From IMG/VR virus record IMGVR_UViG_3300046791_000179, positions 1 to 39,716 of that record: a DNA stretch of 39,716 nucleotides, one strand, 5' to 3'. Under the pieces are notes generated by a model. It was not told the origin of the DNA and did not search any database. It was given only the letters and a program-made list of their open reading frames with translations. Shown here in pieces: positions 1 through 39,716 of this stretch (position 1 is the stretch's first letter; the number at the start of each line of letters is the position of its first letter). The position numbers and the translations under genes were made by a program. Origin of the DNA: a virus.

Positions 1-8
1 TCCGATCT
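1..8. other. Probable sequencing-adapter remnant
   Basis: TCCGATCT is identical to the 3' end of the common Illumina TruSeq adapter. The match between the two contig ends begins exactly at base 9. The other copy of this region, at 39590 and rightward on the plus strand reading, has a different, in-frame continuation of the fibre gene. These 8 bases are therefore probably not phage sequence. Confidence 0.8.
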
Positions 9-586
9 AAAGTAATTTTTAACGCATCAGTCGATATGGCGGTGTAACTGACCGACGCCGAGGAAAGGGTTAATACGTTATTCGCTACTGTTAACGAAGA
101 TACCCCGAGATAAGAAAGAGATGCGCTCGATCGAGTCAATTCAGTTAAGGTCGAGGATGACTTCCCCAAATAAGATACAGAGGCACTAGAAAGAGTCAGC
201 ATATCCGCAGGAACAGAGGCAGAGGAAATCCCTAGGTAGGAAACGGAGTTGCTTGAATAAATGACGTTATTATTACTGCCGGTAACAGCCGTTAAAATAC
301 CGTTATTGACTGATAAAGATCCGATACCTCCGGAAGCACTCCCGGTAGTCCCTCCTCCCACTCCTCCACAGACGCCGTTGAAGTTGATTTGAACATCCCC
401 TGAATTCCCGCAAGGAATAGCACTAGAAGAAATTCCGACATAAGAAACGGAGGCACTTGAATAAACGGTTCCGGCTGAGACGGTCTGGGTGGTTAAAGCT
501 ACGTTTGACCCGCTTCTTAAGGACCCGAAGCGATCAGCGAAAGCAACGCTTGGAAGAAGTAGGGCTAACCATAAAGCTTTTCTCAC
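1..586 (-). CDS. Secreted-type tail fibre with SYLGISS repeats, N-terminal part (continues at 39716)
   Basis: The gene starts at GTG 586, overlapping the previous stop by GTGA, and runs off the contig start. In the circular genome it continues at 39590 down to 38423, giving 581 residues. Residues 1-17 form a classic Sec signal peptide (MRKALWLALLLPSVAFA, then D). A Gly-rich stretch at about 70-95 precedes nine copies of a motif close to SSASVSYLGISS, starting near residues 43, 111, 133, 153, 175, 194, 214, 237 and 259. The copies from 111 onward have a 20-23 residue period. Ser/Thr-rich short beta repeats of this kind suit a trimeric fibre shaft. No enzymatic motif is visible. Position after the ejection proteins and before another fibre supports a tail-fibre role; the function itself is inferred. 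Confidence 0.8.
   Translation of the reverse strand, partial: MRKALWLALLLPSVAFADRFGSLRSGSNVALTTQTVSAGTVYSSASVSYVGISSSAIPCGNSGDVQINFNGVCGGVGGGTTGSASGGIGSLSVNNGILTAVTGSNNNVIYSSNSVSYLGISSASVPADMLTLSSASVSYLGKSSSTLTELTRSSASLSYLGVSSLTVANNVLTLSSASVSYTAISTDALKITLDR
9..134. repeat. Terminal direct repeat, left copy (contig overlap)
   Basis: This 126-base stretch is identical to 39591-39716. It lies inside the coding sequence of the repeat-rich fibre gene, and joining the ends through it keeps one open frame of 582 codons. It is best explained as the k-mer-sized overlap of a circular assembly graph, meaning a circularly permuted genome or simply a closed assembly. A physical terminal redundancy like that of T7 would truncate the fibre gene at both ends. 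Confidence 0.9.
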
Positions 587-1206
587 TGGATAATCCCGGC
601 ACCCTGTAAAGAGGCGATTAAAGAGCCCAGAACGTCTGCTAGCTCGTCTAAAGAGGTGTCATTAGCATCGTAGGATCTTAAGGTCGTTACGTTCGCAGGC
701 GTGTAAACATCTGGCGAAGTCCCCCCACTACTTGCCGCAGGTGTTCCCCAGGTTAAAGCCCCGGCCTGAACTGTTAAAACCTTTCCATTAGCCGATGAGT
801 AGTTAGGGAGCATCATTCCAGCTACGATATTGACGTTCTCTCTTGGCTCTTTAATCTTCTCTTCTAGCTCCTTGATCTTTTTCTTTAGCTCCTCGATCTG
901 GTTAATTTCATCTTTTGGTTTCTCTTTTTCTTTCGGAGGGGCTAATTGAATAACCTTTTTCTCGATGATCTTCTCGATGACTTTCTGAACAGGCGGGTTT
1001 CTTAAGATCTCATTCTTAACGATGTTGAGGACGTCTTGAGGCGTGAGGGCTTGGATTTCTTCTTTGGTGAGGTCGTCAAATATGTCGAGGGCTTTGAAAA
1101 TAGACCGAATAGCCTTTTCATCAGAGAGGGTATCGAATATATCCTCACTTAAAGCGTCGAAGATGTCGAACTTACTTTCTGGCTTTAGGAATGTCGTAGC
1201 CATCAT
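583..1206 (-). CDS. Tail-fibre-associated coiled-coil protein
   Basis: This 207-residue protein has an acidic N-terminal half and a strong Lys/Glu coiled coil at about residues 75-122. The C-terminal module (about 160-207, with TSLDELADVLGSLIASLQ) resembles the short C-terminal domain found in many phage fibre and neck proteins. The start is one of two adjacent ATGs (1206 or 1203); no strong ribosome site is seen, and it overlaps the upstream gene by 35 bases. It overlaps the next gene by GTGA, so the two fibre genes are translationally coupled. A structural virion protein is likely; the exact role is unknown. Confidence 0.6.
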   Translation of the reverse strand: MMATTFLKPESKFDIFDALSEDIFDTLSDEKAIRSIFKALDIFDDLTKEEIQALTPQDVLNIVKNEILRNPPVQKVIEKIIEKKVIQLAPPKEKEKPKDEINQIEELKKKIKELEEKIKEPRENVNIVAGMMLPNYSSANGKVLTVQAGALTWGTPAASSGGTSPDVYTPANVTTLRSYDANDTSLDELADVLGSLIASLQGAGIIQ

Positions 1207-2563
1207 CTTTGGCCATTTTGCGAGCTAGATTTTTGTCACCACCTGCTTTGTCGAGGTATTCCTGGGCTTTCTCTTTATTCAACATGGTTCGAGCGATAGC
1301 GGGTGCCGTAGCTTTAACAATATTCGGCAAAGCCGTGAAAACGTCTTGAGTTGCTCTAGCTCCTGCGCCCATCCCACGTCGCATAAGACCTTCCGTAAGA
1401 CCAATAGTAGCCGCTGCTTGCGTTGGTTGCCCCGCCGCTAATTGAGCCCCTCCTGCAATAACAGAATAAGGGCTAATTACTTTATTGCCCATTTGAGCCG
1501 CTAATTCATTGTTAAGTCCTTTTTGCATTAATTCAGCAGCGTTATAAAATTTTTGATCGGCTAAGTATTGAGCGAATTCTTCTGGACTAATAAATTTCTT
1601 GACTGCTGACCTCACTGTGTTAGCTAAATTATTCACGACAGTTTTATTGTCTAACTGAGAAGTCGCATCTGCCAGGAAATTCAGTTTTTTGCCCAGGCGA
1701 TTTTTATAGTAATTCAAATCCTTGGCAAATAACTTATTGGATGGCTTAGTGGACTGCTGTGCAATCAAGTCGGCAACATCATTTTGCACCTCATCTATAG
1801 CTTTATGAACTCCAGCCATATTCCCTTCACGACCGATTCCCTTGGTTATCTGACCGCGTAAATTTTCAAGATTGGTCCATGTTTCTTGAGCTTCTAGCGG
1901 AACGTCTTTAATCTTTTTACTAATCCTTCCACCCGATTTTGTGGCGATGCCCTTCGCTCTTTCCATCATAGTTTCTGGACTCCCACTATAAGGAATGACG
2001 CCCTCTTCTAAAGCTGTCGTTGCCGCTTTTGTCGCTTGACCTCGCGCAAAAGGAGTTTTAAGGAAAGACTTTTGAAAACCTAACGCCCGTCTCGCCATCG
2101 GCACGGCTGGTCCGACAACGCCTTCTGTCTGAACAGGAGTTGCCATAGCTGAAACGATATCCGGTGTCATCTGGGTTAAAGTCCCGAGTCCTGCGGCAAC
2201 CCTAGGAGAGACTGGTAAACCTTCTCTGGCAAATAGGGGGCGAATTCCTTCTCTAGATAAATTCTCTGTAACCGCTTCTCCGGATTTATTGAATAACCGT
2301 CCCGCCCCTTCCATGGCTGTTTGACCTAACCCCATCGCTCCTCCGGAGGCAGTTTTAGCGAATTCACCCATAAGAGGAATTGAGGAAGCAATCCTTCCTG
2401 GAATCGATCCGACATCGGCAACCATTTTCGCAGCAGGAGCCATAGATCCAAAGGCTCCTTCATAATCTGGACCTGGTTGAACAGGGGGTTGATCCGCGAA
2501 TCCGTCCGGAGGCCCACTTACTTCATCTTCGAAACCGTCTGGGGGCATGGAAGAATTAATCAT
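1172..2563 (-). CDS. Putative internal virion (ejection) protein
   Basis: The chosen start is ATG 2563, which shares ATGA with the upstream stop and has AGGGAG 8 bases before it. This gives 463 residues; an in-frame ATG 30 bases upstream is less likely. The N-terminus holds two Pro-rich MPPDGF/GPPDGF repeats, followed by long amphipathic Ala-rich helices, several Gly/Ala-rich hydrophobic stretches (about 75-95 and 360-400) and a basic C-terminus. No catalytic motif is seen. Long, helical, low-complexity proteins directly behind the tail genes are typical of podoviral DNA-ejection proteins. This assignment rests on position and composition, not recognised homology. Confidence 0.55.
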   Translation of the reverse strand: MINSSMPPDGFEDEVSGPPDGFADQPPVQPGPDYEGAFGSMAPAAKMVADVGSIPGRIASSIPLMGEFAKTASGGAMGLGQTAMEGAGRLFNKSGEAVTENLSREGIRPLFAREGLPVSPRVAAGLGTLTQMTPDIVSAMATPVQTEGVVGPAVPMARRALGFQKSFLKTPFARGQATKAATTALEEGVIPYSGSPETMMERAKGIATKSGGRISKKIKDVPLEAQETWTNLENLRGQITKGIGREGNMAGVHKAIDEVQNDVADLIAQQSTKPSNKLFAKDLNYYKNRLGKKLNFLADATSQLDNKTVVNNLANTVRSAVKKFISPEEFAQYLADQKFYNAAELMQKGLNNELAAQMGNKVISPYSVIAGGAQLAAGQPTQAAATIGLTEGLMRRGMGAGARATQDVFTALPNIVKATAPAIARTMLNKEKAQEYLDKAGGDKNLARKMAKDDGYDIPKARK

Positions 2564-3903
2564 TGTTGAACTCCCTGCTGTTGAGCGAGCCATGCTCGAT
2601 TTGCCGGAGTATCTTTAATAGGTCTTCCTTGCCAAGTTAAACCACCCGGGGTCTGTTGGCCTTGCATCGCCCCTAACATAGGACCTGCCATAGCTTTCAA
2701 ACCTCGAATAGCTGTTTCACGATTAATTCTTTTCTGTTCGCGCACATTAGGCTTGTCTCCTATCTGATCAAAATATTGCTTATTTCCAGATTCCATTTCC
2801 TGTTGAGAAATCATCATGCCGGATTCTTTTCTTAAAACTGCTGCCATAAAATTCCTTTTAGCTTGCTCAATACTTTGAATTCCTTCGCTTTGCGCTATGT
2901 TTGGCAAGAAAGATTGACCTCCTTCTGAAATGCTAGTGGGATCAATGCCTTTTTGCAATAAATTTTCGAATTGTTGATTCGCTTCGGCTGCTCGCGTACC
3001 GAACAGTCCGGCGTTCATCTGTCCCTCAGAAGGTGTCTTAGGCTGAAGCATTCCCCCGCCTGGAACCTGTCCTACTACTGTCTTTGTTGGATCTTTGGTT
3101 CCATAGAAAATAGGTTTCCCGGTCGCGTCTAGACCACCCATCATAAAAGTCCCTTCAGGAGCCATGCTCTTTTTCATTTCCATCCACTGATCAAGAGTAA
3201 TTTCACCTTTATTATATTTGTCGGCCAACACCGCCTCGAAAGATCCGGGCTCTTTATCTTTTTTCATGTCGCTAAATAGTTTTTTGCTTTCACCGAACTT
3301 CTTAGCCTGACCTAAATTCCAAGATCCGGCTTCCAGAGGCAACCCGAGATTTGCCAATTGAGGCCCAATATTCGGCATAGGTTGAGGTCCGGCAACCGGA
3401 TAAGAAGGCCCTTGAACTTGCGTTGCCTCTCCGATATCCATCCGGGTCGGTCTTAATTTCCCCCCACCCTGAAAATTCCTGAATTGCTCGATAAAGTTCG
3501 GCTTAACACCTTGATTAGCCATCTGCTGTTGAGGAGGGAGTCCCATCATGCTTTGGTTCACCTGAGGGCCTCCAAAAGAAGGCATAGGAGTCGGAGGCGT
3601 AACCTGCTCGACCATATCGAAAGATGAGACAGGCTGAGAGAGCGCATTACCACTTAAAAGTTGAAATAAGTTTTGCCCTTCTACTCCAGCCTCTTGAGCC
3701 TTCCTCTGCGCCTCCGCTAATTGGAGTTGGTAAAGATCGTTCTTTTGTTTTCTCTCTGCCTCTAGGCTTTTAGCCTGAACCAAAGACGAAAGTCCAGAAG
3801 CGATAGGATTCATCACCGACTCAGCAAAATCAGGACGTTGTAAATTCTGTTGCCCTTGCTGAAATGTTTGCCCGTAGGCTCCTTCGTTAAAATTTAATGG
3901 CAT
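2560..3903 (-). CDS. Internal virion / DNA-ejection-type protein
   Basis: The 447-residue product is Gln-, Met- and Pro-rich. Start ATG 3903 has AAGGAG upstream. The region near residues 350-405 contains NFMAAVLRKESGMMISQQEM followed by QYFDQIGD and NRETAIRGLKAMAGP. This is the widespread phage pattern AAVLRxESGAxIS...KQYFPxxGD...Q...NR...A, found in structural proteins encoded near tail genes. The N-terminal 80 residues are helical and Gln-rich. It lies between two other ejection candidates and overlaps the next by ATGA. An ejection-complex component is the best inference; the biochemical role is not established from sequence. Confidence 0.6.
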   Translation of the reverse strand: MPLNFNEGAYGQTFQQGQQNLQRPDFAESVMNPIASGLSSLVQAKSLEAERKQKNDLYQLQLAEAQRKAQEAGVEGQNLFQLLSGNALSQPVSSFDMVEQVTPPTPMPSFGGPQVNQSMMGLPPQQQMANQGVKPNFIEQFRNFQGGGKLRPTRMDIGEATQVQGPSYPVAGPQPMPNIGPQLANLGLPLEAGSWNLGQAKKFGESKKLFSDMKKDKEPGSFEAVLADKYNKGEITLDQWMEMKKSMAPEGTFMMGGLDATGKPIFYGTKDPTKTVVGQVPGGGMLQPKTPSEGQMNAGLFGTRAAEANQQFENLLQKGIDPTSISEGGQSFLPNIAQSEGIQSIEQAKRNFMAAVLRKESGMMISQQEMESGNKQYFDQIGDKPNVREQKRINRETAIRGLKAMAGPMLGAMQGQQTPGGLTWQGRPIKDTPANRAWLAQQQGVQQ

Positions 3904-3915
3904 CTTAATTCTCCT

Positions 3916-5214
3916 TTAACGCAAATAATCAAATCCAGATCCAAGACCAGATCCGATTTGATATCCGGCTCCAGCTCCTGCGGCACCGCCAAAACTTCCA
4001 ATACCCGCGCCTAAAAGTCCACCCGCTAGTTGACCCCAAGGAGATCCTTGTCTTTGTCTTGGTTGGCTTGATAGAAATTGAAGGTAATCGTTTTTTTGCC
4101 GATTGTAATCAGCCCCTTGATCGGCTCGACTAGTTAAATAATCAAGATAAGCATCGCTCCTCTGCTGACCATAGTCCTGTTGGCCAAAAGATCGATTCCG
4201 TTGCGCCTCATAATCGCTCCGCGCCGCCGCCTTATTCCCTCCGTACTGTTGAGAGCTAAGCCCGGCTAAAAATTGACCTCTCTGGTCTTGAATCTTACCC
4301 AGGGCATCGGTCATGGCATAATCTAAAGCGGAAGAGTTTTGAAGTCCGGCCCGAGTGTATTGAGAAAGAATATTCTCCCTTTCCCGACCAAAAGCCTTCG
4401 TATCGTAAGCGGCTAATTCGCCTTCTAGCCCACCTCGAAAAGCCTTATCCTGAATATTCTGATACTCAGGAAGCTGTTGGACAAAGGCATTCACCTCATA
4501 AGGAGTAACCTCCCCGGAGGCAAGCATCCTTCCAAAGTAATCGGCTTCTTCTTTAGAGGCTCCCCGAGAGAGAAGCTGTTGAAAAGTGTCATTAATCTGT
4601 CCTGAAAACCCTCCGGCCTTTTTAGCTAGGTTTGCGGGAGATTTTTCTTCTGCTTTAGCCAATTCAGCGACATAAGCATTCCCCGTATCCGGATTATCGG
4701 CATAGCGTGGCCTGATCTGGGCCACTTCCCCAGGTGTTAAATCTCTTCCTAAATACTGTTGACCAGCTTGGTAGATCTGGTAGTCCTTCATGTTTTCGTT
4801 AAGCTGACTCGTGAAAGGACTTAACGCATTAAACATAGGCCCAGACATTCCCGCTAATTGATTCCCAGACTGCGTTACTTGAGGAAGAAACTTGCTCGTT
4901 ATATTTAAATAATTAGTTTGAGAAAGTTTCCCTGCATTCAACTGACCCTTAAGATCCTTCATGATATTAGCGGCTTCTGCGATCCAGTTATATCCTGGGG
5001 AATCGTTCAGTCGTTTGATGTAAGCGTCAGCAGTCGGATCTCCACTGTAAGGGACGTTCGCCGGAGCATTAGGGTTCGGCCCTGTTTTTCCGGCTCCAAA
5101 TGATTTTCCAATCGCAGAACCACCTATCCCGCCAGCGATACCGCCAACAATACCGCCGAGTGAACCACCAGCAAGCCCGCCAGATCCAGCTCCTATTTCT
5201 GATTCATAAGCCAT
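3916..5214 (-). CDS. Gly-zipper internal virion protein (ejection candidate)
   Basis: This 432-residue protein has Gly/Ala-rich hydrophobic helices at both ends (about 8-40 and 385-425) built from GxxxG repeats such as GGIVGGIAGGIGG. These helices can insert into membranes. The middle is helical and Gln/Ala-rich, with YxxQRxxxY-type repeats near 330-375. The start ATG 5214 has AAAGGAGA 6 bases upstream. Gly-zipper proteins next to podoviral tail genes commonly form the channel through which DNA is ejected. Context supports that role here; no catalytic domain is visible. Confidence 0.55.
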   Translation of the reverse strand: MAYESEIGAGSGGLAGGSLGGIVGGIAGGIGGSAIGKSFGAGKTGPNPNAPANVPYSGDPTADAYIKRLNDSPGYNWIAEAANIMKDLKGQLNAGKLSQTNYLNITSKFLPQVTQSGNQLAGMSGPMFNALSPFTSQLNENMKDYQIYQAGQQYLGRDLTPGEVAQIRPRYADNPDTGNAYVAELAKAEEKSPANLAKKAGGFSGQINDTFQQLLSRGASKEEADYFGRMLASGEVTPYEVNAFVQQLPEYQNIQDKAFRGGLEGELAAYDTKAFGRERENILSQYTRAGLQNSSALDYAMTDALGKIQDQRGQFLAGLSSQQYGGNKAAARSDYEAQRNRSFGQQDYGQQRSDAYLDYLTSRADQGADYNRQKNDYLQFLSSQPRQRQGSPWGQLAGGLLGAGIGSFGGAAGAGAGYQIGSGLGSGFDYLR

Positions 5215-5231
5215 AGAATGTCTCCTTTAAA

Positions 5232-8015
5232 TTATTTCGGCACCCAAGATTTGTCCGTAAAGTCTATTTGCGCCCCGAACATTTCCCAATCCTGGTCAGC
5301 CGCGTTATTTCCAAACTTCAAATTGATGGTCTTCCCCGTCTTTCCTAAAGGCAGGTTCACATTCTTCTGGATGAAGGCAGAGGTTGCGCTTCCTAGATTC
5401 ACGTTGTAGGACGTCGATGTGGAACCGTCTATGGTGTAGGTGAGAGTCATGGTCGAGTTCACGACTTTAGACTGAACACTAGAAAGTCGCTTGTAGTCTT
5501 TGTCTAGGAAAGGGCTCGTCCCGAAAAAGTCTTTAGATTTCCAGTAGGAGTTAATTGCTACGCCAGCATCAGAGGTGTTATCTCCGTACTTGTAAATTAA
5601 TCCTGCGGCGACCGAGCCAAAGTAAAGGAATTGACTCCGGATCAGCATCCCCCCGGTCCCTATGTCGTAGATATACCAACCAGGGTTCACGAGGTCGAAT
5701 TTAAGAATTTTGTTATTAGTAGTGGCCCCCGTTCCTGAAGCGACACTCCACCAATTCGCATTATCGTGATAGATGGCATAGGTTTTGTCTGAGGCTGAGC
5801 CTTCAAACCAATTAAACGTAAACGAATTCATAATTGGATTTTGGCTAATTGAAGTTACCGAGAAAGAAGAGGCGGCTTGAAAATAGGGGTTCGTGCTAAC
5901 CGTAGGGATAGAATTCGCCGTCGTTAATGTCCAAGAAGGGGAAGTAGCCGTGGCATAAAATACTCCGGTCGAAGATCGAACGAAGTAAGTATTTGACCCG
6001 CCGTTTAATTGGTTATCGACGTTAAAGACATCCCATGCGGTTAAACTCGACGCATTATGGACGGGCGAATATAAAACGCCACTCGGCCTTATCCGACTAG
6101 ATACATTAATGACATAGTCAGTAATAACAGGTGATGTCGATATGTCCGTTGTCGTAAAGCTTGAGATGTACCGAATATATTGCTGTACGCTTGAGGCTGG
6201 AGGCGATCCGGTTGAAACGACTAAAGAAGTAGTCCACGGGCCATTTGTCGAAGAAGCTGTTTGGGTTTGATAGGTGAGACTCGTCCCCGTAGGAATACTT
6301 CCACTTGAAATAAAGTTATCCCAACTCCAAACCCACGACATTGTTGAAAATCCGTTGTCAAAAGTTTGTGAAACAATATTTCCAGAAGGGTTAAATCTTT
6401 TTCCGTATAAAACAAATTCAGAAGGGGCTCCGTCTGATCCACTTCCAACAACTTTTGTCATAGACGTATTATCAATCCCGTAATACCAAGCCAAAGCCCC
6501 TCCACTAGAACCATAGTCAAGTTGAAGCCAATAAGTTGCCCCAGAATTTAAGTAGGTTTGATTAAAGTTTACTCGCACCGTAGTCGAAGATCCGAAAATT
6601 GGGAATGAACTCGAACAGACGGCAAATGTAGAAACATTAGCGATAGCGATGGAAGTTGAAATCAACGTCGTCCCAGGACTTTGGGAAGAATTGCTTTTAA
6701 GATTAACAGTAAGAATAGAATCCGCTGCGTTAACTCGACAAAGTGGAAAAGTAACAGACGTAATATATATGCCTGTATTAAGATAAAAAGCCTGACTCGC
6801 AAAATTTGGTGGAATGGTAGAAGCAGATCCCGCTTGAGGTGTCGTTGACTGTAAGATAGGCCCAATGTTTGTCGCTGTACTAAGTGTAAGCGATCCATTC
6901 AATGTTATAGTTGAAAGTGTTGTTAATGTCCCTGCCGCGAAATTAGCCGAAGACGTATCCACAAAAGGCGGCAAAGCAGTCGAAGTCCCTAAAACAACCG
7001 AGCCGGGAAGTAAACCTGTATCCAAATATCCCATAGGAGTAATTGAAGACGCATTCCAATCCGACTGACTTGTTTGCGTCCAAGAGTTAGAAGTCCTCCC
7101 TTGAGTCTCCGCAATCGTAGCCTGAATATTCGTCGAGAGCTTGACGAGATTCGACCCGTCCCATCCGTAGAAGTGTCCATCATTCCCCTGGAAATAGAGA
7201 ATGTCGTCCCTAAAAATTGAGGTGTTAAATAGACTCCCCACAAAGGAATTGACGGTTACTACCCTCCAGTCGGCCTTAGTCTGACCTTCCATGATGTAGC
7301 CAAAGGAAGAGTCTTTGAACCAATACACGCGCCCATGAGCGTAGGTAATATGTTTGATTCCTGAGCCTGGAGCTGTAATCGTGAACTGAATCGGATCTGT
7401 GGGATCTCCCCCTACCTGCCAAGTCGAGAAATCATTCGCTTTAGAAAACCAAACCAGGTTTGTGTTAGAGGAAAATCCGGCTTGGACAAGCCTCTCCGGG
7501 GTAATAGCAAGCATTGTACCAGTCGAGGTAAAGCCTGAAAGAAGGGTATAGGTCGAGGAGTTGACCTTGATTATGTCGTCTCTGGAAGTATTCGCACAGT
7601 AAGCGAATCCAGCAGAGTCAACACACTGATAAGTGGCCCCATTAGATCCTGTGCTGAAGAAGACGCTCGGGCTCCCTCCAGAAACGGAAACGTTCATGTT
7701 CCGATCATTAAAAAATAGAGAAACATCAGCCCCGTTAGTATCGTAGAAGTTATAGACACCGTGAACGGGGGAAGTGGCGTTAGAAAGGGTAAAGGCTAGT
7801 CCGTATCCAGCTCGTTTTTTAATGGATTTTCCACTATCCGTCAAATCTACGTTGAGCAAGTCCTGAGCTTGTGTTGCACTAATTACATAACTCGACTCGG
7901 AGTTATTCAAACCCCCAGTAAAGGGGCCAAATACTTCGGAACCGTCAGCGGCGTAAACGCTAGCGGCTAGAAGTAAACTACCAAGTGCCGAGCGGATTCG
8001 ATTTGCTGTAAACGT
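5232..8015 (-). CDS. Large tail (nozzle/stabiliser-like) protein with signal peptide; ACG start proposed
   Basis: The open frame begins right after a TAG at 8027 and contains no ATG, GTG or TTG until TTG 7910. Using TTG 7910 would discard a good signal peptide. ACG 8015, 5 bases after a perfect AGGAGG (8026-8021), gives 927 residues with N-terminus MFTANRIRSALGSLLLAASV-YA then ADG. The mature part starts with a QDLLNVDLTDSGKSIKKRAGY segment of the type seen in podoviral tail proteins. Trp/Tyr-rich beta repeats suggesting a propeller (about 70-290) follow, then Ser/Thr-rich beta domains. It overlaps the adaptor gene and would be translationally coupled. The tail role is inferred from order and size. 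The start codon is uncertain. Confidence 0.65.
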   Translation of the reverse strand, partial: TFTANRIRSALGSLLLAASVYAADGSEVFGPFTGGLNNSESSYVISATQAQDLLNVDLTDSGKSIKKRAGYGLAFTLSNATSPVHGVYNFYDTNGADVSLFFNDRNMNVSVSGGSPSVFFSTGSNGATYQCVDSAGFAYCANTSRDDIIKVNSSTYTLLSGFTSTGTMLAITPERLVQAGFSSNTNLVWFSKANDFSTWQVGGDPTDPIQFTITAPGSGIKHITYAHGRVYWFKDSSFGYIMEGQTKADWRVVTVNSFVGSLFNTSIFRDDILYFQGNDGHFYGWDGSNLVKLSTNIQATIAETQGRTSNSWTQTSQSDWNASSITPMGYLDTGLLPGSVVLGTSTALPPFVDTSSANFAAGTLTTLSTITLNGSLTLSTATNIGPILQSTTPQAGSASTIPPNFASQAFYLNTGIYITSVTFPLCRVNAADSILTVNLKSNSSQSPGTTLISTSIAIANVSTFAVCSSSFPIFGSSTTVRVNFNQTYLNSGATYWLQLDYGSSGGALAWYYGIDNTSMTKVVGSGSDGAPSEFVLYGKRFNPSGNIVSQTFDNGFSTMSWVWSWDNFISSGSIPTGTSLTYQTQTASSTNGPWTTSLVVSTGSPPASSVQQYIRYISSFTTTDISTSPVITDYVINVSSRIRPSGVLYSPVHNASSLTAWDVFNVDNQLNGGSNTYFVRSSTGVFYATATSPSWTLTTANSIPTVSTNPYFQAASSFSVTSISQNPIMNSFTFNWFEGSASDKTYAIYHDNANWWSVASGTGATTNNKILKFDLVNPGWYIYDIGTGGMLIRSQFLYFGSVAAGLIYKYGDNTSDAGVAINSYWKSKDFFGTSPFLDKDYKRLSSVQSKVVNSTMTLTYTIDGSTSTSYNVNLGSATSAFIQKNVNLPLGKTGKTINLKFGNNAADQDWEMFGAQIDFTDKSWVPK

Positions 8016-8718
8016 AGACCCCTCCTAAACGGCCACCCTGTTTTTGATATTTGATGTTTCTCGGAACATAAGGAGAATCGAACTGACTGTTAATCCTCAT
8101 GATCTGCTTCTCGTATTCCCCCGGCTTAGAAATCATCCCACTTCTATGAAACTGAGATTTAGCCAAAGCTTCTGGCGTCCCGTCATCAAGCCAGCACTGA
8201 GCAACAACCCAATGAACGATTGCCATATGATAAGGGACGAGCTGGTTATTTGAATCGAAGGGAATATCTGCTGGTACTGAAATGTCTGCTGGCTTTCTAA
8301 TCTCGGTAACCGTTAAAGCACTGGCAAAAGCCGCGTTAGAATCAGGAGCCGGAACCAAGTTTAAGGTCTGATCCGATCCCTTGTAATACCAAGTCTTCGG
8401 CTCACCAGGGTCCCAATTTCTCCAGTCCGGGTAAGTAAAGTCTAGGTCGAATATATCCATCCCTTCTAAAGGGAATTGATCTCCGTTGGTTCTAGTTATC
8501 ACCACTTCCCAGATATCCAACGTGTTCGCATTTAAGATAACCGCCGAGACATTCGCTGTGGGAGTTAAGGATTCATCTGTTTTCAAAGCATCCGTGTAGC
8601 CCATGACTTCGGTCTGAGCCAAGTTAATCCGAGTTGTTAAAATATCTGCCCCCCATCTCTGGTTGGCAGGGTCGTTCAAAAGTCTGCCTATTTCGCTTTG
8701 CAAACCCGCTAAATTCAT
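7978..8718 (-). CDS. Head-tail adaptor (connector) protein
   Basis: This 246-residue protein begins MNLAGLQSEIGRLLNDPANQ and continues with Trp/Pro/Asp-rich segments (YPDWRNWDPGEPKTWYYKG, about 105-125) and a helical C-terminal half. This layout matches gp6/gp11-like head-tail adaptors of short-tailed phages. Start ATG 8718 has AAGGAG upstream and shares ATGA with the stop of the methyltransferase-glycosyltransferase gene. It lies directly before the large tail protein, whose proposed start is inside its 3' end. The family is judged from sequence style and position. Confidence 0.6.
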   Translation of the reverse strand: MNLAGLQSEIGRLLNDPANQRWGADILTTRINLAQTEVMGYTDALKTDESLTPTANVSAVILNANTLDIWEVVITRTNGDQFPLEGMDIFDLDFTYPDWRNWDPGEPKTWYYKGSDQTLNLVPAPDSNAAFASALTVTEIRKPADISVPADIPFDSNNQLVPYHMAIVHWVVAQCWLDDGTPEALAKSQFHRSGMISKPGEYEKQIMRINSQFDSPYVPRNIKYQKQGGRLGGVYVYSKSNPLGTW

Positions 8719-10499
8719 AGAGACTCCTTTTTTATTCTCTTTAAGAAGGTCAAATATTGTTGAGAAACGATGTCCATATTGAAACTCCCATGAACTTCAT
8801 GGTAAGCGTTTTCCCCGATCCTTTTTCTTTCCGACTCGCTTTGAATTAAAGACTTAAGCCTCTCGTACCAATCTTTTTGTGAGTTGCAGAGGTATCCGGA
8901 AATCCCGTTGACTACGCATTCTTGAAAGGGTTTAACCTTACTCATCACGCAAGGATTTTTAAGGACTGAATATTCTAACCAGCGAAGGTTTGATTTAGCC
9001 CGGTTGAGATTGTTATCCCTCAAGGGAGCCAGCCCTATATCGCTCTCTAACCCTTTCATCATGCCGGGGTATTGGGGAAGGGGGAGCCACTTATTTACAA
9101 ATAAAAATCTTTCATGGCTCACATCCGAGTAAGACTCAAACCTTAAAGGGAAAACGACTTCTACGTTCGGGAATTCATCGAGCAAAGCCAGGAGGGGCTT
9201 TTTAATAATCTCGACATCTGCGTTGTGGTTCCCGCAACCGTTGTAGGTAAGTCTGACCACCCCTTCTTTCTTTTTGTGGATGACTTCAAAAGGCTTGGCT
9301 TCCTGCCAAAGTTTAAAGTCGATAGAGTTAGGAATGACGTTGATCGGCTTATCAGGGAAAAGTTCGTTTAACCCTTCTTTTAAAAAGTTTGTCGAGACGA
9401 TAAGTTGGTCTGAAAGCTCAATCTGTTTATAAGCGACCCACTCCGCGTCGGAGTTCGGATGGTAAGGGCCGGAGGCTAAATTAGAACTCGGGACGTCAAA
9501 GATCCAATCGTCAATCTCGGTAATAATCGGTTTCTTGAATAAGTCTTTGATGCACTTTAAAAAGGCTATTGAATCCATGCTGTGGACGATCTGCCAGATA
9601 GAAAAGTCAGCACATTTAAGGAGTGCCTCAAATTGGTGTTGAACGTGCTTCCATCTAACCTTCCGTTCCCAATCCCCCGGTGAGCTTAAATCAGAATGAT
9701 CGAAAGGCTCGTAAGCTATCTCGGCCCCTAAATCTCGCATCTTGTCGGCGTAGCCTGACATCCGGTAGTAAACGTCCCCCGGCGGCTGAGTAAACCCCAT
9801 CCAAACCCTAAGAACCGACTTATCCTTTAAAATTGCCTCAAAGCCTTCGGTATCCTCTCCCCCGGCTTTAAAAAGGATCTCGGCGGCGTCTGATCCCACT
9901 GAACTTTGAGCCATCGTGAAGCTGAATTGGGCTCCGTTGAGAGTCTTGAGGTAAACCTTCGGAAAGACAGAGGTTAAAAGTTCTTTCAATTCCTGCTGGT
10001 TGTAGTATTCGTGATGGGAAAACGGTTCCTCCCAGACCTTTTCCTCAAGGTTTTTATGGGGAGTAGACCCTAAAAGGATACCGTTAGTCTTAAGAACCCT
10101 TTTCGCCTCTCTCAGGACATCCTCAGGCGAATAAACGTGGATCAAAACCTCGTTCAGAAACACTGCATCAAAGGTTTGGTCAGGGAAAGGGAGTTTATGC
10201 CCGTCGCTAAGCTGAATCTTTCTCCCTTTTTCTAGCCCTTCTTTAACACAGGATTCACTGATATCGATTCCGTATGCTTCACATCCCCTATCTTTCTCTA
10301 AAACGTCTAAGAAGTCTCCCGCGTTAGTCCCAATATCAAGCACTTTAGACCCATACGGACACTCATAAAATAAAGGCGCGAGCCGATTCCAGATCCAAGG
10401 GGAGTCGATAAGAGTTTTCCCCTCTCCAAGGACATTCCGATAACCGGAATACTCTTTAAGAAGTTCTTCTGGCTTTGTTAGTTCGGTTATGGAGTTCAA
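8715..10499 (-). CDS. Methyltransferase-glycosyltransferase fusion
   Basis: Two enzymes are fused in 594 residues. The N-terminal class I SAM methyltransferase (about 25-200) has motif I VLDIGTNAGDF at 53-63, then YGIDIS, LPFPDQTFDAVFLNEVL and LKTNGILLGSTP. The C-terminal half (about 220-594) is a GT-B glycosyltransferase with the GT4-like features NVIPNSID, a GLAPLRDN segment and a donor-side LRWLEYSVLKNPCV motif. It starts at TTG 10499, sharing TTGA with the upstream stop, and overlaps the adaptor start by ATGA. It probably adds and methylates sugar on a glycan or virion protein; the acceptor is unknown. Confidence 0.85.
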   Translation of the reverse strand: MNSITELTKPEELLKEYSGYRNVLGEGKTLIDSPWIWNRLAPLFYECPYGSKVLDIGTNAGDFLDVLEKDRGCEAYGIDISESCVKEGLEKGRKIQLSDGHKLPFPDQTFDAVFLNEVLIHVYSPEDVLREAKRVLKTNGILLGSTPHKNLEEKVWEEPFSHHEYYNQQELKELLTSVFPKVYLKTLNGAQFSFTMAQSSVGSDAAEILFKAGGEDTEGFEAILKDKSVLRVWMGFTQPPGDVYYRMSGYADKMRDLGAEIAYEPFDHSDLSSPGDWERKVRWKHVQHQFEALLKCADFSIWQIVHSMDSIAFLKCIKDLFKKPIITEIDDWIFDVPSSNLASGPYHPNSDAEWVAYKQIELSDQLIVSTNFLKEGLNELFPDKPINVIPNSIDFKLWQEAKPFEVIHKKKEGVVRLTYNGCGNHNADVEIIKKPLLALLDEFPNVEVVFPLRFESYSDVSHERFLFVNKWLPLPQYPGMMKGLESDIGLAPLRDNNLNRAKSNLRWLEYSVLKNPCVMSKVKPFQECVVNGISGYLCNSQKDWYERLKSLIQSESERKRIGENAYHEVHGSFNMDIVSQQYLTFLKRIKKESL

Positions 10500-11185
10500 T
10501 TTTTAGTTGCCCACTTAGGGTCAAAGCCCCGAAATTTAACACACATCGAATCCGGTAAAACCCGGTGCAAAACAATGGGATCTCCCGGTGCGAAGTCGAT
10601 CTTCTTCCCTGCATTAACCCAATTCCTCACAAACTGCCGATCATCCGTCTCTTTGTCGTTTTCTTTCTCATAGCCTTTCGTCTCAAAGTAGGATTTCTTT
10701 TTCACTGCGACCGACGGGTTACAGTAATAATTAATATAGCCGCTTTTCTTATACTCATCCTCGTTAAACTTCTCGCCTTCAAAACTTTCCAATATTTCGT
10801 TTACATAACTAACCGAGACGTAAGGGAAGTTCACTAGCTCAGACTCAGGATTTTCCTTGAACCATTTCAAAGCTAACTCAGCCCGTTCATTAACATTCAT
10901 GTCATCCGAATCACAAACAAGAATTATTTCACCTCGCGCCGCCTCAGCTCCTTTGTGTCGTGAAGGGCCAGCCCCTAAGTTCTTCTCGTTCCGAATAAGT
11001 TTTACCTTGGGATTCTCTCCTAGCCATTCCTGAAGCATTTCAAAGGTTCCGTCTGTAGACCCGTCATCTACAATCACGACTTCGATGTTCTTTTCCGTCT
11101 GAGCGAGACAGCTCTGGACTGCTTCACCAATCCAGGCGATCCGGTTATAGCTCGGCAAAACAAAACTGATAAGAGGTTTATCCAT
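10496..11185 (-). CDS. GT2-family glycosyltransferase
   Basis: This 229-residue GT-A fold enzyme has all the early GT2 signatures: FVLPSYNR at the N-terminus, VVIVDDGSTDGT at about 37-47, the NLGAGPSRHKGAEAARGE segment, and the metal-binding DSDD at 92-95. A C-terminal ETDDRQFVRNW segment supplies the usual acceptor-side acidic residues. Length matches single-domain GT2 enzymes. The start ATG 11185 follows GGAGGTTCCCC. It overlaps the upstream gene by 8 bases and is coupled to the fusion enzyme downstream. It transfers a sugar from a nucleotide-activated donor; donor and acceptor are unknown. Confidence 0.9.
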   Translation of the reverse strand: MDKPLISFVLPSYNRIAWIGEAVQSCLAQTEKNIEVVIVDDGSTDGTFEMLQEWLGENPKVKLIRNEKNLGAGPSRHKGAEAARGEIILVCDSDDMNVNERAELALKWFKENPESELVNFPYVSVSYVNEILESFEGEKFNEDEYKKSGYINYYCNPSVAVKKKSYFETKGYEKENDKETDDRQFVRNWVNAGKKIDFAPGDPIVLHRVLPDSMCVKFRGFDPKWATKN

Positions 11186-12857
11186 GGGGAACCTCCAAAT
11201 TAAATAGATCGTAGATTTTTTGAATATAGTTTTCCCGGTTAAACCGCTGACTTAACTTAGGATCGAAATAATTTCCGTCGAGTTTCCTGATATTAAGAAT
11301 CTCTTGGATAATTTTTGTCTTCGTCTCCGGCCAACGGTAGGCGTTGAGGCCCGGCCCGAACTGATCCCACTGGTTAACCTCATGATCCCCGGAAGTTTCG
11401 ATGAGGTGAGTACACTCTTTAGAAATGTTGGAAATAACATAACGCCCCGCCATCATGAATTCTGCGTTAGCTAAAGGCGCGGTGTCATGCCTCACGATCC
11501 TCAGAAGGCAGGAGTTATCGTAAACATAATCTTTCCATTCTGACTTCGACAGATTTCCATAACACTTCAAGTTCGGGTAGAAGATGTCCTTTGCCCCATC
11601 CCCATAAGCCGTGAACTTAATATGGGGTAACGCTCGAACGACCGACATCGTGAAATCTTTGGCGTATTTGTCAAAGTCCGACTTCTCTGTAAGAAAGACG
11701 GATACCTTAAAATCTTTAGGGAGAGGCTTAGGCTCATAGTCGTTATAAGGCGGGATGGGGAGAATTTTTGCCTTAATCCCCAGAAGGTCTTGCAGTTCCT
11801 TCTTTGCCGCTTCGTTCTCGACAAGGTGAGTCGCCGTCAACCTTAACGCTCCCCCTAAATTCTTAAGTTCTTCGTAGGTGAATTTCCTTAGCCAATAAAT
11901 ATCAGCCCCGACCCAGTGAACGACTTTCTTAACTGAATCCTTAAAACTCGAAAGGATCGGCCCATGCTCATTCGTGACTTGACCCGGCTTAATATAAAAC
12001 CCGATCATGTAAACGCCTTTGTATTCGTTTGGTTTGGTCACTGTATCATCACGGAAGTCCGCTTTTAAACACTTTGCAATCTCAATCCCGTGGTTAGGAG
12101 CCCCGAGACTCGTTACGACAAGTTCTCTCTCCTGAATTCCGTGTTTTGTTTTGATGTAACGAACCCGGTCTACCCAATTCCCGTGGGAATCCACAGAGAG
12201 CCCTTTAGCCCTCGGTGGTTCGGCAAGGAAGGAAACGTCGCGTTCGAGGAAGTACCCTTTAACATTATGCTTCTCAATAACCGAAAGCCAGAAATCCCAA
12301 TCCTGTAAACTTTTAACATTCGTGTCCCATGGTACGACGTACTTTCTCCATAAAGGGAAACCGCAGTCAATGTAGTTCGCAATATTCAAAAGCCATTTAT
12401 CAAAAGGTTTCGCCGGGTACCACCATGCGCTTGAGGAGGTGTACTGGTACCCACCATAAAGAAATCCGCAATCCTTATTCTCTTGAAGTTTGTCGACCCA
12501 GAGACGAATGATCCCCGGATTCAAAATGTAGTCGCTATTCGTGAAAGAAACGATTTCTCCCCGAGAAGCTTCAAACCCCGCATTTCGCGCCGCGCAAGCC
12601 CCTCCATGTTCGATCTCGATAATCTTCCAATTATCCCTTCCCTTAGCAAAATGGTCCGCGACTTCACGGAGTTCAAGATTCGGCCCGTCGAAGACGAGAA
12701 CGACTTCCAAATTGTCGTAGTTTTGGGTCTTAATACTTTTCAAACACCGCTTCAAAATATCCTGTTTGAGATCGTGAATCGGGACGATAACGGAAAATAA
12801 AGGATCGTCCTCGAAGATCGGTTTCACTATTTCTTTTTCTAAGACTGCTTGGCTCAT
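11178..12857 (-). CDS. Two-domain glycosyltransferase (GT2 + GT-B-like)
   Basis: The start is ATG 12857, with AGGGGAG 5 bases upstream and ATGA overlap with the aminotransferase stop. This gives 559 residues. Residues about 20-240 form a GT2 domain (FSVIVPIHDL, VVLVFDGPN, GGACAARNAGFEASRGE). The usual DxD is replaced by NSDY at 107-110. Residues about 250-555 look like a GT-B glycosyltransferase with VHWVGADIYWLR, an ILPIPPYND segment and a donor-side HDTAPLANAEFMMAGRYVIS motif. The fused enzymes probably add two sugars in sequence. The missing strict DxD could mean altered metal use. Confidence 0.85.
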   Translation of the reverse strand: MSQAVLEKEIVKPIFEDDPLFSVIVPIHDLKQDILKRCLKSIKTQNYDNLEVVLVFDGPNLELREVADHFAKGRDNWKIIEIEHGGACAARNAGFEASRGEIVSFTNSDYILNPGIIRLWVDKLQENKDCGFLYGGYQYTSSSAWWYPAKPFDKWLLNIANYIDCGFPLWRKYVVPWDTNVKSLQDWDFWLSVIEKHNVKGYFLERDVSFLAEPPRAKGLSVDSHGNWVDRVRYIKTKHGIQERELVVTSLGAPNHGIEIAKCLKADFRDDTVTKPNEYKGVYMIGFYIKPGQVTNEHGPILSSFKDSVKKVVHWVGADIYWLRKFTYEELKNLGGALRLTATHLVENEAAKKELQDLLGIKAKILPIPPYNDYEPKPLPKDFKVSVFLTEKSDFDKYAKDFTMSVVRALPHIKFTAYGDGAKDIFYPNLKCYGNLSKSEWKDYVYDNSCLLRIVRHDTAPLANAEFMMAGRYVISNISKECTHLIETSGDHEVNQWDQFGPGLNAYRWPETKTKIIQEILNIRKLDGNYFDPKLSQRFNRENYIQKIYDLFNLEVPHG

Positions 12858-13948
12858 TTCATCTCCCCTAAGATTTCTTTGACACATGAAACGACATAAT
12901 TGGCATCTTCTACATTCATCGTATTGGAAAGCGGGAGACTTAACGTCTGGGACCCGATCTTCTCAGCAATAGGAAAATCTCCTTTCTTGTAACCGAGATA
13001 CTTATAAGCAGGCTCTAAGTGAAGAGCCTCGTAGTGAATCCCTGTCCCTATCCCCATGTTGTATAAATCTTCTCTAACTTTTAACCTGTTCTTAACCATG
13101 ATCGTATAGAGATGTTGACTATGCCCTAACTCTTTCTCCCCAAAAGCTTCCTGGTAGATATTCCAAATCTTGTTCCTCTTGTTCCTGAGTTCAGGATAGC
13201 GGCGTAGTTGGGTAAGCCCGATAGCGGCGAGGATGTCGGGGAGGTTCCCCTTCACCCCAGGATGGAGGACTTGATAGTTATTGATCGGACCCGAACTATA
13301 CCGCGCCCAGGCTCCGTTTGACTGACCGTTATTAGAAAGAATCCGACACTTATCGGCCAACTCTTTACTCCGCGTCCAAATCATCCCCCCTTCCCCAGAG
13401 GTGATATTCTTATTCGCGTAGAAGCTGAAAACTGAAATATCGCTAAAGGTGCCGTGTTTCCCTGATTTAGAAAACCCGCCAAAGCTATGCGCGGCGTCTT
13501 CGATAATGGGAATGTCCGCTAACCTTTTACTCACCGATTTATTCCCTGTGTAGTTAACGGTGACGACCGTTTCTTTTCCTTTTAAATCATCAATCCAAAA
13601 ATCCAACATTCCATCCTGGTTCACATCTTTAAAAACCGGTTTCCCCCCGGCCTGGAGAATAGCGTTAACCGTCGCGCAGAAAGTCAAAGGGGTTGTCAGG
13701 ACATTATCGCCATGACAAATACCAACAGACTTAAGAGCAATAACAAGACCAATTGAGCATGAAGAAACGGAGATTGCATACCCACCCCCCATGTATCTTG
13801 CGAACTCTTCCTCGAATTGGCGAGCGACGCGGCCTGTCCCGATCCAACCGGAGCGCATCACATCCGTGACGGCCTGTATCTCTTCCTCCCCGATATCAGG
13901 CTGACCGAAGACGATGAAAGGTCTTTTTAAAGTTTTATTTGTTGGCAT
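12854..13948 (-). CDS. DegT/DnrJ/EryC1-family sugar aminotransferase
   Basis: The product is a PLP-dependent NDP-4-keto-sugar aminotransferase of 364 residues from ATG 13948; an in-frame TTG lies 6 bases upstream. Key residues are visible: GWIGTG near 35-39, TTPLTFCATVNAIL near 85-98, the PLP-contacting IIEDAAHSFGG (Asp 151) and the catalytic Lys 180 in FYANKNITSGEGGM. The C-terminal half has the expected HYEALH and LPLSNTM motifs. It probably makes an amino-deoxy sugar for the glycosyltransferases downstream. No dehydratase or epimerase is encoded nearby, so the keto-sugar must come from the host. ATGA coupling links it to the next gene. Confidence 0.92.
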   Translation of the reverse strand: MPTNKTLKRPFIVFGQPDIGEEEIQAVTDVMRSGWIGTGRVARQFEEEFARYMGGGYAISVSSCSIGLVIALKSVGICHGDNVLTTPLTFCATVNAILQAGGKPVFKDVNQDGMLDFWIDDLKGKETVVTVNYTGNKSVSKRLADIPIIEDAAHSFGGFSKSGKHGTFSDISVFSFYANKNITSGEGGMIWTRSKELADKCRILSNNGQSNGAWARYSSGPINNYQVLHPGVKGNLPDILAAIGLTQLRRYPELRNKRNKIWNIYQEAFGEKELGHSQHLYTIMVKNRLKVREDLYNMGIGTGIHYEALHLEPAYKYLGYKKGDFPIAEKIGSQTLSLPLSNTMNVEDANYVVSCVKEILGEMK

Positions 13949-14130
13949 TGGCAATTAAGGGTATTGCACCAGTTATTTTTACCGCCGTAGTGCATTTTAG
14001 AGTCGTGTTGACACTCTTTACAAAGAGGCTCGGGAACCTTAACCATAGTCGGTTTCGGGGGAATTCCTTCTGCGAGAGGTTTGCCGATTTCTTCTTTTGG
14101 TTTATTTTTCGAGCCTAATGGTCTTGTCAC
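13927..14130 (-). CDS. Small zinc-binding protein (CxxCxH..HY..CN..CxC module)
   Basis: Start GTG 14130 is chosen because AGAGGAC lies just upstream, giving 67 residues (MTRPLGSKNKPK...). The C-terminus has Cys37, Cys40, His42, His47, Cys55, Cys60 and Cys62. The spacing is identical to that of the N-terminal module of the methyltransferase at 26920-27681. The N-terminus is basic and Pro-rich. It sits between the conserved capsid-adjacent gene and the sugar cassette, overlapping both. A structural zinc site is likely; function is unknown. Confidence 0.65.
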   Translation of the reverse strand: MTRPLGSKNKPKEEIGKPLAEGIPPKPTMVKVPEPLCKECQHDSKMHYGGKNNWCNTLNCQCQQIKL

Positions 14131-14743
14131 ATTGTCCTCTATAAAACATCTTGTCAGTATTTTCTGAAACCCACTTCGTTCCGTCTTCACACTTCCAAAT
14201 ATGTTGGTTCGTTTTGTAACCGGGATTCTTACTCATCGGTTTTACCACGAACGCTTGCTCTCTCCAGAAGATTCGATTATTCGGCTGAGCTGCGAAACAT
14301 CCGTTATCAAGTTTAATGACATGAGCGCATTTATGGCCCCAATCCCCAGGGTTGTCGGACATCGCGTTCCCAAACCAATCGACGGTAAAGAGATAGGAAC
14401 CGTCGTATAGCTTCTCATCCCGCAACAAAACCCGGACTTTAAGTTCCGAGAGGGCTCCGAATTCATGGACCGAGACGTTTTCACTAAAGGCATCCCATAG
14501 CTCCAGTGTCTGAAGGGTTAAATTTGGTGCTTCTTTTTTGTGAACAAAGGCGTTTAAAGGCATCCTCCAGATCACTGCGCCAGTCTCTAGAAGACAGTGA
14601 AACATGATCGCTCGTCCGGGGAGACTCGCCACCCCAAAAACTACGCAAGGGACGAACGTCCCGAAATGACTCTCCAGATTGTAAAGATACTCTGCTCTTA
14701 TCCAACACTGAATCTCCGGTATGTCCTCATTTAAAAATCCCAT
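14102..14743 (-). CDS. Conserved phage protein downstream of the major capsid gene
   Basis: This 213-residue protein contains the phrases FVPCVVFGVASLPGRAI, MPLNAFVHKK and KLDNGCFAAQPNNRIFW. The last resembles the ELDNGQFAAQPNNR signature of a conserved, uncharacterised protein encoded beside capsid genes in marine T7-like and related phages. It is rich in Trp, Cys and aromatic residues with no membrane segment. The ATG lies directly after the U-tract of the capsid terminator, so its translation depends on readthrough. A virion or head-related role is plausible but unproven. Confidence 0.65.
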   Translation of the reverse strand: MGFLNEDIPEIQCWIRAEYLYNLESHFGTFVPCVVFGVASLPGRAIMFHCLLETGAVIWRMPLNAFVHKKEAPNLTLQTLELWDAFSENVSVHEFGALSELKVRVLLRDEKLYDGSYLFTVDWFGNAMSDNPGDWGHKCAHVIKLDNGCFAAQPNNRIFWREQAFVVKPMSKNPGYKTNQHIWKCEDGTKWVSENTDKMFYRGQCDKTIRLEK

Positions 14744-14746
14744 AAA

Positions 14747-14801
14747 AACTTTAGGCGGGAGGCCAGGAAATTGGAGTAACCCAACCCCCCGCCATAAAGT
14801 T
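14747..14801 (-). terminator. Intrinsic terminator after the capsid gene
   Basis: In the transcript, AACTTTATGGCGGG pairs with CCCGCCTAAAGTT (one bulged base), leaving a roughly 28-base loop that contains a TTGG/CCAA mini-stem, then TTTTTA. The left arm overlaps the capsid stop codon and the U-tract runs into the ATG of the next gene. A partial terminator just behind the major capsid gene is the same arrangement as T7 T-phi and would favour capsid mRNA abundance. Confidence 0.7.
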
Positions 14802-15855
14802 AGTTAGAACTGAACCAAGTCAAGATGACTCCAGCTGAAGGATTCAAAACCTTCGCCGCCATATACAGTTTGTAACCAATCATGGTTATCTGATTAAGCG
14901 GGTCCGTTTTGTCCGGGCCGGTGACGATCATAACTTTGGCGTCTTTGCCTCCGAGCTTCGATACACCATAAGCCTGACGTCCGAAGATAAGGGTCCCGTA
15001 AAGGGTCCCTCCCAACGAAGCGTAGGTGGTAGACCAAGTAGAAGCCTTTGAAGTCGCCGTAAACGCATTCGACGTTTCGTCAAACATAACACGTTCAATC
15101 GTTCCCAGGCGTCCTTTATCAAGAGCCGAGGCGCGGTTGGTGTAAGCCATCCAAGTCGGGAAAGTGCTGTCCGAGCGAACATGATCCGAAACTATCGGAT
15201 CGATAATCCCACGGAAGTTTCCGTCATCAAACGGCATGGCATTCATATTCTTCAAGTGAGTCACAGCATGACGAATATGAGAGATAGCACCAATGGTTGA
15301 GAAAGCTCCGTTAGCTAAAGGAGCTGCTATTCCGTTCGTACCAGTCGGCCAATAAACAAGGTTCGCGTTTCCTTCCAGAATCGGGAAACCTTGGGAATTG
15401 ACGGACGGGAACGTCGCGGAAGCCGCGTTTGCAACGCCAGTGGAAGCATCGCCTTGGAATCCGATCTGCTGACCTACGAGAGTGTCTTTCGTAAGCGCAG
15501 CTCCGTATCCAAGAGCTTTCACTGTTTCATCCACAACGGGGTTAACCGCTGTACGATCCACTTGATCCGAAATCGATTTCAGGTCCGCGTATTGAACCGG
15601 GACAGCTGAAACTTTCCGGGTTGAAACTGCCGAAGCCGCCGGGGTAGACCCGTCGCCTAAAGCGTATCCAACCGAAGGATTGAGTAGCTGATGCCAGATA
15701 ATCGTGTTACCTGCGTTTTCGGGAAGAGGACGTTGTTCGCCGTACTTATCGTAGACGAGATTTGCTTCAAGACGTTCCAAAAACACCTTGTCGTAGTAAT
15801 TACCGATCATGGTGGTAATAGTCGCTTGTGCTGCTAGTGTTGCCGCATCTGTCAT
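14800..15855 (-). CDS. Major capsid protein (N4 gp56-type)
   Basis: This 351-residue protein has the features of the N4-gp56 family of HK97-fold capsid proteins: NYYDKVFLERLEANLVYDKY near 18-38, then RPLPENAGNTIIWHQL and a Gly/Thr/Ala-rich segment VGYALGDGSTPAASAVS. A YADLKSISDQVDRTAVNP helix follows, then a C-terminal beta-rich half. ATG 15855 has GGGGGTG 8 bases upstream, a strong site fitting a highly expressed gene. It follows the scaffold gene and is followed by a terminator. The assignment is confident from sequence style and position. Confidence 0.88.
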   Translation of the reverse strand: MTDAATLAAQATITTMIGNYYDKVFLERLEANLVYDKYGEQRPLPENAGNTIIWHQLLNPSVGYALGDGSTPAASAVSTRKVSAVPVQYADLKSISDQVDRTAVNPVVDETVKALGYGAALTKDTLVGQQIGFQGDASTGVANAASATFPSVNSQGFPILEGNANLVYWPTGTNGIAAPLANGAFSTIGAISHIRHAVTHLKNMNAMPFDDGNFRGIIDPIVSDHVRSDSTFPTWMAYTNRASALDKGRLGTIERVMFDETSNAFTATSKASTWSTTYASLGGTLYGTLIFGRQAYGVSKLGGKDAKVMIVTGPDKTDPLNQITMIGYKLYMAAKVLNPSAGVILTWFSSN

Positions 15856-15886
15856 ATATTTTCACCCCCTGAGTTCTTCAAGGGAG

Positions 15887-16867
15887 TTACCAGTCCTTAA
15901 CCGCTCCGAGTGATTCTAAGATCTTCTTCTGTTCGTCAGACGTTTTCGCGGCGTTGAATTGATTGATGACCTTCTGATCCTTTTGTTCAAAGGTCGGTCC
16001 GGTCCCTCTCGATCCATCCTGCGGCGGCTTCGTCGGAAGTTGATTTGTCGAATCATCGTTTTTTTCGACTGATCCCCCTTGTAGGTATCTCCGAGCCAAT
16101 CTTCGCTGCGCTTCATTAAAAGCGTAGGAATATGGCATCGGTTCGAGAGTGAAGGCTTTAGGATTCTCCTCTAAGACTTTGTGCATTTCAAATTGCACTT
16201 TTTCATTAGTGAAGAGCGGATCATTCATGAGTTCGCGTATCTCAGAGTTTCGCATTGTTTCCTTCGACAATTCCGCGTATCGAGCATCATTCTGGGCTTG
16301 GATTCTTCTCATCTTCATATCACTCACTTCATCGGCGAGATCGAGGACTTTGCGAAAGTCTTCTTTATCCCACCCGCGACGAGACGCTTCCTGTTCCAGT
16401 ATTTTCTCTCGATCCATCGGATATTGAGGAGGGTAATAAGGCGGGGGAGCGAACTGAGGTTGCATTTGTGGCTGAAACGTCGGCTGAGGTTGCCACTGCG
16501 GAGCAGTAGTTTCCTTTACCTTATTTTCATAAGCATTTCCATGCAGCTTCTTTTCTAACTCCCTGAGCGATCTAAGCGCGCTATCCCCATCTTTTAGACC
16601 CTTCTTTTTAGCCCACTCTCTAATCTCAACATCAATGTTTTGCTTATCCGCTTTTTCAGCTGGGGCATCTTCTTTGATGTCTTTAGACACCGCTTGTGTG
16701 CCATTATCGGCTACGGCGGCATTCTTGTCCGAAGTCTGACTGGGAGTCACTTCGGGAGACTGGGCCGATTTAACTACGTCGGATTTCTGCTGCTTAGATT
16801 GGCTTTTAGCCGCTTCAATCTGAGCAAGCATCTTGTCCGATTCAAGTTCTTTCGGTTGTCCGTCCAT
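15887..16867 (-). CDS. Scaffolding-type head protein
   Basis: ATG 16867 is preferred because GGAGGT lies 7 bases upstream, giving 326 residues. An in-frame ATG 33 bases upstream lacks such a site. The protein is highly charged, with Gln/Lys/Asp-rich disordered N-terminal 90 residues, a Pro/Gln-rich patch (about 125-150, QPQPTFQPQMQPQFAPPPYY) and long charged helices from about 155 to 260. A conserved-looking C-terminal helix ends in ILESLGAVKDW. Such composition immediately before the capsid gene is typical of podoviral scaffolding proteins; no protease motif is seen. Confidence 0.7.
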   Translation of the reverse strand: MDGQPKELESDKMLAQIEAAKSQSKQQKSDVVKSAQSPEVTPSQTSDKNAAVADNGTQAVSKDIKEDAPAEKADKQNIDVEIREWAKKKGLKDGDSALRSLRELEKKLHGNAYENKVKETTAPQWQPQPTFQPQMQPQFAPPPYYPPQYPMDREKILEQEASRRGWDKEDFRKVLDLADEVSDMKMRRIQAQNDARYAELSKETMRNSEIRELMNDPLFTNEKVQFEMHKVLEENPKAFTLEPMPYSYAFNEAQRRLARRYLQGGSVEKNDDSTNQLPTKPPQDGSRGTGPTFEQKDQKVINQFNAAKTSDEQKKILESLGAVKDW

Positions 16868-16917
16868 TTTTTTACCTCCATTTTGGCCGCCCCTTCCCAT
16901 GGGGTTGTGACCATATT

Positions 16918-16949
16918 TGTTCTACGTGATGTTCTACTTAAACAAGTAG
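16918..16949. promoter_or_regulatory. Operator-like direct and inverted repeats before the HNH gene
   Basis: TGTTCTAC occurs twice (16918-16925 and 16930-16937), separated by GTGA. It overlaps the perfect dyad CTACTT-aaac-AAGTAG (16934-16949). The cluster lies in the divergent gap between the scaffold and HNH genes, immediately before a TATCCT box. It could bind a dimeric regulator or mark the edge of the HNH insertion. Confidence 0.4.
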
Positions 16950-16955
16950 TATCCT
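16950..16955 (+). promoter_or_regulatory. Possible -10 box of the HNH gene (leaderless spacing)
   Basis: TATCCT is followed by exactly 6 bases and then the HNH ATG at 16962, the same geometry as three leftward promoters in this genome. No convincing -35 box is visible (best GTGATG with an 18-base spacer), so this is weaker than the others. Confidence 0.3.
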
Positions 16956-16961
16956 CTAACT

Positions 16962-17306
16962 ATGAGAAAAACAACTTGCCGTTGCGGAAACATCGCTCGT
17001 ACAAATCAAAGAAATTGTTTGGAATGTCATCGTAGCTACCTTAAGTTCTGGCGTAAAAAACATCCCATAACTCCTATTCAAAAATTCAAAATGAATTGCC
17101 GGGCTTATACTCATGTTTATGTTAAGCGCGGCTTACTTAAAAAACTTTCCTGTGAATCCTGTGGCCTACCCAATTCTCAGGCTCACCATCCAGACTATTC
17201 AAAACCACTCCTCGTTGTCTGGCTATGCGCACCTTGCCATCAAAATCACCATAAAGAACTTAAATCCAACAAAAAAGGAGCTACCCACCCGTTTCAGGAT
17301 GAATAG
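16962..17306 (+). CDS. HNH-type endonuclease, free-standing
   Basis: This 114-residue protein carries zinc-binding pairs Cys6/Cys8 and Cys19/Cys22 and a second set, Cys64/Cys67 and Cys89/Cys92. The HNH-like core SQAHHPDYSKPLLVVWLCAP is followed by CHQNHH. This HHPDY...PL.V.WLC..CH pattern is common in phage HNH homing-type nucleases. It is the only plus-strand gene inside the head module, lying between portal-linked small genes and the scaffold gene. It is flanked by copies of a CTACTT/AAGTAG dyad. A mobile homing nuclease is the likely identity. Confidence 0.85.
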   Translation: MRKTTCRCGNIARTNQRNCLECHRSYLKFWRKKHPITPIQKFKMNCRAYTHVYVKRGLLKKLSCESCGLPNSQAHHPDYSKPLLVVWLCAPCHQNHHKELKSNKKGATHPFQDE

Positions 17307-17353
17307 CCCCTTAGAAAGCTATGTTGGTCGGTGGTTCTAGGAACCTAAAGGGG
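17307..17353. repeat. Inverted repeat after the HNH gene
   Basis: CCCCTTAG directly after the HNH stop pairs with CTAAAGGGG (one bulge) at 17345-17353. Inside is a second perfect dyad, GGTTC-tag-GAACC (17333-17345). No T-tract follows on the plus strand, so it is a structured 3' end rather than a clear terminator. Confidence 0.4.
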
Positions 17354-17387
17354 TAATTACTCCCACCCGTAAATTGTTAGTTGTATG

Positions 17388-17418
17388 AAAAAACTACTTC
17401 TGCTCCTCCTAAGTAGTT
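17388..17418 (-). terminator. Intrinsic terminator behind the portal gene cluster
   Basis: On the minus strand AACTACTT pairs perfectly with AAGTAGTT across an 11-base loop and is followed by a run of six T. It lies after the 75-residue gene, so it would end leftward transcripts from the terminase-portal block before the scaffold gene. The same CTACTT/AAGTAG arms occur on the other side of the HNH gene. Confidence 0.6.
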
Positions 17419-17450
17419 GAATACCATCAACATCATAAATGGAGCCTGAA

Positions 17451-17678
17451 TTAGACTTCGTTTATAATTTGATCCAAAATCCTTTTGATCTTCCGGATAC
17501 ATGAAATCGTCCCCTTAACCTGACCTGACTTGAATTCCACCGGACCCGAGTCATCCCACGAAAGAAAGTCCATAACCGCTGTCGATTCAATCTGATCCAA
17601 AGCTTTTGCGAAATCCTTCCACGCCCACATCTCCATCATCTGCTTGTAGGCGTTAGCTCTTTCAGTCTTCTCGTTCAC
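17451..17678 (-). CDS. Small phage protein after portal
   Basis: This 75-residue acidic, helical protein is rich in Trp, Met and Lys (MMEMWAWKDFAKALDQIES). Its C-terminal basic helix is CIRKIKRILDQIINEV. Start GTG 17678 shares GTGA with the stop of the 52-residue gene upstream, so it belongs to the portal translational unit. It may be a small head-module accessory protein. No family is recognised with confidence. Confidence 0.6.
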   Translation of the reverse strand: MNEKTERANAYKQMMEMWAWKDFAKALDQIESTAVMDFLSWDDSGPVEFKSGQVKGTISCIRKIKRILDQIINEV

Positions 17679-17833
17679 GGGTTAATCCCTAAAGCCGCGA
17701 GAATTTTCCTAGTCGCTTCCGTGACCGCCATATCGCAGATATCGTTATCGATGATAACCCGGCTAACCGCCTCAGCCGCTGCCGGATAGGTCAATTCGAT
17801 CTTCTGAACCGTGTAAAAAGGATCTAAAGACAT
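17675..17833 (-). CDS. Small 52-residue protein coupled to portal
   Basis: The frame runs ATG 17833 to TGA 17675. Its ATG overlaps the portal stop (TAATG) and its stop overlaps the next start (GTGA), so three genes are coupled without a gap. The product begins MSLDPFYTVQKIELTYPAAA and contains two short helices. Its tight fit between two genes is the main evidence that it is real. Function is unknown. Confidence 0.6.
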   Translation of the reverse strand: MSLDPFYTVQKIELTYPAAAEAVSRVIIDNDICDMAVTEATRKILAALGINP

Positions 17834-19920
17834 TAGCCTACGGGCATCCCGGCCATATCAGAAGGCTTCACCCCAGGGCCTGTAGCAGGCATAGCAGGCA
17901 AAGGCATTCCCGCAGCCTGAGGACCGCCTATCGGACCACCGGGATTCCCGGTCATTGGATTTTCTCCCGGCATTCCCGGTATTCCTTGACCCAACGACTG
18001 CTTAAACTGGTTCCACTTAACCATTTCCTCGGGGCTGAAAACGACTGAATCCGCATCCGGGAACCCCATCTCAATCCATTCCTTCCTCGCCATGTCCCAT
18101 TTCTTGAACCAAGGCTCCATCATCCATTGAGCAGAGAACCTTTCCATCTGGGCAAGCTTAACCCCTTTATTCTCCATCGTAAGAACACCCAGAGGAACCA
18201 AGCTAGCTACTTTCTCTAAATCCTCTGGACTGATTAACTCAAAGTCTTTGGATTGAACAGGGCCTAAAATCTCATCGATTTCTTTATACGATTTGAATTG
18301 GTAGATCCGCTGGTAATACTTCTTCATGGCATCGCCTAGCCCACAGACTTCAAGGACCCGAGCGTAAAGCATGAACCTCTCAGTAGCGACCTGCTTGTTA
18401 AGTAGCTGACCCCGGAACGTACTCCCCCCGGCGTCTTGTGAACCGCCTTCGATGCCTAAAGTAGCTTTAACAGCCCCTGAAGTCTCAGCCGACTCTTGGT
18501 CGATCTGCTGTGTCGCCATCCACACGCTTTTAGCTTGGTCAGGGAATTCCACGGTCTGCATAGCTTTCCGAACATCATCAATCCCTTCAAACGTCCAAAT
18601 AGCTCCTGGGCTAGACTCAATCCTCTTCCACTCGTTCGCCGGGACCTTATCCTTTAGGACCGCCACAATCTTATTCATCGTGATATTGATGTTGTCGATA
18701 TTGAGGTTCCGGATCTCGTTCTTCTCCACCTGTAAACCAGCGAGAAGCTCTCCCACGCCAATTCCATAGAACTGTCCTGGGACCCGAATGTAATTCCCCC
18801 TCACGTAAGGTGGCTCCGCATCTCTCCAAGGGCTTATCCGTTTTCTAACAACGTAGTGATTATCCACAACCCAGATCCAACCAGGGACAGTATCGTATTT
18901 CTTTTTAGCGTCGTTTCTTAATTCAGGATCAATAAACCAGGTGGGAATAGGGCCATAATACTTGAGGATTTCGTGAGGCATATCCGGTTCTAGATTAAAG
19001 CTTTGGATATCGTAGTCGAGGAAGGCTAAGCGTCTCACCTGCTTTTCAGGATCGTCTATGGCCCTCGACCTGCCACTACTCCCCATCAAAAGATCTGCCG
19101 GGATGTTGAGTCTGTAGTAGGGGTCGGGGTCTAGGGACCCGTCAATTAACTCTTTGTTGGTGATGAGGCCTTTCTCAATGCACCAGTAATCCTTTCCAAA
19201 ATCTTCTGTGTAGGGTTGCGGGTAGATATCGTAAAGGTCACAAGCTTTAAACGTCGCGTAGTCTTTAACCAAAACATTCTTCGGAGTAAACCGTTCTAAG
19301 TCCACCGTCTTCCCAAACTTAGAAAGCATTTGATCCATCATGGAAGGCTTGCGTCGTTCTTTAACCATGACTTCCTCGGTCTGCTTGAGATATTCCACCT
19401 TCCCTACCGAGGTCCCTAAAAGAGTTAACCCTCTTAAGAAATCCGTCCAATGGGCTTTGAATTTGGACTTCTCGAAGTCGTAGGACACGATCTTGTTGTG
19501 CTTATGAATCTTCTCGTCAAGGTCAGGACGACCTCTAGACTGCCATTCGATAGGCACATCCGGCCCCATGATCGCCCCATGCATATTCGCCACGATCACT
19601 TCAACCGACCGGGTAATTAAAGGCATATAGGTCGTGGATTGCCAGGACTGTTTATTGGTTGAGTTGTAGACCTGCTTGTAATCAAGCCAAGCCTGATCCC
19701 AAACCATTCTTCGAGGTCTACGCCAATCCTCCGAGGCCCTCTGCCGATTAGCGACCATCGAGGCTATTTCCATGTCGATAAGAGAGTCCAAGGGCGCGGT
19801 AAGGATCTCTTCCTTAGACCTCCCCAGCCTATCCTGGTTCTGTTCGGAAGCCGCTGGGGTGACATCCGGATAGACCTCTTCCATTAAAGCTGCTTTAGCT
19901 TGTGGGTCTTCGTATGGCAT
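17833..19920 (-). CDS. Portal protein
   Basis: This 695-residue protein fits podovirus-type portals in size and layout. Early segments include a QSTTYMPLITRSVEVIVANM helix and WTDFLRGLTLLGTSVGKVEY, and a DLYDIYPQPY strand follows. The stem/wing region has GQFYGIGVGELLAGLQVEKN followed by RNLNIDNI and NKIVAVLKD; ETSGAVKATLGIEG and FRGQLLNKQVATERF come after it. The C-terminus is Pro/Gly/Met-rich and likely disordered. It follows the large terminase gene and two small genes, with its ATG directly after the upstream TAA. The dodecameric DNA-entry vertex of the procapsid is the expected role. Confidence 0.88.
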   Translation of the reverse strand: MPYEDPQAKAALMEEVYPDVTPAASEQNQDRLGRSKEEILTAPLDSLIDMEIASMVANRQRASEDWRRPRRMVWDQAWLDYKQVYNSTNKQSWQSTTYMPLITRSVEVIVANMHGAIMGPDVPIEWQSRGRPDLDEKIHKHNKIVSYDFEKSKFKAHWTDFLRGLTLLGTSVGKVEYLKQTEEVMVKERRKPSMMDQMLSKFGKTVDLERFTPKNVLVKDYATFKACDLYDIYPQPYTEDFGKDYWCIEKGLITNKELIDGSLDPDPYYRLNIPADLLMGSSGRSRAIDDPEKQVRRLAFLDYDIQSFNLEPDMPHEILKYYGPIPTWFIDPELRNDAKKKYDTVPGWIWVVDNHYVVRKRISPWRDAEPPYVRGNYIRVPGQFYGIGVGELLAGLQVEKNEIRNLNIDNINITMNKIVAVLKDKVPANEWKRIESSPGAIWTFEGIDDVRKAMQTVEFPDQAKSVWMATQQIDQESAETSGAVKATLGIEGGSQDAGGSTFRGQLLNKQVATERFMLYARVLEVCGLGDAMKKYYQRIYQFKSYKEIDEILGPVQSKDFELISPEDLEKVASLVPLGVLTMENKGVKLAQMERFSAQWMMEPWFKKWDMARKEWIEMGFPDADSVVFSPEEMVKWNQFKQSLGQGIPGMPGENPMTGNPGGPIGGPQAAGMPLPAMPATGPGVKPSDMAGMPVG

Positions 19921-20160
19921 TTAGTAAGGGTGTTTGAGTAAGTCCGGCTCGTTAAGGATCGTGTCCTCATTCGGATAAGCTGTTGATCCGGCCTCTCCAG
20001 AGTTAACGACTTTCTTGGACTTACCCCGCGAGAAATGCTCGTAAGTAATCCCTTTATCTGTCTCAGCCAGAGCCTTTTTGATGTCTCCTCCAAGCTCTTT
20101 CTGATTCGGACTCTCCGGCATGATTAAATTATCTACATCGGGTTGGTTGTACTTTTTCAT
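19921..20160 (-). CDS. Small protein between terminase and portal
   Basis: This 79-residue hydrophilic protein (MKKYNQPDVDNLIMPESPNQ...) is rich in Asn, Pro and Lys. ATG 20160 follows GAGGAGAACTT and overlaps the preceding stop by ATGA; its TAA directly abuts the portal ATG. No domain is recognised. Small proteins in this slot often assist head assembly, but that is only positional inference. Confidence 0.65.
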   Translation of the reverse strand: MKKYNQPDVDNLIMPESPNQKELGGDIKKALAETDKGITYEHFSRGKSKKVVNSGEAGSTAYPNEDTILNEPDLLKHPY

Positions 20161-20273
20161 AAGTTCTCCTCAATTGGAAATTGAATTAAAATCTTCCTAA
20201 TCCTTCGCTCATGCTCTTTAATCGCTTTAAAGAAACGATCCATGGCTTCTTGTTTAATAACTTTCTCATCCAT
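20157..20273 (-). CDS. Small 38-residue helical protein
   Basis: ATG 20273 (MDEKVIKQEAMDRFFKAIKE...) is preferred over longer in-frame starts, because GAGGAAGAG lies directly upstream. The product is one long charged amphipathic helix. It overlaps the terminase stop by 8 bases and the next start by ATGA. Its function is unknown; coupling on both sides supports that it is translated. Confidence 0.55.
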   Translation of the reverse strand: MDEKVIKQEAMDRFFKAIKEHERRIRKILIQFPIEENL

Positions 20274-21729
20274 AACTCTTCCTCGGCACGTGCGGGGGTA
20301 ACGGTTGTGAAATCTTAGGGTCTTCCATGAGCAAATAGCGCAAGGCATCAGGGAAGTCCTTATAGGCGTCCTGAACCTTGCCAGACTCCGGGTCCCTCGC
20401 CCATCTGGTTAGGCTCTTAATCAGGTTCGTGCATTTGGGGTCGATAAAGAGTCGAGGTTGGTTGAGCGTGTTCACTTCCCGCTTGGTATCGTAACTAAGG
20501 TACTGCCGGACTTTAAGGATACCTGTTTCAATTTCTTCCTCAGCTTTATAACTAGGAAGAAAGTATAGCCCTGTCTCCGATTGAAACTCCTCACGGAGTG
20601 TACGCCGATTAACGACACCTGAGACTTCGGCAAAATGACGGTCAATGATTCTTTTTGAGACGTTCCATCCCGCTTCTTTGTCTTTGAAAATCTTTCCATA
20701 GTCCCTCACGGAGAGCTGGCAATTGTGCATCTTGTAAAAGTCATCGTTCGGCCACTCATCGATAATGTAAATATCCCCTCTTGAGTCCGGCATCCCCCAG
20801 ATACAGGCAAAGGGCTTATCTGAGTGAGGGTCCACCGCTTGCCAAACCTGAGCCCCGGCGGTGGATTTGATCGACTGCTTAAGCACATGGATTTGAGAAT
20901 CGAACTGCTTAAAAATGAGCCCTCTCAAATACATAGCCTTCCCATGAGCCCTTGCTTCTATCTCATCTTGTGGCCAATTCGTCATCATCTTGACAATGTT
21001 TTCATGTTCAAGATGACCACGAATCCCGTGAGTCTTACAGGCATCCTCGATATCAGCGTAGACGATCTGGTTTGGGATATTCGGGACCACCTGATCGTAG
21101 AACCACGCGGCGTGAGTGAGAGGGGTCATTACTACCAAAAGCATTCCACCAAGCCTTAAACGGCCAATGCAGGCGTTGTAGATAGACTGTGGAGGTGGTT
21201 CGTCCATGACAATCAAGCCGAGTGTCCCTCCCTCGAACTGCTTAACGTCTTGGTCAAAGGTAAGGACGTCAACGACCCAATCTCCGGCTTTGTATTGGCT
21301 GAAGTAGTTTTTAGAGGCTTTCTCCGCGACCCACTGACCCTGTGGCCACCACTTCTTGACTTCTTGATGGAAGGGACCGATATCTTTGACCAGCTCTGGA
21401 TCGGTAATGTATCTGATCCTCTTCGGATAAGGCCAAGCTTTGAATATGCCTTGATTAAAGAAGCTGTTCCTCCCGGGCCATATGAGATTGGCCATGAGGT
21501 TAACCACTGTTGCAGTCTTCGAGACTCCGTTGGCCGCTGAAAATACGAGAGGATAGTCTTTACATGCGGAGAATAGCTTAACGAACTCTTCCGCTTTAGC
21601 ATTAGGCTCAAAGAACTCAAACGCTTCATTCTTTCGCCTCCACTGTAGTTCCCTCTCTAAGAGAGTCAAGCTCTGCTCGAAGAGCTGTAATCGTTTGGAT
21701 GAGAGCGTCTGTTGAAGGTCTATTGTCAT
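20266..21729 (-). CDS. Terminase large subunit
   Basis: This is the packaging ATPase-nuclease, 487 residues from ATG 21729. The Walker A is SAANGVSKTAT (about 64-74), a relaxed form with Gly and Lys-Thr retained. The Walker B is LIVMDEPPP at about 172-180, followed by the coupling motif VVMTPLTHAAWF. The RNase-H-like nuclease shows AVDPHSDKPFACIWG, IIDRHFAE and DFPDALRYLLMED. The ATG lacks a good ribosome site and overlaps the small terminase-like gene by about 100 bases. A TTG at 21786 and a TTG before TLLERELQW are alternatives. The assignment is firm; the start is not. Confidence 0.92.
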   Translation of the reverse strand: MTIDLQQTLSSKRLQLFEQSLTLLERELQWRRKNEAFEFFEPNAKAEEFVKLFSACKDYPLVFSAANGVSKTATVVNLMANLIWPGRNSFFNQGIFKAWPYPKRIRYITDPELVKDIGPFHQEVKKWWPQGQWVAEKASKNYFSQYKAGDWVVDVLTFDQDVKQFEGGTLGLIVMDEPPPQSIYNACIGRLRLGGMLLVVMTPLTHAAWFYDQVVPNIPNQIVYADIEDACKTHGIRGHLEHENIVKMMTNWPQDEIEARAHGKAMYLRGLIFKQFDSQIHVLKQSIKSTAGAQVWQAVDPHSDKPFACIWGMPDSRGDIYIIDEWPNDDFYKMHNCQLSVRDYGKIFKDKEAGWNVSKRIIDRHFAEVSGVVNRRTLREEFQSETGLYFLPSYKAEEEIETGILKVRQYLSYDTKREVNTLNQPRLFIDPKCTNLIKSLTRWARDPESGKVQDAYKDFPDALRYLLMEDPKISQPLPPHVPRKSYG

Positions 21730-21985
21730 CGTTGTGTTGGGTGATATCAATACTTTGCTGAGCTTTCCCTTCTCCGAATTCGGCAAGCCTTAAAGCTGCT
21801 TCCATCCTGTCTGAGGTTCTTTCTTTAGGGTCGAGTGCGATCTTAGCCCAGAACTCTGGTAAATCGATTCGAGCTGCAACTTCTTTACAGCTCATGCGAA
21901 ACCAATTAGCAGGTCTACCTGGACTTCCAGCGTTTCCTAATTTCCCCCCTCTGGGATTTGTAATCTCACCTTTCTTGAATGGCAT
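21626..21985 (-). CDS. Terminase small-subunit-like DNA-binding protein
   Basis: This 119-residue protein begins MPFKKGEITNPRGGKLGNAG, a basic Gly/Pro/Asn-rich arm like that of DUF5681-type and small-terminase proteins. A helical region follows (SCKEVAARIDLPEFWAKIA, then RMEAALRLAEFGEGKA) and a C-terminal helix. It lies directly before the large terminase. Recognition of phage DNA for packaging is the likely role, supported by position and the N-terminal arm. Confidence 0.65.
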   Translation of the reverse strand: MPFKKGEITNPRGGKLGNAGSPGRPANWFRMSCKEVAARIDLPEFWAKIALDPKERTSDRMEAALRLAEFGEGKAQQSIDITQHNDDNRPSTDALIQTITALRAELDSLREGTTVEAKE

Positions 21986-22023
21986 TATTGTTATCTCTTG
22001 AAAGTAATTGAATATAAAGCATA

Positions 22024-22263
22024 TTACTCATTGCTTCGTTCCGGTAAGTCGGCTATTAAAGAAACTCTGGAAATCTGTTGATCCCTTATCGCTTTCCCTG
22101 TCCACATATAAGCTTCTTCGAGGGCGGTCATAAGGAGGCTTTTAGGGCGGGAATCTTTAAGTGTCTTATTAGCGAATACTTCAATAGAGGTGAATAGGTT
22201 CTTAAACTCTGCCTGAGCCAGAATAGACTCTGGATCGTATTGAACGTAATCAAATCGACTCAT
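22024..22263 (-). CDS. Acb2/Tad1-type hairpin protein, candidate anti-CBASS/anti-Thoeris sponge
   Basis: This 79-residue helical protein has the core DSRPKSLLMTALEEAYMWTG followed by KAIRDQQ (about 37-64). It matches the pattern S-R-x-K/E-S-L-x-x-T-x-L-E-E-A-x-M-W-x-x-x-A-I of the Acb2/Tad1 hairpin domain family. Studied members of that family sequester cyclic-nucleotide signals of CBASS and Thoeris. ATG 22263 follows AGGAACCCG and overlaps the upstream gene by 14 bases. Many phage proteins with this hairpin are untested, so the domain call is stronger than the activity call. Confidence 0.6.
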   Translation of the reverse strand: MSRFDYVQYDPESILAQAEFKNLFTSIEVFANKTLKDSRPKSLLMTALEEAYMWTGKAIRDQQISRVSLIADLPERSNE

Positions 22264-22489
22264 CGGGTTCCTGGGTATTGAGTGCGTGTCTTTCGATTTC
22301 TACTTCTTTGTGTTTGTCGTGGAAGGAATTAGAAACCGATCTGCTTTGAATTGCTTTGGCTTTAGGTGGGGATACTTGGACATCTAAAAGACCCATTCCT
22401 GTCATTGGGGGGCCTTTCTTGACCATCATCTTTTCTTTTGGGAAGCGTTTAACTTCTCCGAGCTTCATGCCTTTGGTGATATCGTCCAT
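22250..22489 (-). CDS. Hypothetical basic protein
   Basis: ATG 22489 (MDDITKGMKLGEVKRFPKEK...) is chosen for the GGAGG just upstream, giving 79 residues. The protein is Lys/Met/Pro-rich in its first half and polar with a charged HDKHKEVEIERH segment near the end. No domain is recognised. It immediately precedes the Acb2/Tad1-like gene and overlaps it by 14 bases, so the two are co-translated. Confidence 0.55.
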   Translation of the reverse strand: MDDITKGMKLGEVKRFPKEKMMVKKGPPMTGMGLLDVQVSPPKAKAIQSRSVSNSFHDKHKEVEIERHALNTQEPDESI

Positions 22490-22571
22490 AAGCCTCCACA
22501 AAAAAATAGCCCTCCTGAAACATGAAGTTCCAGCAGAGCTGAATAGTCTTTAACCCTCTTTTGTATCGCGT

Positions 22572-22584
22572 TTTCCGTCGGAAA
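22572..22584. repeat. Palindrome TTTCCG-T-CGGAAA
   Basis: A perfect 6+6 dyad with a one-base centre lies in the 160-base intergenic gap upstream of the gene at 22489. It could be a dimer binding site. Confidence 0.3.
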
Positions 22585-22612
22585 TCCTCCAAACGAAGTC
22601 TACTACGCGATT

Positions 22613-22645
22613 AAAGATTAGGTTTTAATCTTTTGGATGTAAAGA
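22613..22645 (-). promoter_or_regulatory. AT-rich dyad with possible weak promoter
   Basis: AAAGATTA-ggttt-TAATCTTT (22613-22633) is a perfect 8-base dyad just after the HNH gene. On the minus strand a TTTACA box precedes it, and TAATCT follows 17 bases later; the -10 match is only 3 of 6. It may be an operator over a weak promoter or a poor terminator. Confidence 0.3.
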
Positions 22646-22649
22646 ACTT

Positions 22650-23051
22650 TTAGCGTGAACCTAAAATATTTTCTGATTGCTTAAGTCGGGCAAGTTCAAT
22701 CTTAAGTCCTTGCCGGATAAGTTTTTCGTCTACAGCGAAGTCGTTTAACTTTCTTTCCTTGCGGAGCCGAAGGGCTTGATACTTTTTTGGCCCAAGCTTC
22801 TTAATCATAAAGTCTACGTGGTCATCGTGGTTCATGTCGAAGTATTGGTGGCATCCCCGGCAAAGAGCGGCACTATTTTCAAAGTCCCATCGGAGTCTTT
22901 TGTTGCCACGGGTAATGAAATGAGCAACGTCGAAGATATGTCTCTGATTAGAAAAGTCTCTTAAGCAACGCTCGCATTGCCACTTGGCCCGAATACGGAC
23001 GATATCGCTAAACAAAGAGTCAGTTGTATTCCGCTTAATCCCTCGGAACAT
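22650..23051 (-). CDS. HNH endonuclease upstream of the terminase genes
   Basis: This 133-residue protein has Cys26/Cys29 (CERC), the HNH segment FDVAHFITRGNKRLRWDFEN with His44, then Cys64/Cys67-His68 (CRGCHQYF). A basic helical C-terminus (LGPKKYQALRLRKERK) follows. This order matches the phage HNH/NinG-like nucleases with an AHF..RG...RW..EN..ALC..CH signature. HNH proteins near terminases often assist cos cleavage or packaging; here the terminase is about 1 kb downstream. It overlaps the previous gene by 17 bases. Confidence 0.85.
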   Translation of the reverse strand: MFRGIKRNTTDSLFSDIVRIRAKWQCERCLRDFSNQRHIFDVAHFITRGNKRLRWDFENSAALCRGCHQYFDMNHDDHVDFMIKKLGPKKYQALRLRKERKLNDFAVDEKLIRQGLKIELARLKQSENILGSR

Positions 23052-23238
23052 TTACTTTTACTATCTTAATCCCGCAGGTTTGGGTAGATCCATGAAAATT
23101 AGCTATCGACTCATGCCGCCACATTTCCTGTTCGGCGAATCGGGCTCCGTATTGGGAGTAGATGTGATGCAAGGCGTCTTCCCTAGAGCAAGGCTCCTCG
23201 GGGGAGAATTTCTTAACGAGCGCGTAAGCGTATTTCAT
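23035..23238 (-). CDS. Hypothetical protein
   Basis: The 67-residue product (MKYAYALVKKFSPEEPCSRE...) has a central helix and a beta-rich C-terminus (CGIKIVKVNVPRD). ATG 23238 lies 3 bases after the C2H2 gene stop, with GAGAGG somewhat distant, and the gene overlaps the HNH start. No family recognised. Confidence 0.55.
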   Translation of the reverse strand: MKYAYALVKKFSPEEPCSREDALHHIYSQYGARFAEQEMWRHESIANFHGSTQTCGIKIVKVNVPRD

Positions 23239-23241
23239 GTT

Positions 23242-23367
23242 TTATACCAACCTCTCGATTATAAAAGACAGGATTGAAAGTCCCCATCCGTGAACGACTC
23301 GCAAGTGGTATTTCAGCTCTTCTCGGGTATTTAATTTAGCGGGACAAGCGACCACGGGGCAGATCAT
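23242..23367 (-). CDS. 41-residue C2H2 zinc-finger protein
   Basis: ATG 23367 shares ATGA with the lipoprotein stop, and TAA lies 3 bases before the next ATG. The product starts MICPVVACPAKLNTREELKY and contains Cys3, Cys8, His21 and His26. The spacing C-x4-C-x12-H-x4-H with hydrophobic core positions is that of a classic C2H2 finger. The C-terminal tail is hydrophobic (LSILSFIIERLV). DNA or protein binding is possible. Confidence 0.65.
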   Translation of the reverse strand: MICPVVACPAKLNTREELKYHLRVVHGWGLSILSFIIERLV

Positions 23368-23705
23368 CGCACGCACTCATACTGGATATAAAGATACTGC
23401 GAACTTAAAGCAACCGCGCCTTGATTCACAGGCATGATAACGCTTCCTTCCGATTGAGTCCCTTCGTTAATGATTCTATAGTCCCCTCCGCAAGAGTCAT
23501 GCATCTGTTTATAGGCGTTTTCTCTTCGAGCTTCCTTAACGAATCGATAGCCGTCGTTCAAGTATTTAACAGTCCCGAATCGGCTTTTCTCATTAAGGGG
23601 GGCGTATTGAGAATTTGATTGGCCGCCGGGGCGAACGACCATCGAGGAGCCCGTCATACAGCCTGAGAGTAGGGCGCAAGCCAGGACGAAAGATAAGAGC
23701 CTCAT
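23364..23705 (-). CDS. Phage-encoded lipoprotein
   Basis: This 113-residue protein has a lipoprotein signal peptide ending in the lipobox LSGC with Cys16 as the lipidation site. The mature part has two further Cys and a segment ENAYKQMHDSCGGDYRIINE reminiscent of small bacterial lipoproteins of unknown function. It is expected in the inner leaflet of the outer membrane or on the inner membrane. Known phage lipoproteins such as T5 Llp and T4-like or P22-like exclusion factors block superinfection. That role here is inference only. ATGA links it to both neighbours. Confidence 0.75.
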   Translation of the reverse strand: MRLLSFVLACALLSGCMTGSSMVVRPGGQSNSQYAPLNEKSRFGTVKYLNDGYRFVKEARRENAYKQMHDSCGGDYRIINEGTQSEGSVIMPVNQGAVALSSQYLYIQYECVR

Positions 23706-23917
23706 AGCGCGTTTCCATTAGGGAATAGACGGTCGAAGAGTTTGGGGGACACCTGCTTGTGTTCTATCTTCTGAACGCTTAAAACTTCCCCTTCAATTTC
23801 AGATTCTTCTATCTCGCCGTCTCGACTGACATTCTGTCCCCAGACTTTCTTTGTTTCTGTGTCGATATCGTAAATGCGTGGTGTATTGTAATGGTAGATA
23901 ACGATTTGAATTATCAT
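23702..23917 (-). CDS. Hypothetical acidic protein
   Basis: This 71-residue protein begins with a beta-rich segment (MIIQIVIYHYNTPRIYDIDT) and is followed by an acidic EIEESEIEGEVLSVQ stretch. ATG 23917 has GGAGGCG upstream. It overlaps the lipoprotein start by ATGA. No recognised domain. Confidence 0.6.
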   Translation of the reverse strand: MIIQIVIYHYNTPRIYDIDTETKKVWGQNVSRDGEIEESEIEGEVLSVQKIEHKQVSPKLFDRLFPNGNAL

Positions 23918-23918
23918 A

Positions 23919-24254
23919 TTAATCGCCTCCTCTTACGGCTCCGTCTAAACCAAGTAGCTCTGCAATCGGACAAGGAACCCATTGTCCTGTAGTCGGATCA
24001 GCATGTTTGTAGATTTTCCCGGTCCCTTCACAATCCTCGCAAACTTCATGATGTTTCTTTGCAAACTTCAACAACACCTCATGTGAATTGACGGCTTGAA
24101 TGATGAATTCGGCATTGTCCTCTTGTTCCGTTTCGCTTACATACCCTGTTTCAATGAGACAGATCGGCGCGGAGGGCTCGATTGACTGAATATGGAAGCA
24201 GTCGTCTTTAAACATCTCCCACGGCGTCGGTGTGTGTTGTGGTTTGGTTTTCAT
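23919..24254 (-). CDS. Phage HTPTPWE-family protein with CxxC pair
   Basis: The start is ATG 24254 (MKTKPQHTPTPWEMFKDD...), giving 111 residues. The HTPTPWE opening and the later EDNAEFIIQAVNSHEVLLKF match a small protein common in phage early regions. A CEDCEGTGKIYK segment resembles one zinc knuckle of DnaJ. AGAGGATTGG precedes the start, which lies just after the previous stop. Function unknown. Confidence 0.7.
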   Translation of the reverse strand: MKTKPQHTPTPWEMFKDDCFHIQSIEPSAPICLIETGYVSETEQEDNAEFIIQAVNSHEVLLKFAKKHHEVCEDCEGTGKIYKHADPTTGQWVPCPIAELLGLDGAVRGGD

Positions 24255-24255
24255 A

Positions 24256-24453
24256 TTATCCAATCCTCTGCTCATAGTTTTCCGGTAGTTCCGTGATGGC
24301 GATGTTGTGGAGATAAAGCTGAGCCTGAACAACATCTCTAAACTGGTAATCCCGAATATTGACGACGGGCTCTTTCTCATTGAAGTCTAGAGTGACTTTG
24401 ACTTCGATGGCTTTCCCGATCTTTTTCAACTCTCTGATTTGCTTGCTGGTCAT
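24256..24453 (-). CDS. Hypothetical protein with its own regulated promoter
   Basis: This 65-residue protein (MTSKQIRELKKIGKAIEVKV...) has an N-terminal helix and a beta-rich C-terminal half. ATG 24453 has an ideal AGGAGG upstream. A promoter with a dyad filling its spacer lies 24 bases before the ATG. It is the first gene of the block running down to the terminases. Function unknown. Confidence 0.7.
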   Translation of the reverse strand: MTSKQIRELKKIGKAIEVKVTLDFNEKEPVVNIRDYQFRDVVQAQLYLHNIAITELPENYEQRIG

Positions 24454-24476
24454 ATCAACCTCCTGTCTGCCCTCTT

Positions 24477-24505
24477 AGTCTATAGGACAACAATCCTATT
24501 GTCAA
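24477..24505 (-). promoter_or_regulatory. Sigma70-like promoter with operator dyad in the spacer
   Basis: On the minus strand a perfect TTGACA (24505-24500) is followed after 17 bases by TAGACT (24482-24477, 4 of 6). The spacer holds the dyad ATAGGA-ttgttg-TCCTAT (24499-24482). A dimeric repressor bound there would block polymerase. It would start a transcript near 24470 for the gene at 24453. Confidence 0.6.
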
Positions 24506-24541
24506 TACCCCAAGAAATTATTCACAGGTTTGTCACATTAA

Positions 24542-24709
24542 CTAGGTCTTTGAAAACGATACGAGTTTTCTATCTCTTTTAACCTTAAGCAGAAGGTATC
24601 GCAAGGAATTGGCCTGAACGCGATGGGCCTTGGAGCAATAAGATCTACCCTGAGACTTCTTTGCGAGGATGGGGAAGTAGCACCAATCACACTGGGTTTT
24701 TATGTTCAT
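24542..24709 (-). CDS. 55-residue zinc-ribbon protein, probably leaderless
   Basis: The frame ATG 24709 to TAG 24542 encodes MNIKTQCDWCYFPILAKKSQ followed by GRSYCSKAHRVQ. Cys7/Cys10 and Cys25/His29 form a likely zinc site, like the small YCS..CRxxAxR ribbons of phages. The C-terminus is strongly basic (LLKVKRDRKLV), consistent with nucleic-acid binding. The -10 box of a consensus promoter ends only 6 bases before the ATG, so the message would start at or next to the ATG without a ribosome site. Confidence 0.65.
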   Translation of the reverse strand: MNIKTQCDWCYFPILAKKSQGRSYCSKAHRVQANSLRYLLLKVKRDRKLVSFSKT

Positions 24710-24715
24710 AGCCTA

Positions 24716-24743
24716 ATTATAATCCTATTGCCGAGCCTGTCAA
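24716..24743 (-). promoter_or_regulatory. Consensus sigma70 promoter
   Basis: Perfect TTGACA (24743-24738), a 16-base spacer and perfect TATAAT (24721-24716) lie on the minus strand. Only TAGGCT separates the -10 box from ATG 24709. The spacer shares CAATAGGATT with the promoter at 24477-24505. Confidence 0.8.
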
Positions 24744-24745
24744 GG

Positions 24746-24961
24746 TTAACTTTTGGTGTAGGGCCTTTGAAAACCTCCGGCTCTAAAAGTGCAGAAAGGA
24801 TTGGTACACCACTTAGGCACGGTGGGGTTGTAGGTTTTGATGAGGACCCCCGTATCTTCACATTTAAGGCACCTGGGAGCCTTTTTGGGCTTTTGGGGTA
24901 GTCGAGGTCGTGTTTTCATTAAAAGTGGCTTAAATCGAGCCACGGAGGCCTTAAATCGCAC
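24746..24961 (-). CDS. Small zinc-ribbon protein
   Basis: The 71-residue product starts at GTG 24961 after AGAAGG. The basic N-terminus (FKPLLMKTRPRLPQKPKKAP) is followed by CLKC, then CTNPFC, making a four-Cys site (about residues 31-57). Nucleic-acid binding is plausible. It ends 3 bases before the consensus promoter. Confidence 0.6.
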   Translation of the reverse strand: MRFKASVARFKPLLMKTRPRLPQKPKKAPRCLKCEDTGVLIKTYNPTVPKWCTNPFCTFRAGGFQRPYTKS

Positions 24962-24964
24962 ATT

Positions 24965-25177
24965 TCAAGCCTTCTCTTCCACCTTCGCCACAAGATGACA
25001 CAAACAATTTGGGCAAGTAAAGTGAGCCGTTAAAGGAGCCTTAGAATCATAAAGATTCTCTTCTGCCTTCACGGGGCCTTGATTAGAGCGGCAGATGCAA
25101 TAACGAATTTGGAATTCGCTTGGCGGTGGCTGAATATTGGAATTCCATCCCCCGCATTGACTACATTTCTCAGCCAT
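24965..25177 (-). CDS. Small multi-Cys zinc protein
   Basis: This 70-residue protein carries CSQCGGW near the N-terminus, RYCICRSN in the middle and CPNCLCH near the end, enough for one or two zinc sites. ATG 25177 follows GGAGAAGAATA and overlaps the upstream gene by 8 bases. Function unknown. Confidence 0.65.
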   Translation of the reverse strand: MAEKCSQCGGWNSNIQPPPSEFQIRYCICRSNQGPVKAEENLYDSKAPLTAHFTCPNCLCHLVAKVEEKA

Positions 25178-25370
25178 TATTCTTCTCCAATATTAAGTCT
25201 TCTTCTTTTCTCACATTCCTAACTGTCACAACCCCATCTTTGTTGTCTATGAACATAAATAATTGGCCACGAGGAAAGGTACGGAAATTTCTAAAAAGAT
25301 GCCCGGAATATCTTACCCCCTCAATAGTCAGACAATCTATTGTTTCTTCATAAGAAAATTCCAATTTCAT
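25170..25370 (-). CDS. Hypothetical beta-rich protein
   Basis: This 66-residue protein (MKLEFSYEETIDCLTIEGVR...) has alternating hydrophobic strands and a charged C-terminus. ATG 25370 has GAGGAGG upstream and shares ATGA-type overlap with the previous gene. No recognised domain. Confidence 0.6.
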   Translation of the reverse strand: MKLEFSYEETIDCLTIEGVRYSGHLFRNFRTFPRGQLFMFIDNKDGVVTVRNVRKEEDLILEKNNG

Positions 25371-25615
25371 TCTATTTCCTCCTCCGGCCAGTCTATTTCT
25401 TCTTTAATTGCTTGATTCTTTCTTTGAAACTTTGGATGTGTCTCGTGATATTGAGCCGTAACTTCAGCGCCTGTTTGTGGTTTACTGTAACCTCCCACCG
25501 TATAAAACTCTGTCTTATGCCCCAAAGTATCATGGGCATTCTTTTCCGAATCATCACCTAACTGCTTATTTCTACAAGTGATGCAGTAAGGAACTTTACG
25601 GAATGAAGCGGTCAT
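25367..25615 (-). CDS. Hypothetical protein with CxxC and His pairs
   Basis: The product is 82 residues with CITC near residue 11 and spaced His residues in NAHDTLGHKTEF, which could complete a zinc site. The C-terminus is acidic. ATG 25615 shares ATGA with the replication gene stop. Confidence 0.6.
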   Translation of the reverse strand: MTASFRKVPYCITCRNKQLGDDSEKNAHDTLGHKTEFYTVGGYSKPQTGAEVTAQYHETHPKFQRKNQAIKEEIDWPEEEIE

Positions 25616-26421
25616 AAAATCTTTAGGGTCGCTAGTTGAGGCAACGGGCCGTTTAATTTAAGTTCGTACTTCTTAGCTAAACCCTTCCAGAGAGGATTAT
25701 CTACAAGTGCATTAATAGCCGGGCAAAAGGCGACAACTGAATAACCCTGAGTCCGATACCAGTCGTTGTCGGTTGAAAGGTAAACGTCCCAAAGGGCCAT
25801 AACCCCCCAAGCCATGTAAGCCCGAACCTGAGGCCGAAGCAGGGAAGCCTCCTTGCCACTGAATCGAAAGACGGCCCCCGGCTTCTTACGCTCCCAGGTT
25901 GCTTTTAGGTGGGCTATCGTTTCTTTCCAAAAGACGTCTCTCGGATGTTCAACTTGAAGTTTAAGTTTACTTTCGTTTTTAGAAGAAGAGGCTGAGGGTA
26001 CCTCAGCAATATTCTTTAAGTCTTTTATAGCTTCTAGCTTCTTAGCTTCTAGCTTCTTAGGCGTTAGGTTGGCGTTAGGTTGGTGTTTCGAGTAATACCT
26101 CTTCTGGCGAATGTTGTTAGATTCTCTTTCATTTTCCTCACGAATCATACGGCGTGAAATAAGCGTTAGTTTTTCGTTAGACTCCGTTAGGTTTAAAACA
26201 TTCTTCCTTTTTAGGCCTTCCAAGATAGTCCTGAATTTTAGCCACTCTATACCTACCATTTGGGCTAAATCCTGAACCGATCCAACCATCCTCCCGCGCT
26301 CCGGGGCGTTCCATAAAAAGCATAAAAGATCCATCCAGACAGCCCTTTCTTCCAGGGTCAGGATACGAGTATCATAAAGATAGTCTTGGGGGTAAAACTT
26401 CATAAAAGGCATCTTAGCCAT
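25612..26421 (-). CDS. DUF1376-like replication initiator candidate
   Basis: This 269-residue protein starts MAKMPFMKFYPQDYLYDTRI at ATG 26421 after GAGGGGGT. The N-terminal 100 residues form a winged-helix-like region with TLEERAVWMDLLCFLWNAPE and DLAQMVGIEWLKFRTILEGL, typical of DUF1376/YdaU and replication-initiator proteins. A linker (about 115-175) contains the duplicated PKKLEAKKLEA. The C-terminal WERKKPGAVFRFSGKEASLL region may recruit host factors. Since no polymerase, primase or helicase gene is recognised, this is the best candidate for starting replication with the host replisome. Confidence 0.65.
   Translation of the reverse strand: MAKMPFMKFYPQDYLYDTRILTLEERAVWMDLLCFLWNAPERGRMVGSVQDLAQMVGIEWLKFRTILEGLKRKNVLNLTESNEKLTLISRRMIREENERESNNIRQKRYYSKHQPNANLTPKKLEAKKLEAIKDLKNIAEVPSASSSKNESKLKLQVEHPRDVFWKETIAHLKATWERKKPGAVFRFSGKEASLLRPQVRAYMAWGVMALWDVYLSTDNDWYRTQGYSVVAFCPAINALVDNPLWKGLAKKYELKLNGPLPQLATLKIL
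26028..26057. repeat. Perfect 15-base tandem duplication in the replication gene
   Basis: TAGCTTCTAGCTTCT occurs twice in direct succession (26028-26042 and 26043-26057), encoding the duplicated KLEAK unit. It adjoins the CGTTAG repeat cluster. Confidence 0.85.
26061..26190. repeat. Iteron-like CGTTAG repeats (candidate replication origin)
   Basis: GCGTTAGGTTG is tandemly repeated at 26061-26071 and 26072-26082. CGTTAG also occurs at 26164-26169, 26175-26180 and 26185-26190, 10-11 bases apart, roughly one helical turn. All lie inside the replication-initiator-like gene, as the lambda origin iterons lie inside gene O. The origin role is inferred. Confidence 0.5.
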
Positions 26422-26446
26422 ACTACCCCCTCGATCTATTGGGAGT

Positions 26447-26483
26447 AAAAAATACCCGTTCCTTGCGAGGGGCAAGGACGGGG
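26447..26483 (-). terminator. Intrinsic terminator 3 of the tandem array
   Basis: In the transcript CCCGTCCTTGC pairs with GCAAGGAACGGG (one bulged A, loop CCCTC), followed by TATTTTTT. It ends 26 bases before the ATG of the replication gene. Confidence 0.8.
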
Positions 26484-26484
26484 T

Positions 26485-26525
26485 AAAAAGAAAGCCCCTG
26501 ATTCCGGTTAAGGAACCAAGGGCTT
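26485..26525 (-). terminator. Intrinsic terminator 2 of the tandem array
   Basis: AAGCCCTTGGTTCC and GGAATCAGGGGCTT form a 14-pair stem with two G-U pairs around a TTAACC loop, followed by TCTTTTT on the minus strand. Confidence 0.85.
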
Positions 26526-26531
26526 CTCTTT

Positions 26532-26593
26532 AAAAAAAATTGCCGAGGCTGACTAAAACTAAGTTCGGGCGAACAGAGGTCAACGCTCGGCAA
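26532..26593 (-). terminator. Intrinsic terminator 1 of the tandem array
   Basis: TTGCCGAG pairs perfectly with CTCGGCAA and is followed by eight T. The 38-base loop contains the smaller hairpin GTTCG-CC-CGAAC (26574-26563) and a TGAC/GTCA pair, giving a nested structure. Confidence 0.8.
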
Positions 26594-26632
26594 AATCGAT
26601 TTTATTTTTATGTTCGCCCTAAACATAGAAAG

Positions 26633-26661
26633 AGTTTATTTATCTAATGCGTTTCTGTAAA
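26633..26661 (-). promoter_or_regulatory. Promoter of the leader RNA before the replication gene
   Basis: TTTACA (26661-26656), a 17-base spacer and TAAACT (26638-26633) lie on the minus strand. Six bases separate the -10 box from ATG 26626, the same geometry as the promoters at 32374-32402 and 24716-24743. Confidence 0.55.
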
Positions 26662-26670
26662 GAAAATTTT

Positions 26671-26910
26671 TCACTCTTTTCTGTCCCCGTCTAAGATTAT
26701 GGGAATATCTAGCTTCTGCATAATAGCCCGGGCATTCCTGTTGATTCTTTCAAGTTTCCACGATACCTCTTTCTTGTAATCCTTCCAATCGTTAAAGTGG
26801 AACCAAAGAACCAAGCCTAGAATCACCGCCGGGAAACCGATCCGGATAAGAACAAAGTCTAGGATCTCCCTGTATTCTGCGAATTTAGATGGCTGATTTT
26901 GTTCAGGCAC
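26671..26910 (-). CDS. Small single-pass membrane protein (paralogue of 35735-35989)
   Basis: The 79-residue product starts at GTG 26910, 9 bases after the upstream stop. One membrane helix (about 20-41, FVLIRIGFPAVILGLVLWFH) is followed by a charged coiled coil (WKDYKKEVSWKLERINRNAR). The same layout and the R-[IV]-G-F-P motif recur in the protein beside the endolysin. It could act in lysis, membrane anchoring or exclusion. It is the last gene before the leader RNA. Confidence 0.65.
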   Translation of the reverse strand: MPEQNQPSKFAEYREILDFVLIRIGFPAVILGLVLWFHFNDWKDYKKEVSWKLERINRNARAIMQKLDIPIILDGDRKE

Positions 26911-26919
26911 CCTTAAATA

Positions 26920-27681
26920 CTACTTCTTTTTAGCAAAACCTAGATGAGAAGATTCCTTAATCCAGGTGTAGTCCCATCCCTTCTGATCGAAATATTCTTG
27001 TAAAGGGATACTCACATGGTCATAGGCGTCATGAAACCAGATCCGGCCTTGAGAAGACATACGAGGGAGGAGGATTTCCAAATCCGGGACAATTAACTCG
27101 AACTTATGGGCAGAGTCATGAAAGACGAAATCTATCTTCTTAGGTAGTTCTTTATTCACGTTCTTAAACTCTTTTTTATACATCTTAAACTGGCCGGGGA
27201 AATCCATATGATTAACATGGAAGTTCCTTATCTCGGTGTCAAAAGTCGTTAGCTTCCCTCCCCCAGATTTAAGTAATCCAAGCATAATCCAGCAGGTTGA
27301 ATAGCCCCGCCCAGTGCCAAGTTCCACGACATCTTTCGGCTTAAAAGAAGCGATCTCTTCCATCAACCTTTCCCCAAACTCAGACTCGATGGCCAGAGTA
27401 TCCCCCACAACAAAGTGATAGCCCCCGTATCGGAGCCCATTTCCTTGATGATCCTTGGGGTATTCTTTGGTGAGAGCTTTTAATTTCTCTACATAGAATT
27501 CTAAAGGTTCAACAGGGGGCATAAAGTAAGTTAAGCCTGTTACCTCTTCCCCTCCAAAGGCTTCACATAGACATTGACGGGCGTTGCATTGTTCAAGGGG
27601 GCCTTCATAATGGGTTCGGCGGGGATGTTCACAAGATCGACAAAGATCACGGGAAGCTTCTGGAAGGTTAATCAAATTCAT
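26920..27681 (-). CDS. Methyltransferase with N-terminal zinc module
   Basis: The 253-residue protein opens with Cys14, Cys17, His19, His24, Cys32, Cys37 and Cys39 in the same spacing as the 67-residue zinc protein at 13927-14130. Residues about 80-250 form a class I SAM-dependent fold of the Methyltransf_24 type. It shows VVELGTGRGYSTCWIML (118-134), TTFDTEIR, KIDFVFHDSAHKFELIVPDL and GRIWFHDAYDH. ATG 27681 follows GGGGAAGAGAA. A small-molecule or sugar methyltransferase is likely; the substrate is unknown. Confidence 0.8.
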   Translation of the reverse strand: MNLINLPEASRDLCRSCEHPRRTHYEGPLEQCNARQCLCEAFGGEEVTGLTYFMPPVEPLEFYVEKLKALTKEYPKDHQGNGLRYGGYHFVVGDTLAIESEFGERLMEEIASFKPKDVVELGTGRGYSTCWIMLGLLKSGGGKLTTFDTEIRNFHVNHMDFPGQFKMYKKEFKNVNKELPKKIDFVFHDSAHKFELIVPDLEILLPRMSSQGRIWFHDAYDHVSIPLQEYFDQKGWDYTWIKESSHLGFAKKK

Positions 27682-27857
27682 TTCTCTTCCCCTACAAATC
27701 TGCCTGAATTTAGATCAACTGTTATAAGCCGTCCATTTTTCTTAATAACTTCTTTGTACCGTTCTAAAGCTTCTTCTTTTTCCTGATTATCTATTCGCAA
27801 CCCACGGCAAGTGTTAAATATTTCAGGGTAGATTAATTTAGCCAACCACCTTCTCAT
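27678..27857 (-). CDS. Hypothetical 59-residue protein
   Basis: ATG 27857 (MRRWLAKLIYPEIFNTCRGL...) shares ATGA with the upstream stop and has AAGGGAAAAGAA before it. A charged helix (EEALERYKEVIKKNGR) precedes a short beta C-terminus. Function unknown. Confidence 0.6.
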   Translation of the reverse strand: MRRWLAKLIYPEIFNTCRGLRIDNQEKEEALERYKEVIKKNGRLITVDLNSGRFVGEEK

Positions 27858-28108
27858 TTCTTTTCCCTTTGCGATTTGTAGGTTTCTAAAGCTAATCGTG
27901 CATAAACAATCGCGTCGCCAGAACAATTTTCTTTTATATTGACCAGTCCTGAAACTAGGATCTCCGCCCTCTTCCTTTCTTCCTCGACCCCTTGGGCGTA
28001 GCCTTCACGAAAACCTTTAGACTTCCAATAATGATTGAGTCTTGCGGTGTCATTGGTTCGACTGGGATCATTTAATTTTAAACCCATCTCTGCTTCTTTC
28101 AGGTTCAT
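27854..28108 (-). CDS. Hypothetical helical protein
   Basis: This 84-residue, mostly helical protein contains FREGYAQGVEEERKRAEILV and a C-terminal CSGDAIVYARLALETYK segment of a type common in phage early regions. Coupled by ATGA on both sides. It shares its helix style with the next gene upstream (FAEGFLEGREAGVREAL), which may be a distant paralogue. Confidence 0.6.
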   Translation of the reverse strand: MNLKEAEMGLKLNDPSRTNDTARLNHYWKSKGFREGYAQGVEEERKRAEILVSGLVNIKENCSGDAIVYARLALETYKSQREKK

Positions 28109-28362
28109 TGTTTATTCTTAAGTAGATCCAGAATCTTAGTTTCTATTTGGCGCGGGATAACGAGGTCGCACTGAGTTGATGTCCCGCTCCAACCACCGCA
28201 CCTTTCCAAAGTACATTCATGCTCGTATTTTTCTATTACTGCCAATGCCTCTCTAACCCCAGCCTCTCGGCCTTCGAGGAAACCTTCTGCAAATTTTTCC
28301 TTCTCGACATTCCAAGTAAATTTACTGAGAATCTTTTCTGCTTCCTCTTTGGTCATCGTCAT
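28105..28362 (-). CDS. Hypothetical helical protein
   Basis: ATG 28362 (MTMTKEEAEKILSKFTWNVE...) shares ATGA with the preceding stop, giving 85 residues; an in-frame ATG follows 6 bases later. It contains KFAEGFLEGREAGVREALAV and a Cys pair around CGGWSGTSTQC. Function unknown. Confidence 0.6.
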   Translation of the reverse strand: MTMTKEEAEKILSKFTWNVEKEKFAEGFLEGREAGVREALAVIEKYEHECTLERCGGWSGTSTQCDLVIPRQIETKILDLLKNKQ

Positions 28363-28502
28363 TTGAATATCCGGTATGGATTTATTGCTCGCCCCTTGCG
28401 TGACCAAAGCCGTCCAAAAACTCCAAGAGAGTAACAACGTCGCTCAGACTCATTCATAAAGAACCATTTGATTGAAAATATAATTTGTTTGGTCATTGTC
28501 AT
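28359..28502 (-). CDS. Small basic 47-residue protein
   Basis: ATG 28502 starts MTMTKQIIFSIKWFFMNESE and ends 4 bases into the next gene (ATGA). It fills the gap between two genes. No ribosome site is visible. The opening MTMTK is repeated in the following gene, with a near-identical ATGAC[AG]ATGACCAAA sequence, suggesting a duplicated start region. Confidence 0.45.
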   Translation of the reverse strand: MTMTKQIIFSIKWFFMNESERRCYSLGVFGRLWSRKGRAINPYRIFK

Positions 28503-28506
28503 GGCT

Positions 28507-28749
28507 TTAATAATATCCTGGGAAATCGGTGTAATCGCGCCCACACCCACTGCATTTCCACCAAACATGCGGCTCATAGTAAGAAGGTTCAATCGGTACG
28601 CTAGCCGTCAACATATGCGGAAGACGTTTCCGACATTTGAAACACCATTTGAGCCGATTGCGTTTCCGCAAAGCCACTTGTTTTGTTTTCGGTCCTCGGT
28701 TGATATTGAGAATAGTCCCATCGCTTAAATTATATTGTTCGCATCCCAT
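28507..28749 (-). CDS. Conserved phage zinc-ribbon protein
   Basis: This 80-residue protein has WCFKCRKRLPH (Cys36, Cys39), PSYYEPHVWWKCSGCGRDYT (Cys66, Cys69) and DFPG near its end. This W-C-x-x-C-R-K-R-L-P-H ... P-S-Y-Y-E-P ... C-S-x-C-G-x-D-x-T-x-F-P-G pattern is recurrent in phages. A four-Cys zinc site is clear. The ATG lies directly after the upstream TAG. Role unknown. Confidence 0.75.
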   Translation of the reverse strand: MGCEQYNLSDGTILNINRGPKTKQVALRKRNRLKWCFKCRKRLPHMLTASVPIEPSYYEPHVWWKCSGCGRDYTDFPGYY

Positions 28750-29289
28750 CTATTTGTCCTGCCTCTGTTCATTTCCGTACTTCTCAAGTAAAGCCAAAAG
28801 CCTCGGGCGATATTCTTTAGCGTGAGTCCCATTGTTCCAATCCACTCCATGCGACAGGCCTCGTATGGTGTTTATTATTTCTCTCTTGTCCATATCCAAT
28901 TGAATGTTTGCGTTCATTTCGTTTCGGAGGTCGGATTCCAGTTCTTGAACTTTTATTTCTAAACGGTTCCGTGCCACACTGGCTGATGCTTCGCAATCCA
29001 AAGTTCTTTCGAGAACGTCTTTAGCTTTGTTGTTCAGATCCCGTAACTTCTCCACCCTCTTCCTCAGTTCCTCTCGCTCGGCTTCCAATTGTTTAATTCT
29101 CTTTTCGTCATTCCATTTTTGTTTAGACCATTCGAGTTGTTCGGCAAGCAGGGCGTCACGCTCAGCCTTAAATTCTGCGATGATATTGTCAGCTTGAACA
29201 CACGCGAATCCTGGCTTATGAGAAAAGTTTTCCTTTAAATACTGGGTGAATTTCTCTTGCTGATCGTCAAATGTCGCTTTATCTTCCAC
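28750..29289 (-). CDS. Coiled-coil protein
   Basis: GTG 29289 is chosen because GAGGAG lies 7 bases upstream, giving 179 residues. Most of it (about 30-150) is a continuous Glu/Lys/Arg coiled coil. It shares the phrase ERDALLAE with its upstream neighbour, suggesting a local duplication. Function unknown. Confidence 0.6.
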   Translation of the reverse strand: MEDKATFDDQQEKFTQYLKENFSHKPGFACVQADNIIAEFKAERDALLAEQLEWSKQKWNDEKRIKQLEAEREELRKRVEKLRDLNNKAKDVLERTLDCEASASVARNRLEIKVQELESDLRNEMNANIQLDMDKREIINTIRGLSHGVDWNNGTHAKEYRPRLLALLEKYGNEQRQDK

Positions 29290-29569
29290 GTTCCAACTCC
29301 TCGATTTTCTTTTTAAGGCTTTCGTTTTCTGCGAGCAGGGCGTCGCGTTCTTTCCAACAATAAGCACCTTTAAATAAATGATCGGGAATATCCACAAACA
29401 TTTTTAATGGACAAGCATTTACATGATCTTCTCCTATCCTAGTCTTATGTGTTCCGCAAAACGGACACTGAATCGGTGTCGCTTTATCTGAATCGCTGTT
29501 GGTCATTCGAGTGCCTTTGCACTTATGAATTTGTTGTGGTTCTTGAGAACCGCACACTATACAAGTCAT
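29279..29569 (-). CDS. Two-finger zinc protein with coiled-coil tail
   Basis: This 96-residue protein contains CIVCGSQEPQQIHKC (about 3-17) and CPFCGTHKTRIGEDHVNACP (about 35-54), two likely zinc sites. A helix with ERDALLAENESLKKKIEELE ends the protein. ATG 29569 shares ATGA with the upstream stop. Function unknown. Confidence 0.65.
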   Translation of the reverse strand: MTCIVCGSQEPQQIHKCKGTRMTNSDSDKATPIQCPFCGTHKTRIGEDHVNACPLKMFVDIPDHLFKGAYCWKERDALLAENESLKKKIEELERGR

Positions 29570-29775
29570 TTCTTTTTCCTGTCAGAGTTTAAATTCAACA
29601 TAATTTCATTTAAAGCTCCCTGCCATCGAGCATTTTCAAGATTTATTCCCATCTGAATTCCTTGCTGAACTTTTTCAGATATAATTTCCCAGGTCAGATT
29701 TTGTTTTTTCATCCAAACATCCATTTGTCGAACTTGGTCAATTGTATAACCATATAACGAATATTCTTTTTGCAT
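29566..29775 (-). CDS. Hypothetical protein
   Basis: The 69-residue product (MQKEYSLYGYTIDQVRQMDV...) is helical. ATG 29775 has AAGGAGAAGAA directly upstream, and a structured 100-base segment precedes it. Function unknown. Confidence 0.6.
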   Translation of the reverse strand: MQKEYSLYGYTIDQVRQMDVWMKKQNLTWEIISEKVQQGIQMGINLENARWQGALNEIMLNLNSDRKKK

Positions 29776-29793
29776 TTCTTCTCCTTAAATTCT

Positions 29794-29877
29794 GGCGGTT
29801 TCCAGGTCGCTCTGACCTTCGGAGTACGATATCTTCATAGGCCTTGACCGAAGAAAGACAGCCCTCGATGAACCGCC
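29794..29877 (-). ncRNA. Structured 84-base leader candidate
   Basis: In the transcript GGCGGTT (29877-29871) pairs with AACCGCC (29800-29794). This encloses CTTCGG/CCGAAG (29853-29848 with 29822-29817) and AGGTC/GACCT (29818-29814 with 29808-29804). The two inner stems overlap by two bases, so one must shorten. The result looks like a three-way junction just before a strong ribosome site. A 33-codon frame (29886-29785) is an alternative reading. Confidence 0.35.
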
Positions 29878-29892
29878 ACGGTCCATTAAGAC

Positions 29893-30081
29893 CTAAATCT
29901 TTTTCTTCTCATTGGGAATCCAATAAACAAGGTGGCATCTTTCACAGACCTCTATTTCTCCATCTCTCATTCCAATACGTCGTATCGTCATGGTGGACTC
30001 ATCATGAAAAACCATATTAACTGGAATCGGTTTATGACCGACTAGTGTGCAGATGAACCAGAACTTAAGAAACCAAATCAC
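29893..30081 (-). CDS. Hypothetical protein with CxxC
   Basis: This 62-residue protein has a hydrophobic N-terminus (MIWFLKFWFICTLVGHKPIP) and CERCHLVYW near the end, which with earlier Cys/His could bind zinc. GTG 30081 shares GTGA with the preceding stop after GGAGAAAA. Function unknown. Confidence 0.55.
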   Translation of the reverse strand: MIWFLKFWFICTLVGHKPIPVNMVFHDESTMTIRRIGMRDGEIEVCERCHLVYWIPNEKKKI

Positions 30082-30317
30082 CTTTTCTCCTTACCGGATT
30101 CGAGAAGAGAGAGGATATTCTTTTTAGATTCTTCATAATCTTGATCCGCTATCTTTGCACATTCTTTAATCGTCTCTCTCCTCGTTTCCCCTTGGACTTT
30201 GAGAAGAGCTTCCATCATATATTTGAGATTGTCTTCGTAATGTTCAACTGGCCCAACAACAAAATACAATGCTGCTAAAGTTTCCTCTGCCAATTTCCTC
30301 AGTTCATCGGGAGTCAT
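30078..30317 (-). CDS. Hypothetical helical protein
   Basis: ATG 30317 (MTPDELRKLAEETLAALYFV...) has GGAGAGGAGAA upstream and ATGA overlap with the small membrane peptide. The 79 residues are helical, with the common phage segment RRETIKECAKIADQDYE. Function unknown. Confidence 0.6.
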   Translation of the reverse strand: MTPDELRKLAEETLAALYFVVGPVEHYEDNLKYMMEALLKVQGETRRETIKECAKIADQDYEESKKNILSLLESGKEKR

Positions 30318-30391
30318 TTCTCCTCTCCTAACACCGTCGAAGCAAATAGCCATAGCCCAATCGCGAGTAATATAGTTTCAGGCCAAGTCAT
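30314..30391 (-). CDS. 25-residue membrane peptide
   Basis: ATG 30391 to TGA 30314 encodes MTWPETILLAIGLWLFASTV and five more residues, one hydrophobic helix. It fills the gap exactly, and its stop overlaps the next ATG by ATGA. Similar tiny MxWPE-type membrane peptides are frequent in phages. Function unknown. Confidence 0.5.
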   Translation of the reverse strand: MTWPETILLAIGLWLFASTVLGEEK

Positions 30392-30392
30392 T

Positions 30393-30689
30393 TCAAAAAG
30401 CTGTTCTTAGGCCAGCCAGTTTTTTCATGCTCAAAAGCGTCTCATTCTTAGCCTGGTAAATACTTTCCATCGAAACCTCTGATAAGCAAGCTTCATACCT
30501 TTCCTGGGAAGCATTTACCTTCGCTTTTAACTCGGTAGCCGTCAGGTTTTCCCATTCGGCTTTAAAGTTAAGGTAAAGGGTGGCCTCTAGGCGTTCTCTG
30601 TCGAGGGTTGCCTTTCTCCAGTTAAGGAGGCATTTGGCAACGACGTCGGGGAGTTCCTGGAGGGATGCTTCGATATCGACATTACTCAT
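30393..30689 (-). CDS. Hypothetical helical protein
   Basis: This 98-residue, all-helical protein (MSNVDIEASLQELPDVVAKC...) contains EWENLTATELKAKVNASQER. ATG 30689 shares ATGA with the RNA-ligase-like stop. It lies within the recombination and RNA-repair-like cluster. Function unknown. Confidence 0.6.
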   Translation of the reverse strand: MSNVDIEASLQELPDVVAKCLLNWRKATLDRERLEATLYLNFKAEWENLTATELKAKVNASQERYEACLSEVSMESIYQAKNETLLSMKKLAGLRTAF

Positions 30690-31228
30690 CTTTTTAACCC
30701 AAAGTCTTTTTTCTTGATTTTAACCATACGTCCATCAGGGTGATGCCAGACAATCCCTTCGATATCTTTCCCTCGAAACCATTCTTTAATTTCTTGATAG
30801 GCTCTAGGAGCATCTAGCTTTGTAGCGAAACCATGGGGGATAAGAGTATGTTCTAGATATTTCTCTGGGTTTCCTTGAATCTTAGGTCCGACTAACTCAT
30901 AAGTCCCGTCTGGTTCATTACCTGTAAAAGCCGCTAAAAACCATTTATCGCTCGGGTTAGTCGGTTCGCATTGTAACCACCCCGGCCAATGCTTCGTAAC
31001 TGGATCGGGATCTTGCGCAGGGATAAAGCCAGGGGGAGGGGATTTGCCTTCTTTACAGTCATACCGCTTATAAATAATCCCATCCTTCACTATGCAACAA
31101 GTCCCATCGTATTTTCGGGTCGCCCAACCTTCTCCAAGCTGGACCCATTCTGCCCCAGGAACAATTTCATCGTAAACGAGCCTATCAACTCCATAGTTTC
31201 TTTTGAAAAGGCTAATAATCTTTTTCAT
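30686..31228 (-). CDS. RNA-ligase-like nucleotidyltransferase (DUF5565-like)
   Basis: The 180-residue protein shows the ligase core in order: KYDGT (nucleotidyl-accepting Lys39) followed by CCIVKDG, then GTYELVGPKIQGNPE (motif III-like), IEGIVWHHPDGRM (motif IV) and VKIKKKDFG (motif V). The intervening KSPPPGFIPAQDPDPVTKHW and WPGW segments match a family annotated as RNA ligase/DUF5565. It probably joins or repairs RNA ends with ATP. ATG 31228 shares ATGA with the RecT-like stop. Such enzymes in phages can counter host RNA cleavage. Confidence 0.75.
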   Translation of the reverse strand: MKKIISLFKRNYGVDRLVYDEIVPGAEWVQLGEGWATRKYDGTCCIVKDGIIYKRYDCKEGKSPPPGFIPAQDPDPVTKHWPGWLQCEPTNPSDKWFLAAFTGNEPDGTYELVGPKIQGNPEKYLEHTLIPHGFATKLDAPRAYQEIKEWFRGKDIEGIVWHHPDGRMVKIKKKDFGLKR

Positions 31229-32169
31229 TGCCCCACCTCAGCATTATCATGCTTGAGTATCCATTCGTAGATCCGAGAGTAATCCGACTTCTTAATAAGC
31301 TTGGTCCCGGTAATCCCGAACTCCTTCTCTAAGGCCGCCTTAAAGGTCGGGGGTTTAATCCCTTTCTCTTTGATGAGCCGAAACAATTCAAGCTGTGCAT
31401 CGTGGTTAATACACTCCTCAGACGCTTGTAAAGGCCCTTCTAGCGCGATTTGATGCGTGTTTTCAGGCTTTTGGGCTATAGATACCTGAAATTCGTCAAT
31501 CTTCTGTTTAGGACTGAATATAAAGGGTCCCTGGGGGGTCTTTTTAACCTGATTGCCTTCCCCGATCCTCTCTTGAATCTGCTCTGGGGTCATCTCTTTA
31601 AGCCCGGCGGGAGCGCGAACGCCTGTATTAACGAGGTCATCCTGGCTCATAACCTCCATATCCCCTTCCGAATTGGTCTTAACGTCGGCCCCCATTTCGT
31701 CAGGGGTATAGAGTCCTAAGACCACATCGGGGAAAGTCACCCTTAAATTAGCGGCTAAGGCCCTCCAGCGGAACATGATCGCTGGCTGCTTCCTATAGTT
31801 ATCCCGGCTGATTAAGCCTAAAGCGGTCGCCTCTTTAACCCCGAATTCCTCAGTATGGGGCTTGCGAAGTTTTCTCGTTATCCTCACCTGACATCGTTCG
31901 TCATTAGAGTCGAATTCAATATCTTCTATTTGCCCCGTTCTATTGGCCAGGGCTAACATAAGCTGAGGGGAGATCGTAGGTTTACCTTGGATAATATTGA
32001 TTGAGCGAAAGCCTTCCATCATACCAATGCCCAATTCTTTAGCGGTTAGGGCTATCGCAATCGCCTTTTCAGGGGTATTGACGCTAACAGGAAGAAACCC
32101 CGACTTGACCATGATCGTTGCCTGTTCTTTTAACGCTTCCCAACTCTGCGGTATTGCCAGTTCGTTCAT
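31225..32169 (-). CDS. recT: RecT-family single-strand annealing protein
   Basis: ATG 32169 with AGGAGAGG directly upstream gives 314 residues; an upstream in-frame start is less likely. The protein shows PEKAIAIALTAKELGIGMME, GFRSINIIQGKPTISPQLML, a beta-rich RCQVRITRKLRKPHTEEFG and QPAIMFRWRALAANLRVTFP, the layout of RecT/Redbeta-like annealases. It would anneal single strands during replication and recombination. No partner exonuclease is evident. It is the first large gene of the leftward early unit. Confidence 0.8.
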   Translation of the reverse strand: MNELAIPQSWEALKEQATIMVKSGFLPVSVNTPEKAIAIALTAKELGIGMMEGFRSINIIQGKPTISPQLMLALANRTGQIEDIEFDSNDERCQVRITRKLRKPHTEEFGVKEATALGLISRDNYRKQPAIMFRWRALAANLRVTFPDVVLGLYTPDEMGADVKTNSEGDMEVMSQDDLVNTGVRAPAGLKEMTPEQIQERIGEGNQVKKTPQGPFIFSPKQKIDEFQVSIAQKPENTHQIALEGPLQASEECINHDAQLELFRLIKEKGIKPPTFKAALEKEFGITGTKLIKKSDYSRIYEWILKHDNAEVGQ

Positions 32170-32232
32170 AACCTCTCCTATTATTAAATAGTCCCTCAAG
32201 CCGCCTCAGAATAACCAGACCTCTCCGATTAA

Positions 32233-32367
32233 TCATGCTCGACTTGAGGGTGAATCCCAATCCGTCCGTTTGCATCTTGAACAAACCTTGGGGGCCTTAT
32301 CCCTTCGAGGGAACCACTTCCACCCGCATTTTTTACATTTAAGTTTTTTAAGTTTTATTTCTACCAT
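32233..32367 (-). CDS. 44-residue zinc ribbon, probably leaderless
   Basis: ATG 32367 to TGA 32233 encodes MVEIKLKKLKCKKCGWKWFP and continues to VCSRCKRTDWDSP. Cys11/Cys14 and Cys29/Cys32 form a standard four-Cys ribbon common in phage early genes. The -10 box ends exactly 6 bases before the ATG and no ribosome site exists. Likely a nucleic-acid-binding regulator. It leads the leftward early unit. Confidence 0.7.
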   Translation of the reverse strand: MVEIKLKKLKCKKCGWKWFPRRDKAPKVCSRCKRTDWDSPSSRA

Positions 32368-32373
32368 TAAAAT

Positions 32374-32402
32374 AGTATATACCTATACGTAGTGAGTGTA
32401 AA
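32374..32402 (-). promoter_or_regulatory. Early leftward promoter
   Basis: TTTACA (32402-32397, 5 of 6), 17-base spacer and TATACT (32379-32374, 5 of 6) lie on the minus strand. ATTTTA then ATG follows. It would start the zinc-ribbon, RecT and RNA-ligase unit, back to back with the rightward operon. Confidence 0.7.
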
Positions 32403-32423
32403 GTAAAAAGTTAAAGAATCTTT

Positions 32424-32434
32424 TAGAATAAGGA
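32424..32434 (+). promoter_or_regulatory. Possible -10 box and ribosome site of the rightward operon
   Basis: TAGAAT (32424-32429) precedes AAGGA and then ATG 32435. No good -35 box is seen at 16-18 bases, so the promoter call is weak; AAGGA is close to the ATG. Confidence 0.3.
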
Positions 32435-32656
32435 ATGAACTGGCGTCTCTATAACCGGAATGTAAATGACTACCAATCGATACAGGTTAAGTTAAATAAA
32501 ACGATTGAAATGATCTTGGCCGACCCCGCAATTCAAGCCCAGATTAAGCAGGACCGGGAAAAGAGAAAACGGGACGGTTGGTTTATTGATTTAGATAAAA
32601 GGCTTAAAGCTCGATACACATGGAATGAAAAGGCAGCTCAACGACGGAAAATATGA
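32435..32656 (+). CDS. Hypothetical basic helical protein
   Basis: First gene of the short rightward operon. It is 73 residues, helical and basic (QIKQDREKRKRDGWFIDLDK). It shares ATGA with the next gene. Diverges from the leftward early unit across a 67-base promoter gap. Function unknown. Confidence 0.6.
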   Translation: MNWRLYNRNVNDYQSIQVKLNKTIEMILADPAIQAQIKQDREKRKRDGWFIDLDKRLKARYTWNEKAAQRRKI

Positions 32657-32853
32657 ATTTAAAATGTCTCTTCGGACATAAGGAGAAACTCGTATGGGTA
32701 GGGAAGGTCTGTTATGAAGAAAAAAGGAATCACGAACCATTTCTCTACAAGGGAAGATATAAGATCTTCCGATGCTGGAGGCGACATTGCGCCCATGAAC
32801 GCGCAGAGATATTCGACGCCGAACCAGATCCAAGGAATTCGCCAAGCCTCTAA
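32653..32853 (+). CDS. Small Cys/His-rich protein
   Basis: This 66-residue protein starts MNLKCLFGHKEKLVWVGKVC and continues to CWRRHCAHERAEIF, giving a possible C-H-C-C-H metal site. ATGA overlap with the previous gene supports the start. It overlaps the next reading frame by 59 bases. Function unknown. Confidence 0.55.
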   Translation: MNLKCLFGHKEKLVWVGKVCYEEKRNHEPFLYKGRYKIFRCWRRHCAHERAEIFDAEPDPRNSPSL

Positions 32854-32986
32854 CGTCGTTCAAGCCCTTGAAAACCTCATCGTTCAATGCGGGGATGAAA
32901 TCGCCTTTGAATTCGTCAGCGTACAAGCCTTAGAAGCTCTCTCCGTCTGTAAGAATATCCTTCTCGAAAATATCCATCGCCAATGA
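32795..32986 (+). CDS. Hypothetical helical protein
   Basis: From ATG 32795 (MNAQRYSTPNQIQGIRQASN...) the product is 63 residues and helical. An upstream ATG at 32714 with GGGAAGG nearby would give 90 residues but overlaps the previous gene by 140 bases. The stop shares ATGA with the next gene. Start uncertain, function unknown. Confidence 0.45.
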   Translation: MNAQRYSTPNQIQGIRQASNVVQALENLIVQCGDEIAFEFVSVQALEALSVCKNILLENIHRQ

Positions 32987-33555
32987 TCTCAACCGCCGCC
33001 GTTATCGCCGCCCTCCTGGGTCCCCCTCTCTATACTCTCCCGACAAAAAGCCATCCTCCATCAGCCTTGGCCCCCCATCCTGCTATGGCTCCTTTAGGTA
33101 AACCTGGGCAGGTTAAAACCAAATTCGGGACCTATATCTGGGATGGGAAAAAAGGAAGTTTTAAGCTCAGGATCAAAAAGCCTCGTAACTTTTACAAGCC
33201 CTTCGATTATGGGGACCTAGTTAAATCAAGATCCCATCCAGAATACGGTGTTTTGTTCGTAACAGAAGTCGTGAAGAAAGAAAATGGATGGGAAGTCACG
33301 ACAATCTACGATGAAACCAAAGACATCCTCGGCAATTATACGGCGATGTCAAGCGAATTTTATCTGTACTCTGATCGAAACCAATCCGGAAACTTTGCGA
33401 TAATATTCATCGTGTTTTTATCTGTTTTTATGTGGATAGGGATTATCGCTTACTGTTTCTACGTCGGAAGTCCGAACCTGCTTATTAACATGATCATATT
33501 TTGTTTAGTTTTATCCGGGATACTCTATACGATTGCCAATTGGGGGAGGAAATGA
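32983..33555 (+). CDS. Membrane protein with cytosolic or periplasmic beta domain
   Basis: This 190-residue protein has a hydrophobic, Pro-rich N-terminus (MISTAAVIAALLGPPLYTLP) and a soluble SH3-like beta region (about 45-130, YGDLVKSRSHPEYGVLFVTE). Two membrane helices follow at about 137-160 and 165-185. It is coupled by ATGA to both neighbours. Superinfection exclusion or membrane remodelling is possible, but nothing in the sequence proves it. Confidence 0.65.
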   Translation: MISTAAVIAALLGPPLYTLPTKSHPPSALAPHPAMAPLGKPGQVKTKFGTYIWDGKKGSFKLRIKKPRNFYKPFDYGDLVKSRSHPEYGVLFVTEVVKKENGWEVTTIYDETKDILGNYTAMSSEFYLYSDRNQSGNFAIIFIVFLSVFMWIGIIAYCFYVGSPNLLINMIIFCLVLSGILYTIANWGRK

Positions 33556-33659
33556 TGATGGAGGATGGGGTTGAACCAAAACGAAATCGAGGATGGATTC
33601 TGTTTATTTATCTCACTCTCCTTGCATCGCTACTCGTTATCGTTTTCTGGATGATCTAG
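33552..33659 (+). CDS. 35-residue membrane peptide
   Basis: Three consecutive ATG codons (33552, 33555, 33558) follow GGGGAGGAA. The product is a short basic arm and one helix (GWILFIYLTLLASLLVIVFW). It shares ATGA with the preceding membrane protein and may act with it. Confidence 0.6.
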   Translation: MMMEDGVEPKRNRGWILFIYLTLLASLLVIVFWMI

Positions 33660-33702
33660 TAGTCATATGAATACGTGTAAAACAAGTAGCCATATGAATA
33701 CG
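33658..33702. repeat. 18-base direct repeat around duplicated start codons
   Basis: AGTAGTCATATGAATACG (33658-33675) and AGTAGCCATATGAATACG (33685-33702) differ by one base. Both contain an in-frame ATG AAT ACG, so the next gene has two alternative starts, 27 bases apart. Confidence 0.85.
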
Positions 33703-33924
33703 AAGTTAAGAAAGAGAAAATGCCTTTCCTGTGGGGTCTGGTTTCCTATAAAGGCTACTAAGAAACTCAGCCAAACTTGCGTCGGGCCGCAACATAAAAA
33801 ATATTGTTCTCAACCTTGCGCGTCAAACCATCATAATTTCGTTCGGCCTGACCGCAAAATACTCAACGCGAGAGAATACAAACGCCTCTATCTCTCTAAC
33901 GAAATAGTTTTAGGAAGGCTTTGA
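33667..33924 (+). CDS. Zinc-ribbon protein
   Basis: The product has 85 residues from ATG 33667 or 76 from ATG 33694, because the start region is duplicated. Cys pairs CLSCGVWFP and KYCSQPCASNHH plus a middle Cys form a zinc site of the YCS..C type. Neither start has a clear ribosome site. Its 3' end overlaps the 3' end of the leftward gene at 33910 by 15 bases. Confidence 0.6.
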   Translation: MNTCKTSSHMNTKLRKRKCLSCGVWFPIKATKKLSQTCVGPQHKKYCSQPCASNHHNFVRPDRKILNAREYKRLYLSNEIVLGRL

Positions 33925-34089
33925 AATGGCGTCTCTAAAAGAAACAGCCCCGCCTGCTAAAAGCGTATTCTCTAGAATACCGTTATCGGCCCACAAAGAT
34001 TTAGCCACTCCGATTTTGTAAACAAGCCATGCCACGGCACAGAAGTACGTCTTTTTGCCTTTTGCAAATGCCAATATCTTTTCCATCAT
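33910..34089 (-). CDS. Small 59-residue membrane-type protein, last leftward gene
   Basis: ATG 34089 shares ATGA with the DUF1353-like stop. The product begins MMEKILAFAKGKKTYFCAVA and ends FRDAISKPS, with two weak hydrophobic segments. The KGKKTY...LRDAI layout is typical of small phage membrane proteins often annotated near lysis genes. It overlaps the rightward zinc-ribbon gene tail to tail. Holin-like activity is possible but unproven. Confidence 0.6.
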   Translation of the reverse strand: MMEKILAFAKGKKTYFCAVAWLVYKIGVAKSLWADNGILENTLLAGGAVSFRDAISKPS

Positions 34090-34469
34090 TTTTCATTCTC
34101 CTTTTTGTGAATTGACCAAGCGACCCACCCGCCACACCGGACACCTAAGTAGATCGCTATTCTTTTAAGTTTCCCTACATTCAAAACACCCATCGACTCT
34201 AAAAGAATATTGTCACACTTGAACCGAGTATAAACTTGTGACTGATAATTATAGTCATGAAGCACGAAGGCCCGGGTCGCATTCCCTATAGGGGAAATGA
34301 TGCCCCAAAGAGGCCTAGGAATAGAACCAAAGTCTGTTAAAGTCCCTTCCGGAACGGTAATCTTCTCTCCCCCCGGCTGTCCGATATCGTAGTCAAACGA
34401 CTCTAAAACCTTCCACGTATCCCCGTCCCCGATTAACTCGACCTTTAAAGGTTCGAGAAACTTGCTCAT
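34086..34469 (-). CDS. DUF1353-family protein
   Basis: This 127-residue protein contains VPEGTLTDFGSIPRPLWGII, ATRAFVLHDYNYQ and a CDNILLESMGV helix. This V-P-x-G-x-x-T-D-x-A/G-S-I-P-R ... F-V-L-H-D ... R-x-x-C/A-D-x-I/L-x pattern defines the DUF1353 phage family. Members sit near lysis or tail genes; their function is unknown. ATGA overlaps both neighbours. Confidence 0.85.
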   Translation of the reverse strand: MSKFLEPLKVELIGDGDTWKVLESFDYDIGQPGGEKITVPEGTLTDFGSIPRPLWGIISPIGNATRAFVLHDYNYQSQVYTRFKCDNILLESMGVLNVGKLKRIAIYLGVRCGGWVAWSIHKKENEK

Positions 34470-34906
34470 TGGTTCGGATTCAAGGTAAAGGTTAGACCCG
34501 CTTGAAGACTCCAGTAGTCATTATTCTCTCTCGAATCGTGCGTGTAGGCAACTCCATATTCCAAAGAGTTCAGAAACTTCCAATCCGACGCGAAAGGGAT
34601 CTTGTCTTTAATGAGTGAGCTAATGTTAAACATCGCCCCATAGAGGAAATTGGCCTGATTCACTTCCCCCGGTTCAGGTTTCGTCTCTCCCCCAAACCCC
34701 GCTTGAAGGTCGAGGATTGACCGTCCATCTCTATGCCCCATCATAAGAATTGAATCCATCAAGGCGATATTCGTGTCGTTGTCTCGAAACTGAACAACCG
34801 TATCGACGTGATCGAGAAGAGCTAATTTAAACTGATCTTCTAACCCCTCCGTAAAGCCAATAGAACTTACCAACAGACTCCCTACTGCAATTAATAACTT
34901 TTTCAT
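34466..34906 (-). CDS. Exported protein, possible outer-membrane-like beta protein
   Basis: A signal peptide (MKKLLIAVGSLLVSSIGFTE) starts this 146-residue protein after a strong AAAGGAGG. The C-terminal half has alternating strands (LEYGVAYTHDSRENNDYWSL and QAGLTFTLN), the pattern of outer-membrane hairpins. It could alter the host surface during infection. That function is inferred from export and strands only. Confidence 0.6.
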   Translation of the reverse strand: MKKLLIAVGSLLVSSIGFTEGLEDQFKLALLDHVDTVVQFRDNDTNIALMDSILMMGHRDGRSILDLQAGFGGETKPEPGEVNQANFLYGAMFNISSLIKDKIPFASDWKFLNSLEYGVAYTHDSRENNDYWSLQAGLTFTLNPNQ

Positions 34907-34916
34907 GAAACCTCCT

Positions 34917-35381
34917 TTATTGACAAGAAACAGGAATTAATTTTCCGTTAACAAGCCCTTGTCTCCATCCTAACCAACCGGGAGGACAGGCTCCTGTAGA
35001 AGGAAAAACTAAATACTGTTCGATATCGTGATCTAGAATTTTGTTAATTCCTAACAGTCTTTCTTCTTGGACCAAATTGTCCATAAACTCGTTAATCGTC
35101 CATGAAGATTGATAAATAATCCAAGTGAAAGATGACTCAACGACCCCCGCCTTTGCGCTATATCCGTAAACGTATTGATCCGGATTCACCCAAGTCCAAG
35201 TCGTGTTAATAACATTCCACGTTGACACCTGAACCGTGAAAGTTGATTTCGCTAAGGTAAAAATTCCGTCTTCGTATGCGCTCATCCTTACGGTTGTGAT
35301 AGCACTTGTCGGATATGTTTTCGACAACTCTGCCCCAACCGTAAGGGGCGCAAACAAAAGAAGAAATAAAAGCTTCTTCAA
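34917..35381 (-). CDS. Exported protein of unknown function
   Basis: TTG 35381 after AAGGAG gives 154 residues. The signal peptide MKKLLFLLLFAPLTVGA is followed by a mature domain rich in Thr, Ser and Trp (VQVSTWNVINTTWTWVNPDQ), then a helix and a Cys pair at the end (GACPPGW...VSCQ) that may form a disulfide. It follows the coiled-coil gene without a gap. No family recognised. Confidence 0.65.
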   Translation of the reverse strand: MKKLLFLLLFAPLTVGAELSKTYPTSAITTVRMSAYEDGIFTLAKSTFTVQVSTWNVINTTWTWVNPDQYVYGYSAKAGVVESSFTWIIYQSSWTINEFMDNLVQEERLLGINKILDHDIEQYLVFPSTGACPPGWLGWRQGLVNGKLIPVSCQ

Positions 35382-35723
35382 TTAGACTCCTTCGACAGCT
35401 GCCTCCGCGATCTTAACGTCCAGAGCCGCATCTTTATCGACAATGGCTTGTTTGACCGGAGCCAAGGCATCCACGATGGGTTGAGCATCTGCCCCTGCCG
35501 CGATTTTAGCTTCAAGTCGGTTAAAGGCCGCCAAGACTGCGGTAAAATACGAGTCTAGCTTCGTATTCAGAGAGTCTTGAGCTGTTTTAACCGCATTAAC
35601 CTCATCTACTGCTTCTTGAATAGTTTTCATAAGTCCCTCCAGTGTAGTTTTTAGTATGTTCAAAACGAGCAAAACTTCTTGATCTTCCGGAGATATCTTC
35701 TTTTCTTTTTTTGGTCTAGGCAT
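35382..35723 (-). CDS. Helical coiled-coil protein
   Basis: This 113-residue protein has a basic start (MPRPKKEKK) and then helices with heptad-like repeats to residue 110 (VDEVNAVKTAQDSLNTKLDS). ATG 35723 has AAGGAG upstream. It lies in the lysis block between holin and exported proteins. Function unknown. Confidence 0.6.
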   Translation of the reverse strand: MPRPKKEKKISPEDQEVLLVLNILKTTLEGLMKTIQEAVDEVNAVKTAQDSLNTKLDSYFTAVLAAFNRLEAKIAAGADAQPIVDALAPVKQAIVDKDAALDVKIAEAAVEGV

Positions 35724-35734
35724 TTATCACTCCT

Positions 35735-35989
35735 TTAATCTTCTCTTTCTCTATATTTAGGCCCTTTCCAAGACCTTAAAACTTTCGTGTTCGCGTTAAT
35801 TGCCTCTCTAACTTCAATCATTGTTGATTTAACTTCTAATAAAGCCTGAGCGATTTCAGGCATATATTTAATCTGCATATAGCCGAGGTACAAGCAAACG
35901 ATAATCGGAAACCCGACCCGGTTAATAAAAGTCATCGTCCACATAAGCCAGTCTGGGGCATTTCTAAATGATTCCTTATGATCAGACAT
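35735..35989 (-). CDS. Holin/spanin-like single-pass membrane protein
   Basis: ATG 35989 follows the endolysin stop by one base, giving 84 residues (MSDHKESFRNAPDWLMWTMT...). One membrane helix contains RVGFPIIVCLYLGYM, and a charged helical C-terminus (EVKSTMIEVREAINAN) follows. Position after the endolysin suggests a holin or lysis accessory. The same R-[IV]-G-F-P helix occurs in the gene at 26671-26910. A single helix is at the low end for holins. Confidence 0.6.
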   Translation of the reverse strand: MSDHKESFRNAPDWLMWTMTFINRVGFPIIVCLYLGYMQIKYMPEIAQALLEVKSTMIEVREAINANTKVLRSWKGPKYRERED

Positions 35990-35990
35990 A

Positions 35991-36329
35991 TTAACGGCTA
36001 ACGCCGAGAAACATAACATTCTGAGGAAGCGTCTCTGAGATATCGAGGTGTAAATGCGCTGTCTCAGCCCCGATTCTCTTAAACCCCACACGATACGCCG
36101 CCCGGACTAATTTGTACCTTGTTAAAGAGTCTCCGCATCTAATATCTACGGCTAAACCGAGCGTATGAGCGGAATCTTTTACGCCCCCGATCTTCTCGTT
36201 ATCCTCTGGACTTCGATATCCGCAGGTAATAATAATAGGCATTTCCGCTTCTGACCGTAACTGATCCAGCATGACAATCAGCCTTTTGTCGAGCGATTGA
36301 ATCTCTAAGTCACTAAAGTATTTTGCCAC
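35991..36329 (-). CDS. M15-family peptidase endolysin
   Basis: This 112-residue protein carries the VanY/M15_3 zinc peptidase motifs: TCGYRSPEDN (Arg39), SAHTLGLAVDIRC with His55 and Asp62, and AHLHLDI with His92/His94. It cuts peptidoglycan cross-links between D-alanine residues and other stem-peptide positions, releasing progeny. It has no signal peptide, so a holin is needed. GTG 36329 overlaps the preceding stop by TAGTG. Confidence 0.88.
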   Translation of the reverse strand: MAKYFSDLEIQSLDKRLIVMLDQLRSEAEMPIIITCGYRSPEDNEKIGGVKDSAHTLGLAVDIRCGDSLTRYKLVRAAYRVGFKRIGAETAHLHLDISETLPQNVMFLGVSR

Positions 36330-36448
36330 TAGATACCTCGCTTAAAATGGATTTCTACTTCATGGCCGCAGTTAGGACACTTGAAATACTGACCCATAGA
36401 CTCATCTTGAATCAACTGCATCTCTTCATGACATTCAGTACAGTTAAT
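36329..36448 (-). CDS. 39-residue zinc ribbon with apparent ATT start
   Basis: The frame after TAA 36463 has no ATG, GTG or TTG before the first Cys pair. ATT 36448 follows GGAG by 6 bases. It gives INCTECHEEMQLIQDESMGQ, then YFKCPNCGHEVEI: Cys3/Cys6 and Cys24/Cys27. It overlaps the previous stop and shares TAGTG with the endolysin. A non-canonical start, as in infC, or an ATG further in with loss of half the site are the options. Confidence 0.5.
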   Translation of the reverse strand: MNCTECHEEMQLIQDESMGQYFKCPNCGHEVEIHFKRGI

Positions 36449-36824
36449 CGGAATCTCCGCTGTTTATTTTTTGTTGCACCGCTGTCTTGATCTGGGTCGC
36501 AATCCGAGGCGGTAGAGAATGCAGGTTCCTTAAAATATTGAGTTCGTCCATGATGACTAAAAGAACAGCGCGTAAAACTTTGGCTTGACCATCAGCCTCA
36601 GTTGAAATGATTCTGATCGCGGCTGATCTAAGTACCGCCGTTATTTCCGTTGGGGTTAGAGGGGGATCGGCAGGAATGACAATGCCGCCTTCGGTGACCC
36701 ATTTTAAATATTCCGCATAGTCTCTATTCCCGGGATCAATAGGGATATTGGCTCCATCGGATAAACGCCGAACTCCTTGAAGTTCACCAAAAATATTTTT
36801 AATTTCTTTATATTGTTCAGGCAT
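36444..36824 (-). CDS. Tail-fibre-associated protein, possible chaperone
   Basis: This 126-residue protein has SDGANIPIDPGNRDYAEYLK followed by WVTEGGIVIPADP, a pattern of phage fibre-assembly and fibre-adjacent proteins. The C-terminal half is helical and hydrophobic (VLRAVLLVIMDELNILRNLH). ATG 36824 follows GGAG, directly behind the 449-residue fibre gene. A chaperone or attachment role fits its place. Confidence 0.6.
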   Translation of the reverse strand: MPEQYKEIKNIFGELQGVRRLSDGANIPIDPGNRDYAEYLKWVTEGGIVIPADPPLTPTEITAVLRSAAIRIISTEADGQAKVLRAVLLVIMDELNILRNLHSLPPRIATQIKTAVQQKINSGDSD

Positions 36825-36826
36825 AT

Positions 36827-38176
36827 TTATAGCTCCGAATCAGCGATCCAATGACCTTCGCCATAAAGATCTGTCGATGCCGATTGTTGAACAACAAATT
36901 CTTTTGTTCCTGGTGCCCCGGCTATTGTAGTACGACTAGCCGTAATTCCTGCTGCACTTGTCCATGACCAACTGCCTGAATTTCCAGTTACATAATTATA
37001 GAGAGTGATCGATGGCGCACCTCTTTTTTCCACTTTAAAATTAATACCACCTGAACGGGCCGTGGATGCACCAATTAATGTTGCCGCTACTTCTGAAGTG
37101 TTGATAGATGTTATAAATCCAGGGGAGGATACACCGATAACATAAGATTTTTCATAATAACGCTGACATTGCATTATTCCAATCGGATCTGGAGCAAACT
37201 CAAAAGATGTTGCTTGCCCGCCTATTTCAATTTGAACGCTCGTCAAATCCCAGGTTGCATTAGCCGTATGGATTAAATTCTGAGATCCAGAAGCACCGCG
37301 ATAATCACTCGACGACCAAGTTCCAGCAGGCCCGGCGAATGTTGATCCTACTCCAAGTCCAAAGCTAACCTCTAAACCTATGCCAGTTCCACCATTCCAA
37401 CTCCCTATGGTTGCTCCAGTGATTCCAGTAGATATATAAGTCCAAACATTAGCTGTCGGAATTGAGTAATTGAATGGATAAGAACCGTTCGCATTGGCAT
37501 TGCTTAATGCGCCGCCGAATGTCCCCGTTGTCGAACTTTTTACCCAAAATGAAAGGGCTATTGTTTTAGCAGAAGAAGTCCCAAATAAAAAATCTCGAAC
37601 ATTTGCCCCCTCGATTCTCTGATAAATCCTATATATTTGGGTTGCTGATACAACTTGATCTGCATTCATAATCTTAACTTCTAAATAATTAGTTGTTCCG
37701 GGAGCTGTCGAAGATGAAAGTCGCGTTACGTTAAAGGTTCCTTCCCCTGCACTATTAGCAATATTTCCCGCCCACCGATCAAGAGTGTAGGCAGTGACAT
37801 TGCCGCTTACGACCCCGATTGCATTTTCATATCGCTGATTAATCTTCATGTCTCCATTAATAATCCGATTCCTTCCCATCCCTATGAATGTTCCGTTGAT
37901 GTTTTGGATCGTGGCGGTGGTGGTGATGAGTTCTGTTGCGGTCCCGCTGGAAACATTGAAGGTCGCGGTTTGCGGCGTGGAGCCGTTCTGAATATAGAAA
38001 GTCGATCCTGAGGGAAGTGTTGTGCTGGAAACTGCATTAACATTCCTCAAATCCTGATACACATTCTCAAATTCTAATTGAATGTTCGGTTCTTTGTTCC
38101 GGTAGCGAGGGCCTTCCGCAAAGACGAAAGAAGCAGATGCCGAAAGCAGAAAAAATGTAAGTAATTTCTTACTCAA
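36827..38176 (-). CDS. Tail fibre / receptor-binding protein with signal peptide
   Basis: TTG 38176 gives 449 residues. A signal peptide (MSKKLLTFFLLSASASFVFA, then E) precedes a virion-anchor-like segment (PNIQLEFENVYQDLRN) and Ser/Thr-rich strands. The body has RNRIINGDMKINQRYENAIG, TAYTLDRWAGNI and ALSFWVKSSTTGTF, followed by LTSVQIEIGGQATSFE and FAPDPIGIMQCQRYYEKS. These are the hallmark of the RxxINGDMxIxQR...T.DRW carbohydrate-binding fibre module found in many aquatic phages. It probably recognises a surface glycan. A signal peptide on such a protein is unusual. Confidence 0.85.
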   Translation of the reverse strand: MSKKLLTFFLLSASASFVFAEGPRYRNKEPNIQLEFENVYQDLRNVNAVSSTTLPSGSTFYIQNGSTPQTATFNVSSGTATELITTTATIQNINGTFIGMGRNRIINGDMKINQRYENAIGVVSGNVTAYTLDRWAGNIANSAGEGTFNVTRLSSSTAPGTTNYLEVKIMNADQVVSATQIYRIYQRIEGANVRDFLFGTSSAKTIALSFWVKSSTTGTFGGALSNANANGSYPFNYSIPTANVWTYISTGITGATIGSWNGGTGIGLEVSFGLGVGSTFAGPAGTWSSSDYRGASGSQNLIHTANATWDLTSVQIEIGGQATSFEFAPDPIGIMQCQRYYEKSYVIGVSSPGFITSINTSEVAATLIGASTARSGGINFKVEKRGAPSITLYNYVTGNSGSWSWTSAAGITASRTTIAGAPGTKEFVVQQSASTDLYGEGHWIADSEL

Positions 38177-38426
38177 CGGGGATCACCGGGATATTGGGGT
38201 TCGGAGGAGAAGGAGGGGGAATGTTTCTCGGATCTCCTGGGGGAAAAGGAAGTATAGGCCGAATCGGATTCGGTAAAGACGGTGGTCTCATTCTTGAAGG
38301 ATCTTCTATATTCCCTGGGTTTGTTGCCGGAGGTGTATTCGGGTTTCGATCAGAAAGAGGAGGAGGCGAGACTTCCCTTGAAAAAAGAGGAGCAGTAAAG
38401 ATTAGGACTAGGAATAAAATGTTCAT
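38169..38426 (-). CDS. Pro-rich exported protein
   Basis: ATG 38426 shares ATGA with the fibre stop, with GGAGGGGG upstream. The 85 residues start with a signal peptide (MNILFLVLIFTAPLFS) and continue as a Pro/Asn/Arg-rich disordered tail with PSLPNPIRPILPFPPGDPR. It could be a cell-wall spacer or linker. The Pro-rich repeats suggest a spacer rather than an enzyme. Confidence 0.6.
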   Translation of the reverse strand: MNILFLVLIFTAPLFSREVSPPPLSDRNPNTPPATNPGNIEDPSRMRPPSLPNPIRPILPFPPGDPRNIPPPSPPNPNIPVIPVE

Positions 38427-39716
38427 TGATGCATCCCCCTCCACGCCTGATTAACCCGATCCCGAATAAAGTACATGCAGTCTCCTGACGATATATAAAT
38501 CGGCGTCGTTGAAGACGATAACGCTATTCTATTAGTTTGCAGGGAAAAAGTGGATTGATGCATGACGAAAATAGGCTTGGTCGAAACATTGAACATATAA
38601 AAGTTTTTCCCTTCTTCACTATTCGCTAATCCAGTTAAAGTAAGAGGAGCTACTCCTCCTGTCGCTGTGGCGAAAACAACCGGGGCTGAGCCCCACTGAT
38701 AATTGTTCATGGTGGTACTCACAACGGTGGTATAGGTCGATTTAAAAACTGTCGCAGAAGAAAATGTCACATCGTTAACTGTGTTGGTAGAAGGATAAAA
38801 ATTATTCCCCGTTCCTGTTCCGATATCAACCGTCGTCCCCCATCCCATAACCCCAGCTACGGAAGCTGTTAAAGGCTGATTCGCTAAAGTCGGGACAGCA
38901 GGAGGCCATGTAAAGGTAGGGTGTGTCGAACCACTTCCGCTGGGCTGAACACCAAAAGATCCTGTTAGTCCTGCATTCCACATTCTTAAAATACGACCGT
39001 AATACATGCTGAACGAAGCTGGATCAAACCGATACATATTAAAAAGTGAATTTGATCCAATTCCATTTAAACTTTCGACTGACATATCTAATCTGTCTGT
39101 GGAAATATGCACCATAAATAAGTCGGCTGTGGTTGCAATAGCTCCGTTAGCATCAATTATATTAGGCGTATTTAAAGGAATTGTCGTTACCACGATTCGA
39201 TACTGGCCAGATGTGGCCTCAGCCCCTTTTTTTAAAGTCTTCCACATATAAGAATTGGAAGAGACGATGGTCATATAGACACTATTTCCAACGGCCAGGG
39301 ACCCTGTATAAGGCCCTTCTAAGGAGAAAGTGGAGGCTCTTATCGTTTCAAATGTGTTGGTCGATTTCCCCAGATAAGAAACAGACGCACTTGAATAAGT
39401 CATGGTATCTGGGGGCGGGGCTGAACCAGAAGAAATCCCCAAATAACTTACCGATGCACTAGAAGGTGAAATCACCCCATTGGGAATCGTGAGAGAGGAA
39501 ATTCCCACGTAAGATATCGTGGCACTGGATTTCGTCAAAGAATCTACTGAGGTCGAGGAGATCCCCAAATAAGACACCGCTGAGGACGAGAAAGTAATTT
39601 TTAACGCATCAGTCGATATGGCGGTGTAACTGACCGACGCCGAGGAAAGGGTTAATACGTTATTCGCTACTGTTAACGAAGATACCCCGAGATAAGAAAG
39701 AGATGCGCTCGATCGA
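38423..39716 (-). CDS. SYLGISS-repeat tail fibre, C-terminal part (continues from 586)
   Basis: This is the remainder of the 581-residue fibre that starts at 586 and crosses the contig ends. The window end carries repeats 4-9 of the SSASVSYLGISS motif. After residue 280 comes a beta-rich region (YTGSLAVGNSVYMTIVSSNS) and a large C-terminal domain with AGVMGWGTTVDIGTGTGNNF and NNYQWGSAPVVFATATGG, ending in IRDRVNQAWRGMHQ. The first in-frame GTG in this part (39577) is internal, not the real start. Fibre shaft plus tip is the likely architecture. Confidence 0.8.
   Translation of the reverse strand, partial: RSSASLSYLGVSSLTVANNVLTLSSASVSYTAISTDALKITFSSSAVSYLGISSTSVDSLTKSSATISYVGISSLTIPNGVISPSSASVSYLGISSGSAPPPDTMTYSSASVSYLGKSTNTFETIRASTFSLEGPYTGSLAVGNSVYMTIVSSNSYMWKTLKKGAEATSGQYRIVVTTIPLNTPNIIDANGAIATTADLFMVHISTDRLDMSVESLNGIGSNSLFNMYRFDPASFSMYYGRILRMWNAGLTGSFGVQPSGSGSTHPTFTWPPAVPTLANQPLTASVAGVMGWGTTVDIGTGTGNNFYPSTNTVNDVTFSSATVFKSTYTTVVSTTMNNYQWGSAPVVFATATGGVAPLTLTGLANSEEGKNFYMFNVSTKPIFVMHQSTFSLQTNRIALSSSTTPIYISSGDCMYFIRDRVNQAWRGMHQ
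39591..39716. repeat. Terminal direct repeat, right copy
   Basis: Identical over 126 bases to 9-134. See that entry for interpretation as a circular-assembly overlap. Confidence 0.9.

Follow-up and report, generated by a model that had tools for sequence, protein, structure and literature searches.

The attenuator of the Escherichia coli pyrBI operon lies inside the gene of the leader peptide (pyrL), where a ribosome that follows RNA polymerase closely keeps it from terminating (PMC4824070, PMC5021804). In the pil1 locus of Streptococcus gallolyticus, translation of a leader peptide past a terminator raises downstream transcription (PMC3894217). Among phage elements, put of HK022 is an RNA element that acts in early-gene transcription and suppresses termination (PMC9378689). 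Here we describe a phage leader that may work along the lines of pyrBI and pil1.

The window, by which we mean the whole stretch of 39,716 nt that was analysed, is a 39.7-kb virus record of a podovirus-like group with an SU10-type portal (about 20-25% identical to the HMO-2011-like portal), RecT, an RNA ligase and a tail fibre. Its minus strand carries nearly all of the genes and also the leader element, the whole of which fits in a 250-nt gap between the stop of a 79-aa gene (26671) and the ATG of a 269-aa gene (26421; Table 1). The 269-aa protein matched primosomal and DnaD-like helicase-loader profiles of PHROGs (E 9e-6 to 5e-5) and, below the cut-off, DUF1376. A preliminary description of this DNA had spoken of a replication gene and of its initiator ATG; the profiles make a replication gene probable and do not establish the term initiator.

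Table 1. Positions of the leader element, its neighbouring genes and related promoters in the window
Feature	Position	Strand	RNA (from +1)	Remarks
Upstream gene, 79 aa	26671..26910	-		stop 10 nt ahead of the -35
Promoter TTTACA-17-TAAACT, C preceding the -35 (CTTTACA)	26633..26661	-		-35 TTTACA 26661-26656; 17-nt spacer; -10 TAAACT 26638-26633; consensus and three-copy motif
Leader ORF, 67 codons	26423..26626	-	AUG at predicted +1	open through T1-T3; TAG 1 nt before next ATG
S1 5' arm, GGGCGAACA	26611..26619	-	+8 to +16	
Predicted terminator T1	26532..26593	-	+34 to +95	14-bp stem, one bulge, 25-nt loop, U8; hairpin 26593-26540
S1 3' arm, TGTTCGCCC	26567..26575	-	+52 to +60	in T1 loop
Predicted terminator T2 with U-rich tail	26485..26525	-	+102 to +135	hairpin 26525-26492
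Predicted terminator T3 with U tract	26448..26482	-	+145 to +172	hairpin 26482-26455
Shine-Dalgarno-like GAGGGGG of downstream gene	26426..26432	-		overlaps leader ORF end
Downstream gene, 269 aa, DUF1376 / primosomal helicase-loader-like	25612..26421	-		profile matches
Sister promoter CTTTACA-17-TATACT	32374..32403	-		motif copy; leads to leaderless 44-codon Zn-ribbon ORF, ATG at offset 6
Sister promoter CTTTACA-17-TAATCT	22615..22644	-		motif copy; structured leader, terminator ~22540-22509, next gene
Perfect consensus promoter TTGACA-16-TATAAT	24743-24709	-		ATG at +1; Zn-finger-like 55-codon leaderless ORF

The proposed promoter is present on the minus strand. Its consensus score (9/12) is at chance level, with 6 such sites in the region against 4.5 expected. 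The extended motif CTTTACA-N17-TA[AT][AT]CT, which was defined post hoc after its copies had been seen, has exactly three copies in the window (26662, 32403 and 22644), always intergenic and on the coding strand, and not once in 100 shuffles. By this motif the leader promoter is one exact member of a putative phage-specific class of three. No other promoter scoring at least 9/12 was found for the downstream gene from about 28.1 kb to the gene start, and none lies between T3 and the gene. The gene would therefore be transcribed only by passing T1-T3, which bears out the earlier claim that its expression requires readthrough or antitermination. The upstream gene stops so close to the -35 that upstream transcripts would enter T1-T3 too.

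At the third member of the class (22644-22489, minus strand) a strong 5' hairpin (ATCGCGT/ACGCGAT) is followed by an intrinsic terminator immediately 5' of a Shine-Dalgarno sequence and an ATG; this leader is attenuator-like as well and has no leader ORF. One gene beyond it, at 22024-22263 (minus strand), a 79-aa protein matches the Pfam Acb2/Tad1 hairpin domain above the cut-off (28.6 versus 27 bits) and is a possible anti-CBASS/anti-Thoeris sponge. A further minus-strand promoter at 24505-24477 shares CAATAGGATT with the 24743 promoter and has an inverted repeat between -35 and -10, ATAGGA-TTGTTG-TCCTAT, that is likely an operator.

All three tandem terminators described earlier between the promoter and the replication gene could be recognised by fold and U tract. 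They are strong, they fall within about 140 nt ahead of the downstream ATG, and they rank among the best predicted intrinsic terminators of the coding strand of this genome. T1 lies 77 nt past the last stop codon of the upstream operon. The 205-nt leader as a whole folds with a z of -7.6 relative to dinucleotide shuffles, and no alternative pairing for T2 or T3 was seen within it. Elsewhere on the minus strand, a gap between structural genes (17451-16880) holds a strong 16-bp terminator (17312-17275), and in the next 400 nt or so this strand has no long ORF.

The ATG at 26626 lies exactly 6 nt past the -10, at the usual +1 position. The frame that it opens overlaps the terminators and ends beyond them, touching the downstream gene as TAG-T-ATG, and the predicted intrinsic terminators stand between promoter and structural gene as in a translation-coupled attenuator. 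In shuffles, an ATG at the +1 offset together with a frame that meets no stop until at most 4 nt before the next start had a joint p of 1.5e-4, and the same test on the leader of a relative (G005, below) gave p = 0.008; both values are optimistic, the architecture having been recognised after inspection. An ATG exactly 6 nt past the -10 is found at three promoters of the window (the leader, 32402 and 24743), and the ORFs at two of them look real (a Zn-ribbon at 32367 and a Zn-finger at 24709), which suggests that leaderless messages with a +1 AUG are a habit of this phage. With a codon-usage score of -0.02, where most of the small genes here reach +0.1 to +0.4, the 67-codon frame is neutral and hence no normal protein gene; an equal score was obtained for the leaderless ORF at 24709. 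A neutral frame would suit a leader peptide under the constraint of RNA folds, and an accident equally well.

The 5' segment of the RNA had been said to pair inside the loop of T1, and the match is in fact perfect. The duplex of GGGCGAACA and TGTTCGCCC (S1, -19.4 kcal/mol) was equalled in 1 of 2000 shuffles, and in none of 2000 when the 5' arm was widened (-21.5 kcal/mol). S1 occupies the T1 loop alone and engages neither arm of the T1 stem, and in our models it competes only with small hairpins within and ahead of T1. The competing folds proposed earlier are not supported. With nested folding S1 and T1 look like alternatives, S1 forming first (-21.8 kcal/mol at nt 74-86) and being displaced once the 3' arm of T1 exists, whereas an H-type pseudoknot fits both. 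By our estimate the two can coexist in this way at about equal stability (-28.8 versus -27.7 kcal/mol for the nested T1 fold, with a rough pseudoknot penalty). A role of GGGCGAACA as a repeated repressor operator was also considered and rejected, the sequence not being enriched in the window (11 copies versus 7.7 expected).

Leader homologues were found neither in phages or plasmids by blastn nor among the loci of relatives. Queries with the portal, terminase and DUF1376 proteins recovered no relatives in viral contigs, nor did portal and capsid queries in genome contigs; L002, the closest relative by RNA ligase, carries just the C-terminal half of the DUF1376 protein and is without the leader. 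The only pattern match to the leader in viral contigs (L052) is unrelated and a chance match; at 3000-3260 of that contig a cluster of DnaA-box-like TGTGGATAA/TTATCAACA repeats adjoins palindromic GTTCG...CGAAC elements, possibly a replication origin with no relation to the leader. The capsid protein query led to a family comprising some ten partial genomes, and in one of these, G005 (L049; capsid protein 53-55% identical), positions 15403-15538 hold a comparable leader. A promoter TTGACA-17-AATACT lies 10 nt past the previous stop, as in the window, and an ATG 6 nt past the -10 opens a leaderless 33-codon frame that runs through a terminator to a stop overlapping the next ATG. The first 13 nt of the RNA pair with the terminator loop over 13 bp (matched in 0 of 2000 shuffles). 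The 12-bp terminator begins at +32, that of the window at +34. Counted from +1 in window and G005 respectively, the 5' arms of the terminator stem (S2) lie at 34-48 and 32-44, the 3' arms of S1 at 52-60 and 46-58, and the 3' arms of S2 at 74-87 and 68-79; the loops of the H-type pseudoknot measure 17 and 18 nt (L1), 3 and 1 nt (L2) and 13 and 9 nt (L3). The two leaders cannot be aligned, while the spacing of all parts agrees to within a few bases. G005 thus appears to repeat the architecture of the window leader with an unrelated sequence. The preliminary description had named a coding signal for the 67-codon frame in relatives as evidence against its reading. G005 supplies this evidence in part, with a frame of the same kind in unrelated sequence, and with it the reading shifts from a riboswitch to translation-coupled attenuation.

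A strict scan for this geometry in 1 Mb of related loci returned three matches, namely the window, G005 and L060. Three shuffles gave 0, 0 and 2 at the loosest threshold and no match once an S1 score of at least 22 was required; the L060 match (13221) was set aside as probable coding sequence. In a stricter promoter-AUG-terminator scan the leaderless offset was matched only by the window, G005 and a doubtful L038, with none in shuffles. At L038 2734 a leaderless frame does run through a terminator, but it is oriented antisense to its neighbours, and S1 is absent. Relaxing the leaderless-plus-terminator scan across the family gave 5 matches versus 1-3 in shuffles, not clearly above them, and a broad long-loop scan for pairing between loop and leader was uninformative where the strict version was useful. 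Two other loci are weaker analogues, retained as weak support. In G001 (L048 6456-6230, minus strand) a promoter and two tandem terminators precede an HTH_17 gene and a replication-initiation operon; the leader has repeated CGTAGGC motifs, one terminator with a large structured loop, and a short ORF (12 codons) ending at the base of its first terminator. In L014 (4590-5221, plus strand) a promoter, two terminators and AT-rich repeats are followed by a primase-helicase-like gene, possibly a phage replication origin with a regulatory RNA. In both (L014 4590-4800 and L048 6456-6233) the arm complementary to the terminator loop contains the Shine-Dalgarno sequence of a leader ORF, and the spacing differs from that of the window.

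The promoter, the terminators, the leaderless ORF and the S1 complementarity are evident from the sequence. Our preferred reading, to which we give somewhat less than an even chance, is that the leader is a translation-coupled transcription attenuator of the pyrBI/pil1 kind. Polymerase would start at the 26661-26633 promoter and make an RNA with AUG as its first codon. A ribosome would load at once on this leaderless AUG, trail the polymerase and cover the 5' arm of each of the three terminators on its emergence, so that T1-T3 would be kept unfolded and transcription would reach the downstream gene; the ribosome would then stop beside the downstream ATG and its Shine-Dalgarno sequence, coupling the two translations. 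If no ribosome arrived in time, the transcript would end after about 95 nt at T1, with T2 and T3 as back-up, and the 5' end with the start site would pair with the T1 loop through S1 and so become shut off in a pseudoknot. RNA of the upstream operon would also end at T1-T3, because its last stop precedes T1 by so short a distance. Assuming that about 14 nt of RNA are hidden in the polymerase, it would travel about 57 nt between emergence of the AUG and that of the S1 partner, which we infer to take about 1 second at usual rates. Translation does not usually keep a terminator from working when it lies in the first 100 bp of a coding region, unless the polymerase pauses (PMC4824070). With T1 ending at about +95, a pause or very fast leaderless initiation would therefore be needed; no pause site was identified in the leader, where inspection picked out only an A-rich stretch from +17 to +28. 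We infer suppression of the terminators by the ribosome, closure of the start site by S1 and control of replication. With just two independent examples and a pattern that we recognised post hoc, our confidence in the attenuator is no more than moderate.

Chief among the alternatives is an insulator that marks an operon boundary, in which T1-T3 would end the upstream operon and block stray transcription and the frame would be accidental; the promoter would give a short stable RNA or nothing useful, and low readthrough would feed the gene. We consider this explanation less likely than the attenuator, though worth serious attention. The distance from the upstream stop to T1 is ordinary for an operon terminator, mobile elements often carry tandem terminators that guard against spurious transcription (PMC8955417), and the neutral codon usage of the frame agrees with it. 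Yet the promoter precedes the terminators and is of the three-copy class, with none between T3 and the gene, and the +1 AUG, the open frame and the stop-start contact recur in G005; an insulator accounts neither for the promoter position nor for the +1 AUG and the G005 parallel. Another alternative is a small stable RNA: the product ended at T1, pseudoknotted, some 95 nt long and protected at its 5' end, would act in trans, while T2 and T3 would only insulate. S1 and T1 do make a plausible H-type pseudoknot in the two phages, with loops of matching size, but the two RNAs share no sequence conservation, which a trans target would usually impose, and the G005 terminator directly abuts a gene start. 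We see this as a slim prospect.

Processive antitermination by a factor or a cis-acting RNA, as with Q at the lambda pR'-tR' late promoter or HK022 put, would have a polymerase modified near the promoter ignore T1-T3 later in infection. The order of promoter, leader of about 95-180 nt, terminators and gene is indeed the pR'-tR' layout, tandem terminators without an alternative fold suit a processive mechanism, and G001 has a promoter, two terminators and a replication operon likewise. However, PHROGs revealed no Q- or N-like protein among about 50 proteins of the window, and inspection of +1 to +15 found no clear -10-like hexamer, whereas Q needs a -10-like sequence in the initial transcribed region (PMC6606751). 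The +1 AUG and the frame would also be left unexplained, and we regard this mechanism as improbable. Lowest in our estimation, and very improbable, is a ligand-sensing riboswitch with S1 as antiterminator, close to one of the readings first proposed for a gate on replication. That S1 forms ahead of the T1 3' arm in nested folding would suit it. Against it, S1 uses neither T1 arm, where the alternative helix of a riboswitch-type antiterminator uses an arm of the terminator stem; S1 leaves that stem free and is for this reason not a classical antiterminator. Because T2 and T3 also have no alternative fold, a ligand switch acting through S1 could not open the path. Nor is there an aptamer-like conserved core, and the covariance models of Rfam 15 gave 0 matches to the leader at the gathering score. 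An attenuator gating replication is still plausible, with no other promoter and T1-T3 in the path; its riboswitch form is unsupported.

Going further along the translation-coupled reading, we may speculate that this environmental podovirus family has a self-closing leaderless attenuator, in which the AUG at the first base of the RNA allows a ribosome little time to load and a missed ribosome lets the 5' end lock in the terminator loop as a pseudoknot, a proposal that we hold to be rather doubtful. If it were true, expression would depend on free ribosomes and on neither regulator protein nor ligand. Should the translation-coupled reading itself be right, a replication-type gene would be coupled to translation without protein or ligand. 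The leaderless start codon and the terminator loop would form a single structure. The architecture would also be conserved between phages with its sequence fully replaced, and ordinary homology searches would miss such cases.

The phage leader has the general layout of lambda pR'-tR' (PMC6606751), with a promoter, a leader and one or more terminators ahead of the controlled genes; unlike that system, the window yielded no Q homologue or clear -10-like pause element, and its leader is an open frame with a +1 AUG. In contrast to HK022 put, the first terminator is here itself within the structure, and the leader has no Rfam match. It resembles pil1 in a leader-peptide stop within or beyond the terminator and differs in having no repeats and no phase variation, a fixed long frame, a leaderless start and three terminators. 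With pyrBI it shares a predicted intrinsic terminator within the leader ORF; the UTP-sensitive pause is known for pyrBI and not for the phage leader, the phage gene is of the replication type, and there is no homology. In contrast to pyrBI, the phage leader begins with a leaderless +1 AUG, runs through three terminators and pairs its 5' end with the loop of the first. Taken together, we judge this leaderless, three-terminator, loop-paired design to be probably new relative to the pyrBI and pil1 attenuators.
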